Part shown: positions 1 through 43,553 of the stretch, piece after piece | Layout: each line of letters begins with the position of its first letter | Numbering within the stretch: the stretch's first letter is position 1 | Source: Planctomycetota bacterium | Lineage (GTDB): Bacteria > Planctomycetota > Phycisphaerae > WQYP01 | DNA: 43,553 bases | Assembly (NCBI GenBank): GCA_021808485.1 | Contig: JAKBBN010000021.1 | Span: 1 to 43,553 of the forward strand | Direction: 5' to 3' | Made by a program: the position numbers and the translations under genes | The notes under the pieces: model-generated | What the model was told of the DNA's origin: nothing | Databases searched by the model: none | What the model saw: only the letters and a program-made list of their open reading frames with translations

Positions 1-150
1 GATGATAATACAAACTGCTGGCGGATAGCCACAGCAGTTCACACTGCCGCCGTACCGACAACCGAGGATGGCCGGCATCGGCGCATCAAATCCGGTCCGC
101 CTGGCGCTGCCCGGCCGCGGCCGGACTTTATCCGCAACCGCCGATTTCCA

Positions 151-1320
151 TCAATCTTCCCGGCCGGCCAGCATTTGCGCCTCCGCCGGCAAAACAATAT
201 GCCTGTGCAATTGCGGATCCGTCTCAATTTGGGCGTACACCGCCTGCATCTGCTCAATGAACATTTCCGGCGAATAATTATCCGCGTAATCTTTGCGTGC
301 CGCCTGCCCCAGTAATTCGCGCAGTTGTACATCCTTTATCAGGGCGTTTAACCGCACCGCAAGTTCCTTTGGATCCGATGCCGGCGCCAGAAGCGCGGTG
401 GCTTTATCCCGCAGCAGTTCGCGTAGCTGGGGTGTATCAAAGGCGGCGATCGGTTTACCCAGGGCCATTGCCGCAAGCACAAAACCCAATCCGGTCGGTG
501 CGGTTACCGGCACGGCCACGACATCGGCGAATTTCATCAGTTGAGCCCATGAATATTTGTTGGAAGGAGCGATGGTGATCAACCCGGGATCTTTGATGGT
601 TTTTCCAAACGAGGCGTAGCCCGCAAACGGGTTGACCCATTCATGCCGAAAAACATGGTCGGACCGCAGCAGCCCCCACACGTCCATGTGCACTTGAGCC
701 AGAATGCCGATCGCCCAAATTCCCAAGTCGTGCCGGACGGCTTGTTCGGACCAGCCGGCCAGCATCACAATCGGGCCTTCCCGCGCCGGTTGGCCCAGCG
801 TACGGCGAATATTGGCCGGAACGGGCGGCTGATCCGGATCAATCCAGACCGCCGGGGAGACCTTTACCATTCTTTCCGGGGGGATGCCGGCGTTCACCAA
901 CGCTTCGGCGGTGGTGCGCCAAGGCGTAATTACCAGAATCGGCGAGCGCCGGACGGAACGGCTGATTGATTTAAGCAACACCCTCTTCGGTGGGCCGGCT
1001 ATACCGGCGATCCGGGGCAACTTTACCTGCAGTCGCGATATTGCGCGAATGCCCCAGCTACCCCAGGCGTGCAAATGCGTCGGCTCATAACGGCCCACAC
1101 ACCGGCTTACGGCGCGCAATAATGTCGGATCCCAGCGGGCCAGTCCGCGATTCCAGGAAATTTGCTCGCGGTTTATACCGGCCTGAAACGCCGCATCCCG
1201 CCAGCCGTAATTGCCCAGCACCAGCAGATGCTGATCCGCCGGCAGTTTTTTAAGCAGCAATACCAAGGTATCCAGCGAATCCAGGCCGCAGGTTGGATCA
1301 ATAATATGCAGAATTTTCAT
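151..1320 (-). CDS. GT4-like glycosyltransferase
   Basis: The 389-residue protein begins MKILHIID, the usual first beta strand of a GT-B glycosyltransferase. In its C-terminal half it has the nucleotide-sugar domain pattern of GT4: a segment LMKFADVVAVP, then PTGLGFVLAAMALGKPIAAFD, where a glycosyltransferase usually has its conserved Glu, and then a tail of the LL..DP.ELA type. It probably transfers a sugar from an activated donor to an envelope glycan or lipid in the cytoplasm; donor and acceptor cannot be read from the sequence. It is the last gene of a minus-strand run after dxs and the pyrK-like gene, with a 70-base gap, so co-transcription is likely. The missing canonical E-x7-E motif makes the exact family less certain. 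ATG at 1320 fits the natural N-terminus. Confidence 0.75.
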   Translation of the reverse strand: MKILHIIDPTCGLDSLDTLVLLLKKLPADQHLLVLGNYGWRDAAFQAGINREQISWNRGLARWDPTLLRAVSRCVGRYEPTHLHAWGSWGIRAISRLQVKLPRIAGIAGPPKRVLLKSISRSVRRSPILVITPWRTTAEALVNAGIPPERMVKVSPAVWIDPDQPPVPANIRRTLGQPAREGPIVMLAGWSEQAVRHDLGIWAIGILAQVHMDVWGLLRSDHVFRHEWVNPFAGYASFGKTIKDPGLITIAPSNKYSWAQLMKFADVVAVPVTAPTGLGFVLAAMALGKPIAAFDTPQLRELLRDKATALLAPASDPKELAVRLNALIKDVQLRELLGQAARKDYADNYSPEMFIEQMQAVYAQIETDPQLHRHIVLPAEAQMLAGRED

Positions 1321-1390
1321 TTGATGTTGGCTCTCAGGTCAGCTGTTACGTACCGGCCGGTGCATACCCGCAACCGGCGCATTGCCGGGC

Positions 1391-2389
1391 TTACGGCCAG
1401 ATAATGTCCCGGGAATCAAACACCGGCCCATCCGTGCACGTAAGCTTATACACCCAATCCGCCGCGTCCGCCGGACGATATTTAATGACACAGCTTTGGC
1501 AGGTTCCCATCCCGCAGGCCATCGGCTGTTCCAGCGATACCTGACAGGACAGATCAAACTTGCCGGCAACCACGCTGGTGGACCGCATCATGGGCGTGGG
1601 GCCGCAGCAATATACCACCGTCTGTTCGCTGCGCAATTCCGCATGGCATCGCAAATAGGCATCAAGCGCGGCGGTTACATAGCCGTGAAACCCCAGTGTT
1701 CCATCATCCGTGGCCAGTACCACGGGAACGCCGAATGCGGAAAATTCCGCCGCGGCCATCACCGGCAGCAGATCCGCCGGAACGGCAAAATCCGGCCGCA
1801 GGGTAAGCGATACGAGGTCCCGGCTTTGAGCTCCGGCGAAGGCAACGACATTCATGCCGCGCCGGGCCAGTTTTTCCGCAAGGTAAATCATTGGAGGAAT
1901 GCCGACACCGCCGCCGACAAGCAGCGCATTTTTAACCCGTTCGGACACCCGGAAACCATTGCCCAGCGGCCCCAGTATGGAAAGCTTGTCCCCTGGGCGT
2001 TGATGCTCCAGTATGCCCGTGGCCTTACCCACCACGCGATGAATAATGTCGATATCCGTGTAGGCCATGCCGGGACCATCGCGCCGGCCGGCGATGGAAA
2101 ACGGCCTTCGAAGATAGGGCAGATCCGCCGCGAGGAACTGATCACGCAGCGGCGGCCGCGGCCGGCCGAAATCCCACTCAATTTCATGGGAATCAGAGTC
2201 CATGGCCTGAAGCGGCGCTAAAATTTCGACAAACTGCCCGGGATGACTTGGGGGAAAATTTTCCAGCCGCAGCACCAGGCGGTAATGATCCCGGCAAAGC
2301 CGGTGGTTGCCAATAACAACAGCGGCAAACTCGCCGCGGCATCGCGGCGCATGCGAAGTTGACGGTGCGGAGTAATTTAGGCTGGCCAT
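1391..2389 (-). CDS. pyrK: Dihydroorotate dehydrogenase electron-transfer subunit (PyrK-like)
   Basis: The protein has the layout of the ferredoxin-reductase-like PyrK family. An FAD-binding RRPFSIA lies at residues 95-101, a nucleotide-binding GGGVGIPP at 159-166, a CGP motif near 262, and a C-terminal [2Fe-2S] site with Cys292, Cys297, Cys300 and Cys318 followed by DGPVFD. In the family this subunit passes electrons from dihydroorotate oxidation to NAD+. At 332 residues it is longer than the usual 250-270; extra sequence sits around residues 60-95, before the FAD motif. No pyrD lies next to it, so another oxidoreductase partner is possible. A GGCGGA ribosome-binding site lies just before ATG 2389. 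It sits between dxs (72-base gap) and the GT4 gene. Confidence 0.85.
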   Translation of the reverse strand: MASLNYSAPSTSHAPRCRGEFAAVVIGNHRLCRDHYRLVLRLENFPPSHPGQFVEILAPLQAMDSDSHEIEWDFGRPRPPLRDQFLAADLPYLRRPFSIAGRRDGPGMAYTDIDIIHRVVGKATGILEHQRPGDKLSILGPLGNGFRVSERVKNALLVGGGVGIPPMIYLAEKLARRGMNVVAFAGAQSRDLVSLTLRPDFAVPADLLPVMAAAEFSAFGVPVVLATDDGTLGFHGYVTAALDAYLRCHAELRSEQTVVYCCGPTPMMRSTSVVAGKFDLSCQVSLEQPMACGMGTCQSCVIKYRPADAADWVYKLTCTDGPVFDSRDIIWP

Positions 2390-2461
2390 GATCCGCCTGT
2401 GCTTACGGTTTTAAGTACGCGGGCCGATCCGCGGCAGTGCATACAAGGGGCCTGCGGCAAT

Positions 2462-4405
2462 CTAGGCACGCAGACCGCCCGTCTTGCAATCTGCGCCCGC
2501 CGGCTCCTTTTTCACGCCGGTTTGCCGGCGGATTGCGTCGCGCACGGAAACCGCCAGGCCGGCGGCATCCAGGCCGACTTCACGCAATTGTTCGCCGCGG
2601 CCGGCCGCACGGATAAACCAATCGGGCAGGCCGCATCGCGTGACAATTCGCGCGTCATGACCGCGAAGCTGGGCATATTCCAGAACCGCCGTGCCGAACC
2701 CGTTGATAATCGCATGATCCTCAACGGTGATGATCGGCGCACCGGCGGTAAAAAGTTCATCCAGCATCTGGCCGTCCAGAGGCTTGCAAAACCGGGCATC
2801 CACCACGCCCACGTCCAAGTCCTCGTTCTTCAACAAGGCGGCGGCAGCGATCGCCTGACCGGCCATCGCGCCGTAGGCGACAATCGTGGCGTCAACCCCC
2901 TGTCGCAACCGCCGCGAAACACCGCCGCTGCGGCCGATTTTCCAGAGTGTCGGCGCGGCCAAAGGCTCGGCCGGGCAATTATCGCGCGGGTAGCGGATCT
3001 CACAGGGCGATTCCAACGTCATGGCAAAATCCATGGCGGCCCGCAATTCCTGTTCATCCGACGGCGCCATCAGCACCATTCCCGGCTGGCTCTTCAAAAA
3101 CGCCAGGTCGCAGAATCCATGGTGAACCGCCCCGTCATCCCCCACCAGCCCGGCCCGATCCACGCAGAAAATCACCGGCAGGCCCTGCAGACAGACTTCC
3201 TGGAATATCTGGTCAAAGGCTCTTTGCAGGAAGGTGCTGTAAATCGCCACCACCGGCCGCAGCCCCGCCTTGGTCATCCCCGCGGCCATCGCCGTGGCGT
3301 GGCTCTCACAAATTCCGGTGTCAAAATAACGATCGGGAAACAACGGTTTGAGTTTAATCATGCCGGTGCCGTCGGGCATGGCCGCCGTAATACCGACGAC
3401 ATTGCTGTGCTTTTTGCTCAGGTCGGTCATGGCGTCGGCAAAAGCCGATGTCCATGATTTGCCTGTTCCCTGATTCATGACCACGCGGCAGCCTTCCACG
3501 CTGAACGGCTTGGGACTGTGAAAAGTAGTGGGATCTTCCGATGCCCATTCATACCCTTTGCCCTTGATGGTTTTCACATGCAGGATCGCCGGCCGGTTGA
3601 GATTCTTTAATTCGTTGAACTTTTCCATCAATCCGGGCAGATCATGACCGTCCACGGGGCCGAAATATTTAAGGCCAAGGTCCTCGAATATATGCCCGGG
3701 CGCGATCGCGTTTTTAATACCCTGCTTGATATGAAACCCAATATCCGAAATGCGCTGCCCGTAGGGAATCCTGTCCAAAAGGTCCTGAACGCGGCGCTTC
3801 ACTTCATCATACGTGTTGGTGACGCGCAAGTGCTCCAGGTAATTGGCAAATGCCCCCTGCGGCTCGCTGATGCTCATTGAATTATCGTTAAGGATAATCA
3901 GCAGTTGGCGCATTACTGTGCCGGCGCCGTTCAACCCTTCAAGCGCCACGCCATTTACGATGGAAGCATCGCCGATCAACGCAATGATGCGTGTGTCCCG
4001 CTTAAGCAACTGATCCGCCCTGGCCATGCCCACGGCCGTGCTGATGGCGGTACCGGCGTGGCCGACACTGAACAAGTCATACGGTCCTTCGGCCGGTTCT
4101 GGAAACCCGGAAATTCCTCCGCTTTTACGAAGTGTGGAAAACCGTTTGTATCGGCCGGTTATAAGTTTATGCGGATAACACTGGTGCCCGACATCCCACA
4201 AAAGCCGGTCATGGGGCATGTTAAATACCCGGTGCAGGGCCAGGCAAATTTCCACGGTTCCGAGATTCGGCGCCAAATGGCCGCCATTAGAACTCACCGT
4301 GTTGACGATGGTTTGCCGAATCTCCGCGGCCAGGGCGGTAAGCTGTTCCATCGTAAGGTGTTTAAGGTCAGCCGGGGATTCGATCGTATCCAGTAATTTT
4401 GTCAT
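2462..4405 (-). CDS. dxs: 1-deoxy-D-xylulose-5-phosphate synthase
   Basis: The enzyme joins pyruvate and glyceraldehyde 3-phosphate with thiamine diphosphate, the first step of the MEP isoprenoid pathway. At 647 residues it has the family's length and order: N-terminal GGHLAPNLGTVE, GHQCYPHKL, the thiamine site ending in LNDNSMSIS, then the transketolase pyrimidine-binding domain with YSTFLQRAFDQIF and VDRAGLVGDDGAVHHG, and a C-terminal domain with VEDHAIINGFG. The thiamine motif reads GDASIVNG where many Dxs proteins have GDGA, a change of one glycine to alanine; the NDN part is intact, so I expect an active enzyme. It heads the run dxs - pyrK-like - GT4. ATG 4405 has only a weak GCGAG upstream. 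Confidence 0.95.
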   Translation of the reverse strand: MTKLLDTIESPADLKHLTMEQLTALAAEIRQTIVNTVSSNGGHLAPNLGTVEICLALHRVFNMPHDRLLWDVGHQCYPHKLITGRYKRFSTLRKSGGISGFPEPAEGPYDLFSVGHAGTAISTAVGMARADQLLKRDTRIIALIGDASIVNGVALEGLNGAGTVMRQLLIILNDNSMSISEPQGAFANYLEHLRVTNTYDEVKRRVQDLLDRIPYGQRISDIGFHIKQGIKNAIAPGHIFEDLGLKYFGPVDGHDLPGLMEKFNELKNLNRPAILHVKTIKGKGYEWASEDPTTFHSPKPFSVEGCRVVMNQGTGKSWTSAFADAMTDLSKKHSNVVGITAAMPDGTGMIKLKPLFPDRYFDTGICESHATAMAAGMTKAGLRPVVAIYSTFLQRAFDQIFQEVCLQGLPVIFCVDRAGLVGDDGAVHHGFCDLAFLKSQPGMVLMAPSDEQELRAAMDFAMTLESPCEIRYPRDNCPAEPLAAPTLWKIGRSGGVSRRLRQGVDATIVAYGAMAGQAIAAAALLKNEDLDVGVVDARFCKPLDGQMLDELFTAGAPIITVEDHAIINGFGTAVLEYAQLRGHDARIVTRCGLPDWFIRAAGRGEQLREVGLDAAGLAVSVRDAIRRQTGVKKEPAGADCKTGGLRA

Positions 4406-4799
4406 CGGTTGGTTCTCGCTAAATCTTCAAGGGTCCGGGATTCGCATATTCATACAAATTCCATCGCCTTGCCGGGTTGCAGGCCGAATTAAAAGTTTAC
4501 CCGCAATTACCTGCAATCCAAAATGCCGACTTGCGTGCCCCGCCCGCGAGCCTGCACTTCCTGCATCCCGGCACTTCCATGCCGTCCGCGCCGACCGCTG
4601 CCTACATCCATATAAGCAATCAACCTCGCAGTCGCCACGGTGCCTAAAAAGCAGCCTGCCTCTGCATGCCCTAGCAATGATATTCGAGCTTCTCCGGAAA
4701 GAAAAGCTTAAAATGTGTGCAGCATTGATAAATTATGAAGGTTCAACGGGGTTCTTAGCGCGAAGAAAAACGGGCGTGAACCGGCCATTGCAGCCCATT
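4406..4799. other. Noncoding gap between GH28 and dxs genes
   Basis: This 394-base stretch lies downstream of the GH28 gene and upstream of dxs, both on the minus strand, so it should hold the dxs promoter. I see no coding sequence with a convincing start and no strong terminator. An 8-base word GGAAGTGC occurs twice on the minus strand near 4550-4580, without an obvious structure. Confidence 0.4.
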
Positions 4800-6350
4800 T
4801 TATTTTCCCTTGGCGCCATGCAGGACCGGCGAATTCCGAATTTTCAGCCCGCTGACGGCCGTAAACCGGCCCCCGACCACACCTTTGGCCAATTCCGCAT
4901 GGAAATGGTTGATACGCAGGCCATTGACATCATCGCATACCACGGCCGGGCGATAATCGGTTTTTTTGTAAGTGATTTTAATATTTGAAAGGGAAATATT
5001 TTTGGCATGGCGGATAAACAGGCCATATGCCGGCATGATCCCCAGATGCCGCGGGCCGGGATATTTATGACCCAATTCCGGGGGAACGCGCAGGGCATCC
5101 TTTTTGGTGCCGCCGCCCCGGTACATCAGTCGAATGTTACTTAAGCGAATATCCTTAACATCATGCCCGGGCAATCCGGTTATCTGAATGCCGCTTTCAG
5201 GGCTGACGTTCTCGGCGATAATGTTGCTGATCAAAATATGCTTAAGCTGTCCGGTGTGCACCGGAGGAGGGGCTCTATTGCGATCACCAAGGGTGATATA
5301 GATCGGGCAAATCCTGACATCGTACATTGCGATGTTGGAAATCGTCACATTCTGCAAAATTCCGCCGTCGACTTCCTCAATGGCCAATCCCATGCAATCG
5401 TAAAAAGTGCAGTTCGATATGGTAATGTTCTTAAATCCGCCATCAGACTCCGTACCGAGTTTAATGCGCCCGTAACCATAGCGATGGGAGCTTAAAATCA
5501 TTTTCCCATTCAGCAGCGTTCCCTCCTTGAATCCGGAAACCTGACAATTGGTTATAACCACATTCTCCGTCGGCTGGATCCTGTGGAGTGCATCGGTGCT
5601 TTTCAGGCATAAGCCATCGTCATTGGGGGAATTGATCCGGCAGTTTGACACACACACGTTGCGGCAGGCATCAATATCCACGCCGTCACGATCGGTATCA
5701 ATGATAAGATTGTTCAGTGTCAGCAGATCGCAGCCGGTGGCGAGAACACCAAAATGGCCGCCGTGAAAAATGGTAATATTTTGCAGCAGCACATGGCTGC
5801 ATAGTTTCAGGGCAATCGCTTTGTCGCCCATGGCGACAGCGCCGTGGTTGACGCCTTTGTCATAGCGAATCAGTCCGCCGCCGTTGATTTCGCCCATTCC
5901 GGTAATCGCCACATTGTGCAGGCCCACACCCCATATCAGGCTGTTGTGAAAATAGGTATGGCCGCCATCCTGATACGCCGTGCCGACAAATACCTCCGGT
6001 TTGTCATAGGCATGCATGGATTGCGGCGCACCTAAAATTGTGGCTCCTGAATCCAGATGCAGGTTGATGTTGCTTTTCAAGTGGATGCTGCCGCACAGGT
6101 AGGTACCCGCCGGCACTTCCACAGTTCCACCCCCGGCTTTTGCCGCCGCGGCAATCGCCCGGTTTATGGCCGGGCTGTCCAAATGCTTTCCATTGCCGAT
6201 AGCGCCATATGCGCGCACATTATAGATTCCGGAAGCGGTTGAAATAGAATCGGCAGCCGCAAATATTTTGGCACTTCCCCAAGGATTACTCACCGCCCAA
6301 ATCAACATGAGCATTCCGGGTAAAAGTGATCTAAGGCTTACGCGATTCAT
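4800..6350 (-). CDS. Secreted GH28 polygalacturonase-like glycoside hydrolase
   Basis: The first 31 or so residues form a signal peptide (charged MNRVSLR, hydrophobic LLPGMLMLIWAV, AAA near 31-33), so the enzyme is exported. YNVRAYGAIGNGKHLDS (residues 43-59) is the typical start of the pectin-lyase-fold GH28 beta helix. The catalytic aspartate region appears as DTDRDGVDID (218-227) and NDDGLCLKS (243-251), with the substrate-binding RIKLGTES at 296-303. Repeated NITISN-type turns mark the beta-helix coils. GH28 enzymes hydrolyse galacturonan or rhamnogalacturonan by inversion. The canonical GHG motif is not clear; HRYGYG sits just before RIK. With the GH78 rhamnosidase at 31369 it points to plant pectin use. 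Start ATG 6350 has GGAG about 10 bases upstream. Confidence 0.88.
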   Translation of the reverse strand: MNRVSLRSLLPGMLMLIWAVSNPWGSAKIFAAADSISTASGIYNVRAYGAIGNGKHLDSPAINRAIAAAAKAGGGTVEVPAGTYLCGSIHLKSNINLHLDSGATILGAPQSMHAYDKPEVFVGTAYQDGGHTYFHNSLIWGVGLHNVAITGMGEINGGGLIRYDKGVNHGAVAMGDKAIALKLCSHVLLQNITIFHGGHFGVLATGCDLLTLNNLIIDTDRDGVDIDACRNVCVSNCRINSPNDDGLCLKSTDALHRIQPTENVVITNCQVSGFKEGTLLNGKMILSSHRYGYGRIKLGTESDGGFKNITISNCTFYDCMGLAIEEVDGGILQNVTISNIAMYDVRICPIYITLGDRNRAPPPVHTGQLKHILISNIIAENVSPESGIQITGLPGHDVKDIRLSNIRLMYRGGGTKKDALRVPPELGHKYPGPRHLGIMPAYGLFIRHAKNISLSNIKITYKKTDYRPAVVCDDVNGLRINHFHAELAKGVVGGRFTAVSGLKIRNSPVLHGAKGK

Positions 6351-6418
6351 CAGTTACATCTCCATGTAGCGAATAAACAGGCCAGAACTATCGAGCGGAC
6401 AAGTTAGCTCAATTCGGA

Positions 6419-6493
6419 AATATTTGCAATAATATTTGCGCGAAGTATCAACAATTTTTATGCGCACATTTTTATGTAACGTTGCTGCAGCAA
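6419..6493. promoter_or_regulatory. Direct repeat and palindrome upstream of GH28 gene
   Basis: Upstream of the GH28 start, AATATTTGC occurs twice (6419-6427 and 6431-6439, 12-base period). A perfect 12-base palindrome TTGCTGCAGCAA lies at 6482-6493. Both could be regulator binding sites for the hydrolase gene. No partner regulator is encoded nearby, so the role is a guess. Confidence 0.3.
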
Positions 6494-6574
6494 TGCCGTG
6501 CCGGATCGCATTTGCCGATTTATAAGCGGGTTTGGTGAGTTCTGTGTTTAAAAGTGATGAAAATATTTAGCGTT

Positions 6575-7000
6575 TCAGTGCGCGGTCTTGCCGGATGTTT
6601 CCATCTTTTTAACCTGATATGGCGTAGGCGAAGAGTTATTGAAATCCTTCAGCATAAGGTCATATTTATAATCACGGACGGCCATGAGGCGAATTCGCGA
6701 TGCCGATGGCAAAATTCTGTAAACAGCCAGCACATGATGGGCCGGATCAGCCAGAATGAATCCCCAATCACTCCGCCCCAATTGCGCGGGGAGCAAATAG
6801 GTGCCATCATTCAGTTTTAAACCGCCGGTCAGGGCCGGTGCAGCTTGCACATTACCCGCCAAACCGATTTCCATGGGAAAACCCGGGGCGCTGGAGCGGT
6901 TTATTGCCAAAACCAGGCCGTTGATGATCAATCCAATGCCGACACACCAGATTGCCGGGGCCAGACCGAAGCGATTTAACTGCTTTGATTCACGTTCCAT
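6575..7000 (-). CDS. Hypothetical single-pass membrane protein
   Basis: I do not recognise this 141-residue protein. A hydrophobic segment at about residues 13-33 is followed by a soluble domain of about 105 residues rich in beta-type sequence (DGTYLLPAQLG, HHVLAVYRIL, SRIRLMAVRDYKYD). This predicts a membrane-anchored or exported domain. The ending PYQVKKMETSG is polar. It lies 76 bases after the DUF347 gene on the same strand and may share its transcript. The start ATG 7000 gives a short charged N-terminus before the membrane segment, as expected. Confidence 0.6.
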   Translation of the reverse strand: MERESKQLNRFGLAPAIWCVGIGLIINGLVLAINRSSAPGFPMEIGLAGNVQAAPALTGGLKLNDGTYLLPAQLGRSDWGFILADPAHHVLAVYRILPSASRIRLMAVRDYKYDLMLKDFNNSSPTPYQVKKMETSGKTAH

Positions 7001-7076
7001 GCCGCCATACTAAGCATGGTATGGGTAGGTTGGCAAGGGCCCGCCGGTTCGTCCGGTTCAAGCTTGTGGAGCAAAT

Positions 7077-7922
7077 TTATGATGATTCACCGGGCAGTTC
7101 CGCACCGGCCTGCTGTTCAACGGCCAACGGAGCGGACCGGCGACCGCGCGGCTCCACATCCACACGGCTCACGCTCACATATCCCACAAAAACTACGATG
7201 AACGCGGTTAATACGACGCTGACAATCAGCGAACCGTATCCCAGGCCGCTCATGCTTTCAGGCTTGCCGAAGTAATCGGCGAAAGATGCACCCATAGGCC
7301 GCGTCATGATGTACGCGAACCAAAATGCCAGCACTTTATTAAACGCTCCCAGCCGATAGCCGATGCCTGGAATAATAAACAGAATCGTGAATAAAACGCC
7401 GGATACCAGATACCCGAGATGAAAAGTGGCGGCCGTCATATCCCCTGCGGCGGTTCCCAGGGCAAACGTAGCCAGTACGGTCGCCCAATAAAACAATTCG
7501 CGTCGCGGGGTAAAAATACTATGAATGGAAAGCGTTCCCTCCACGCGGTTCCACAACGTCAGGATCACCACCAGGGCCGTGGCAAATACCGCGGTGGACA
7601 TTTCATAAGGCACGCCGAGCACCACGTGCGTAACGTCCGCCACCATGGTGCCAAATATGCTTACCATGACCACCAGTAACCAATAAACCAAGGCAATATA
7701 CCGCTTAACCCAAAATTGCAGCACAAAGGCGGCAGCGAATCCGACCGCCCCCAAAATGACGGCCGCATATGGGTTGATATGGAACACCAGATAATCCGAT
7801 GTGGCCTCGCCCATGGCGGTGGTGAGTATCTTGATAATCCAGAAATAAATCGTGATTTCCGGCACCTTGGACAGGGCCCGGCCCGCAACGGCGATATTTG
7901 AAACAGATTTTTGATTGCTCAT
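7077..7922 (-). CDS. DUF347-repeat integral membrane protein (COG4705-like)
   Basis: The protein is very hydrophobic, with about eight membrane segments. It shows the DUF347 pattern: repeats beginning with a W/F.IK.L.T..GE..SDYL-type motif (FWIIKILTTAMGEATSDYL), then FYWATVLATFALGTAAGD and FWFAYIMTRPMGASFADYFG. In this family each repeat contains two membrane helices and a conserved Trp or aromatic residue; its function is not established. The C-terminal tail after the last helix is polar (RVDVEPRGRRS). I chose ATG 7922 (MSNQKS); an in-frame ATG at 7937 and a further start at 7967 are possible, since no ribosome-binding site clearly decides. The gap from here to fusA holds only the fusA terminator. 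Confidence 0.75.
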   Translation of the reverse strand: MSNQKSVSNIAVAGRALSKVPEITIYFWIIKILTTAMGEATSDYLVFHINPYAAVILGAVGFAAAFVLQFWVKRYIALVYWLLVVMVSIFGTMVADVTHVVLGVPYEMSTAVFATALVVILTLWNRVEGTLSIHSIFTPRRELFYWATVLATFALGTAAGDMTAATFHLGYLVSGVLFTILFIIPGIGYRLGAFNKVLAFWFAYIMTRPMGASFADYFGKPESMSGLGYGSLIVSVVLTAFIVVFVGYVSVSRVDVEPRGRRSAPLAVEQQAGAELPGESS

Positions 7923-8179
7923 TTCAACCCGGTGCATTTCCCAATGAATCCGCAATTTATGCCGCAATGGCCGCGTTTGAGTCCCGACGCGGATGTTCCA
8001 GAATTACAATACGAAATCGTCGGCAAGAAAGATGCATAAAATTTCATTTTTTTCACGGAAGGCGGTTATCGGACAACATTTAAAATCTCTTTTTTCCAGC
8101 AAGCCGGATTTCAGCGGCCGACATCGCCAGAATCGGGGAATTGCCGAAGTAATTTCCAACTTTAAACGCCGGAGCCGCC

Positions 8180-8243
8180 AAAAAAAACCGCCGCTGATGT
8201 TAAACTGCGATTTTAAAACCGCGGTCGGACATCATCACGGCGG
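8180..8243 (-). terminator. Intrinsic terminator of fusA
   Basis: On the minus strand, 54 bases after the fusA stop codon, CCGCCG-TGATG (8243-8233) can pair with CATCAGCGGCGG (8199-8188), with one bulge, around a loop of about 33 bases. It is followed by eight U residues (8187-8180). The position just past fusA and the U run make this a likely terminator. The rest of the 330-base gap is empty. Confidence 0.65.
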
Positions 8244-8296
8244 GTAAACGTGAAAACGCAACGAAATCGGCGACCGGCATTTGCGGCCGAAGGCGC

Positions 8297-10408
8297 TTAT
8301 TTCAAGCTGGCCAGGATTTCGTCTTTCACATGGTTGGGAACCTGGGCATAGCTGTGCGGTTCCATGGTGTAATTCGCGCGTCCCTGGGTAAGTGACCGCA
8401 AAATTGTGGAATAGCCGAACATGCTGGCCAGTGGCACCGTGGCGTCAATAATCTGCGTGTTGCCGCGAGTTTCCGTGTTTTCAATCATGGCACGGCGGCT
8501 GCTGATATCGCCCTGTACCGGGCCGGCGAATTCCACCGGCGTGGTGACCTGCAGTTTCATGATCGGTTCGAGCAGAACCGGTCCGGCTTTTTTGCACGCC
8601 GCCTGCATGGCCAGAATGCCGGCCTGCTCAAAGGCGATCTGCGATGAATCCACATCGTGATAGCTGCCGTCGAAAAGTGCAACTTTCATATTAAGCATGG
8701 GAAAGCCGCCGAGCACGCCGGATTTTGCCGCCTGGCGCACACCGTATTCAACGGAAGGAATGTATTCACGCGGAATCGCACCGCCCTTGATTTCGTTGAC
8801 AAACAGCAGCGTGTCTTCGGAATCATCGCCTTCCACCGGTGTGTACGGCTCAAGCTTAATCCAGCAGTCGCCATACTGTCCGCGTCCACCGGACTGTTTG
8901 ACGTGTTTACCCTGAGCTTCGCCAAGCTTGGTGATGGTTTCCTTGTAAGCCACCTTGGGCTTGCCGACCATCACGTCGACTTTCATATCACGCTTGAGTT
9001 TATTGGCGATGATTTCCAGGTGCAGTTCGCCCATGCCGTGAATAATGGTTTGACCGGTTTCCGCATCGAAATTACTGCGGAAAGTGGGGTCTTCACGCCG
9101 CAGAACGGTGAGCGCTTCACCCAGCTTGTTTTTGTCATTGGCGCTCTTGGGCTCAATGGACATGCTGATGACCGGTTCCGGAAATTCCATTTTTTCCATC
9201 AAAATGGGATGATCCGGATCGCAGATGGTGTCGCCGGTGAGGCTGTATTTAAAGCCTACCACACCCACAATATCGCCGGCTTCGGCATATTCACGCTGGT
9301 GGCGGTCCGCGGCATGCATTTCCCATATGCGAGAAGCAATTTCCCGCTTGTCGCGGGTGGAATTAATGATGCGGGCGCCGGAATCGAGCTTGCCGGAATA
9401 CACGCGCACATAGCTTAAATCGCCATGTTGATCGCTTACGATTTTGAACACGATACCGCAGAACGGCTCGCTGATGTCGCTTTTACGGATTATTTCCTTA
9501 TTCTTGTCGCGGGGATCGTGGCCGACAACCTGCGGCTTGTCCAGCGGACTTGGGAGATAGTACACAACTGCATTAAGCAAAAGCTGCACGCCCTTGTACT
9601 TGAGTGCGGATCCGCAAAGAACCGGATTGATCTGTGCGGAAATGGTACCTTTGCGCAGCGCCGCCTTGATTTCATCGTTGCTGATCGGCTGATCCGAAAG
9701 ATATTTTTCCATCAGCACGTCATCGCATTCCGAGGCTTTTTCAATCATATAAGCGCGGGCCTGATCGGCCTTGGCTTTATGATCCGCGGGAATTGGGATT
9801 TCTCCCCAGTTGCGGCCTTTGCTGTCTTCTTCCCACTGAAAAGCCTTCATTTCCAGAAGGTCAATAACGCCACCGAAACTTTCCGCCGCCCCGACGGGAA
9901 TCTGAATGGGCACCGGATTGGCGCCCAGACGGTCATGGATTGTACGAACGCAGAATTCAAAGTCCGCGCCGATCTTATCCATTTTATTCACAAAGCACAG
10001 CCGGGGTACCTTGTACTTGGTCGCCTGCCGCCAGACGGTTTCCGACTGGGCTTCGACGCCTTCACGGCCGTCAAACACGGCCACGGCCCCGTCAAGCACG
10101 CGCAGCGACCGCTCCACTTCCACGGTAAAGTCAACGTGGCCCGGGGTATCAATCAAGTTGATGATGAACTCTTCGCCGGTTTCCAGGCCGTTGATCCGCC
10201 ACGGGCAGGTGGTGGCCGCGGCGGTAATGGTAATACCGCGTTCCTGTTCTTCCTGCAGATGGTCCATCACGGCGGTGCCTTCATGCACTTCACCAACTTT
10301 ATGTGTTTTTCCCGTGTAATAAAGGATACGCTCGGAGACCGTTGTTTTGCCGGCGTCAATATGGGCCGCAATGCCGATGTTCCGGAATTTGTTCAGGTCA
10401 CGTGCCAT
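8297..10408 (-). CDS. fusA: Translation elongation factor G
   Basis: EF-G uses GTP to move tRNA and mRNA through the ribosome. At 703 residues it has the normal length and all GTPase motifs: G1 AHIDAGKTT (15-23), switch II DTPGH (87-91), NKMD (141-144), and switch I with RGITITAAATT near 57-67. Domain IV is present, with GRGQYGDC and later DGSYHDVDSSQIAFE. The effector region has the usual GELHLEI. It stands alone rather than in an rpsL-rpsG-fusA-tuf operon, and its leader has a hairpin at 10452-10484. An AGAGGTGA ribosome-binding site lies before ATG 10408. It is transcribed away from transketolase. Many planctomycetes have several EF-G copies, so whether this is the main one cannot be told. 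Confidence 0.96.
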   Translation of the reverse strand: MARDLNKFRNIGIAAHIDAGKTTVSERILYYTGKTHKVGEVHEGTAVMDHLQEEQERGITITAAATTCPWRINGLETGEEFIINLIDTPGHVDFTVEVERSLRVLDGAVAVFDGREGVEAQSETVWRQATKYKVPRLCFVNKMDKIGADFEFCVRTIHDRLGANPVPIQIPVGAAESFGGVIDLLEMKAFQWEEDSKGRNWGEIPIPADHKAKADQARAYMIEKASECDDVLMEKYLSDQPISNDEIKAALRKGTISAQINPVLCGSALKYKGVQLLLNAVVYYLPSPLDKPQVVGHDPRDKNKEIIRKSDISEPFCGIVFKIVSDQHGDLSYVRVYSGKLDSGARIINSTRDKREIASRIWEMHAADRHQREYAEAGDIVGVVGFKYSLTGDTICDPDHPILMEKMEFPEPVISMSIEPKSANDKNKLGEALTVLRREDPTFRSNFDAETGQTIIHGMGELHLEIIANKLKRDMKVDVMVGKPKVAYKETITKLGEAQGKHVKQSGGRGQYGDCWIKLEPYTPVEGDDSEDTLLFVNEIKGGAIPREYIPSVEYGVRQAAKSGVLGGFPMLNMKVALFDGSYHDVDSSQIAFEQAGILAMQAACKKAGPVLLEPIMKLQVTTPVEFAGPVQGDISSRRAMIENTETRGNTQIIDATVPLASMFGYSTILRSLTQGRANYTMEPHSYAQVPNHVKDEILASLK

Positions 10409-10451
10409 GTAAATTCACCTCTAAAAAACAGCCTGTCTTTTTTTTCCGTCC

Positions 10452-10484
10452 CGCGTGACCGGATACACCCCGGTTACACGCGGC
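10452..10484 (-). promoter_or_regulatory. Hairpin in fusA leader
   Basis: CCGCGTG (10452-10458) plus ACCGG (10459-10463) pairs with CCGGT (10471-10475) and CACGCGG (10478-10484): 12 base pairs with a 2-base bulge and a 7-base loop. On the minus strand it lies about 44 bases upstream of the fusA start codon. After it come an A-rich stretch and then a short U run near 10421-10426, before the ribosome-binding site. It may be an attenuator or a translational control element. Confidence 0.5.
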
Positions 10485-10727
10485 TTGTTAAAACCAAGAT
10501 GCCCACCAGAAAGCGTCCCCGAAAGGCCAAAGGGCCGATTCAACGGGCGTTTCTCGTGGGCAGCGGTTATTGGCGTTGACACTTTCGCCGCACCGTGCCG
10601 ATGTCTTCACCCATGCCAAGGCAAACATCAGCACCGGCATGGGCTCAAAAAATATCGATGAGCAGTTTCAACTTTCCATATCCTTACGCGGTAACAAAAG
10701 TCTGCGGGCCAGGCGATGCAGCACATC

Positions 10728-10807
10728 GCATCGTCGATGGGCCGATACTGCAAAGCGGCCCATTTTACCCGGGCCATGTAGTATAGCCGCCATCGACAGG
10801 TCGATGC
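10728..10807. repeat. Long imperfect inverted repeat (80 bases)
   Basis: The left arm GCATCG-TCGATGG-GCC-G-ATACT (10728-10749) matches the right arm AGTAT-A-GCC-G-CCATCGA-cagg-TCGATGC (10779-10807) in reverse complement, with small bulges. The loop contains an inner hairpin GGCCC/GGGCC. The fold could be a structured RNA, a MITE-like element or a REP-type repeat. It lies between two divergent promoters and I see no second copy in the window. Confidence 0.55.
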
Positions 10808-11123
10808 AAGCGAAGCAAGTTTTCATGTTTACGAATTAAATTTTGAATTTAAGCCGCAGTTTGATTAATGGTCCATCAAATTTTCCATAAAAAATTTTCC
10901 CGGTTCTTCACTTGGTGTCCGCCGGAGAATTGCCGGGCAGATTTGCCGAGGGCGGTGACGGTGTCGCTGCAACCAGGTAACGGCCTACGGAGGGCTGCCG
11001 TAAGGATGCTGGAAGACACAGCGTGCCGATCCGGAAATCTTTGGACAGATGCGCTGGTTTGCGTTATTGTGCTGCAGAATTATGTCAGGATGTTTAAGTT
11101 TTATTAGAGGATAATTGATTACC

Positions 11124-12998
11124 ATGCATGCTCAAGCCGCTCCCGTAAATTCCGCATCCCAATCCCACACCTCATTGGCGGCGCTGGGTCGCCAGCTTCG
11201 GATTGACTCCATTCGCTGCACCACGGCCGCCGGCTCCGGCCACCCCACCTCGTCAATGTCGGCCGCAGACCTGATGGCCGTCCTGATGGTGGAGCACTTG
11301 CGGTTTGACTGGTCCGCACCGCATCACCCGAATAATGACCGGTTGATTTTCTCCAAGGGCCATGCGTGCCCGCTGCTGTATTCCATGTACAAAGCGGCCG
11401 GAATTATCACGGATGGAGAATTGCTGCGTCTGCGGAAAATTGACAGCCCGTTGCAGGGCCACCCCAATCCGCATGTGCTCAAATGGGTGGATGTCGCGAC
11501 CGGATCGCTGGGCCAGGGCTTGCCGATCGGGGTGGGCATGGCCTTGAATGGCAAGAATGTGGATCACCTGCCGTATCGTGTGTGGGTTCTGCTTGGGGAC
11601 AGTGAAATGGCGGAGGGTTCGGTATGGGAGGCGTTCGATAAGGCGTCGCACTATAAACTCAACAACCTGACCGCCATTATTGACATGAACCGCCTGGGTC
11701 AGCGTGGTGAAACGGATATCGGCTGGCACGGCGAAATTTACGCGGCACGGGCGCGGGCTTTCGGCTGGCATGCCGTTGAAATTAATGGTCATGACATCGC
11801 TCAGATTCAAAGCGCCTATCAGGAAGCGCTGGCGCAAACGGACCGCCCCACCGTCATTATCGCCAAAACCGAAAAAGGCAGCGGCGTGTCATTCCTGGCC
11901 AATAAGGATGGATGGCACGGCAAAGCTTTGTCCGCGGATGAAGAAAAGAAGGCCATTGCCGAGCTTGGCGAACTGACCGGCATGGTGTTTCCGACACAGA
12001 AGCCGCAGAATCTGCAACCCAGCGGCTGGGACCCCGCGGGCACGCTGACACTGCCGAGCTATGCAATTGGCGGGAAGGAAGCAGCCCGCAAAGCCTACGG
12101 CGATGCAATTGCGGCGATGGGCAAAGCGGATCCGACCATCGTGGCACTTGATGCCGAAGTCAGCAATTCCACACATGCCGATGAATTCAAAAAAGCGCAT
12201 CCCAAGCGTTTTTTCGAGATGTTCATCGCGGAGCAACAGCTTGTATCCGCCGCCGTCGGCTTTGGCGTGCTGGGTAAAAAGGCATTTGCCTCCACCTTTG
12301 CGGCGTTTTTCTCCCGTGCGTATGACCAGATTCGGATGTCGGCTATCTCCAACGCCACCATTCGCCTGGCCGGCTCGCATCCGGGCGTCAGCATCGGACA
12401 AGATGGACCGTCGCAGATGGCCTTGGAAGATATCGCCATGATGCGAAGCGTGTATGAAAGCACGGTGCTTTACCCGTCGGATGCCAATCAAACGGTGAAG
12501 CTTGTGGCGCAAATGGCTGAAGTAAAAGGAATTTCCTATATTCGCACCACGCGGGAAAAATTACCGGTCATTTACGGACCGGAGGAACAATTCAAAATCG
12601 GCGGATGCAAAGTGCTGCGGCAGTCCGCACAAGACCGCCTGACCATTGTGGCCGCGGGCATCACGCTGCATGAATCCATTAAAGCCGCGGAGGCACTGGC
12701 GAAAGAGGGAATTTCCGTGCGGGTTATTGACTTGTATTCGGTAAAGCCGCTGGACAGCCGGACACTGGCCCAGGCAGCCGCCGAAACAGGGAACAAGTTT
12801 ATTGTTGTGGAAGACCACTGGGAAGAAGGCGGCCTGGGCGATGCCGTTCTTGATGCGTTTGCGCGGTCGGCGAATCGACCGACGGTGGTGAAGCTTGCCG
12901 TCCGGAAAATGCCGGGAAGCGGCAGTCCGGCGGAACTTCTGGCGGCGGCGGGAATTGATGCCGCACACATAGTCGCGGAGGCGAAAAAACTCGTATAA
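11124..12998 (+). CDS. tkt: Transketolase
   Basis: Transketolase moves two-carbon units between sugar phosphates in the pentose phosphate pathway using thiamine diphosphate. The protein is about 624 residues and has all three domains in order: GSGHPTSSMS near the N-terminus, GQGLPIGVGMALNGK, the thiamine motif GDSEMAEGSVWEA followed by AIIDMNRLGQ, then the pyrimidine domain with FIAEQQLVSAAVGFGVLGK (catalytic Glu) and a C-terminal domain with VEDHWEEGGLGDAVLDA. The spacing and length resemble animal-type or short bacterial transketolases rather than the roughly 660-residue enteric form. I chose ATG 11124; a TTG at 11115 is in frame. GAGG at 11107-11110 is 13 bases from the ATG and 4 from the TTG, so neither is ideal. 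Confidence 0.93.
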   Translation: MHAQAAPVNSASQSHTSLAALGRQLRIDSIRCTTAAGSGHPTSSMSAADLMAVLMVEHLRFDWSAPHHPNNDRLIFSKGHACPLLYSMYKAAGIITDGELLRLRKIDSPLQGHPNPHVLKWVDVATGSLGQGLPIGVGMALNGKNVDHLPYRVWVLLGDSEMAEGSVWEAFDKASHYKLNNLTAIIDMNRLGQRGETDIGWHGEIYAARARAFGWHAVEINGHDIAQIQSAYQEALAQTDRPTVIIAKTEKGSGVSFLANKDGWHGKALSADEEKKAIAELGELTGMVFPTQKPQNLQPSGWDPAGTLTLPSYAIGGKEAARKAYGDAIAAMGKADPTIVALDAEVSNSTHADEFKKAHPKRFFEMFIAEQQLVSAAVGFGVLGKKAFASTFAAFFSRAYDQIRMSAISNATIRLAGSHPGVSIGQDGPSQMALEDIAMMRSVYESTVLYPSDANQTVKLVAQMAEVKGISYIRTTREKLPVIYGPEEQFKIGGCKVLRQSAQDRLTIVAAGITLHESIKAAEALAKEGISVRVIDLYSVKPLDSRTLAQAAAETGNKFIVVEDHWEEGGLGDAVLDAFARSANRPTVVKLAVRKMPGSGSPAELLAAAGIDAAHIVAEAKKLV

Positions 12999-13035
12999 TT
13001 CCGCTGGGAAGCGCACGGCCCGCCCTAAACAAAAA

Positions 13036-13074
13036 GAGGTGTTGATGGGTACGTAAATCCATCGGAGCCTTTTT
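13036..13074 (+). terminator. Terminator between transketolase and ribD
   Basis: GATGG (13044-13048) pairs with CCATC (13059-13063) around a 10-base loop. G-U pairs and AGG/CCT extend the stem outward, and TTTTT follows at 13070-13074. It lies 38 bases after the transketolase stop. An A run at 13031-13035 gives U5 on the other strand, so it may also stop ribD transcripts arriving from the right. Confidence 0.6.
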
Positions 13075-13145
13075 ACAGAGCCAGGGTTGCGTTCATGCCG
13101 GCCGTACCAGACTGATGCGCCGCGGAAATTGAGTTGAACAAAGCG

Positions 13146-14282
13146 TTACAGCCAGACCCGCAGCAGCAGATCATCTTTCAGCCGTGTAACCTGCAGATTC
13201 GTGCATTTTTTGGCACCTGCCAGCGGGACAGGCATGTCCAATTCAACGGCATGTCGTGCCGACTTATCTCCCAGAATAAGCGGTGCGATAAATACCCAGG
13301 CTTCGTCCACCAGATTGTTTTTTAACAACTGCGCCAGCAACCGCGGACCGCCTTCCACGAGAATATTTGTATATCCGCGAACGGCCATCCGCTTGAAAAC
13401 AGGCGCTAATTCAAGGAATCCGGCCTTGTTTTTTTGCGCCGGCAACGGTTCAACGCCCGCTGCAATCAAAGCCGTTCGTCGTCGCCGAGCGGCGGGGTTT
13501 AACCGGTCCTGATGAACCAGCAATACTGGAATCCGCCGACATGTCCGGACCAGGGCAGACTGCAGGGGCAGGCGGCAGCGGCTGTCAATAACCACACGAA
13601 CAGCGGTGCGATGAATCTTGCCGCCGGCACCGGGCCGCGCCGTAAGCCTGGGGTCATCCGCCAGAACGGAGCCAATGCCGACAACGATCGCATCCACTCT
13701 CCCGCGTAATTCATGCACCCGGCGGCGGGAGGCCGAATTGCTGATCCACTTGGACGCGCCGGCACGATCGGCAATACAGCCGTCCATTGTCTGTGCCCAT
13801 TTGGCGATGATATAAGGCCTTTCGGCGGTGACGCGGCGGATAAACGGCCTGTTTAATTCCATCGCTTCACGCTTGCAGACATCACGCGTGACGCTGATGC
13901 CCGCCCGGCGCAGCGCGGCAAAACCTTTCCCGCGGACCCGCGGATCAGGATCCCGCATGGCCGCCACTACGCTCCGCACACCGGCCGCGATGATCGCCTG
14001 CGTACATGGTCCTGTTTTGCCCGTGTGGCAACAGGGTTCAAGTGTGACATACAGCGTGGCCCCCCGGGCATTGCGACCGGCCTGCTTTAGTACCTCAATT
14101 TCCGCGTGCGGCCCACCGAAATAGCGATGGTATCCGCGGGCGATCAACCGTTCGTTTTTTACCAGAACGGCCCCCACCATCGGATTCGGCTCCACATCCC
14201 CCCGACCGCACGACGCCTGTGCAAGAGCCAGCCGCATAAAGCGAACATCAGACAAGGTTATGCCTGGTTGTGAAACACTCAC
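13146..14282 (-). CDS. ribD: Bifunctional riboflavin biosynthesis deaminase/reductase
   Basis: RibD deaminates and then reduces the pyrimidine intermediate of riboflavin synthesis. The 378-residue protein has the N-terminal zinc deaminase domain with HAEIEVLKQAG and PCCHTGKTGPC (zinc His and two Cys, catalytic Glu), and the C-terminal reductase domain with AKWAQTMDG, GASKWISN, VGIGSVLADDPRLTAR and VEGGPRLLAQLL. Length and order are normal. The start is GTG 14282 (MSVSQPG), with AAAGGA 7 bases upstream. No classical FMN riboswitch is visible, but the leader carries inverted repeats (14317-14375). No other rib gene is adjacent. Confidence 0.95.
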   Translation of the reverse strand: MSVSQPGITLSDVRFMRLALAQASCGRGDVEPNPMVGAVLVKNERLIARGYHRYFGGPHAEIEVLKQAGRNARGATLYVTLEPCCHTGKTGPCTQAIIAAGVRSVVAAMRDPDPRVRGKGFAALRRAGISVTRDVCKREAMELNRPFIRRVTAERPYIIAKWAQTMDGCIADRAGASKWISNSASRRRVHELRGRVDAIVVGIGSVLADDPRLTARPGAGGKIHRTAVRVVIDSRCRLPLQSALVRTCRRIPVLLVHQDRLNPAARRRRTALIAAGVEPLPAQKNKAGFLELAPVFKRMAVRGYTNILVEGGPRLLAQLLKNNLVDEAWVFIAPLILGDKSARHAVELDMPVPLAGAKKCTNLQVTRLKDDLLLRVWL

Positions 14283-14316
14283 ACTTCATCCTTTGCTGAA
14301 ATTCAGTGGGGCGGTT

Positions 14317-14375
14317 ACCCGGCCGCCGGGTCAGCGGGCATGCCGGTATTATGAAGGCAAATGCGGCATGATACC
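14317..14375 (-). promoter_or_regulatory. Inverted repeats in ribD leader
   Basis: A perfect 15-base palindrome ACCCGGC-C-GCCGGGT lies at 14317-14331. Next to it two stems overlap and exclude each other: CATGCCG (14339-14345) with CGGCATG (14364-14370), and GGTATTAT (14345-14352) with ATGATACC (14368-14375, one mismatch). They lie 35-95 bases upstream of the GTG start. Alternative pairing of this kind suits a leader switch, but no known riboflavin element is recognised. Confidence 0.4.
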
Positions 14376-14518
14376 AGCCCGGCTATTGCCCCCCGGGCGG
14401 GCTATTTGCCGACCCGCGTGCCGCCAAAAACAGGCGCACAGGCCGCCCGTCCGCAGGCGAGAATTGTGCGACACAACTTTTTTACATCGCTCGTTTCACA
14501 GGGCATGCGCGCCTGTCA

Positions 14519-15895
14519 TCAGCGCGCCGGCCGGTTCTTTTTCCGGCTTGCCGCCGGCGGCCCCTGCGGTCCATCGGTCTTTAAAGGAGCGGCAATAATT
14601 GCCTGAATATCGGCAAGACGGCCCAAGGCATCAGCCTGTACATCCAGAATGGCCGACCGGATTTTAACCCGGAGAGATTCTATCCGGATTATATTTTCGA
14701 TCCCCGCCTGCCCCTGCTGATAATTCGTACGCGCAATGGATTCCATAAATTTAAGCCGCGGCAACACAGCCCCGGAATATATCGCCAGCTGCCGACGATC
14801 CCGGCGCATCAACAGCAGGTCAATGATTAAGGAGGTGTCCAGATTAATCCGCTTGCCGCGCCATTGTGCATTGACCGCGCGCAGGTTCGCCTTCGCCTGA
14901 GCAATTGATGCATCAATGGCCTGATATTGGAAGATCGGCGCGACAAGTGAACCGGTCAGATTTTGTACGCTGCCATCCAAGGATGTGGAAATGCCAAGAT
15001 CAAAATTTGGAATAAACTGCATCCGCGCCCGACGAATGCTCAATTTTTCCGCTTTCTGCAGTTCCCGCAGACGGCGCAATTCCGGATTCCGCATCACGGC
15101 AAGCCGGAGTATCTGCCGGGCATGCAGTTGCGGCCATTTTATGGCCGGTAGCGACGTTGGAGGTTGAATTGGGGCATCGGCCGGCCGGTCTAACTGGGAA
15201 TTAAGCAGCGCCAGCCGACGCGGCACTTTTTGCCGCCGATCGGCGAGTTTCAATTGGAGGGCATCAAGCCGGTTTTTGTCAGCCAGCCAGTCGCCGACGG
15301 ATCCGCCCGTTCCGATGCCCGCGGACCGCTGACTCACCGCGATCCGGACGATCTGCAATTCGCGTTGTGTCAGGTGCAGGCGGACGGTGGCCTGAATGTA
15401 CCGGTACCACGCGTTGAGCACATTTCGGCGGACGGCGAAGCGCGCCAACTGAAACTGCCATTCCGCGGCCAAAGCGTTGCGATATGCGCGCCTGGCCTGC
15501 ACGGACATTTTCGACGGCCAGCGAATATCCGCACTGCCCATGTTGGAAGCGCCAAGCGTGGAATTGGCCAGCGATGCCGTGCCGTTCGTAAGCAGAGTGC
15601 CGGCATTTAACATGACGGTGGTGGGTTCGGTTCCCGCCTGCGGAATTTCTTCAATCGCGGACCGCCAATTCCAATAAGCCTGCTGGACCGCGGGGCTGTT
15701 ACGCAAGGCGTAGTTAATCAGGTCTCGCTGGCCCGGCGCTCGCGGCAATGGGCGAATCGTCCGTTCATTAAACGGCTTTTCATAAGGTTTGCCGGCGATG
15801 AGCGCAACCTTGCGAAGCTGCATTTCACCGGCCGGGTGCTGCGTACAGCCGGCCAGTATGGAAAACAACAACAAAGTGAATGTGAACCGTTTCAT
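14519..15895 (-). CDS. Outer-membrane efflux lipoprotein (CusC/TolC family)
   Basis: The protein starts MKRFTFTLLLFSILAGC with a lipobox LAGC at residues 14-17, so it is a lipid-anchored outer-membrane channel of the TolC/CusC type. Two alpha-helical repeats are seen, with the family pattern of long Arg/Gln/Ala-rich helices, and a C-terminal half with YQQGQAGIENIIRIESLRVKIRSAILD. It should form the exit duct of the tripartite metal pump made with the two genes upstream. Its ATG overlaps the cusA-type stop as ATGA (15892-15895), with GGAGG 7 bases upstream, which shows tight translational coupling and decides this start over an upstream one at 15937. The C-terminus is basic and short of the usual length by little. 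Confidence 0.9.
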   Translation of the reverse strand: MKRFTFTLLLFSILAGCTQHPAGEMQLRKVALIAGKPYEKPFNERTIRPLPRAPGQRDLINYALRNSPAVQQAYWNWRSAIEEIPQAGTEPTTVMLNAGTLLTNGTASLANSTLGASNMGSADIRWPSKMSVQARRAYRNALAAEWQFQLARFAVRRNVLNAWYRYIQATVRLHLTQRELQIVRIAVSQRSAGIGTGGSVGDWLADKNRLDALQLKLADRRQKVPRRLALLNSQLDRPADAPIQPPTSLPAIKWPQLHARQILRLAVMRNPELRRLRELQKAEKLSIRRARMQFIPNFDLGISTSLDGSVQNLTGSLVAPIFQYQAIDASIAQAKANLRAVNAQWRGKRINLDTSLIIDLLLMRRDRRQLAIYSGAVLPRLKFMESIARTNYQQGQAGIENIIRIESLRVKIRSAILDVQADALGRLADIQAIIAAPLKTDGPQGPPAASRKKNRPAR

Positions 15896-18800
15896 GATGA
15901 ACCTCCGACGGGCCGCCGCCGCCACCTGCGGGGCCAATGAATGCGGATTTTCGGCAGACCGAAAAGGCGCCAGCTCATGGCAACATAATAAAGAGCCGGC
16001 AGCACCAGCAGTTCAAGAATAAATGCCGTACCCAGGCCGCCGATCATCGGTGCGGCCAATCGCCGCATGACGGTAGCCCCCGCGCCATGTACCCACAAAA
16101 GCGGAGTCAGCCCGATGAGCGCAGCGCAGACCGTCATCGTCTGGGGACGAATGCGGCGTACCGCACCGGTCCGGACCGCTTCAAACAGTTCCCGCTTGTC
16201 GCGAAGGCGGTCGGCCGCCCGCGCTTCGGTAAAGCTCACATCCAGATAAAGCAGCAGCACCAGGCCCATTTCGGCACATAATCCGGCCAGGGCGATGATG
16301 CCCACCCAGACCGCCACGGACATGTGATAATGCAGAAAATACAACGCCCATATTGCGCCCACCAGGCCGAACGGCACGGAAAGCAGTACGCCAAACACCC
16401 GTGCGAGGCTGCCTGTTGCCACCAGCAAAAGTATGAAAATGGTCAGCAGTACCATTGGAACCGCCAGCAGCAACCGGGCGTTGGCCTGTTGTATCTGCCG
16501 GAATGTTCCGATCCATTGATATGTATATCCCGGGGGAACCGTCACGTGGGCGCGAATGGCGGCGTCGGCACGGTGGACATATCCCACTGTATCCCCCACG
16601 GTTGTGGTGATATTGATGTAGTTGACGGTCATCGCATCCTGACTGTCGATTTCCGGCGGGCCGGAACTGTAATGAATCCCCGCCACCATTCCCAGTGTGA
16701 CGAATTTTCCATCCGGCGCCAAAATGGGCAATTGCCGCAGTTCGGAAATGCTGGTGCGAAGATTACGGAAATACCGGACGTTGATGGGTAATCGCTTTAA
16801 TCCCTGCACCATTGTTCCAACAGGCGCACCGCCGATGGCGAGCGAGATAATCCGCTGCACGGCGGCCTGTGTAAGCCCATATCTTGCGGCACGCAGGCGA
16901 TGCACGTGAATATTCAGGTAATAGCCGCCCAATGGCTGATTGGCAATTGCGCTGCCGGTCCCCCTGATTCCCTGCAGGGTCTGGGCAATTCGGTTGGAAA
17001 GCTTACCCAATCTCTCCAAGTTTGATCCAAACACCCGGATGCCCAGCAACGTTTTGCTGCCGGTGTTGGCCATATTCACACGATTGGCGATCGGCATTGT
17101 CCAATAAGGGGCAAAACCCGGAATCTTTAGCGCCCGATTCAACCCCTCATGAAACCTGCCGTGATCGTCCGTCCAGCCATGCAAAAACTGATGCAGGGAA
17201 ATGTGCACCGTCCCCGGCCAAAGCGTGTGCCTGAACGGCCATTGGGTCCAATGCGGCCAGGAATCATAAAACCGGGGCACATGCACCATCGGCCAATCGG
17301 CGCGGCGCTTCAACCGGATGATGGTGTCGATCATGTTCAGCGGCGCCGAATCGGTGGCGGTATCCGCCCGGCCTACCTGTCCCCAGACGCTGGCGACCTC
17401 CGAAAAGCTTTTGATGATTTTATCACTCTGTTCAAGCACCGTTTTTGCCGATCCGATACTGATTCCCGGATATGTTGTGGGCATGTATTCCAGATCACCT
17501 TCATATAACGGCGGCGTGAACTCCGTTCCCAGCCGTCCCAGCGGCCAGAATACTGAAGCACATGCGGCAAGAACCAGGATGATCAGCGGCCATCGCAGAA
17601 GGATCGCGGCGTGAAATACCGGATCAAAGGCTTTTTGCAGCGCCAGCGCAATCCAGTTGTGCTGTTCATGAATGATTTTTTGCGGAATTACCAGGAGCGC
17701 GGCAATGACTATCCAACCGCCGCATAACCACAGGTGATACCGGGCCAGCAAGCCCGACTGACCGGCCAGTTCGTATATGGCCGCCGCCGGCAGCAATACA
17801 ATCGCCAATCCGCTGATCCATTGAAGCCAAGCGGGCCAGTTGCCCGGAAAGAAACGCGGGCTGATAAAATAAAGCATCAATACCGGAACAAGCGTGATCG
17901 ACAAAAGCGATGCGGATGCGATCGCAAATGTTTTGGTCAGGGCCAGCGGGCTGAACAACTTTCCGCTTTCACCGGGAAGCACAAAAATCGGCAGAAAACT
18001 GATGGTAATAATCAGCAGACTGAAAAACAGGCTGGGACCGACTTCCGCGGCGGCTTCAAGAATTAACCGGACACGCGGGGTGGGCGCTTCCCCATTTTTT
18101 TGCCGGATCTCATCCCGGTTCAGGTGTTGATGCGCGTTTTCAATCATGACAATCGCGGAATCCACCACCACGCCGATGGCGATTGCTATTCCGCTTAAGC
18201 TCATAATATTGGCGCTAATTTTCAGCCAGTAAAGAATGGCCAGGCTGATAATCATGCTGGATGGAATGACGGTGATCGCCACCAGACTGCTGCGGCCGTG
18301 GAGCAAAAACAGCAGGCAGATCACCGCCACCACCAGCATTTCCTCCGTGAGTGTGTCCGAAAGCGTGTTAATGGCCCGGTTGATCAGATTGGTGCGGTCA
18401 TAGCCCGTTTTGAACATCACCCCGGGCGGCAGGCTGGCCGCCAATATCGCGATTTTCTTTTTCACGGCCTGCACCACCCGGTACGTGTCGGCGCCATAAC
18501 GCACCACCACAATGCCGCCGACCGTCTCTCCGCGTCCATTCCAATCCAGGATGCCCTGCCGCTGTGCTCCTGCTTTTTGCACCGTCGCAACCTGCCGGAG
18601 CGTCACCGGCGTACCGTCCACGGCAGCCCCGACCGGGACGCTGCGGAGCTGCGCGAGATTTTTCAGATATCCCCGGCTCCGCACGATATATTCAAAACCA
18701 GCCCGGTCAATGACCGCGCCGCCGACATCATTATTTGAATCCCGGATCGCCTGAACAACCTGGTTTACGCCCAAATGGTATGCCCGCAGTCTGTTGGGAT

Positions 18801-19536
18801 TCAGCACCACCTGATATTCTTCCTGAAACCCTCCGATTCCCGCGACCTCTGACACGCCCGGCACGGCTTCCAACTGATAGCGTACAAACCAGTCCTGCAA
18901 CGAACGCAGCCGCCCCAGGTTTATATGGCTGACTATAAGAGGCTTTCCGGAGATCGGTGATATTCCCGGATGGTCAAACGCCCGGACATGCACCAGGCGT
19001 TTGATCACCCCGGCCGGCGCGAGCCTGCGGCTGGAATACCATCGGTTTGTTTTCGGGTCATGCCAGACGCCTTTGGGATGGTGACGACAATACCAGCCCG
19101 GAAAGAGAATATACTGGTACGCCCATCCCGCCCCCGTGGCGTCCGGCCCCAATTGCGGATCCACCCGCGGGGGCAAAAGGGCCTTGGCATAACTGAGATA
19201 TTCCAGCACCCGGCTGCGTGCCCAGTACAAATTGGTTCCATTTTTGAATACCACTGTAATCAATGAATACTCAAACATGCTTGAACCACGGACCGCCTTG
19301 ACATCCGGCACGTGAATAAGCTGCGTTTCCAGCGGATACGTCACCTGTTTTTCCACGACGCCGGGCGACTGGCCGGGGTAATTGGTCAATACCAGCACCT
19401 GCACATCGGACAAATCCGGCACTGCATCCAGCTTGCTGTGAAACGCCGCCCAGCCGGTTACCGCCATCATCATCACACAAAGCAACAGCACCAGCACACG
19501 GTTTTCTATGGAAAGTTCAATAATTTTTTTTATCAT
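15892..19536 (-). CDS. Heavy-metal efflux RND transporter (CusA/CzcA family)
   Basis: This is the inner-membrane proton-driven pump of a metal efflux system. It opens with MIKKIIELSIENRVLV and LDAVPDLSDVQV, typical of HME-RND proteins. It has GPDATGAGWAYQYILF (about 131-146), RSLQDWFVRYQLEAVPGV (about 211-228) and a TM4 motif GIAIAIGVVVDSAIVMIEN with the charged residues of the proton relay. The porter segment IANRVNMANTGSKTLLGIRVFG resembles the Met-containing stretch of copper/silver pumps, so monovalent Cu/Ag is the likeliest substrate (inference). At 1214 residues it is some 160 longer than usual; one insert of about 45 residues lies near 147-200 and is rich in His, Trp and Tyr, another near the WPMVHVPRFYDSW region. 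The start ATG 19536 follows the adaptor gene by 39 bases. Confidence 0.95.
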   Translation of the reverse strand: MIKKIIELSIENRVLVLLLCVMMMAVTGWAAFHSKLDAVPDLSDVQVLVLTNYPGQSPGVVEKQVTYPLETQLIHVPDVKAVRGSSMFEYSLITVVFKNGTNLYWARSRVLEYLSYAKALLPPRVDPQLGPDATGAGWAYQYILFPGWYCRHHPKGVWHDPKTNRWYSSRRLAPAGVIKRLVHVRAFDHPGISPISGKPLIVSHINLGRLRSLQDWFVRYQLEAVPGVSEVAGIGGFQEEYQVVLNPNRLRAYHLGVNQVVQAIRDSNNDVGGAVIDRAGFEYIVRSRGYLKNLAQLRSVPVGAAVDGTPVTLRQVATVQKAGAQRQGILDWNGRGETVGGIVVVRYGADTYRVVQAVKKKIAILAASLPPGVMFKTGYDRTNLINRAINTLSDTLTEEMLVVAVICLLFLLHGRSSLVAITVIPSSMIISLAILYWLKISANIMSLSGIAIAIGVVVDSAIVMIENAHQHLNRDEIRQKNGEAPTPRVRLILEAAAEVGPSLFFSLLIITISFLPIFVLPGESGKLFSPLALTKTFAIASASLLSITLVPVLMLYFISPRFFPGNWPAWLQWISGLAIVLLPAAAIYELAGQSGLLARYHLWLCGGWIVIAALLVIPQKIIHEQHNWIALALQKAFDPVFHAAILLRWPLIILVLAACASVFWPLGRLGTEFTPPLYEGDLEYMPTTYPGISIGSAKTVLEQSDKIIKSFSEVASVWGQVGRADTATDSAPLNMIDTIIRLKRRADWPMVHVPRFYDSWPHWTQWPFRHTLWPGTVHISLHQFLHGWTDDHGRFHEGLNRALKIPGFAPYWTMPIANRVNMANTGSKTLLGIRVFGSNLERLGKLSNRIAQTLQGIRGTGSAIANQPLGGYYLNIHVHRLRAARYGLTQAAVQRIISLAIGGAPVGTMVQGLKRLPINVRYFRNLRTSISELRQLPILAPDGKFVTLGMVAGIHYSSGPPEIDSQDAMTVNYINITTTVGDTVGYVHRADAAIRAHVTVPPGYTYQWIGTFRQIQQANARLLLAVPMVLLTIFILLLVATGSLARVFGVLLSVPFGLVGAIWALYFLHYHMSVAVWVGIIALAGLCAEMGLVLLLYLDVSFTEARAADRLRDKRELFEAVRTGAVRRIRPQTMTVCAALIGLTPLLWVHGAGATVMRRLAAPMIGGLGTAFILELLVLPALYYVAMSWRLFGLPKIRIHWPRRWRRRPVGGSS

Positions 19537-19575
19537 CTTGATATCCGTTCAGCAGGCGATCCCGCCGGAAAAATG

Positions 19576-20943
19576 TTATTTTTTGCCCGCATGGATGGTA
19601 TTTGTTGCGGTTGTCTTCGCGGCCAGATATCGGTTTTTAATCTGATTCAACTGTGATTCCACATCAATCATAAATTGACCGCTGGTCACGACCTTCTGGC
19701 CGGGGCGAACGCCGGAAATCACCTGCACCACGCGCCGCAATCCCGTACCGCCGGTAAAGCCGGTACGAACGGCTACGGGATCAAAGCGGCCCTTTGACGA
19801 TTCCACAAACACGATCTCACCGGTGCCGGTGTTGATCACCGCCCGGCGCGGAATCAGGATAGCGCGGGCAATGGGCCGGGTTTGAATGTCGGCCAGACTG
19901 TACATTCCCGGCCGCAGTTTTCCGTCGGCGTTCGGCAATTCAATGCGTACCGCCGTGGTATGATTTTGCCGGTTTTCGAAGGCATCGACAAAAATGACCT
20001 TGCCGTTAAACGTCCGGCCGGGGAATGCGGCGAACTTCGCGGTGACCCGCTGTCCCATATGTATCCAGGGAAGCTGACTCTCAAAGACTTCGCTGTCGAG
20101 CCACAAAGCGGTCAGGCTGTCCACACCCATGGCGGTGATACCGGCGTTGATGCGCGATCTCTGCCGGACCTTGATGTCCCGTAGATAGCCGCTGGCGGGA
20201 CTGTAAAACGTAACATATTTCAGCGGCTGAAGGCTGGATTCCACCTGCTTTATCTGGCCGCCGCTTACACCCAGATATGTCAGGCGCAATGCGGCCGCCC
20301 GAACCAGTTCGCGGCTGTCCTTTATCACCGCCGGTCGGCCGGAAGATTCCGCAACCGAATTCATGTCTTTTTTTGCGGCAATTAACTGATATTCGGCGGC
20401 GACAATTTGCCGGCTGTAAAGTGTAAATAATCTTTGGCCTTTTTTTACCGCTGTCCCGTTGGTTGTCGCATACAATTTGCCGATCCAGCCGCCGACCCGC
20501 AACGTAACGCTGTAGCGATCCGGGGTGGGAACCCGCAAATAGCCGACCGCCCGGACCGGATGAATCAACGGTCCGGTCTTCACCGTTGACGTATTTATTC
20601 CCATGTCCTGGGTCATGACCGGGTCAACGTGCACCTCGCCGGCGGGCCGCCGTGACTTCTTCGTCGGGGCGTATACCGGAATCAGCGCCATTCCCATGGA
20701 GCTGACGCCCGGCTTGGGGGAAATGGAGGATACCCCCACCATCGGATCCCACCAGTAAAGAATCTTGCGTTTCACCGGGGCCTTTGCGGGCGCCGAGGCC
20801 GCCGCGACGGTTGCGGGTTTGCCGGGCGCCATACCGCCGCCGCCGTTGGAACGGTGCGTGGATTGAACGACAACTGCCAGCAGAATACCGACGAACACAC
20901 CGGCGATGCCGACGAGTACGGTTGCCAAAAATCGAATTCGCAT
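19576..20943 (-). CDS. RND efflux periplasmic adaptor (CusB family)
   Basis: The 455-residue protein is the membrane-fusion subunit of the metal pump. An N-terminal anchor (residues 3-26) is followed by a short metal-binding-type domain with KILYWWDPM and GVSSMGMALIPVY, the pattern known from CusB-like adaptors in which Met and aromatic residues contact the metal. Then come the barrel-sandwich half VGGWIGKLYATTNGTAVKKGQ, a helical hairpin, the second half with SGYLRDIKVRQRSRINAG, and the membrane-proximal domain with GVRPGQKVVTSGQFMIDVES. I chose ATG 20943 (MRIRFLA); a TTG 12 bases upstream is less likely. It is followed by the pump gene. An inverted repeat lies 28-51 bases upstream of the ATG. 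Confidence 0.93.
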   Translation of the reverse strand: MRIRFLATVLVGIAGVFVGILLAVVVQSTHRSNGGGGMAPGKPATVAAASAPAKAPVKRKILYWWDPMVGVSSISPKPGVSSMGMALIPVYAPTKKSRRPAGEVHVDPVMTQDMGINTSTVKTGPLIHPVRAVGYLRVPTPDRYSVTLRVGGWIGKLYATTNGTAVKKGQRLFTLYSRQIVAAEYQLIAAKKDMNSVAESSGRPAVIKDSRELVRAAALRLTYLGVSGGQIKQVESSLQPLKYVTFYSPASGYLRDIKVRQRSRINAGITAMGVDSLTALWLDSEVFESQLPWIHMGQRVTAKFAAFPGRTFNGKVIFVDAFENRQNHTTAVRIELPNADGKLRPGMYSLADIQTRPIARAILIPRRAVINTGTGEIVFVESSKGRFDPVAVRTGFTGGTGLRRVVQVISGVRPGQKVVTSGQFMIDVESQLNQIKNRYLAAKTTATNTIHAGKK

Positions 20944-20970
20944 AACATATCCCAAATATCGCCGCCGACG

Positions 20971-20994
20971 GCCTGTCGCACGTTATCGACAGGC
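20971..20994. repeat. Perfect inverted repeat upstream of cusB-like gene
   Basis: GCCTGTCG (20971-20978) and CGACAGGC (20987-20994) are exact reverse complements, separated by 8 bases. It sits in the 122-base gap between the Cys-rich gene and the adaptor gene. It could be an operator, or an RNA hairpin that protects or attenuates the downstream message. Confidence 0.5.
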
Positions 20995-21065
20995 TCGACG
21001 CACAATAAAACACCCAGGCGGCAAAACCGCAGTTAAGAGTTTTAAAGTATATATTTGTATATGTA

Positions 21066-21572
21066 TTAAATTATAAGAATGGTGCGCCGGCTTTGCGGCG
21101 TGTCCCGGCGGAAATCCGGCGGATGACGGGCCGGAACGCCGGCCATCATCGGACATTGCCCCCCCGCCAAAAACGCCATCGCCTGCCGCAGGCGAGGAAT
21201 CCGGACGCACGGTATTGCCGGAAACACGGCCAGCTTATGCCGACCATGGTTGACCAACCGGCAATTGGGGCACGGGTGCGAGCCCGGACCGGCAAGGAGA
21301 CTGACTGTTTTAGCCGCGCAATTCATTGGCGGGGTGCACCGGCTGGTCGCCGCGCCGCACCGGCAACAAGGCATGGCCGCCATTCCGCCGGATGAGGCCA
21401 TCGGCATGCGCCGCATACCGTGGGGGGCCGACGGTCGACATTGCACCGGCAAAGGCCCCGGAGCGAACAATACTCCCACGCAAGCCATTATGACAAGAAA
21501 AAGCTTCAACAGCCGATTTCCTTTAAGTGAGGACTGCCCGCCTGAGTTGCAACGTCGGCGGGCGGCCTCCAT
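21066..21572 (-). CDS. Secreted Cys/Met/His-rich protein of the metal efflux cluster
   Basis: I do not recognise a named family with certainty. After a hydrophobic export segment (about residues 21-40, LLKLFLVIMACVGVLFAPG) the protein is rich in metal-type ligands: CRP, HGMRRMPM, GGMAAMPCCRC, MNC, HPCPNC, and later CPMM. The cysteine pairs (CCRC, CPNC) and Met clusters fit a periplasmic copper- or silver-binding role, and its place inside the efflux cluster supports this; both are inference. It begins 3 bases after the previous gene's stop, with no clear ribosome-binding site of its own, so it is probably translationally coupled. In-frame later starts exist near residues 22 and 29. Arg-rich C-terminus. 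Confidence 0.55.
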   Translation of the reverse strand: MEAARRRCNSGGQSSLKGNRLLKLFLVIMACVGVLFAPGPLPVQCRPSAPHGMRRMPMASSGGMAAMPCCRCGAATSRCTPPMNCAAKTVSLLAGPGSHPCPNCRLVNHGRHKLAVFPAIPCVRIPRLRQAMAFLAGGQCPMMAGVPARHPPDFRRDTPQSRRTILII

Positions 21573-21575
21573 GGA

Positions 21576-21992
21576 TTAATGATGCAGATTATCTTTCAAA
21601 TGGACCTTCATCCACATGTTACCCATACGCCACCAGATTTTTACAGGGAAGATTACCTTGTCTTTCACATCTTCCTTGCCGGTCACCTTAATTTCCACGC
21701 CCACATATTTGGCCAGCGGCCTGGAATTGGTGAGCAGTGTGTAGGCCTGACCGTTAATCATGATGCCCGCCGGCAGACCGCTGGCGAGGCATTTCTTACC
21801 GCAGGTTTTGCCATGCGCCCTGCCGGTCATGCCCATGGTGCTATAACATGCCATATCCAGCAACTCGCCTTTGGCGGTGATTTTCTTTAATGCCGACTTG
21901 CCGGCCATCGCGGCATGCACCGGTACTGCAGCTGCCATCAATAACGCCAGCCCAATTGCCGAACCACCTGCGAAATTTGAAAGCAGCTTCAT
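21576..21992 (-). CDS. Small secreted conserved protein of the metal efflux cluster
   Basis: The 138-residue protein has a signal peptide (MKLLSNFAGG then LALLMAAAVPVHA, cleavage near residue 28). The mature part has GELLDMACY, HGKTCGKKCLASGLPAGI and a beta-rich end with WWRMGNMWMKVHLKD and a HH C-terminus. The pattern C...H...C.KKC with a GLPAG turn occurs in small periplasmic proteins of unknown role that I recall from various bacteria; I cannot name one with certainty. It is the first gene of the efflux cluster and has a good ribosome-binding site AGGAG 6 bases before ATG 21992. Three cysteines, several Met and His suggest metal binding. Two candidate promoters lie upstream (22041-22069 and 22162-22191). 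Confidence 0.75.
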   Translation of the reverse strand: MKLLSNFAGGSAIGLALLMAAAVPVHAAMAGKSALKKITAKGELLDMACYSTMGMTGRAHGKTCGKKCLASGLPAGIMINGQAYTLLTNSRPLAKYVGVEIKVTGKEDVKDKVIFPVKIWWRMGNMWMKVHLKDNLHH

Positions 21993-22040
21993 AGGAGACT
22001 CCTAAAAATGAGGGAACAATCACCGCTGACAGTTCCAATA

Positions 22041-22069
22041 ATTCTATAAGCAACCGTCAGTTTTGCCAA
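22041..22069 (-). promoter_or_regulatory. Sigma-70-type promoter of the metal efflux cluster
   Basis: On the minus strand TTGGCA (22069-22064) and TAGAAT (22046-22041) are separated by exactly 17 bases. The start would fall near 22034, giving a leader of about 40 bases to ATG 21992. The start overlaps an inverted repeat GGAAC-N14-GTTCC (22013-22036), a possible operator. Confidence 0.6.
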
Positions 22070-22161
22070 AGTTGTAAAACTTTCTTCCATCAGGACCATA
22101 ATAGAGTATCCGCTTCGGCTATCCAAACCGCACCGGACATTCGGCTGCGGGAATATGTAAT

Positions 22162-22191
22162 TAAACGATTCGCACAACTGCAAAAGTTCCC
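22162..22191 (-). promoter_or_regulatory. Candidate ECF-sigma promoter of the metal efflux cluster
   Basis: On the minus strand GGAACT (22191-22186), 18 bases, then GTTTAA (22167-22162). The same layout occurs upstream of two other genes of the cluster (23561-23590 and 24920-24949). GGAAC is the usual -35 word of many ECF sigma factors. The spacer is longer than in the classic sigma-E promoter, so this reads as a cluster-specific signal. Confidence 0.55.
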
Positions 22192-22215
22192 GGAAATTAT
22201 TTGAATTGTGTTATT

Positions 22216-22243
22216 TTGACGTGGCCGCAAGAAATGATATTTT
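22216..22243 (+). promoter_or_regulatory. Possible promoter of M48 lipoprotein gene
   Basis: TTGACG (22216-22221) and TATTTT (22238-22243) lie 16 bases apart. Transcription would begin near 22250, giving a leader of about 150 bases that contains the motif at 22290-22345. The -10 word is weak. Confidence 0.4.
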
Positions 22244-22289
22244 ACCGCGGCGAATATTCCCCCCCCTTCTACAGCCTGAATTTGCGGCA

Positions 22290-22345
22290 CATTGCCGGTG
22301 AAAGCCCGCAAACTGAGCATGCCGACCCTTATCGACTGAATTAAT
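22290..22345 (+). other. Leader motif shared with the HU gene, copy A
   Basis: The segment starts TTGCCGGTGAAAGCCCGC, continues AA(N)CTGA and ends TGAATTAA after a variable part. The HU gene leader at 37894-37948 has the same blocks in the same order, with 17 of the first 18 bases identical. The first block can form a hairpin with loop TGAAAG. It lies 55-110 bases upstream of the M48 start. Function unknown; an RNA leader element is one reading. Confidence 0.45.
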
Positions 22346-22399
22346 CACAATTTTTTCCCGATACGCAAGAATGGCATGCTTTTTGAAGGATCAGAATGC

Positions 22400-23074
22400 A
22401 TGATAAAGACCTGGTCGGCCTGCGCCGCTTTGATATTGCTGTTACTAATGCTTGGCGGCTGCGCCGGCGGTTCGGGGAACGGAGGTTTTCCGGCGGTGGA
22501 AAGCCGCTGGTTAGTGCGGCACGGCGGCCTGATCAACGGCCCGCAAAAAGCTCGCGCACAACGGTTATGCAATCGCATATGCCGCGGCTGGATCAATACG
22601 CCGGTCCACGTCAGGATCGTGGACAGTCGACAATTGGGCGCATGGTCATGGTCGGATGGGGACGTATACCTGACACTTGGACTCACATCACATCTGAACA
22701 ATAAGGAATTGGCGGCGGCAATCGCCCATGAACTGGGGCACCTGATCAACAGTAAATCCGTCGTTTGCCCCTACGCATTGGGGTCTGCCCATGAACAATT
22801 GGGGATTGAATTTGCCGCGGACCTGACGGGAGCACGAGTTTTGGCGGCCCACGGCATCGCACCGCAAAATCTGGTCTCGGTTATACGCCTGCTATACCGG
22901 CGCAGTTCCAATGAATCACTTCGCAAATCACTGCAATCGCGAATTCATTTGCTTTTATCGGAGATAAAATCAGGACAGGTCAACAAGTGCCGGCGTAACA
23001 TTGCCCGAGCTCGCGATACCCGGGACCGGACTGTGCCAACGGCCACATCCAGCACTTGGGAAGCGAATTCATAG
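22400..23074 (+). CDS. M48-like zinc metalloprotease lipoprotein
   Basis: The protein has a signal peptide ending in a lipobox LGGC (residues 18-21), so it is lipid-anchored in the envelope. The zinc protease motif HELGH is at 110-114 and a likely third ligand Glu137 lies in IEFAADLTGARVL, as in M48 peptidases such as the BepA and LoiP types, which handle misfolded envelope proteins. At 224 residues it lacks a TPR tail. AAGGA lies 10 bases before ATG 22400, so I prefer this to an upstream start. Its last 43 codons (about 130 bases) overlap the 3' end of the convergent sigma gene. Its place suggests a role in envelope or metal stress. Confidence 0.82.
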   Translation: MIKTWSACAALILLLLMLGGCAGGSGNGGFPAVESRWLVRHGGLINGPQKARAQRLCNRICRGWINTPVHVRIVDSRQLGAWSWSDGDVYLTLGLTSHLNNKELAAAIAHELGHLINSKSVVCPYALGSAHEQLGIEFAADLTGARVLAAHGIAPQNLVSVIRLLYRRSSNESLRKSLQSRIHLLLSEIKSGQVNKCRRNIARARDTRDRTVPTATSSTWEANS

Positions 23075-23526
23075 CTCAGCTCGGTTACATCCACCAATAG
23101 CAGCGTCCAGCGCATGTCTTCAGGAAGCGCCTTAAGTGCGTCAATCACGACCTGGTCAGAAAAACCATCAAGCATCGCATCGGCATCGCGAATATCCATG
23201 TCATCCGCGGCACAATCCACATCCACCGGTTCATTCCCGGATTCACATAATTGGTCCAAACTGGTTTTGAACTGGTTGTGGGCCGCATTGGAGCGTATTT
23301 GATCCACCCAGGTATGCCGTAAAATTGCCATCAGCCACGCCAGCAAATGCCCCTCCGGCCCATCAAACTGGTGCAATGATCGCCAGGCTTTCACCAGCGT
23401 TTCGTGGGTTATTTCCTCCGCCTTGCCGGTATTGTGCGTCAACAATATCGCAGCGCGAAGTACGGTGGATCTTACCGGCCAAACCAGCCTGTAAAACCGA
23501 TCAGTATTATTAACCGGCTCGGTCAC
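22945..23526 (-). CDS. ECF-type RNA polymerase sigma factor
   Basis: The 193-residue protein has the two ECF domains. Region 2 shows AILLTHNTGKAEEITHETLVKAWRSL and LLAWLMAILRHTWVDQIRS; region 4 shows LPEDMRWTLLLVDVTELSYEFASQVLDVAVGTVRSRVSRARAMLRRHL (split here for reading: the helix-turn-helix lies at about residues 150-181). The start is GTG 23526 with a strong GGGAGGAG 7 bases upstream. A membrane protein resembling an anti-sigma factor is encoded upstream on the same strand (24171-24836), with a small lipoprotein gene on the other strand in between. Three shared promoter-like sites nearby are its likely targets (inference). The 3' end overlaps the M48 gene. Confidence 0.92.
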   Translation of the reverse strand: MTEPVNNTDRFYRLVWPVRSTVLRAAILLTHNTGKAEEITHETLVKAWRSLHQFDGPEGHLLAWLMAILRHTWVDQIRSNAAHNQFKTSLDQLCESGNEPVDVDCAADDMDIRDADAMLDGFSDQVVIDALKALPEDMRWTLLLVDVTELSYEFASQVLDVAVGTVRSRVSRARAMLRRHLLTCPDFISDKSK

Positions 23527-23560
23527 ACTGCACTCCTCCCTGATGCGGATTCACTGCCGT

Positions 23561-23590
23561 GGAACTGTTCCGGTTACTTGGATCGTCTAA
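23561..23590 (+). promoter_or_regulatory. Candidate ECF-sigma promoter of small lipoprotein
   Basis: GGAACT (23561-23566), 18 bases, then GTCTAA (23585-23590). The -35 word is half of a palindrome GGAAC-T-GTTCC (23561-23571), so a second -35-like word faces the sigma gene. Transcription would start near 23597. The leader holds a 6-bp hairpin CGGGCA-GCG-TGCCCG at 23614-23628. Confidence 0.55.
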
Positions 23591-23666
23591 TCTAAATAGA
23601 GGTCGCAGCATAACGGGCAGCGTGCCCGCCGCCGACGACCCAAGCTCCAATATGAGGAGATTCATC

Positions 23667-23912
23667 ATGTTTCGCTCGCAATGGCTTATCACCAAAGTCC
23701 TTCCAACTGCGTGTCTGGGCGCCGGTGTGGTGGTGTTTATTGGTGGTTGCGCTTCAGCACCGTCCACACCAAGCAGATATGGCCTGACTGGAACAAACAG
23801 TCCAACCGCATTTGTACCGCCGGCATCGACGATTGACAGCAAGGGCCACTACCATCCGGATTGGTATTTCCATGGTGCTCCACGTCAGGTATCCGCCGGC
23901 CAGGGACAATGA
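23667..23912 (+). CDS. Small lipoprotein, probable sigma target
   Basis: The 81-residue protein has an N-terminal signal and a lipobox IGGC at residues 25-28. The mature part is only about 53 residues, rich in Ser, Thr and Pro at first, then Gly, His and aromatic residues near the end (GHYHPDWYFHGAPR). I do not recognise a family. GAGGAG lies 8 bases before ATG 23667, which is better than an ATG 15 bases upstream. It is transcribed away from the sigma gene and has an ECF-type promoter. The His cluster might bind metal; that is only a suggestion. The 258 bases after it, up to the anti-sigma-like stop, hold no gene that I can see. Confidence 0.7.
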   Translation: MFRSQWLITKVLPTACLGAGVVVFIGGCASAPSTPSRYGLTGTNSPTAFVPPASTIDSKGHYHPDWYFHGAPRQVSAGQGQ

Positions 23913-24170
23913 GCGACCGCCTTGACCCTGTCGACCACAATAGCCTGACAAATCCGCCGCTCGCTTCCACAGTCATTGAAACGCTGGAGCGAGCGGACTT
24001 TTATTGCAGGCCGTAGCGGCGTTAAATTCGCCGGTCCGAAAATTTCTATTTCATTCTTTCTTACACCCATTTCTCAAATATCTACCGTCCTTGATTCAAC
24101 AAATCGCCAAACTATTCTACAAAAACAATCCGATCAGGTTCTACGCCGCGGAAGGAGATATTGACGTAAT

Positions 24171-24836
24171 TCAGTTGACTCCATGGTTGGTGGAGCGTAT
24201 CCGCCGGCCGATCACCAGCAACGCCCTGACACTTTGCGTCCCCATGATACAAATCCAATGGTGTCGCCCGGATTCTATGACCATGTTCAGTTTACCGGCT
24301 TTCCGGACAATAAATGACTGCCCGTGGAATACAATGTGTCGGCCGTCAGGAAATTCGAGCTTCCCGGTCGGCGCCACAACCACACCCACGGTCTGGTTGC
24401 CTTGCTTTACCAGCATACACGCCACCTTGTGATGATGAAGAGTTTGCATGCAGCAACCGCCCATTTTTCCACCTGATGCCGAACACATCAATTGCAATTG
24501 GTTCATTTGCGAATCCGCCAAACCGCGGGCCGAAGGAACGGAGAGCATTTGATTGTATATCTGCGACAAATCGGACACGGACGCCCGGGTGGTATGTGGG
24601 ACGAGAAGGGAAAATAAAACTACCGCCGAAACGGCAGTGGCGGCAATCAGGCCGGACACCGCGATCCGCCACGGCCGGATGAATGGGACATTTCGCGGAA
24701 TCCGGGCGCGTAACAGGTTATCGAGTCGGTGCGTATCAACCGGAAGCGTTGACAGTCGGCCCAATCGCCTAGATACAGCAATATCTTCCGGATGATCTCC
24801 GGCATTCACGTTGGAAGCATGAATATCATCAGCCAT
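24171..24836 (-). CDS. Anti-sigma-like membrane protein with Cys/His sensor domain
   Basis: The 221-residue protein has a cytoplasmic N-terminal part of about 55 residues, one membrane helix (57-79) and a periplasmic domain of about 140 residues. That layout and the nearby ECF sigma suggest an anti-sigma factor. The outer domain has Cys118, Cys128, Cys129, Cys140 and Cys196, a HHH at 134-136 and HHW at 192-194. The fold pattern (HKVACMLVKQGNQ, SFIVRKAGKLNMVIESGRHHWICIMG) resembles the periplasmic part of anti-sigma proteins. Because it sits beside a metal pump, direct sensing of copper or silver by these residues is plausible. I chose ATG 24836; a reading extending to 25115 is unlikely because the promoter-like site at 24920-24949 lies within it. 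No zinc-anti-sigma HxxxCxxC motif is seen. Confidence 0.65.
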   Translation of the reverse strand: MADDIHASNVNAGDHPEDIAVSRRLGRLSTLPVDTHRLDNLLRARIPRNVPFIRPWRIAVSGLIAATAVSAVVLFSLLVPHTTRASVSDLSQIYNQMLSVPSARGLADSQMNQLQLMCSASGGKMGGCCMQTLHHHKVACMLVKQGNQTVGVVVAPTGKLEFPDGRHIVFHGQSFIVRKAGKLNMVIESGRHHWICIMGTQSVRALLVIGRRIRSTNHGVN

Positions 24837-24919
24837 CAGATGTCCGCCCTGCCCAAAAGCACGTGTCAGAGAAACAACAACGTACGCATAAACCGTGGAT
24901 ATGCAGCCCTGACAAAGTA

Positions 24920-24949
24920 TATAACGGTACGCAATGCGAAAAAAGTTCC
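24920..24949 (-). promoter_or_regulatory. Candidate ECF-sigma promoter of anti-sigma-like gene
   Basis: On the minus strand GGAACT (24949-24944), 18 bases, then GTTATA (24925-24920). The start would lie near 24913 with a leader of about 77 bases. Together with the sites at 22162 and 23561 it forms a family of three with identical spacing. The rest of the 335-base gap 24837-25171 shows nothing clear. Confidence 0.55.
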
Positions 24950-25171
24950 GTTCGTTTTGTTTGCATCGACAGCCATGGAGAGCCTGAAAGTCTATAACAT
25001 GTGATATATTCAGAGGTTGCGCCACAGGATTAACCGGCCATGATCCAGCCAGGCGCAGTCGTGGATGCATTCGTGTACCGGAGATTATGCTTAACAACTT
25101 TATGCATCCGTCCAAGGCGATTCACTGCGATGCGGCAGCGGAACCATGACCGCCAGGACCGGACGATTGGC

Positions 25172-26566
25172 TCAGAATTGAATAGCCATCTGCACCGTCG
25201 CGACCATTGCATTGGAATACGTTCCGCCTGGGTTAACGATGTATTGCAGGTCCGGCTGGATACTGAGCCAGGGTGTTACCTGCGCACTGTAAAACGCTTC
25301 GATTGATAGTTCAAAGCTATGCGGGGTTTGGGCATATGGGCTGATATGCGCCCATGTTGCGCTAATCCCCAGATCGTCATCTGTGCGCCCGGTAATAAGA
25401 CCGTGCCCGCGCAATCCGCCGGAAATATTCTGATCAATCTCCGTCAGTCGGTCATCCGCCCATGCATACTGCGCAAAAGCTCCTATTCGGGCGGTGTTTG
25501 CCGATCGGGAGAATTTCCACAAAGTCTGGTCAAGATAGCCGTAAAACCCATGCGCATCCTGCCGTTGACCGCCGCTGTAAAGCTGAAAGGCACCGGTATG
25601 AAACCACTGACCCGCCGTCAGTTCGCCGCCCAGTTTATTGGCGGCCAATTTCCAACGCACACTTTCCTCCGAGAGAAAAAACAGGCCATAAGGGTTTTCC
25701 ACTGCCAGAGGATCCGTGGACGCAACGGCCGGCAATGTATTGGATGTGTTGCCATCAAATATTCCACCGCGCAGCGTGATGGGATTAATGACATGCCATG
25801 AATATTCGCCGCCCCACGCCGAAAATGGGTAGCTGGGAAACACAAATATAGACGGCGCAAAGCCGAACGATCCGTTCAAAAATGGCTGGGCATCGCGTAT
25901 ATGGTCCAGATCATATGTGGCGTCAATCCGCCCCAGCTTAACCCACAGCGCTCCACGCCAAAACCGCTGCTTATACCATAACTGGTCCAATCGCGTATCC
26001 GGGGTTTGGTCAATCGCACTGATAGCTTGCAGTTCTCCTACCAGATTAGTGGCCGGATTCTGTCCACCGTGGGCCATGAAGTCCACAAACGCGGTGCCGC
26101 CCCTCCAGTCGAATAATTTATCCGTGTGCAGTGTAAGGCTCGCGTCAAGGCGATACCGCCAGTCGATCCGATTGGTGCGCAAACCGCCGGAAAAATTTTC
26201 GCTTGCCGCCTGCAGAAGAGTAACGTCGGGCTGGATGCCGTCATCCTGCAAAGCATCACGCCCGCCCCACCAGCCGCCGGTGAAGCTGTTGCGTTTGTAT
26301 AGGTTTTTGAACAACCCGGCCAAACGATCATAATGTTCCGGCGGTCCCGACGGTTTCCCCGGCTCCGCCCGCTCCGCGGCGGGTGTTGCCGGCGCCTGAG
26401 GACTGACCACGGACATCGCGGCAACGGCCGGCTGAGGGCCCTGTCCTGTATCCGCACCGAAGGCCGGCAGGCTGCCACCCGCCCACAACATGGCCAGAGG
26501 CCATAACGTCCAAATAAATTTACACTTTCCGCCACATACCGCTGAAAATTGACCAGCTTTATCCAT
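25172..26566 (-). CDS. OprB-family carbohydrate porin
   Basis: The 464-residue protein has a signal peptide (hydrophobic FIWTLWPLAMLWAGG, cleavage after AFGA near residue 37), an Ala/Pro-rich linker and then a beta barrel. Barrel strands show alternating aromatic residues and the protein ends MVATVQMAIQF with the terminal Phe of outer-membrane proteins. NLVGELQAISAID, LWYKQRFW, KLGRIDATYDLD, FEVSFYSA-like strands and QPDLQYIVNPGG match the OprB porin family (carbohydrate-selective). In other bacteria it takes up sugars; here it may serve plant-sugar uptake. It lies downstream of a good sigma-70 promoter (26613-26641) which fixes ATG 26566 over longer readings. It faces the Rrf2 gene. Confidence 0.9.
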   Translation of the reverse strand: MDKAGQFSAVCGGKCKFIWTLWPLAMLWAGGSLPAFGADTGQGPQPAVAAMSVVSPQAPATPAAERAEPGKPSGPPEHYDRLAGLFKNLYKRNSFTGGWWGGRDALQDDGIQPDVTLLQAASENFSGGLRTNRIDWRYRLDASLTLHTDKLFDWRGGTAFVDFMAHGGQNPATNLVGELQAISAIDQTPDTRLDQLWYKQRFWRGALWVKLGRIDATYDLDHIRDAQPFLNGSFGFAPSIFVFPSYPFSAWGGEYSWHVINPITLRGGIFDGNTSNTLPAVASTDPLAVENPYGLFFLSEESVRWKLAANKLGGELTAGQWFHTGAFQLYSGGQRQDAHGFYGYLDQTLWKFSRSANTARIGAFAQYAWADDRLTEIDQNISGGLRGHGLITGRTDDDLGISATWAHISPYAQTPHSFELSIEAFYSAQVTPWLSIQPDLQYIVNPGGTYSNAMVATVQMAIQF

Positions 26567-26612
26567 TATTGCCCTGCCATGCGCCAGCTGCCGCTTTTTT
26601 GTGCAGCCGCGG

Positions 26613-26641
26613 GTTATACATAGTATTACTTTTTCGGTCAA
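26613..26641 (-). promoter_or_regulatory. Sigma-70-type promoter of the porin gene
   Basis: On the minus strand TTGACC (26641-26636), 17 bases, then TATAAC (26618-26613). The start would fall near 26606, about 40 bases before ATG 26566. Confidence 0.65.
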
Positions 26642-26686
26642 TGGCGCTTTACACGCACGTCAATTCATCCATGAGCATTTTTATGC

Positions 26687-26714
26687 TTGACGCATCCTGA
26701 CGCAACCTTAGAAT
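26687..26714 (+). promoter_or_regulatory. Sigma-70-type promoter of the Rrf2 gene
   Basis: TTGACG (26687-26692), 16 bases, then TAGAAT (26709-26714). The start would fall near 26721, about 40 bases before ATG 26762. It is back to back with the porin promoter, so the Rrf2 protein could regulate both genes. Confidence 0.6.
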
Positions 26715-26761
26715 AAACTTGTCACGTGCATAATAGCAATGCTTCCGGAGATGTCACTTCC

Positions 26762-27235
26762 ATGTTTTCCCAAACTACCGAATACGCTCTGCGGATTATG
26801 GTTTATCTTGGCGGAGTAAAAGACGCTCCGGCCACCAATCGGCAAATCAGCGCGGCGACGCAAATCCCGCCCGGCTATCTGGCTAAAATACTGCAATTGC
26901 TGAGTCGGCACGGCCTGGTTCGCTCGCAGCGCGGGCTTCATGGCGGGTCAACCCTGGCCGCCAGCGCCAAATCCATTACGCTGATGCAGGTTGTTTCAGC
27001 CGTGGAGCCGCTGCGGCGGATCACGGGCTGCCCGCTTTCAATAGCGGCGCACGGCAAGAGTCTTTGCCCGTTGCACAAGCGGCTTGATGAAACTATTTCC
27101 GCGGTTCAACACGTGCTGGAGTCCACCCGGATTTCAGACCTGATTGGCGGCAATTTGCGCCAAGCCACGCCATTGTGCGTGCTCCGCGAATCAAACGCCC
27201 GCAACACCGGCCGCCGCAAGACAAGACGCGGTTAA
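26762..27235 (+). CDS. Rrf2-family transcriptional regulator
   Basis: The 157-residue protein is a small winged-helix regulator. MFSQTTEYALRIMVYL is the standard Rrf2 opening, followed by the recognition part with IPPGYLAKILQLLSRHGLVRSQRGLHGG. Rrf2 proteins often bind an Fe-S cluster through three cysteines spaced as C-x5-C-x5-C (as in IscR). Here Cys90 and Cys102 keep the outer pair but the middle position is not Cys, and Cys139 lies far away, so a classic cluster is doubtful. I chose ATG 26762 because it matches the family start; a GTG at 26726 is in frame. The stop overlaps that of the convergent rlmN gene by 4 bases. Confidence 0.88.
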   Translation: MFSQTTEYALRIMVYLGGVKDAPATNRQISAATQIPPGYLAKILQLLSRHGLVRSQRGLHGGSTLAASAKSITLMQVVSAVEPLRRITGCPLSIAAHGKSLCPLHKRLDETISAVQHVLESTRISDLIGGNLRQATPLCVLRESNARNTGRRKTRRG

Positions 27236-28341
27236 CGTCGTTGTGCGGCATTTCCCAACTGACCGCACGCCCCCATTAAATCCTGCCCGATGGTGGTTCG
27301 ACGCTTCGCAACAATGCCCCTTACCCGCAGGGTTTCCAGAAACGCAATCGTCCGCTCCGGTGTGGGGACGCCGTAGATTGCCGATTGCTGCGGATTGTAT
27401 GGAATCACATTCACTTTCACCGGCAATCCTTCGCACCACCGCACCAGTTCTTCCGCATGAGCCGGACTATCATTCACATCCGCAATCAGGACATATTCAA
27501 TAAAAAACCGCGTGCTTGGCCGGCGAGGAAAGTCCAGAAGCGCACGTTTGAGCGCCGCCAGGGGCATGGCGCGATTAACCGGCATTATCATATTTCGCAA
27601 TGTGTCATTGGCAGCGGAAATGGATATTGCCAGTTTAAGCCCGACAAGATTCAGAGCCGCCAGACGCCGGAGTCCGTCAATCCGGCCTACCGTGGACACG
27701 GTGATGCGCGACAGCGGCAGTGCGATACCCGCCGGATCGCAGAGCGTGCGAATCGCCTGCACCACAGCATCAAAATTATCCAGCGGCTCCCCCATGCCCA
27801 TGAACACCACATTGCGTATATCTTCCCGGCTTAACCGGCCGGCGCGGCAGACACCGGAACCCGCTGCCGCAGCGACGGGTTCCCGGGCGGCGTTTGGCGC
27901 CTCGGCGGCCTGCTTTAACAAATGGCGCGCCGTGAGAAACTGGTTGACAATGTGACCGGCGGTCAGGTTCGCCAGCAGCCCCATCCGTCCGGTCTGGCAA
28001 AAGGTGCATCCCATACGGCAGCCGATTTGCGACGAAACACACAGCGTGTACCACCGACCGCCGTGGGCATTTGTCATAGGCAGCAGGACCGATTCGGTTT
28101 CCAGCGGCATGCCATTGTATTCCCCGGCGGGAAGGCAGAATTTTACCGTTCCCTGCGATTCAACCGATCGCGATACAACAGGAAGCGACCGGGCATCTGC
28201 CGACCGCATCAACTGTTTATAGATGAGTGCGGCCTGCTCACGACTTTGGCCGCAGGCTCGCGCGAATTCGGAAAGGGTCAGGCCCGGCCAGGCCGCGGGG
28301 ATTGACGACGGGGAAGATTGAATAAGAGCCAGGTCGAACAA
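27232..28341 (-). CDS. rlmN: 23S rRNA A2503 / tRNA A37 methyltransferase (radical SAM)
   Basis: RlmN adds a methyl group to C2 of adenosine using radical SAM chemistry. The iron-sulfur motif is Cys108-x3-Cys112-x2-Cys115 (GCRMGCTFCQTG). Cys101 and Cys359 occupy the places of the paired catalytic cysteines. MGMGEPLDNFD and the C-terminal GQDLMGACGQL are family signatures. Residues of about 135-155 carry an Ala/Gly-rich insert of about 25 before the GMGEPL block. I chose TTG 28341 because GGAG lies 5 bases upstream and it gives 369 residues, normal for RlmN; a GTG at 28347 is an alternative, and the longer reading upstream is not supported by family length. It faces the rhomboid gene. Confidence 0.92.
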   Translation of the reverse strand: MFDLALIQSSPSSIPAAWPGLTLSEFARACGQSREQAALIYKQLMRSADARSLPVVSRSVESQGTVKFCLPAGEYNGMPLETESVLLPMTNAHGGRWYTLCVSSQIGCRMGCTFCQTGRMGLLANLTAGHIVNQFLTARHLLKQAAEAPNAAREPVAAAAGSGVCRAGRLSREDIRNVVFMGMGEPLDNFDAVVQAIRTLCDPAGIALPLSRITVSTVGRIDGLRRLAALNLVGLKLAISISAANDTLRNMIMPVNRAMPLAALKRALLDFPRRPSTRFFIEYVLIADVNDSPAHAEELVRWCEGLPVKVNVIPYNPQQSAIYGVPTPERTIAFLETLRVRGIVAKRRTTIGQDLMGACGQLGNAAQRR

Positions 28342-28500
28342 GTACACTCCGCAAAATTCACCAAAAATCAGAAAAACATGATACCATAGATGACCCGGCA
28401 CGACGAGATGTGCGGGCGCAATGCGGATGGTCGGATCCCGGGCATTGCCGGACGACAGCCGCGCTGACTGCATACTGTCCGCCCTGCCGTGTTCCGGATT

Positions 28501-28520
28501 CGCCGCCGATCGCGGCGGCG
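28501..28520. repeat. Perfect GC-rich hairpin upstream of rhomboid gene
   Basis: CGCCGCCG and CGGCGGCG form an 8-bp stem around ATCG, all in 20 bases, 69 bases upstream of the rhomboid start and 160 upstream of rlmN. No T run follows, so it is not a simple terminator. Confidence 0.45.
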
Positions 28521-28588
28521 TCCAGAACCGGCACGACGTTGCGGGCCGGTTTTGACCGGCGGCACACAGCATTGACCAAGAGGTCCAG

Positions 28589-29809
28589 ATGATTCCAATC
28601 GGTACTGACGCACCCCAACGCCGCACCCCGGTGATGAACTGGGCGTTGATCCTGGCGTGTGTGGTCATTTATTTCATAAGTCATCAGCCCAATACGGTGT
28701 TTGGTTCACCCGCGGTACTTCTGCCGGGTTGGTACCGCTTCATGCTTAATCCGCAGGACCTGCACCTGTATCAATTTATCACGTATCAGTTCATGCATGA
28801 AAGCATCCTGCATATTGCGGGTAATATGCTTTTTTTATGGGTGTTCGGGAACCAGGTCAATGAAAAGCTCGGCCACCTGCCCTACCTGCTGTTTTTTCTG
28901 GCTGGCGGCATTCTGGCCGGCTGCGGGCAGGTATTAAGTTCCAGCGCCCCCACACTGGGGGCGTCCGGGTCTATTGCCGCGGTGGCGGGTATGTTTCTGG
29001 TATTGGCCCCGCTGACGAATATCCGCGTTTGGTTCTTCTTTTTCATATTTGAAGTGCCGAGCGTCTTTTTCCTTATTTTTGAAATCGTGACATTTGATAT
29101 TTACGGGGTCTATTCCGGCGGCAGCGATGTGGCGCACTGGGCGCATTTGACCGGTTATATCAGCGGTTTTGCCACGGGCGTTTTTCTGCTGATTTCGCAT
29201 ATGGTACCGCGTGACCATTATGATCTTGTGGCATTGGTTAACCGCTGGCGGAGGCGGCATGTGTACCGGCGACTTGTGGCGAAAGGATACGATCCATTCG
29301 GCAAAGGAGGCAAATCCTCCGAATCCACAATGATCATGGGAATTCCGATCCGCCCGCCGGAACAGCCATTGCCGGCGGATCCGCGCATTGAAGAACTCAA
29401 GGAGAACATTCTGGCTTTGCGCCGCGACCATCGGCTGCCGGAAGCAGCCAGACAATATCTGGAACTAAGGCAGCTTGCACCGATGTACTGCCTGCCGGCT
29501 GAAATACAACTGGATATCAGCAACCAGCTGATGTCCGAGGGAATGTATGCACAAGCGGCAGACGGCTATGAAGACTACCTAAAAAAATACCCCCACGCTT
29601 CCGGCAGCGAGCAGGTTGCCCTGATGCTGGGGTTGATATATGCCCGCTACCTTATCCGCCCGTCGCGGGCAATAGAATTGCTCAAGACGGCCGCGGATAA
29701 ACTGCACAATTCCGATCAAAAAGCCATGGCGCTGCGCGAAATTGAAGTATTGCAAAACCGCGGCAACAACGATCCGAATTTGGGTTCAACCGGCGCAGCC
29801 GGCGTTTAG
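28589..29809 (+). CDS. Rhomboid-family intramembrane serine protease with C-terminal helical tail
   Basis: Six or seven membrane segments in the first 210 residues and the catalytic signature GASGS (124-128, nucleophile Ser126) identify a rhomboid protease, which cuts membrane-embedded substrates. The His partner is likely His186 in VAHWAHLTGY, and HIAGN (75-79) keeps the family Asn. Residues about 265-400 are soluble and contain TPR-like helix pairs (EAARQYLELRQL, AQAADGYEDYLKKYP, SRAIELLKTAADKLH), a protein-binding tail. ATG 28589 has AAGAGG 6 bases before it. It is convergent with the GT1 gene; the two stop codons overlap (29806-29809). Confidence 0.92.
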   Translation: MIPIGTDAPQRRTPVMNWALILACVVIYFISHQPNTVFGSPAVLLPGWYRFMLNPQDLHLYQFITYQFMHESILHIAGNMLFLWVFGNQVNEKLGHLPYLLFFLAGGILAGCGQVLSSSAPTLGASGSIAAVAGMFLVLAPLTNIRVWFFFFIFEVPSVFFLIFEIVTFDIYGVYSGGSDVAHWAHLTGYISGFATGVFLLISHMVPRDHYDLVALVNRWRRRHVYRRLVAKGYDPFGKGGKSSESTMIMGIPIRPPEQPLPADPRIEELKENILALRRDHRLPEAARQYLELRQLAPMYCLPAEIQLDISNQLMSEGMYAQAADGYEDYLKKYPHASGSEQVALMLGLIYARYLIRPSRAIELLKTAADKLHNSDQKAMALREIEVLQNRGNNDPNLGSTGAAGV

Positions 29810-31323
29810 CGGCACGCCCGGTCAATAGCCTCTCTTACGGCTTGACAGGCCGCCGCTATTCCATGCTCCCTGGAAATAGCCGCACCGGTCCGAGCGGCCC
29901 GGGCGGAAATTTCAGGAGTATTTAAGAGTTGCTGCAATCGCTCGGCGGCCGATATCGGCGAAAACTTCGCGCGTTCCAAAATTAGCCCGCATCCAAGGCG
30001 TTTGACACGCCGAGCATTGTCCGGTTGGTCATGGCTGAACGGAATGATCAGCATGGGACGGCCGGATCGCAACGCTTCAGCCGTTGTACCCACGCCGCCC
30101 TGATGCACCACCGCCGCGGCGCGGCGGAATATCGCGGCGTGCGGCGCATATGGGGTCACAAACAGATCATCCCCGGCGACGGTTTGCAGGTGCTCGGCCG
30201 CGGGGCCGGCCAAAAGAACCGCGCGACGGCGAATCCGGCGGCTCGCCGCAATTGCGATGTCATAAAATTGCCCCGGCGTCATTACGGCGGTTGATCCAAG
30301 CGTGAAAATAACAGGCGGTGGACCGGCAGCGAGAAAACGTTCCAGCGACGAATCCAACGGAAGCGCCTCCGGATCAGCGTGCAAAAATGGAAACCCGGTC
30401 ACCACGGTATGGGCGGGCCAGTCAGGTTGCACGGGTCCGAACAGCGGCGAAAAAAGAGCGAGATTCAGCAACGGGGAAAATTGCCCCTCAAAAAAGGGAT
30501 GCCCCAAACCTGTTACACCGTTCTTTTCCCGCAATCGCGTGACAGGCGCCAGCCATCGGCGTGTTTGCATACGAAAAAGCGCCAGGAGCACTTTGTTCGC
30601 CAGCGGCCCCATGGACTGAATAATACGCAACCACGGCGCTGCGGCAATCAGGGGCGGGTCGTAAGCGGAGGCCATGGTCATGGGGGCGAGGCTGGAGGCG
30701 GCCCACGGGATCCGGCGTTTAACCGCCACAATCGGAACCGCGAATGTGGCGGGGTGACTGATCATAAAATCTACATGTTCGCTTGCCGTCCACAAATCCC
30801 CATAGCCGGCTTCAATGTGGGGCAGAATCATTTTTTCCAGTAAAAACTGCGTGCCTGATTTGAGATCCATCGCCTTTTTTATCAAGTCCGGATCATCGCC
30901 AAAATCGGTCAAATCCGGTCGGATAGCGGCAAAACCCAGCCCCACGGATTCTATTTTCTCCCGATAGGTTCCAAGCGTGGCAATCGTCACCCGATGGCCC
31001 TGCTGGCGAAGGGCTATTCCCAAGGCCATATACGGGTGAAGATCCCCAAGCGATCCGAATGTAGCGATTAAAATGCGCTTCCCTGCGGCAGATTGGGCCG
31101 ACGGTACAGTGACGGGATACCCGAATTTCTCCAGGGAGATTTCCAGCAACGCCAGTCCTCTAAATTCAGCGATGTCGATCAGGCGAAAAGCCGTATCCCC
31201 AATCGCCAACACCTTGATTGCCGACAGGTTCACCAAAAGTTGGCAAACAAAATCAGCCCTGCAAGCGTATCGGATAGCAGATAAATTTGCACCGTCACAG
31301 GTGTACGCGATTGGTCTTGGCAA
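29806..31323 (-). CDS. GT1-family glycosyltransferase (UGT/MGT type)
   Basis: From about residue 80 the protein has the GT1 layout: KRILIATFGSLGDLHPYMALG with a GT-B first strand, then the C-terminal donor motif VVHQGGVGTTAEALRSGRPMLIIPFSHDQPDNARRV. This resembles sterol, macrolide and RhlB-like rhamnosyl transferases, which glycosylate a lipid or secondary metabolite with a nucleotide sugar. The first 80 residues are not seen in the family and may be an unneeded upstream part; the TTG at 31323 and later TTG or GTG codons (near residues 38-40 and 58) are all possible, so the start is uncertain. It diverges from the GH78 gene with a 45-base gap. Confidence 0.85.
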   Translation of the reverse strand: MPRPIAYTCDGANLSAIRYACRADFVCQLLVNLSAIKVLAIGDTAFRLIDIAEFRGLALLEISLEKFGYPVTVPSAQSAAGKRILIATFGSLGDLHPYMALGIALRQQGHRVTIATLGTYREKIESVGLGFAAIRPDLTDFGDDPDLIKKAMDLKSGTQFLLEKMILPHIEAGYGDLWTASEHVDFMISHPATFAVPIVAVKRRIPWAASSLAPMTMASAYDPPLIAAAPWLRIIQSMGPLANKVLLALFRMQTRRWLAPVTRLREKNGVTGLGHPFFEGQFSPLLNLALFSPLFGPVQPDWPAHTVVTGFPFLHADPEALPLDSSLERFLAAGPPPVIFTLGSTAVMTPGQFYDIAIAASRRIRRRAVLLAGPAAEHLQTVAGDDLFVTPYAPHAAIFRRAAAVVHQGGVGTTAEALRSGRPMLIIPFSHDQPDNARRVKRLGCGLILERAKFSPISAAERLQQLLNTPEISARAARTGAAISREHGIAAACQAVREAIDRACR

Positions 31324-31368
31324 TTAAAATGCCGGTTTTGGTCCGGGAACGTTACGGAGCTATCGCAT

Positions 31369-34300
31369 ATGCGGCGGAATAATAAGAAACAATTGCCTTG
31401 TTCGGAATTACTCAATCGAAGGCAGGTGGCGGGTTTAGGCGTATTGGCGGCCGCTGCCGCCCATCGTCCGCTGCGCAGCGGCAAGGCACGTGCCGTGCCG
31501 CTGCTTACGCCGACACACCTGCGATGTGAATACCGTCAAACGCCGCTGGGAATCGGTGAAAGAAAACCCCGGTTGAGTTGGCAACTGGTGTCGGAGAATC
31601 CGACGGAGCGCGGGCAGGAGCAAACGGCTTATGAAATACTGGTATCGCGCACCCAAGAGGAGATTGCCGCAGATCGCGGCGGATTATGGTCTTCGGGAAA
31701 GGTCGTCTCATCGCAGACGAGCCAGATTGAATACGACGGCAAGCAGCTGAATTCCCGGCAGGAATGCTGGTGGAAAGTCCGCAGCTATAACCACGCCGGG
31801 CAACCCGGTCCGTGGAGCGAGCCGGCCCGATGGACTGTCGGCCTGTTACGGGCGTCGGACTGGACTGCGGATTGGATCGGATTTGACGAATATGAAATCA
31901 ACGGCGTGCGTACTGCCCAGGATGCCCCGCTGATTCGCTTTGACGGATTGAAATGGACACGGGTGCCGCATGGCCTGTGGAAATTCAATAACGTGACATG
32001 GGAATCGGCGCCCGGAACCGCACCGGCAGCTGGCTCGCCAAAAGTCTATTTCCGGCGTCGCTTCCATATACCACCGGGCCGTCCGATTCGCCGCGCGACA
32101 TTTCTCCTGACCTGTGATGACTCGGCGACTATTTATATCAACGGCCATCCGTCCGGGCGGGCGTTTCGCTGGGAACTGGCCACGCTGGCGGATATCACCG
32201 CACACATCACTCCCGGATGGAATACCGGATGTATTGAGATCAGCCAGCAGGATGGCTATCCCCCCAGTGCCCAGGGCCGGATTGTTGTCGAATTCAGTCA
32301 TGGGGAGTTACAAATAATTCCCGTTGACGCAACATGGAAGACGGCATTAACAGCGCCCGGGGAATGGCAAAGCCCCGATTTTGACGACTCGCATTGGCCG
32401 GCGGCCGAGGAGATGAATCAGCCGCTTTGGGGAACGCCGTCGCAGGCCGGATACTCCTATACACCGGCGCGCTATCTTCGTACGGAATTCCGGCTTGATG
32501 AACCGGTGAAACGCGCCACGCTATATGCCACGGCGCTTGGATTGTACACCGTGCGCATCAATGGGCGGCAAGTCGCGGAGGATTTTCTGACGCCGGGTTG
32601 GACGGATTACCATAAGCGCGTCTACTACCAGACCTATGACGTTACCGGCCTTCTGCTTCAGGGGCATAACGCGATAGGGGCGATTCTGGGTGACGGATGG
32701 TTTGCCGGGAATATAGGGTTTTCAGGCCGGCGGCACTACGGCGGGCTTCCCCGGATTGGGCTGCAGCTGGATATAGAACTTGCGGACGGCAGCAGTCATC
32801 GGGTGATCACCGACGAGAAATGGACCGCCGCCTGCGGGCCGCTGCGCTACAACGATATTTATGCCGGCTGCTGCATGGACTCACGGATTGACATCCACGG
32901 CTGGGACCAGCCGGGCTTTAACGCCAAAGGCTGGTCCGCCGCGGCGCTGGGGCTTCGTTCCACTACCGGACCGGCGCCGTTGGATGTGACCACCACCCTG
33001 CGTAAGGCGGTGCGGGACAACATGCTGCTGACAACCGTGTCGAATTCCCTGTTTGGGAAGGACCCGGCGCCCAATTCTCCCAAGGTGCTCAAGATTTGGT
33101 TTGCCATCGGCAGCAAAGACCATGTGGTGGTTGTGCCGGAAAATCAGGAGGTTGCGATCGGCCAGCCCAATAAACAATTGCATATTATCCGCGCCATCTA
33201 CCTTCCCGCCGGCACAAAGGCAACCGGCCCGAATCCGCGGATACAGGCGGCGCCGGCAGACCCCGTGCGGGTTACGCAGACGCTGTCCGCCCGGGCTTTG
33301 ACCGAGCCGCAACCGGGTTTGCACACCTACGACATGGGACAGAATATGGTGGGTTGGGTCCGCATGAAGGTCAGCGGGCAGCCGGGCCAGAAAATCGTGA
33401 TCCGGCATGGCGAAATGAAAAACCCGGATGGAACGATCTATACATCAAATTTACGTGGGGCCATGGCCACGGATATTTATTACCTCAAGGGCGGAGAAGA
33501 GTTGCTTGAACCGATGTTTACCTTTCACGGATTCCGCTATGTGGAAGTCCGCGGCCTGAGCGCATCGCCAAAACTTACGGACTTGGAGGGCGTGGTTATT
33601 CACTCGCACTTCCGGCGCACAGGACATTTCGCGAGTTCCAGCCCGGCTATCAACCAGCTGTACAGCAATATTGTGTGGTCCCAGCGGGGCAATCATGTTT
33701 CAATCCCAACGGACTGTCCGCAACGTGATGAACGCCTGGGCTGGACCGGAGATACACAGTTTTTTATACCAACCGGGGTGATGAATTTTGATGTCTCGGC
33801 ATTTTTCACCAGTTGGCTGGTGACATTGTGCCAGGATTCACAGTCCGCCAATGGATCGTTTGCCGATGTTGCGCCTTCCGTGTGGGGCAACAACGGTGTT
33901 ACCGCATGGGGCGATGCAGCTTTAATCTGCACCCATCAGATATACCGCACGTATGGTGATACACGCATCATCCGGCGGCATTACGCGGCCATGCGGCGGT
34001 ACTTTAAGTATCCGGCCAGCCTGACCCGCAACGGCATTATGACCGCCCAAGGTTTTGGAGACTGGCTGAACATGGGCGGCGGTGCGAGCATGCAGGTAAT
34101 CGGCACGGCCTATTATGCCATGCTCGCCGGCATCATGGCTGAAATGGCTTCCGCCATCGGACAAACTTCCGATGCGCACGGCTTTGCGCAGTTGCATAAG
34201 CAGTTAAAACGGTCCTTTGCCTCCAAACTTATTCTGCCGGACGGCAAAATTGCACAAAGCAGCCAGACCGGCTTCGCACTGGCTTTCACAATGGGGCTTG

Positions 34301-34962
34301 TTCCGGATAATTTGCGCCCGAAAGCGGCGCGGCAGTTTGCGGCGGATATCCAACACCGCGACTGGCATCTGGCGACGGGTTTCATCGGCACGCCGCGATT
34401 ATTGCCTGCATTAAACATCGCCGGGCGGAACGATATCGCCTACAAACTTCTTTTTCAAACATCCATGCCTTCATGGCTTTATCAGGTAAAAACGGGCGGA
34501 TCAACCACCATGTGGGAGCGCTGGAACGGCTGGAGCAAATCGTCCGGCTTTGCCCCGATTACGATGAACTCTTTTAATCATTATGCATTTGGCGCGGTGG
34601 GACAATATCTGTACCGGAACATCGCGGGCATTCAAGACGAGCAACCGGGCTACAGGCGTATCCTGCTTTGTCCCGTACCGGGACGGGGTCTGGCATGGGC
34701 CCGAGGCGAATATGAATCGATCAGCGGGAAAATCGCCTGCGGGTGGAAGTTGCGCCATGGTATATTAACGGTGGATGTGGAAATACCCGTCAATACCACG
34801 GCCCGGATGGTGCTGCCGTCACATACACCCGATCAGGTAACGGAAAGCGGCCGTCCAGTCGATCAGGCCAGCGGAGTACGGCTGCTGGCCAGACACCGGC
34901 AATCGGTGGAAATGGACCTGCAGTCCGGCAGTTACCATTTTCAGACGCACTGGAATTTATAG
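31369..34962 (+). CDS. Exported GH78 alpha-L-rhamnosidase
   Basis: The 1197-residue enzyme should remove terminal rhamnose from plant glycans or glycosides. The N-terminus has a twin-arginine-like NRRQVAGLGVLAAAAA, which suggests Tat export. Next come a fibronectin-type domain (about 50-155), a beta-sandwich region with YFRRRFHIPPG and LTCDDSATIYINGHPSGRAF, the rhamnosidase N-domain with LYATALGLYTVRINGRQVAEDFLTPGWTDY, split about 385-415, then the alpha/alpha barrel. Catalytic signature DCPQRDERLGWTGDTQFF lies near 782-799. A C-terminal domain ends with NTTARMVLPSHTPDQV. An insert of some 60 residues lies near 190-215 before the sandwich. With GH28 it points to rhamnogalacturonan use. GGAG lies 10 bases before ATG 31369. 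Confidence 0.94.
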   Translation: MRRNNKKQLPCSELLNRRQVAGLGVLAAAAAHRPLRSGKARAVPLLTPTHLRCEYRQTPLGIGERKPRLSWQLVSENPTERGQEQTAYEILVSRTQEEIAADRGGLWSSGKVVSSQTSQIEYDGKQLNSRQECWWKVRSYNHAGQPGPWSEPARWTVGLLRASDWTADWIGFDEYEINGVRTAQDAPLIRFDGLKWTRVPHGLWKFNNVTWESAPGTAPAAGSPKVYFRRRFHIPPGRPIRRATFLLTCDDSATIYINGHPSGRAFRWELATLADITAHITPGWNTGCIEISQQDGYPPSAQGRIVVEFSHGELQIIPVDATWKTALTAPGEWQSPDFDDSHWPAAEEMNQPLWGTPSQAGYSYTPARYLRTEFRLDEPVKRATLYATALGLYTVRINGRQVAEDFLTPGWTDYHKRVYYQTYDVTGLLLQGHNAIGAILGDGWFAGNIGFSGRRHYGGLPRIGLQLDIELADGSSHRVITDEKWTAACGPLRYNDIYAGCCMDSRIDIHGWDQPGFNAKGWSAAALGLRSTTGPAPLDVTTTLRKAVRDNMLLTTVSNSLFGKDPAPNSPKVLKIWFAIGSKDHVVVVPENQEVAIGQPNKQLHIIRAIYLPAGTKATGPNPRIQAAPADPVRVTQTLSARALTEPQPGLHTYDMGQNMVGWVRMKVSGQPGQKIVIRHGEMKNPDGTIYTSNLRGAMATDIYYLKGGEELLEPMFTFHGFRYVEVRGLSASPKLTDLEGVVIHSHFRRTGHFASSSPAINQLYSNIVWSQRGNHVSIPTDCPQRDERLGWTGDTQFFIPTGVMNFDVSAFFTSWLVTLCQDSQSANGSFADVAPSVWGNNGVTAWGDAALICTHQIYRTYGDTRIIRRHYAAMRRYFKYPASLTRNGIMTAQGFGDWLNMGGGASMQVIGTAYYAMLAGIMAEMASAIGQTSDAHGFAQLHKQLKRSFASKLILPDGKIAQSSQTGFALAFTMGLVPDNLRPKAARQFAADIQHRDWHLATGFIGTPRLLPALNIAGRNDIAYKLLFQTSMPSWLYQVKTGGSTTMWERWNGWSKSSGFAPITMNSFNHYAFGAVGQYLYRNIAGIQDEQPGYRRILLCPVPGRGLAWARGEYESISGKIACGWKLRHGILTVDVEIPVNTTARMVLPSHTPDQVTESGRPVDQASGVRLLARHRQSVEMDLQSGSYHFQTHWNL

Positions 34963-34978
34963 CAGGCCTGTGGAAACC

Positions 34979-36334
34979 TCAGAGTTCCTTTACCACCAGG
35001 CTGGCCAGTCCGCTGCGTTCCGGCCGTTCCAAGGTTACATGGCCGACAATTTCCGAGGCCTTCAGTTTTTCAATTGTAAAGGACAATCCGTTGGAATTCG
35101 CATCCAGATAGGGATTATCAATCTGCTCCGCGTCGCCGGTAAGGACGATTTTGGTGCCTTCCCCCACGCGACTGGCGATGGTTTTTATTTCGTGCGGAGT
35201 CAGGTTCTGTGCTTCATCCACGATCATAAACTGATGGGGAATACTGCGGCCCCGGATATAGGTTAAGGCCTCAAGCACAACTTTGCCGCCTTCGATCAGT
35301 GCTTTGAGCTTGGCCTCGGTATTGGCGCTTTCCGCACTGTGAACGCGACGATCGGCCAGCAGAAACTCCAGATTGTCAAAGATTGGCTGCATCCACGCGG
35401 CCATTTTCTCATCCTTGCTGCCGGGCAAAAAGCCGATATCACGGCCTAAAGGCATAATCGGCCGGGCGACCAACAGCCGTTCATAGCGCTGTTCATTAAA
35501 ACATTTCGTCATGCCGGCGGCCAAGGCCAGCAGAGTTTTCCCGGTGCCGGCGGTGCCCATGAGCGTCACCATCTGAATGTCATCATCCAGAAGCAGGTCC
35601 AGCGCCATGATCTGCTGCAAATTGCGCGGCAAGATGCCGAAACAGGCTTTTTTTGTCCGTGTCAGCGGAAGCGCCGCATGGAGGGAGGCGACATAACGGC
35701 CCAGTCCGGTCTGGCTCTGGTCGGCGTTGTTCTTCAGCAGGACGTATTCGTTGGGAAACAGGGGCGGATCGAGCGCGGCGAGAACCGGGTCCGTAGAATC
35801 CAGCCGTTTGGCGGCATACAGCCGGTCGATCGCCGCCCCATCGGTGACGATTTCCCGGCAGCCGGAATAGAGTGTTTCATAGTCCACCTTCTGGGATTCA
35901 AAATCCTGTGTATCAATGCCGAGGGCATCGGATTTAATTCGCGCATTGATATCTTTACTGATAAAAATGACATGTTTCCCGGCTTGTTTAAGCCGCCAGG
36001 CGGATGCGATGATCCGGTTGTCCGGCACGGATTCGTTGAGTCCAGGAACATGGGTTGCTTCCATGTCCACCCGAATACAGCCATTGTGCCCATTCCATTG
36101 TACGCCGTCGGCCAAATGGCCTTTTTCACGGAGCTGGTCAAGATGACGAATGACCATCCGGGCGTTGCGGCCGACATCGTTGGAGTCCTTCTTGAACTTA
36201 TCCAGTTCCTCAAGGACATCAAAGGGGATGACCACCTGATTGTCATCAAAGGAAAACAATGAGTTTGGGTTGTGAAGCAGAACACTGGTATCAAGTACAA
36301 AATACTTCGCGGTCGATTTGGCTGCTGCCATCAC
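34979..36334 (-). CDS. PIN-PhoH family ATPase (PhoH2-like)
   Basis: The protein joins an N-terminal PIN nuclease domain (FVLDTSVLLHNPNS, then FDVLEELDKFK and a later TGNR-like acid cluster) to a C-terminal PhoH ATPase. Walker A GTAGTGKT lies near residues 258-266 and Walker B FMIVDEAQN near 370. PhoH2 proteins are thought to act on RNA; the substrate is not certain. Length 451 is normal for this fusion. ATG 36334 (or 36331) opens MMAAAKST. It is convergent with GH78; 16 bases separate the stops. Confidence 0.93.
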   Translation of the reverse strand: MMAAAKSTAKYFVLDTSVLLHNPNSLFSFDDNQVVIPFDVLEELDKFKKDSNDVGRNARMVIRHLDQLREKGHLADGVQWNGHNGCIRVDMEATHVPGLNESVPDNRIIASAWRLKQAGKHVIFISKDINARIKSDALGIDTQDFESQKVDYETLYSGCREIVTDGAAIDRLYAAKRLDSTDPVLAALDPPLFPNEYVLLKNNADQSQTGLGRYVASLHAALPLTRTKKACFGILPRNLQQIMALDLLLDDDIQMVTLMGTAGTGKTLLALAAGMTKCFNEQRYERLLVARPIMPLGRDIGFLPGSKDEKMAAWMQPIFDNLEFLLADRRVHSAESANTEAKLKALIEGGKVVLEALTYIRGRSIPHQFMIVDEAQNLTPHEIKTIASRVGEGTKIVLTGDAEQIDNPYLDANSNGLSFTIEKLKASEIVGHVTLERPERSGLASLVVKEL

Positions 36335-36880
36335 TGCGTTTACCTCTGGCCGCCGTCAAACTAACTACCGGGCCGTACGGCACACCCGGAACACCAGCCT
36401 TGCGGCTGGCCTGTTAATGCCGGTCCATACTGCATCACCAATCGCATCGGCAGATGGATCGCATCGTTTGTATTATCGACAATATCCTGCCTCGAGCGTC
36501 AAGGCAACGGTCCGGCTGAAGGCCGACCAAATCAATTCGTTAAGGAAGTGCTAAAATTATCGCAATATTGAATGATGGTGCATACAATCGGCTTTCCGGT
36601 AGGTTTTCCGGGTTTCATTAGGCGGCCGAAGCGGCCGTTTTGGCAGCCGCCCGAAGCGGGGACCTTGGCGCATCGGCAATTCCGGGGTGCGAATACCGTG
36701 CTCCGGCGGCAAAAACTTTGCGCTCCACAGCCGCGGCGCAGTGCATTTGCCTTCCCGGTTCAGGAAATTATAATTCAAAAAGCTTCCGGTCAATATGGAC
36801 ATCCGGACGAATAGAGAAAGCGACCAATCTTGTTCAGGCTTTATGTCCGATCCCGGCCGATCGGCGAATCATATGAAGAA
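36335..36880. other. Gap upstream of PhoH gene
   Basis: No well-supported gene lies here. Two short hairpins are seen: CCAGCC-TTGC-GGCTGG (36394-36409), in the PhoH leader about 60 bases upstream of its start, and CGGCCG-AAG-CGGCCG followed by TTTT (36623-36641), a weak terminator-like structure. Readings in several frames lack convincing starts or family motifs. Confidence 0.4.
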
Positions 36881-37057
36881 ATGCGCCATCGCATGATAGA
36901 TGAGACATGCCGATTCCTGGAGTGGGGTCTGGCCAACCCGGAGGCGGCTGTTCGAATACCCGTGCATCCGGTTGGAGATGATAACTTTTCCCCGGCTGTC
37001 CGGACCCTTTTCTGGCAGTTTATTTTTCGCGAGGATTTTGGTCCACCCGGCCTGTAG
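36881..37057 (+). CDS. Small hypothetical protein
   Basis: The 58-residue reading MRHRMIDETCRFLEWGL... has a protein-like composition (LANPEAAVRIPVHPVG, then FSPAVRTLFWQF) and codes in a good frame. I think it may be a real soluble small protein, but I do not recognise a family and no ribosome-binding site is obvious. An upstream TTG at 36830 would give 75 residues. It lies 60 bases before the membrane-protein gene on the same strand. Confidence 0.45.
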   Translation: MRHRMIDETCRFLEWGLANPEAAVRIPVHPVGDDNFSPAVRTLFWQFIFREDFGPPGL

Positions 37058-37117
37058 GCCCCGGCAGTTTCGTATTGATGGCGGAAATCGGGTTGGCGAA
37101 ATATCACAGGAGTTCAC

Positions 37118-37732
37118 ATGGCAGTGGTGGCAACAATCAGCTCTTGGGAAAAGAAGCGGCCCCTGCTGCTGGCCACACTTGTGCTCGCGGCGGCGGCCTG
37201 GCTGGCCTGGGATGGCTGGTTAAACTGGCCCGCCCAGGACAATCAGATAGTCAAGAAAATGCTGGTCTCGCATGACGTCTCCACCGCCGGGAAGAAGTTG
37301 CTGCGGACATGGCCGGGGTGGCAGGCGGCCTCCGCGAATCAGCGCCTCGAATTTGACCGTTTTGTTCACCGCTCCAATTTTTCAGGCTGGCACAGCGTAA
37401 CGGATATTAAAAACCAGCGTTGGATTTTTCTGGTGATGGTATGCGTAGGCATCGGCAGTCTTTTCTGGTTCAGCCGGGTGCGGGGACGCAAACTTTCCGC
37501 CGATGAAAGCGGCCTGCTGCTTGCGGACAACACCCGGATCGACTGGTCTCAGATCACGATCATTGACAATCGCAGGTGGACGAGCCACGGTATTGTAACG
37601 TTAACCTACACCACAGCCGGCAACGAAACACGCCATACGAAAATGGACGGCGTTATCTATGAAAATATCGGTCCGCTGCTCAATGAAGTCGCCGCGCGGG
37701 CAAAGAGCGCAAAAATGGTTCCCCCGCCCTGA
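37118..37732 (+). CDS. Hypothetical two-helix membrane protein
   Basis: I do not recognise a family. Residues 14-34 form a membrane helix (LLLATLVLAAAAWLAW), followed by a soluble loop of about 65 residues with LEFDRFVHRSNFSGWHS, a second helix at about 101-119 (WIFLVMVCVGIGSLFWF), and a C-terminal beta-rich domain with DNTRIDWSQITIIDNRRWTSHG and a Pro-rich end. This layout suggests a membrane-anchored cytoplasmic domain. AGGAG lies 6 bases before ATG 37118. Confidence 0.7.
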   Translation: MAVVATISSWEKKRPLLLATLVLAAAAWLAWDGWLNWPAQDNQIVKKMLVSHDVSTAGKKLLRTWPGWQAASANQRLEFDRFVHRSNFSGWHSVTDIKNQRWIFLVMVCVGIGSLFWFSRVRGRKLSADESGLLLADNTRIDWSQITIIDNRRWTSHGIVTLTYTTAGNETRHTKMDGVIYENIGPLLNEVAARAKSAKMVPPP

Positions 37733-37854
37733 CGCCTGCAGCCAGCAGTCGTAAACAGCGGAATTATCGGCCGCAGACGCCGATATGGCCCGCCTCTAAC
37801 CGGCCGGGCCGGGATGTCCGCGGATGTAAACCGGATGCACGGGAGCCTTTTATC

Positions 37855-37883
37855 TTGACGGGTTAAAACCTCAATTACATAAT
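37855..37883 (+). promoter_or_regulatory. Sigma-70-type promoter of HU gene
   Basis: TTGACG (37855-37860), 17 bases, then CATAAT (37878-37883). The start would fall near 37890, so the shared motif at 37894-37948 lies at the very 5' end of the message, about 75 bases before the HU ATG. Confidence 0.65.
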
Positions 37884-37893
37884 GCCCATCTAA

Positions 37894-37948
37894 TGCTTGC
37901 CGGTGAAAGTCCGCCGCAAGGCTGATACTGTTGAGCACTTGAATTAAC
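37894..37948 (+). other. Leader motif shared with the M48 gene, copy B
   Basis: Begins CTTGCCGGTGAAAGTCCGC, then CGCAAGGCTGA and after a variable part TTGAATTAACC. CTTGC/GCAAG and CGG/CCG can pair around loop TGAAAGT. Copy A is at 22290-22345. The positional match to the start of the transcript suggests an RNA element. Confidence 0.45.
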
Positions 37949-37964
37949 CGGGGGATGCGCACCC

Positions 37965-38294
37965 ATGAGCACGATCACAAAAAAAGAACTGATTGAATCA
38001 GTGGCTGATAAAATCAACGCACCACGCAGCGATGTAAAGCGGATAGTGCAGGCTTTTCTGGATGAGGTGATCAACGAGCTGGGCCGGAACAATCGCCTGG
38101 AATTTCGCGATTTCGGCGTTTTTCAATGTCGGTCCCGCGCCGCACGTATCGCCCAAAATCCAAAGACTTTGGACCGCGTTCCCGTGCCGAGCAGGCGGAA
38201 GGTTCTGTTTAAGGCGGGCCGACTTATGAAAGAGCGGATCAACGCCTCCCCGGTTGAGGCCAGTCCCAACCCTTCGCCAATGCCCGGCAAGTAA
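37965..38294 (+). CDS. HU/IHF-family DNA-binding protein
   Basis: The 109-residue protein is a small nucleoid protein that bends or wraps DNA. It opens with the helix ITKKELIESVADKINA, continues with the FLDEVINELGRNNRLEFRDFGVFQ body, and has the DNA-contacting beta arm with NPKTLDRVPVPSRRKVLFKAGR. The tail after LMKERI is short and rich in Ser/Pro, unlike plain HU, which usually ends at about 90 residues. GGGGGA lies about 10 bases before ATG 37965. A strong promoter lies at 37855-37883. It faces tatD. Confidence 0.93.
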   Translation: MSTITKKELIESVADKINAPRSDVKRIVQAFLDEVINELGRNNRLEFRDFGVFQCRSRAARIAQNPKTLDRVPVPSRRKVLFKAGRLMKERINASPVEASPNPSPMPGK

Positions 38295-38344
38295 AACCGG
38301 GCTTAAAAATAATCCCCGGCAATTCCGCGGTGAGAACGCCGCAT

Positions 38345-39121
38345 CTATTGGAGCAGCGACGGGCCAAAAAAGCAGGCCGCATTTGCCGTCGTGATGCGCT
38401 CCACCATATCCACCGAAATCCCTCTTTCGACAGCGATTTGTTCAGCGACATGAACCACATGAGCCGGTTCATTTATTCTTATCTTGCGCACAGGCTGCGG
38501 GCTTAGATATGGAGAATCGGTTTCAACGAGAAAACGATCCTCGGGAGCCATTCGGGCAGCCTGACGGACAAAGGGAGCGTTCTTATAAGTCACGATGCCC
38601 GTAAAGCCCAAATAAGCGCCAAGAGCAATCCACTGCCGAGCCTCTTCCTGAGTGCCGGTAAAGCAATGCACAACAAATTTTAAATGTTGATAATTGGTCA
38701 TTATTTCCAGTGCGTCGGCGTGCGCATCGCGAACATGTAGAACAACCGGCTTGCCGCACTCGCCGGCAAGGTCCAGTTGCGCCCGAAAAACGCGCTTCTG
38801 CAAGTCCACCGGGGCTGAATTTCCATGATAATCCAGCCCGCACTCCCCCACCGCCAGAAGCCGGGGAAGGTTCATTACGGAACGGCGGAGCTCATCCATA
38901 TTTTCCAATGTAATTTCCGCCGCGTGGTGAGGGTGATAGCCTAACGCCAAAAATACCTCGGATCGCCGGAGCACAAGCGCGTCGGCCAGCCGGTGATCCG
39001 CCGGATGTGTGCCGATGGTTATCATCCGTTCCACGCCTGCGGCAACGGCCCGGGAAATCGCCTCGTCCTGTATTTCCCGAAGTCCGTCATAAGTCAAATG
39101 GCAGTGCGTATCGATTAACAT
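38345..39121 (-). CDS. tatD: TatD-family metal-dependent deoxyribonuclease
   Basis: The 258-residue TIM-barrel hydrolase has the family metal ligands: DTHCHL (His6, His8), GECGLDYHG, VLHVRDAHAD, VHCFTG and ETDSPYLSPQP. TatD enzymes act on DNA ends and are thought to help in DNA repair or clearing. Length and motif order are normal. It starts MLIDTHCHLTYDG at ATG 39121. An upstream gene on the same strand is uncertain (39144-39404). Confidence 0.93.
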   Translation of the reverse strand: MLIDTHCHLTYDGLREIQDEAISRAVAAGVERMITIGTHPADHRLADALVLRRSEVFLALGYHPHHAAEITLENMDELRRSVMNLPRLLAVGECGLDYHGNSAPVDLQKRVFRAQLDLAGECGKPVVLHVRDAHADALEIMTNYQHLKFVVHCFTGTQEEARQWIALGAYLGFTGIVTYKNAPFVRQAARMAPEDRFLVETDSPYLSPQPVRKIRINEPAHVVHVAEQIAVERGISVDMVERITTANAACFFGPSLLQ

Positions 39122-39143
39122 GCGGCAATTTTAGCCGTATTGA

Positions 39144-39338
39144 TCAGGCATTCCAACAGACCGGACGCGGGACTTCCGGGTCGATATTTACATTTTGCTT
39201 ACGCCAAGCTTGCAGATTCTTACCCCATTCTTTGTAGAATTTTTTCATCCAGGTCACATGGCGCTGGCGCATCCGGGCTAAATTAGCTCCATCAACATTC
39301 GGCCTGTCGGCAGGTCGGTGTTCGATGATATTCGACAT
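39144..39338 (-). CDS. Uncertain small ORF upstream of tatD
   Basis: The reading is about 64 residues from an ATG near 39338; it can extend to 39404, where it runs into a terminator stem. Residues such as TWMKKFYKEWGKNLQAWRK and the end VPRPVCWNA look protein-like but match no family I recognise. The stop lies 22 bases upstream of the tatD start. It may be a decayed gene fragment. Confidence 0.25.
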   Translation of the reverse strand: MSNIIEHRPADRPNVDGANLARMRQRHVTWMKKFYKEWGKNLQAWRKQNVNIDPEVPRPVCWNA

Positions 39339-39399
39339 CCCGCAGTTGGCGGATTGGCGATTATCCAAACCTTTCACTTGCACCACATCTTTCCCGCCA

Positions 39400-39436
39400 G
39401 GCAACTGCCGGTCCGCTACCGGCGGTTGCCTTTTTT
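39400..39436 (+). terminator. Strong intrinsic terminator with no gene before it
   Basis: GGCAAC-T-GCCGG (39400-39411) pairs with CCGGC-G-GTTGCC (39419-39430): 12 pairs including one G-U, loop of 7, then T6 (39431-39436). It reads on the plus strand, yet the nearest plus gene ends at 38294. The remaining bases of the 440-base gap between tatD and the HAD gene show no clear gene; an RNA transcript ending here is possible. Confidence 0.75.
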
Positions 39437-39561
39437 ATTGTTTTGGATAAGCGCCACCGAGATGGATTGCCCCCGCAACGAAGCCGCCTGGGTAGCAGTG
39501 GACCGGTGAAATGCAAACTTATGAATCGGCAGCTACTGTGGATCGGCCGTGATGGACCGGT

Positions 39562-40545
39562 TTAATCCGTATTAAGCACATACTTTTCGAGGGCCACGGC
39601 CACGCCGTCTTCGGAATTGGACGGCACCACATTACCCACCGCATTTCGCAGGTGTTCCGGTGCGTTGGCCATGGCCACGCCGGTTCCCGCCCACTGGAGC
39701 ATGGGAAGGTCATTAGCGCTATCCCCGATGGCAAGGACCTGCCGGCTTGAAATGCCATAGGCGTCAGCCAGAAAGCTCAGCGCGCTGGCCTTGGTAATAT
39801 CCGGCGCCACAATCTGCAGCAGGCGGGACTCGCTGTGGATAACGTTCACGCGGTCGTGAAAGCGGCTGGGCAGCAAATAATTCAGTTCATCTATAATGGA
39901 CGGCTTGCCATGTAGGAAAAGACGCGTGACCGGCACCCGCAGAAAAGCCTCCATTGAAGCAATAACATCCGGTGAGAAGGACCGCCCCGGCGGAATTGAA
40001 TCCAACGGTACAATACCAAAGTGATCGCTGTAAAGACGATCAATAATTTCCACACTCGGAATGACATCCCGGCAGCGGCGGCGGGCAAACCCGATGATTC
40101 GCCGCACCAGCGCGTGGTCCAGGCTGGCGTGGCGCAATACACATTGACGCCTCTCATCCCAGACCAACGCGCCGTTGTGTGACACGATCGGCGTTTCCAG
40201 CTTCAAGGCGCGATGATAGAAACGCACGGATCGCGGCGGCCGAGCCGTGGCGATCACGACTTGAATACCACGTTTAATTGTTTCATGAACGGCCCGGTGA
40301 ACCCGTGCCGTGACGGACTCCCGGGGATTCAACAATGTTCCATCCATATCCAGCGCCACCATGCGCACCGGCTCGCGGCATTGCCGGACAGCGGACAACC
40401 GCGAGGCAAAATCAGTTGTCGCCTGGGCTATGACCGGCGTTGGACCGCTAATCACAGCTTCATCGGTGAGCGATACTTCCCCGCGCTCGCGTGATGTCAG
40501 TTGCGACCAATGACGGAAGGACTCAAACATTTCGCTGACGGACAT
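39562..40545 (-). CDS. HAD-superfamily Cof-type phosphatase
   Basis: The enzyme has the HAD nucleophile motif MVALDMDGTLLNPRESVT (from about residue 62), the Thr/Ser motif VVIATARPPRSV, SHNGALVWD (the Cof cap start), and the C-terminal acidic motif VLAIGDSANDLPML. Cof-type HADs dephosphorylate sugar phosphates, vitamin or flavin intermediates; the substrate is not readable. It carries about 60 extra N-terminal residues rich in Arg and Glu. The ATG at 40545 is used, but a later start just before MVALDMDG is possible. It is alone on its strand. Confidence 0.88.
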   Translation of the reverse strand: MSVSEMFESFRHWSQLTSRERGEVSLTDEAVISGPTPVIAQATTDFASRLSAVRQCREPVRMVALDMDGTLLNPRESVTARVHRAVHETIKRGIQVVIATARPPRSVRFYHRALKLETPIVSHNGALVWDERRQCVLRHASLDHALVRRIIGFARRRCRDVIPSVEIIDRLYSDHFGIVPLDSIPPGRSFSPDVIASMEAFLRVPVTRLFLHGKPSIIDELNYLLPSRFHDRVNVIHSESRLLQIVAPDITKASALSFLADAYGISSRQVLAIGDSANDLPMLQWAGTGVAMANAPEHLRNAVGNVVPSNSEDGVAVALEKYVLNTD

Positions 40546-40759
40546 AATTCATGCCACCCGCAAAAGAACACCGAAACTAAATCAAACACACCTCCCTACC
40601 GAGATGCCGCCGAACGGCAGATACCTGCACTATCGGCCGATTCCGAAAACGTGGATGAGTGTGAATATCGATTTTCAGCTCATCCGCACGCGGGCGGAAC
40701 TGTATCTCCACCGAGGGCGTATGGTCGCAACAATTATAGGCCTTCAGTCGTTGCGTGGT

Positions 40760-41581
40760 TCAGTTAAATCTCGCGAGAAATCGGTTCATGGCGGTGGCGA
40801 TACGATTTTGCTGGTTACTGGAAAGCAGGGCATCGATGGAATCCACCTCGGTTGCGACAATTTTATCCCGGCGCGCCTGCAGGCGATTTGCGTAGTCCCG
40901 TCCCGCGGCCATGATGCGCCGCGCCAGTTTCTGGCGATTTGGATCCTTCAATGCATCACCCGGTGCCTTGGTAAACCGTATAACCAGCGACTCTATTTTT
41001 TTTAGTGCGTTCGGCGCAAACAGCCCCTGCCTCTGCCGCTGAGCCAGCAAGACACGATTGCTTTGGGCAAGGGCCACAATCCCGGTCACCTGAGTATTGA
41101 TCATCGCCGGGGCCCTAGCGACACGCAGCCAATGCCGCAGCATCCAGCGGCCGCGCATCGACGCCATGGTCAAAGCCTCTTTGCAGGGGTCGCCTATTTG
41201 CCTTAATTTCACCACCCAGGCCGGCGGCCGAGCCCTAATGCCATCGGTGCGATAAATGATCTGTGGCGCGGCAGCAGGGTCATTAGGGTACTGGACGATA
41301 AAAAGCTGTCCCTTCAAATCAGCAAATTTGTAGGTCAGCGTGTTATGAATCGATTTAGGATTCATAGGATTCGCCGGACCAATCGGCCGTCGGAAGTTAA
41401 TGCCGTAATCGCGGGCGATTTGAAAAAATGCAACCTCGTTATTCACCGGCCGGCCAAAAAGATTATTCCAATTCAACAGCAGCAAAATAATCGCGATTAA
41501 AACGGCTCCGCCCGCAATCCCGAGTTTTATCAAATCAGACTTACTGAAATCCGAAAATTTCACCTTTGCATCCCATTTCAA
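40760..41581 (-). CDS. Hypothetical membrane-anchored protein
   Basis: I do not recognise this 273-residue protein. A hydrophobic helix at about 20-39 (LGIAGGAVLIAIILLLLNW) is followed by a soluble domain with FFQIARDYGINFRRPIGPANPM and QLFIVQYPNDPA, then a long helical, Arg/Ala-rich C-terminal half of about 130 residues (RRIMAAGRDYANRLQARRDK). The anchor and helices suggest a membrane-tethered coiled or helical protein. The start is TTG 41581; a GTG seven codons later is closer to an AAAGG. A perfect inverted repeat lies 10-27 bases upstream. Confidence 0.6.
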   Translation of the reverse strand: MKWDAKVKFSDFSKSDLIKLGIAGGAVLIAIILLLLNWNNLFGRPVNNEVAFFQIARDYGINFRRPIGPANPMNPKSIHNTLTYKFADLKGQLFIVQYPNDPAAAPQIIYRTDGIRARPPAWVVKLRQIGDPCKEALTMASMRGRWMLRHWLRVARAPAMINTQVTGIVALAQSNRVLLAQRQRQGLFAPNALKKIESLVIRFTKAPGDALKDPNRQKLARRIMAAGRDYANRLQARRDKIVATEVDSIDALLSSNQQNRIATAMNRFLARFN

Positions 41582-41590
41582 GGTCCGGTT

Positions 41591-41608
41591 ATCGCGATTT
41601 TTCGCGAT
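41591..41608. repeat. Perfect inverted repeat near membrane-protein start
   Basis: ATCGCGA-TTTT-TCGCGAT: 7 bp arms exact, loop of 4. It lies 10 bases upstream of the TTG start at 41581, where it could mask the ribosome-binding site or bind a regulator. It does not match the usual ParB parS palindrome. Confidence 0.5.
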
Positions 41609-42067
41609 ATTGGCCGATTTCCAAGCCGATATTCAGGGTGTCCCGCGTCGCCCTTCACACATCAATAACGCCGCTGCCTGCCCGGAATTGCTCTGATCCA
41701 ATTCCACCACATTTGCCCCCGGGCCCTCGGCTGTTTTTTTGTGCGACGATGGAAACCGGTTCATTGGCGGCAACCAAGCGGATCTACACTTCTCTCATAT
41801 GTGTGGATAACGCGCAGATTGTGCCGCGGTTACAGTTTATAGCCGAAAATTGCATCGTTTTTCATTATTCGGAAAAGCAATTCTCCGGCTGCAGATCGCC
41901 GTGGATTTAGCGTCAACACGGTCCTTTTCATCTCAATCTTATATCCAGCCGTAACGCGCGACGCCGGTGAGGCGAGCATCAAAGGCTCACGCCTATACTT
42001 TCCATTGAGTCCTCCACTGGAAGCATCGCTGTTGAGGCATCGACCGCTTCCGCGTAAACTCCCGCAG
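41609..42067. other. Gap between membrane-protein and parA-like genes
   Basis: About 460 bases hold the promoters of two divergent genes. I see no gene. A T7 run near 41735 follows a weak GC-rich hairpin and may be a fragment of a terminator; nothing else is clear. Confidence 0.35.
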
Positions 42068-42865
42068 ATGAGAATCATCGCATTGTTCAATCAGAAGGGC
42101 GGCGTGGGCAAAACTACCACGGCAGTTAATCTTGGCGCGGGAATGGCTGCGGTGGGCAAAACAGTCATGCTACTGGACATGGATCCGCAGGGAAATTTGT
42201 CTTTTCACCTGGGAATTGAGCCGGACAAGGTTAACCACAGCATTTATGATGTGCTGGTGAATCGGTGCACGCTGACTGATGCCACATACCGTGTGCACGA
42301 CAAACTATCCGTGATTCCCTCTACTGCGGATTTGGCTGGAGCGGAGGTTGAACTGGTCAATGAACCGGAGCGCGAGTTGCGACTGCGAAATGCGGTTCTG
42401 GCGGCAAAACCGCAGGCTGATTTCCTGATCATTGACTGTCCGCCGAGTCTGGGGCTGTTGACGCTCAACTCCCTGTGTCTGGCCAAAGAAGTGATCATTC
42501 CGATGCAAGCACATTTCCTGGCTTTGCAGGGAATGGCGCGGCTGCTGGATACATGTTCGTTGGTGCAAGAACAATTGAATCCGGATTTGCGCATTTCCGG
42601 AATATTATTCTGCCAATATGAGCAGGCTCCCCGCCTCACCAGCGAGGTGACCGGCGAAGTTGACCAGTTTCTGAATAATTCCCGCGGAACCGGCAAGCCG
42701 TGGTCCGAAGCCCAGGTATTCCGCACTCAGATTCGGCGGAATATTCGGCTGGCGGAAGCCCCCAGCTTTAACCAGAGTATATTTGATTATGCACCCAACA
42801 GTGCCGGCGCGGCGGATTACGGCGTGCTGGTGCAGGATATTCTGGAAATGCATGCGGCAACATAA
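42068..42865 (+). CDS. ParA/Soj-family ATPase
   Basis: The 265-residue protein begins MRIIALFNQKGGVGKTT, the deviant Walker A of ParA/Soj ATPases, and continues with MLLDMDPQGNLSFHLG, a switch I/II IIDCPPSLGLLTLNSL, and the C-terminal Soj-like end with IRRNIRLAEAPSFNQSIFDYAPNSAGAADYG. These proteins help position chromosomes, plasmids or other cargo with ParB. I chose ATG 42068 (an upstream start at 42005 is not supported). No ParB gene follows; the next gene on the right is a reverse-strand TolC fragment. It could therefore be a chromosomal Soj with ParB elsewhere, or one separated by rearrangement. Confidence 0.93.
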   Translation: MRIIALFNQKGGVGKTTTAVNLGAGMAAVGKTVMLLDMDPQGNLSFHLGIEPDKVNHSIYDVLVNRCTLTDATYRVHDKLSVIPSTADLAGAEVELVNEPERELRLRNAVLAAKPQADFLIIDCPPSLGLLTLNSLCLAKEVIIPMQAHFLALQGMARLLDTCSLVQEQLNPDLRISGILFCQYEQAPRLTSEVTGEVDQFLNNSRGTGKPWSEAQVFRTQIRRNIRLAEAPSFNQSIFDYAPNSAGAADYGVLVQDILEMHAAT

Positions 42866-42963
42866 CGAAGGCTCGTCGGCGAAGCGATCATATTAATATA
42901 TTTTACCGCCGGCAAGCCATATCGTAACCGTTTGGAGTATAAGCATTTACGGAATCGGCACTG

Positions 42964-43425
42964 CTATTGCGGTGTGACGGCCACCCGGTCAAATTGTAGA
43001 AGCGTACCTTTATCCCGCTCGAATCTGACCATGTCCGCGCAATAATTTGTGCGAGCTTGAACGTCGGCAATGCGCGCCTGGGCTAAATCCCGCTGGGCAT
43101 TGAGTTCAAGCTGCAGAAAGGTGGGATTCAGCACCTGACCAGCGCGTTCCTGCACTCGCAAGCCTCGGAGAACCGCAAATGCAGATTCCTTTCGTGCATG
43201 GGCCATGCGAATCTGCCGCCAGTCTTGCGTAAGGTTAACCAGATCGTCGGCGATATCACGTGCGATATTTTGGGCGTCGTCCAACATTTGCGTCATGAGT
43301 TGTCGGCGAATCAGACGGCGGCGGGCAAGCTCCGCTCTGGCATGGCGGTTGCCGATTGGGATTTCCACCTCCAGCCCGGCTGAAAAACCAAAATGCGGAT
43401 CGGAAATCGCACGGTTAAATCCGCC
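42964..43425 (-). pseudogene. C-terminal fragment of TolC-like outer-membrane efflux protein
   Basis: The minus-strand reading covers about 153 residues of a TolC/CusC-like channel: a barrel segment FGFSAGLEVEIPIGNRHARAEL, then the long helical repeat with DDAQNIARDIADDL and RVQERAGQVLNPTFLQLELNAQRDLAQARIADV, and a stop at 42964. This matches only the last third of the family. Upstream it joins a transposase segment in frame. So the channel gene is broken here, or the window joins two unrelated pieces. It lies tail to tail with the parA-like gene. Confidence 0.7.
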
Positions 43426-43553
43426 CGGCAAAGCCCGCCATTGGCAACCGGTGCGAGATTGGTACAAAAGCCCGTTGATGATTTGCCGCATATCCACTTT
43501 GCGATGGCGTCCGCCGTGCTTTTCCGGCGGAATGTGCGGCTCGATCAACAACC
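43426..43553 (-). mobile_element. IS5-type transposase N-terminal fragment
   Basis: Read on the minus strand from the window end, the peptide runs LIEPHIPPEKHGGRHRKVD then RQIINGLLYQSRTGCQWRALP, the well-known N-terminal domain of IS5-family (DUF4096-type) transposases. After LP, where the family goes on with an HDFPPW-type motif, the reading passes without a stop into TolC-like sequence. The junction is near 43425. The rest of the element lies beyond the window. Confidence 0.7.

Follow-up and report, generated by a model that had tools for sequence, protein, structure and literature searches.

An ECF sigma factor and an anti-sigma-like membrane protein, encoded close to a Cus-type efflux cluster, probably form a self-limiting switch for copper(I)/silver efflux in the Planctomycetota DNA analysed here; we place this reading at roughly 0.75. 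The window, that is, the whole stretch of 43,553 nucleotides, had been given a preliminary description that named an ECF sigma gene, a Cus-type pump, a small lipoprotein and an anti-sigma-like gene, and each of these calls proved right. The features concerned are the following.

14519..15937, minus strand: CusC/TolC-type outer membrane channel (OEP)
15892..19536, minus strand: CusA/CzcA-family RND pump (TIGR00914, 977 bits) with the CusA Met triad
19576..20955, minus strand: CusB-type adaptor with N-terminal DPM...MxM metal-binding methionines
21066..21572, minus strand: Cys/Met-rich secreted protein, 168 aa; no family found in Pfam or NCBIfam
21576..21992, minus strand: secreted Cys-containing protein, 138 aa; first gene of the pump operon
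22161..22190, minus strand: candidate ECF promoter site 1, GGAACTTTT-N14-CGTTTAA, upstream of the Cys-protein/CusBAC operon
22400..23074, plus strand: M48-type lipoprotein metallopeptidase (Peptidase_M48), convergent with the sigma gene
22945..23526, minus strand: ECF sigma factor, 193 aa, GTG start (Sigma70_r2 and Sigma70_r4_2)
23561..23590, plus strand: candidate ECF promoter site 2, GGAACTGTT-N14-CGTCTAA, upstream of the small lipoprotein; the weakest of the three
23667..23912, plus strand: small lipoprotein, 81 aa, with a lipobox-like GGC; homologues in loci L056 and L065; no Pfam family
24171..24836, minus strand: anti-sigma-like membrane protein, 221 aa; predicted to have two short cytoplasmic helices, one TM helix and a periplasmic domain
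24920..24949, minus strand: candidate ECF promoter site 3, GGAACTTTT-N14-CGTTATA, upstream of the anti-sigma-like gene

Alignment of the pump to CusA revealed that all three methionines are kept, in YMP, APLxM and NRxxM contexts, at the positions of M573, M623 and M672, which are the metal-binding methionines of E. coli CusA. The adaptor likewise keeps the N-terminal DPM...MxM of E. coli CusB, so that the window shares with E. coli CusCBA both the pump family and the metal-binding methionines. Given that the CusA triad and the CusB N-terminal methionines are both kept, the system probably transports Cu(I)/Ag(I).

In one genus the genes for the inhibitor, the sigma factor, the Cys-protein and CusBAC follow one another on one strand, with the motif ahead of the Cys-protein gene, which is the order found in the window; compared with that genus, the window has two inserted genes on the other strand, those for the lipoprotein and the M48 peptidase. 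The sigma and M48 peptidase genes overlap at their 3' ends by ~130 bases (22945-23074), and the matrix scan described below found no regulon motif upstream of the M48 gene in the window. The 138-aa protein is kept beside the pump in one genus, has relatives in 25 of 61 genomes and belongs to no Pfam or NCBIfam family. It contains a conserved MACY...GKTCGKKCLASGLPAGI stretch, and a second copy lies elsewhere in the same genome (G000:C63:2718-3068).

Exactly three matches to the pattern GGAACT-N18-GTNNNA are present in the window, where 0.18 are expected by chance, and none of 100 shuffled windows reached three. All three sites are intergenic, lie within 2.8 kb and are each oriented toward a gene start. 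The preliminary description had reported them as sites of identical spacing; they are indeed present with the same spacing in the window, except that the first lies one base away, at 22161-22190 instead of 22162-22191, whereas in relatives GGAACTTTT and CGTT are separated by either 13 or 14 bases. The sites can be restated as GGAAC-N18-CGT[T/C]. Their spacer had also been considered unusually long, a view that we abandon because such a spacer is ordinary for ECF promoters of the SigE/SigH type, whose published consensus reads GGAAC-N17-18-cGTT (PMC10012870). The window sites show the features of ECF-type promoters, namely a GGAAC -35 element, a CGT(T/C) -10 element, ordinary spacing and conservation at orthologous loci.

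A genome-wide search for GGAACT-N18-GTNNNA, proposed as a check together with the pattern itself, went against it: 18 matches were found in the whole genome and 21 with the reversed control. As this is background frequency, the loose pattern by itself defines no regulon, and we rejected it as a genome-wide definition. The tighter pattern GGAACTNTT-N13/15-CGTY gave 7 genome matches and only 1 in the control, with 3 of the 7 in the window. No convincing regulated gene was found downstream of the remaining matches (contigs C30, C46, C86 and C105), and a wider regulon was rejected for that reason. Moreover, we built a position matrix from 20 sites at the relatives' loci, with the window excluded, and scanned all window positions on both strands. 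The three sites took ranks 1, 2 and 3 (28.3, 26.2 and 16.9 bits, the next position scoring 12.1); since an exact pattern served to select the training sites, many of them from close relatives, these bit scores are uncalibrated and it is the ranking that counts.

The refined motif in the relatives reads [GT]GAACTTTT-N13/14-CGTT, and GGAACTTTT-N13/14-CGTT recurs there before both the pump operon and the inhibitor gene. Of the family genomes, the window's own included, 23 have a CusB homologue; a perfect motif was found upstream of CusB in 16 of the 17 that bear the sigma gene (the motif-bearing ones spanning five genera) and in none of the 6 that lack it. This contrast is partly phylogenetic, because the six sigma-lacking genomes represent two other genera with a more distant CusB, and the 23 genomes are not 23 independent observations. 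The motif is thus conserved and linked to the sigma gene, so that comparison with homologous sigma loci, a further check suggested at the outset, came out in its favour. One genome (G003) has the sigma factor, the inhibitor and CusB but lacks a good motif.

The motif precedes the anti-sigma-like gene in most relatives, and in one genus this site reads TGAACTTTT or TGAACTTCT. In G010 the inhibitor gene and its own motif are located on a different contig from the sigma and pump genes, while in G007 the sigma, pump and inhibitor genes lie on three contigs, with the motif before the pump gene and before the inhibitor gene. One lipoprotein homologue, in L056, has a similar upstream site. A regulon-type motif was also observed in G007 (L052:2762-4528) before a gene near the sigma gene, for a 589-aa secreted protein of no significant Pfam family; the motif of this locus recurs at a contig end in G015 (L054). 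In G009 (L134:3437-3467), an alpha-galactosidase-like gene without obvious connection to metal has a perfect motif ~200 bases ahead of it.

Upstream of the sigma gene itself, no motif was found in five genomes checked. The orthologous sigma gene of other families has a site of GGAACC type with CGTT directly ahead of it (L142:7931 plus, L068:10210 minus, L038:2081 minus and L037:2070 minus), which suggests autoregulation there, a feature that the sigma gene of the window's family lacks.

The sigma factor consists of sigma2 and sigma4 domains only, with no extra domain, and is thus an ECF (group 4) factor; a Cys-rich C-terminal tail is absent from it. Orthologues that are 38-53% identical occur in 17 further genomes of the family. 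When its profile was compared with the PDB, SigH was the best match, with SigH and SigE closest and CnrH weaker. The SigH/SigR-SigE factors share with the window sigma this best PDB match as well as the GGAAC-N17-18-cGTT promoter; they differ in controlling actinobacterial stress regulons with no metal pump.

The 221-aa protein has relatives in 17 further genomes, usually adjoining the sigma gene. Its gene is present in 18 of 61 genomes, all of which have a recognisable sigma orthologue (a partial one in G009) except G021, a genome that is 76% complete. No Pfam or NCBIfam match was obtained for the protein, and a PDB search with its alignment profile gave no hit at E<=1. In length the cytoplasmic domain falls short of a classical anti-sigma domain, and the zinc-binding His-Cys-Cys motif of the class I anti-sigma factors (ZAS) is absent from the alignment, the zinc ligands being missing. 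The 18 sequences share three invariant cysteines, C128, C140 and C196, each of which lies in the predicted periplasmic domain, with Met and His nearby. This domain was modelled with pLDDT mostly above 90, and RseB chains were among its best PDB matches in Foldseek, with E ~0.006 and TM-scores near 0.3 (all E-values were above 0.001); at such values, the RseB likeness is a lead only.

Related sigma/anti-sigma pairs outside the family, found by a contig search with the sigma alignment, adjoin Cu-type P-ATPases or RND pumps. Using hhalign, the 221-aa protein proved homologous to the sigma-adjacent proteins of Phycisphaeraceae and other families (probability 99.8%, E 1e-29), one of which gave weak zf-HC2 and RsrA/ChrR-type anti-sigma matches, below curated cut-offs. 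We put at about even odds the idea that the 221-aa protein represents an undescribed family of one-protein anti-sigma/copper sensors, combining a shortened zinc-free cytoplasmic domain with an RseB-like periplasmic domain that would bind Cu(I)/Ag(I) through the three invariant cysteines, and constituting a copper analogue of CnrYX with a separate origin in Planctomycetota.

The conservation over five genera and the contrast between genomes with and without the sigma gene support the earlier proposal of an ECF sigma regulon made up mainly of the Cu/Ag efflux cluster and the Cys/His-rich membrane protein. As to how it may work, we infer that the motif is recognised by the sigma factor and that the membrane protein acts as its inhibitor until Cu(I)/Ag(I) relieves the inhibition. 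When no metal is present, the short cytoplasmic domain of the 221-aa protein would keep the sigma factor bound; Cu(I)/Ag(I) in excess in the periplasm would bind the cysteine-bearing, RseB-like periplasmic domain, and the sigma factor would be released by a shape change or by proteolysis. Sigma-loaded RNA polymerase would then start at the GGAAC-N18-CGTT promoters, and initiation at such promoters is strongly supported by conservation and co-occurrence at the sequence level. These promoters would drive the Cys-protein/CusBAC operon and the inhibitor gene itself, which would amount to negative feedback, and, less certainly, the small lipoprotein.

Other explanations of the sites were weighed against this one. 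That they are chance matches to a short degenerate word would agree with the background frequency of the original pattern in the genome, but it is contradicted already by conservation, and the shuffles, the matrix ranks, the tighter pattern and the contrast of 16/17 with 0/6 all speak against it; we give it next to no credence and, judging from sequence comparison, take the three window sites to be real. It is also quite improbable that another ECF sigma factor of the genome reads the motif and that the local one is a bystander: the pump motif tracks the presence of the local sigma's orthologue, and in Phycisphaeraceae and further families GGAAC-N17/18-CGTT immediately precedes the gene for the sigma orthologue, even if the genome holds five sigma matches and the motif is absent before the local sigma gene.

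A more serious alternative, which we still regard as unlikely, accepts the sites as promoters of the local sigma factor and places the signal elsewhere, in envelope or thiol stress perceived through the RseB-like domain, the pump being one output. The appearance of RseB among the best fold matches, the proximity of the sigma factor to SigH/SigE in the PDB and the possibility that the cysteines are redox-active are all consistent with it. The regulon is, however, very narrow and centred on a Cu/Ag pump, and the related sigma/anti-sigma pairs adjoin copper ATPases; both points speak against this alternative.

In bacteria, Cus pumps are as a rule described as controlled by two-component systems, that of E. 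coli by CusRS. In a search of titles and abstracts, with limited literature coverage, no paper was found on a Cus pump under an ECF sigma factor in Planctomycetota. The preliminary description had not recognised the system as described, which holds in part: in Cupriavidus metallidurans, CnrH/CnrYX controls cnrCBAT for Ni/Co with the same wiring, CnrH-dependent promoters lying before cnrY and cnrC (PMC9045368), whereas the Cu/Ag-type pump, the single protein in place of CnrY and CnrX and the Planctomycetota host set the window apart. Common to both are an ECF sigma factor and a membrane-bound inhibitor with periplasmic metal sensing, putative in the present case (PMC9045368, PMC4598750), as well as ECF promoters that precede the inhibitor gene and the HME-RND pump (PMC9045368). 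Compared with CnrYXH, the window has no separate CnrX-type periplasmic sensor, and its sigma factor is nearer SigH/SigE than CnrH.

CorE of Myxococcus xanthus, which a 2023 review (PMC10141476) picks out as the copper ECF sigma factor, controls copper genes and senses copper via its own Cys-rich C-terminal domain (PMC3107203). It has no known anti-sigma factor, whereas the window sigma lacks such a domain and has an anti-sigma-like partner. SigF/NrsF of Caulobacter is a Cu-induced pair whose targets are DUF692/DUF2282 and MsrPQ-like clusters, with no Cus pump (PMC8224329). It resembles the window in pairing a sigma factor with a membrane anti-sigma factor and in its copper response, which here is proposed; no NrsF-type family match was obtained for the 221-aa inhibitor in Pfam or NCBIfam.

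A conserved sigma/inhibitor pair with a tight promoter motif at a Cus pump amounts to a testable copper circuit, in a phylum where little experimental work on regulation exists. The 221-aa protein moreover offers a candidate sensor domain, whose three cysteines are directly testable.
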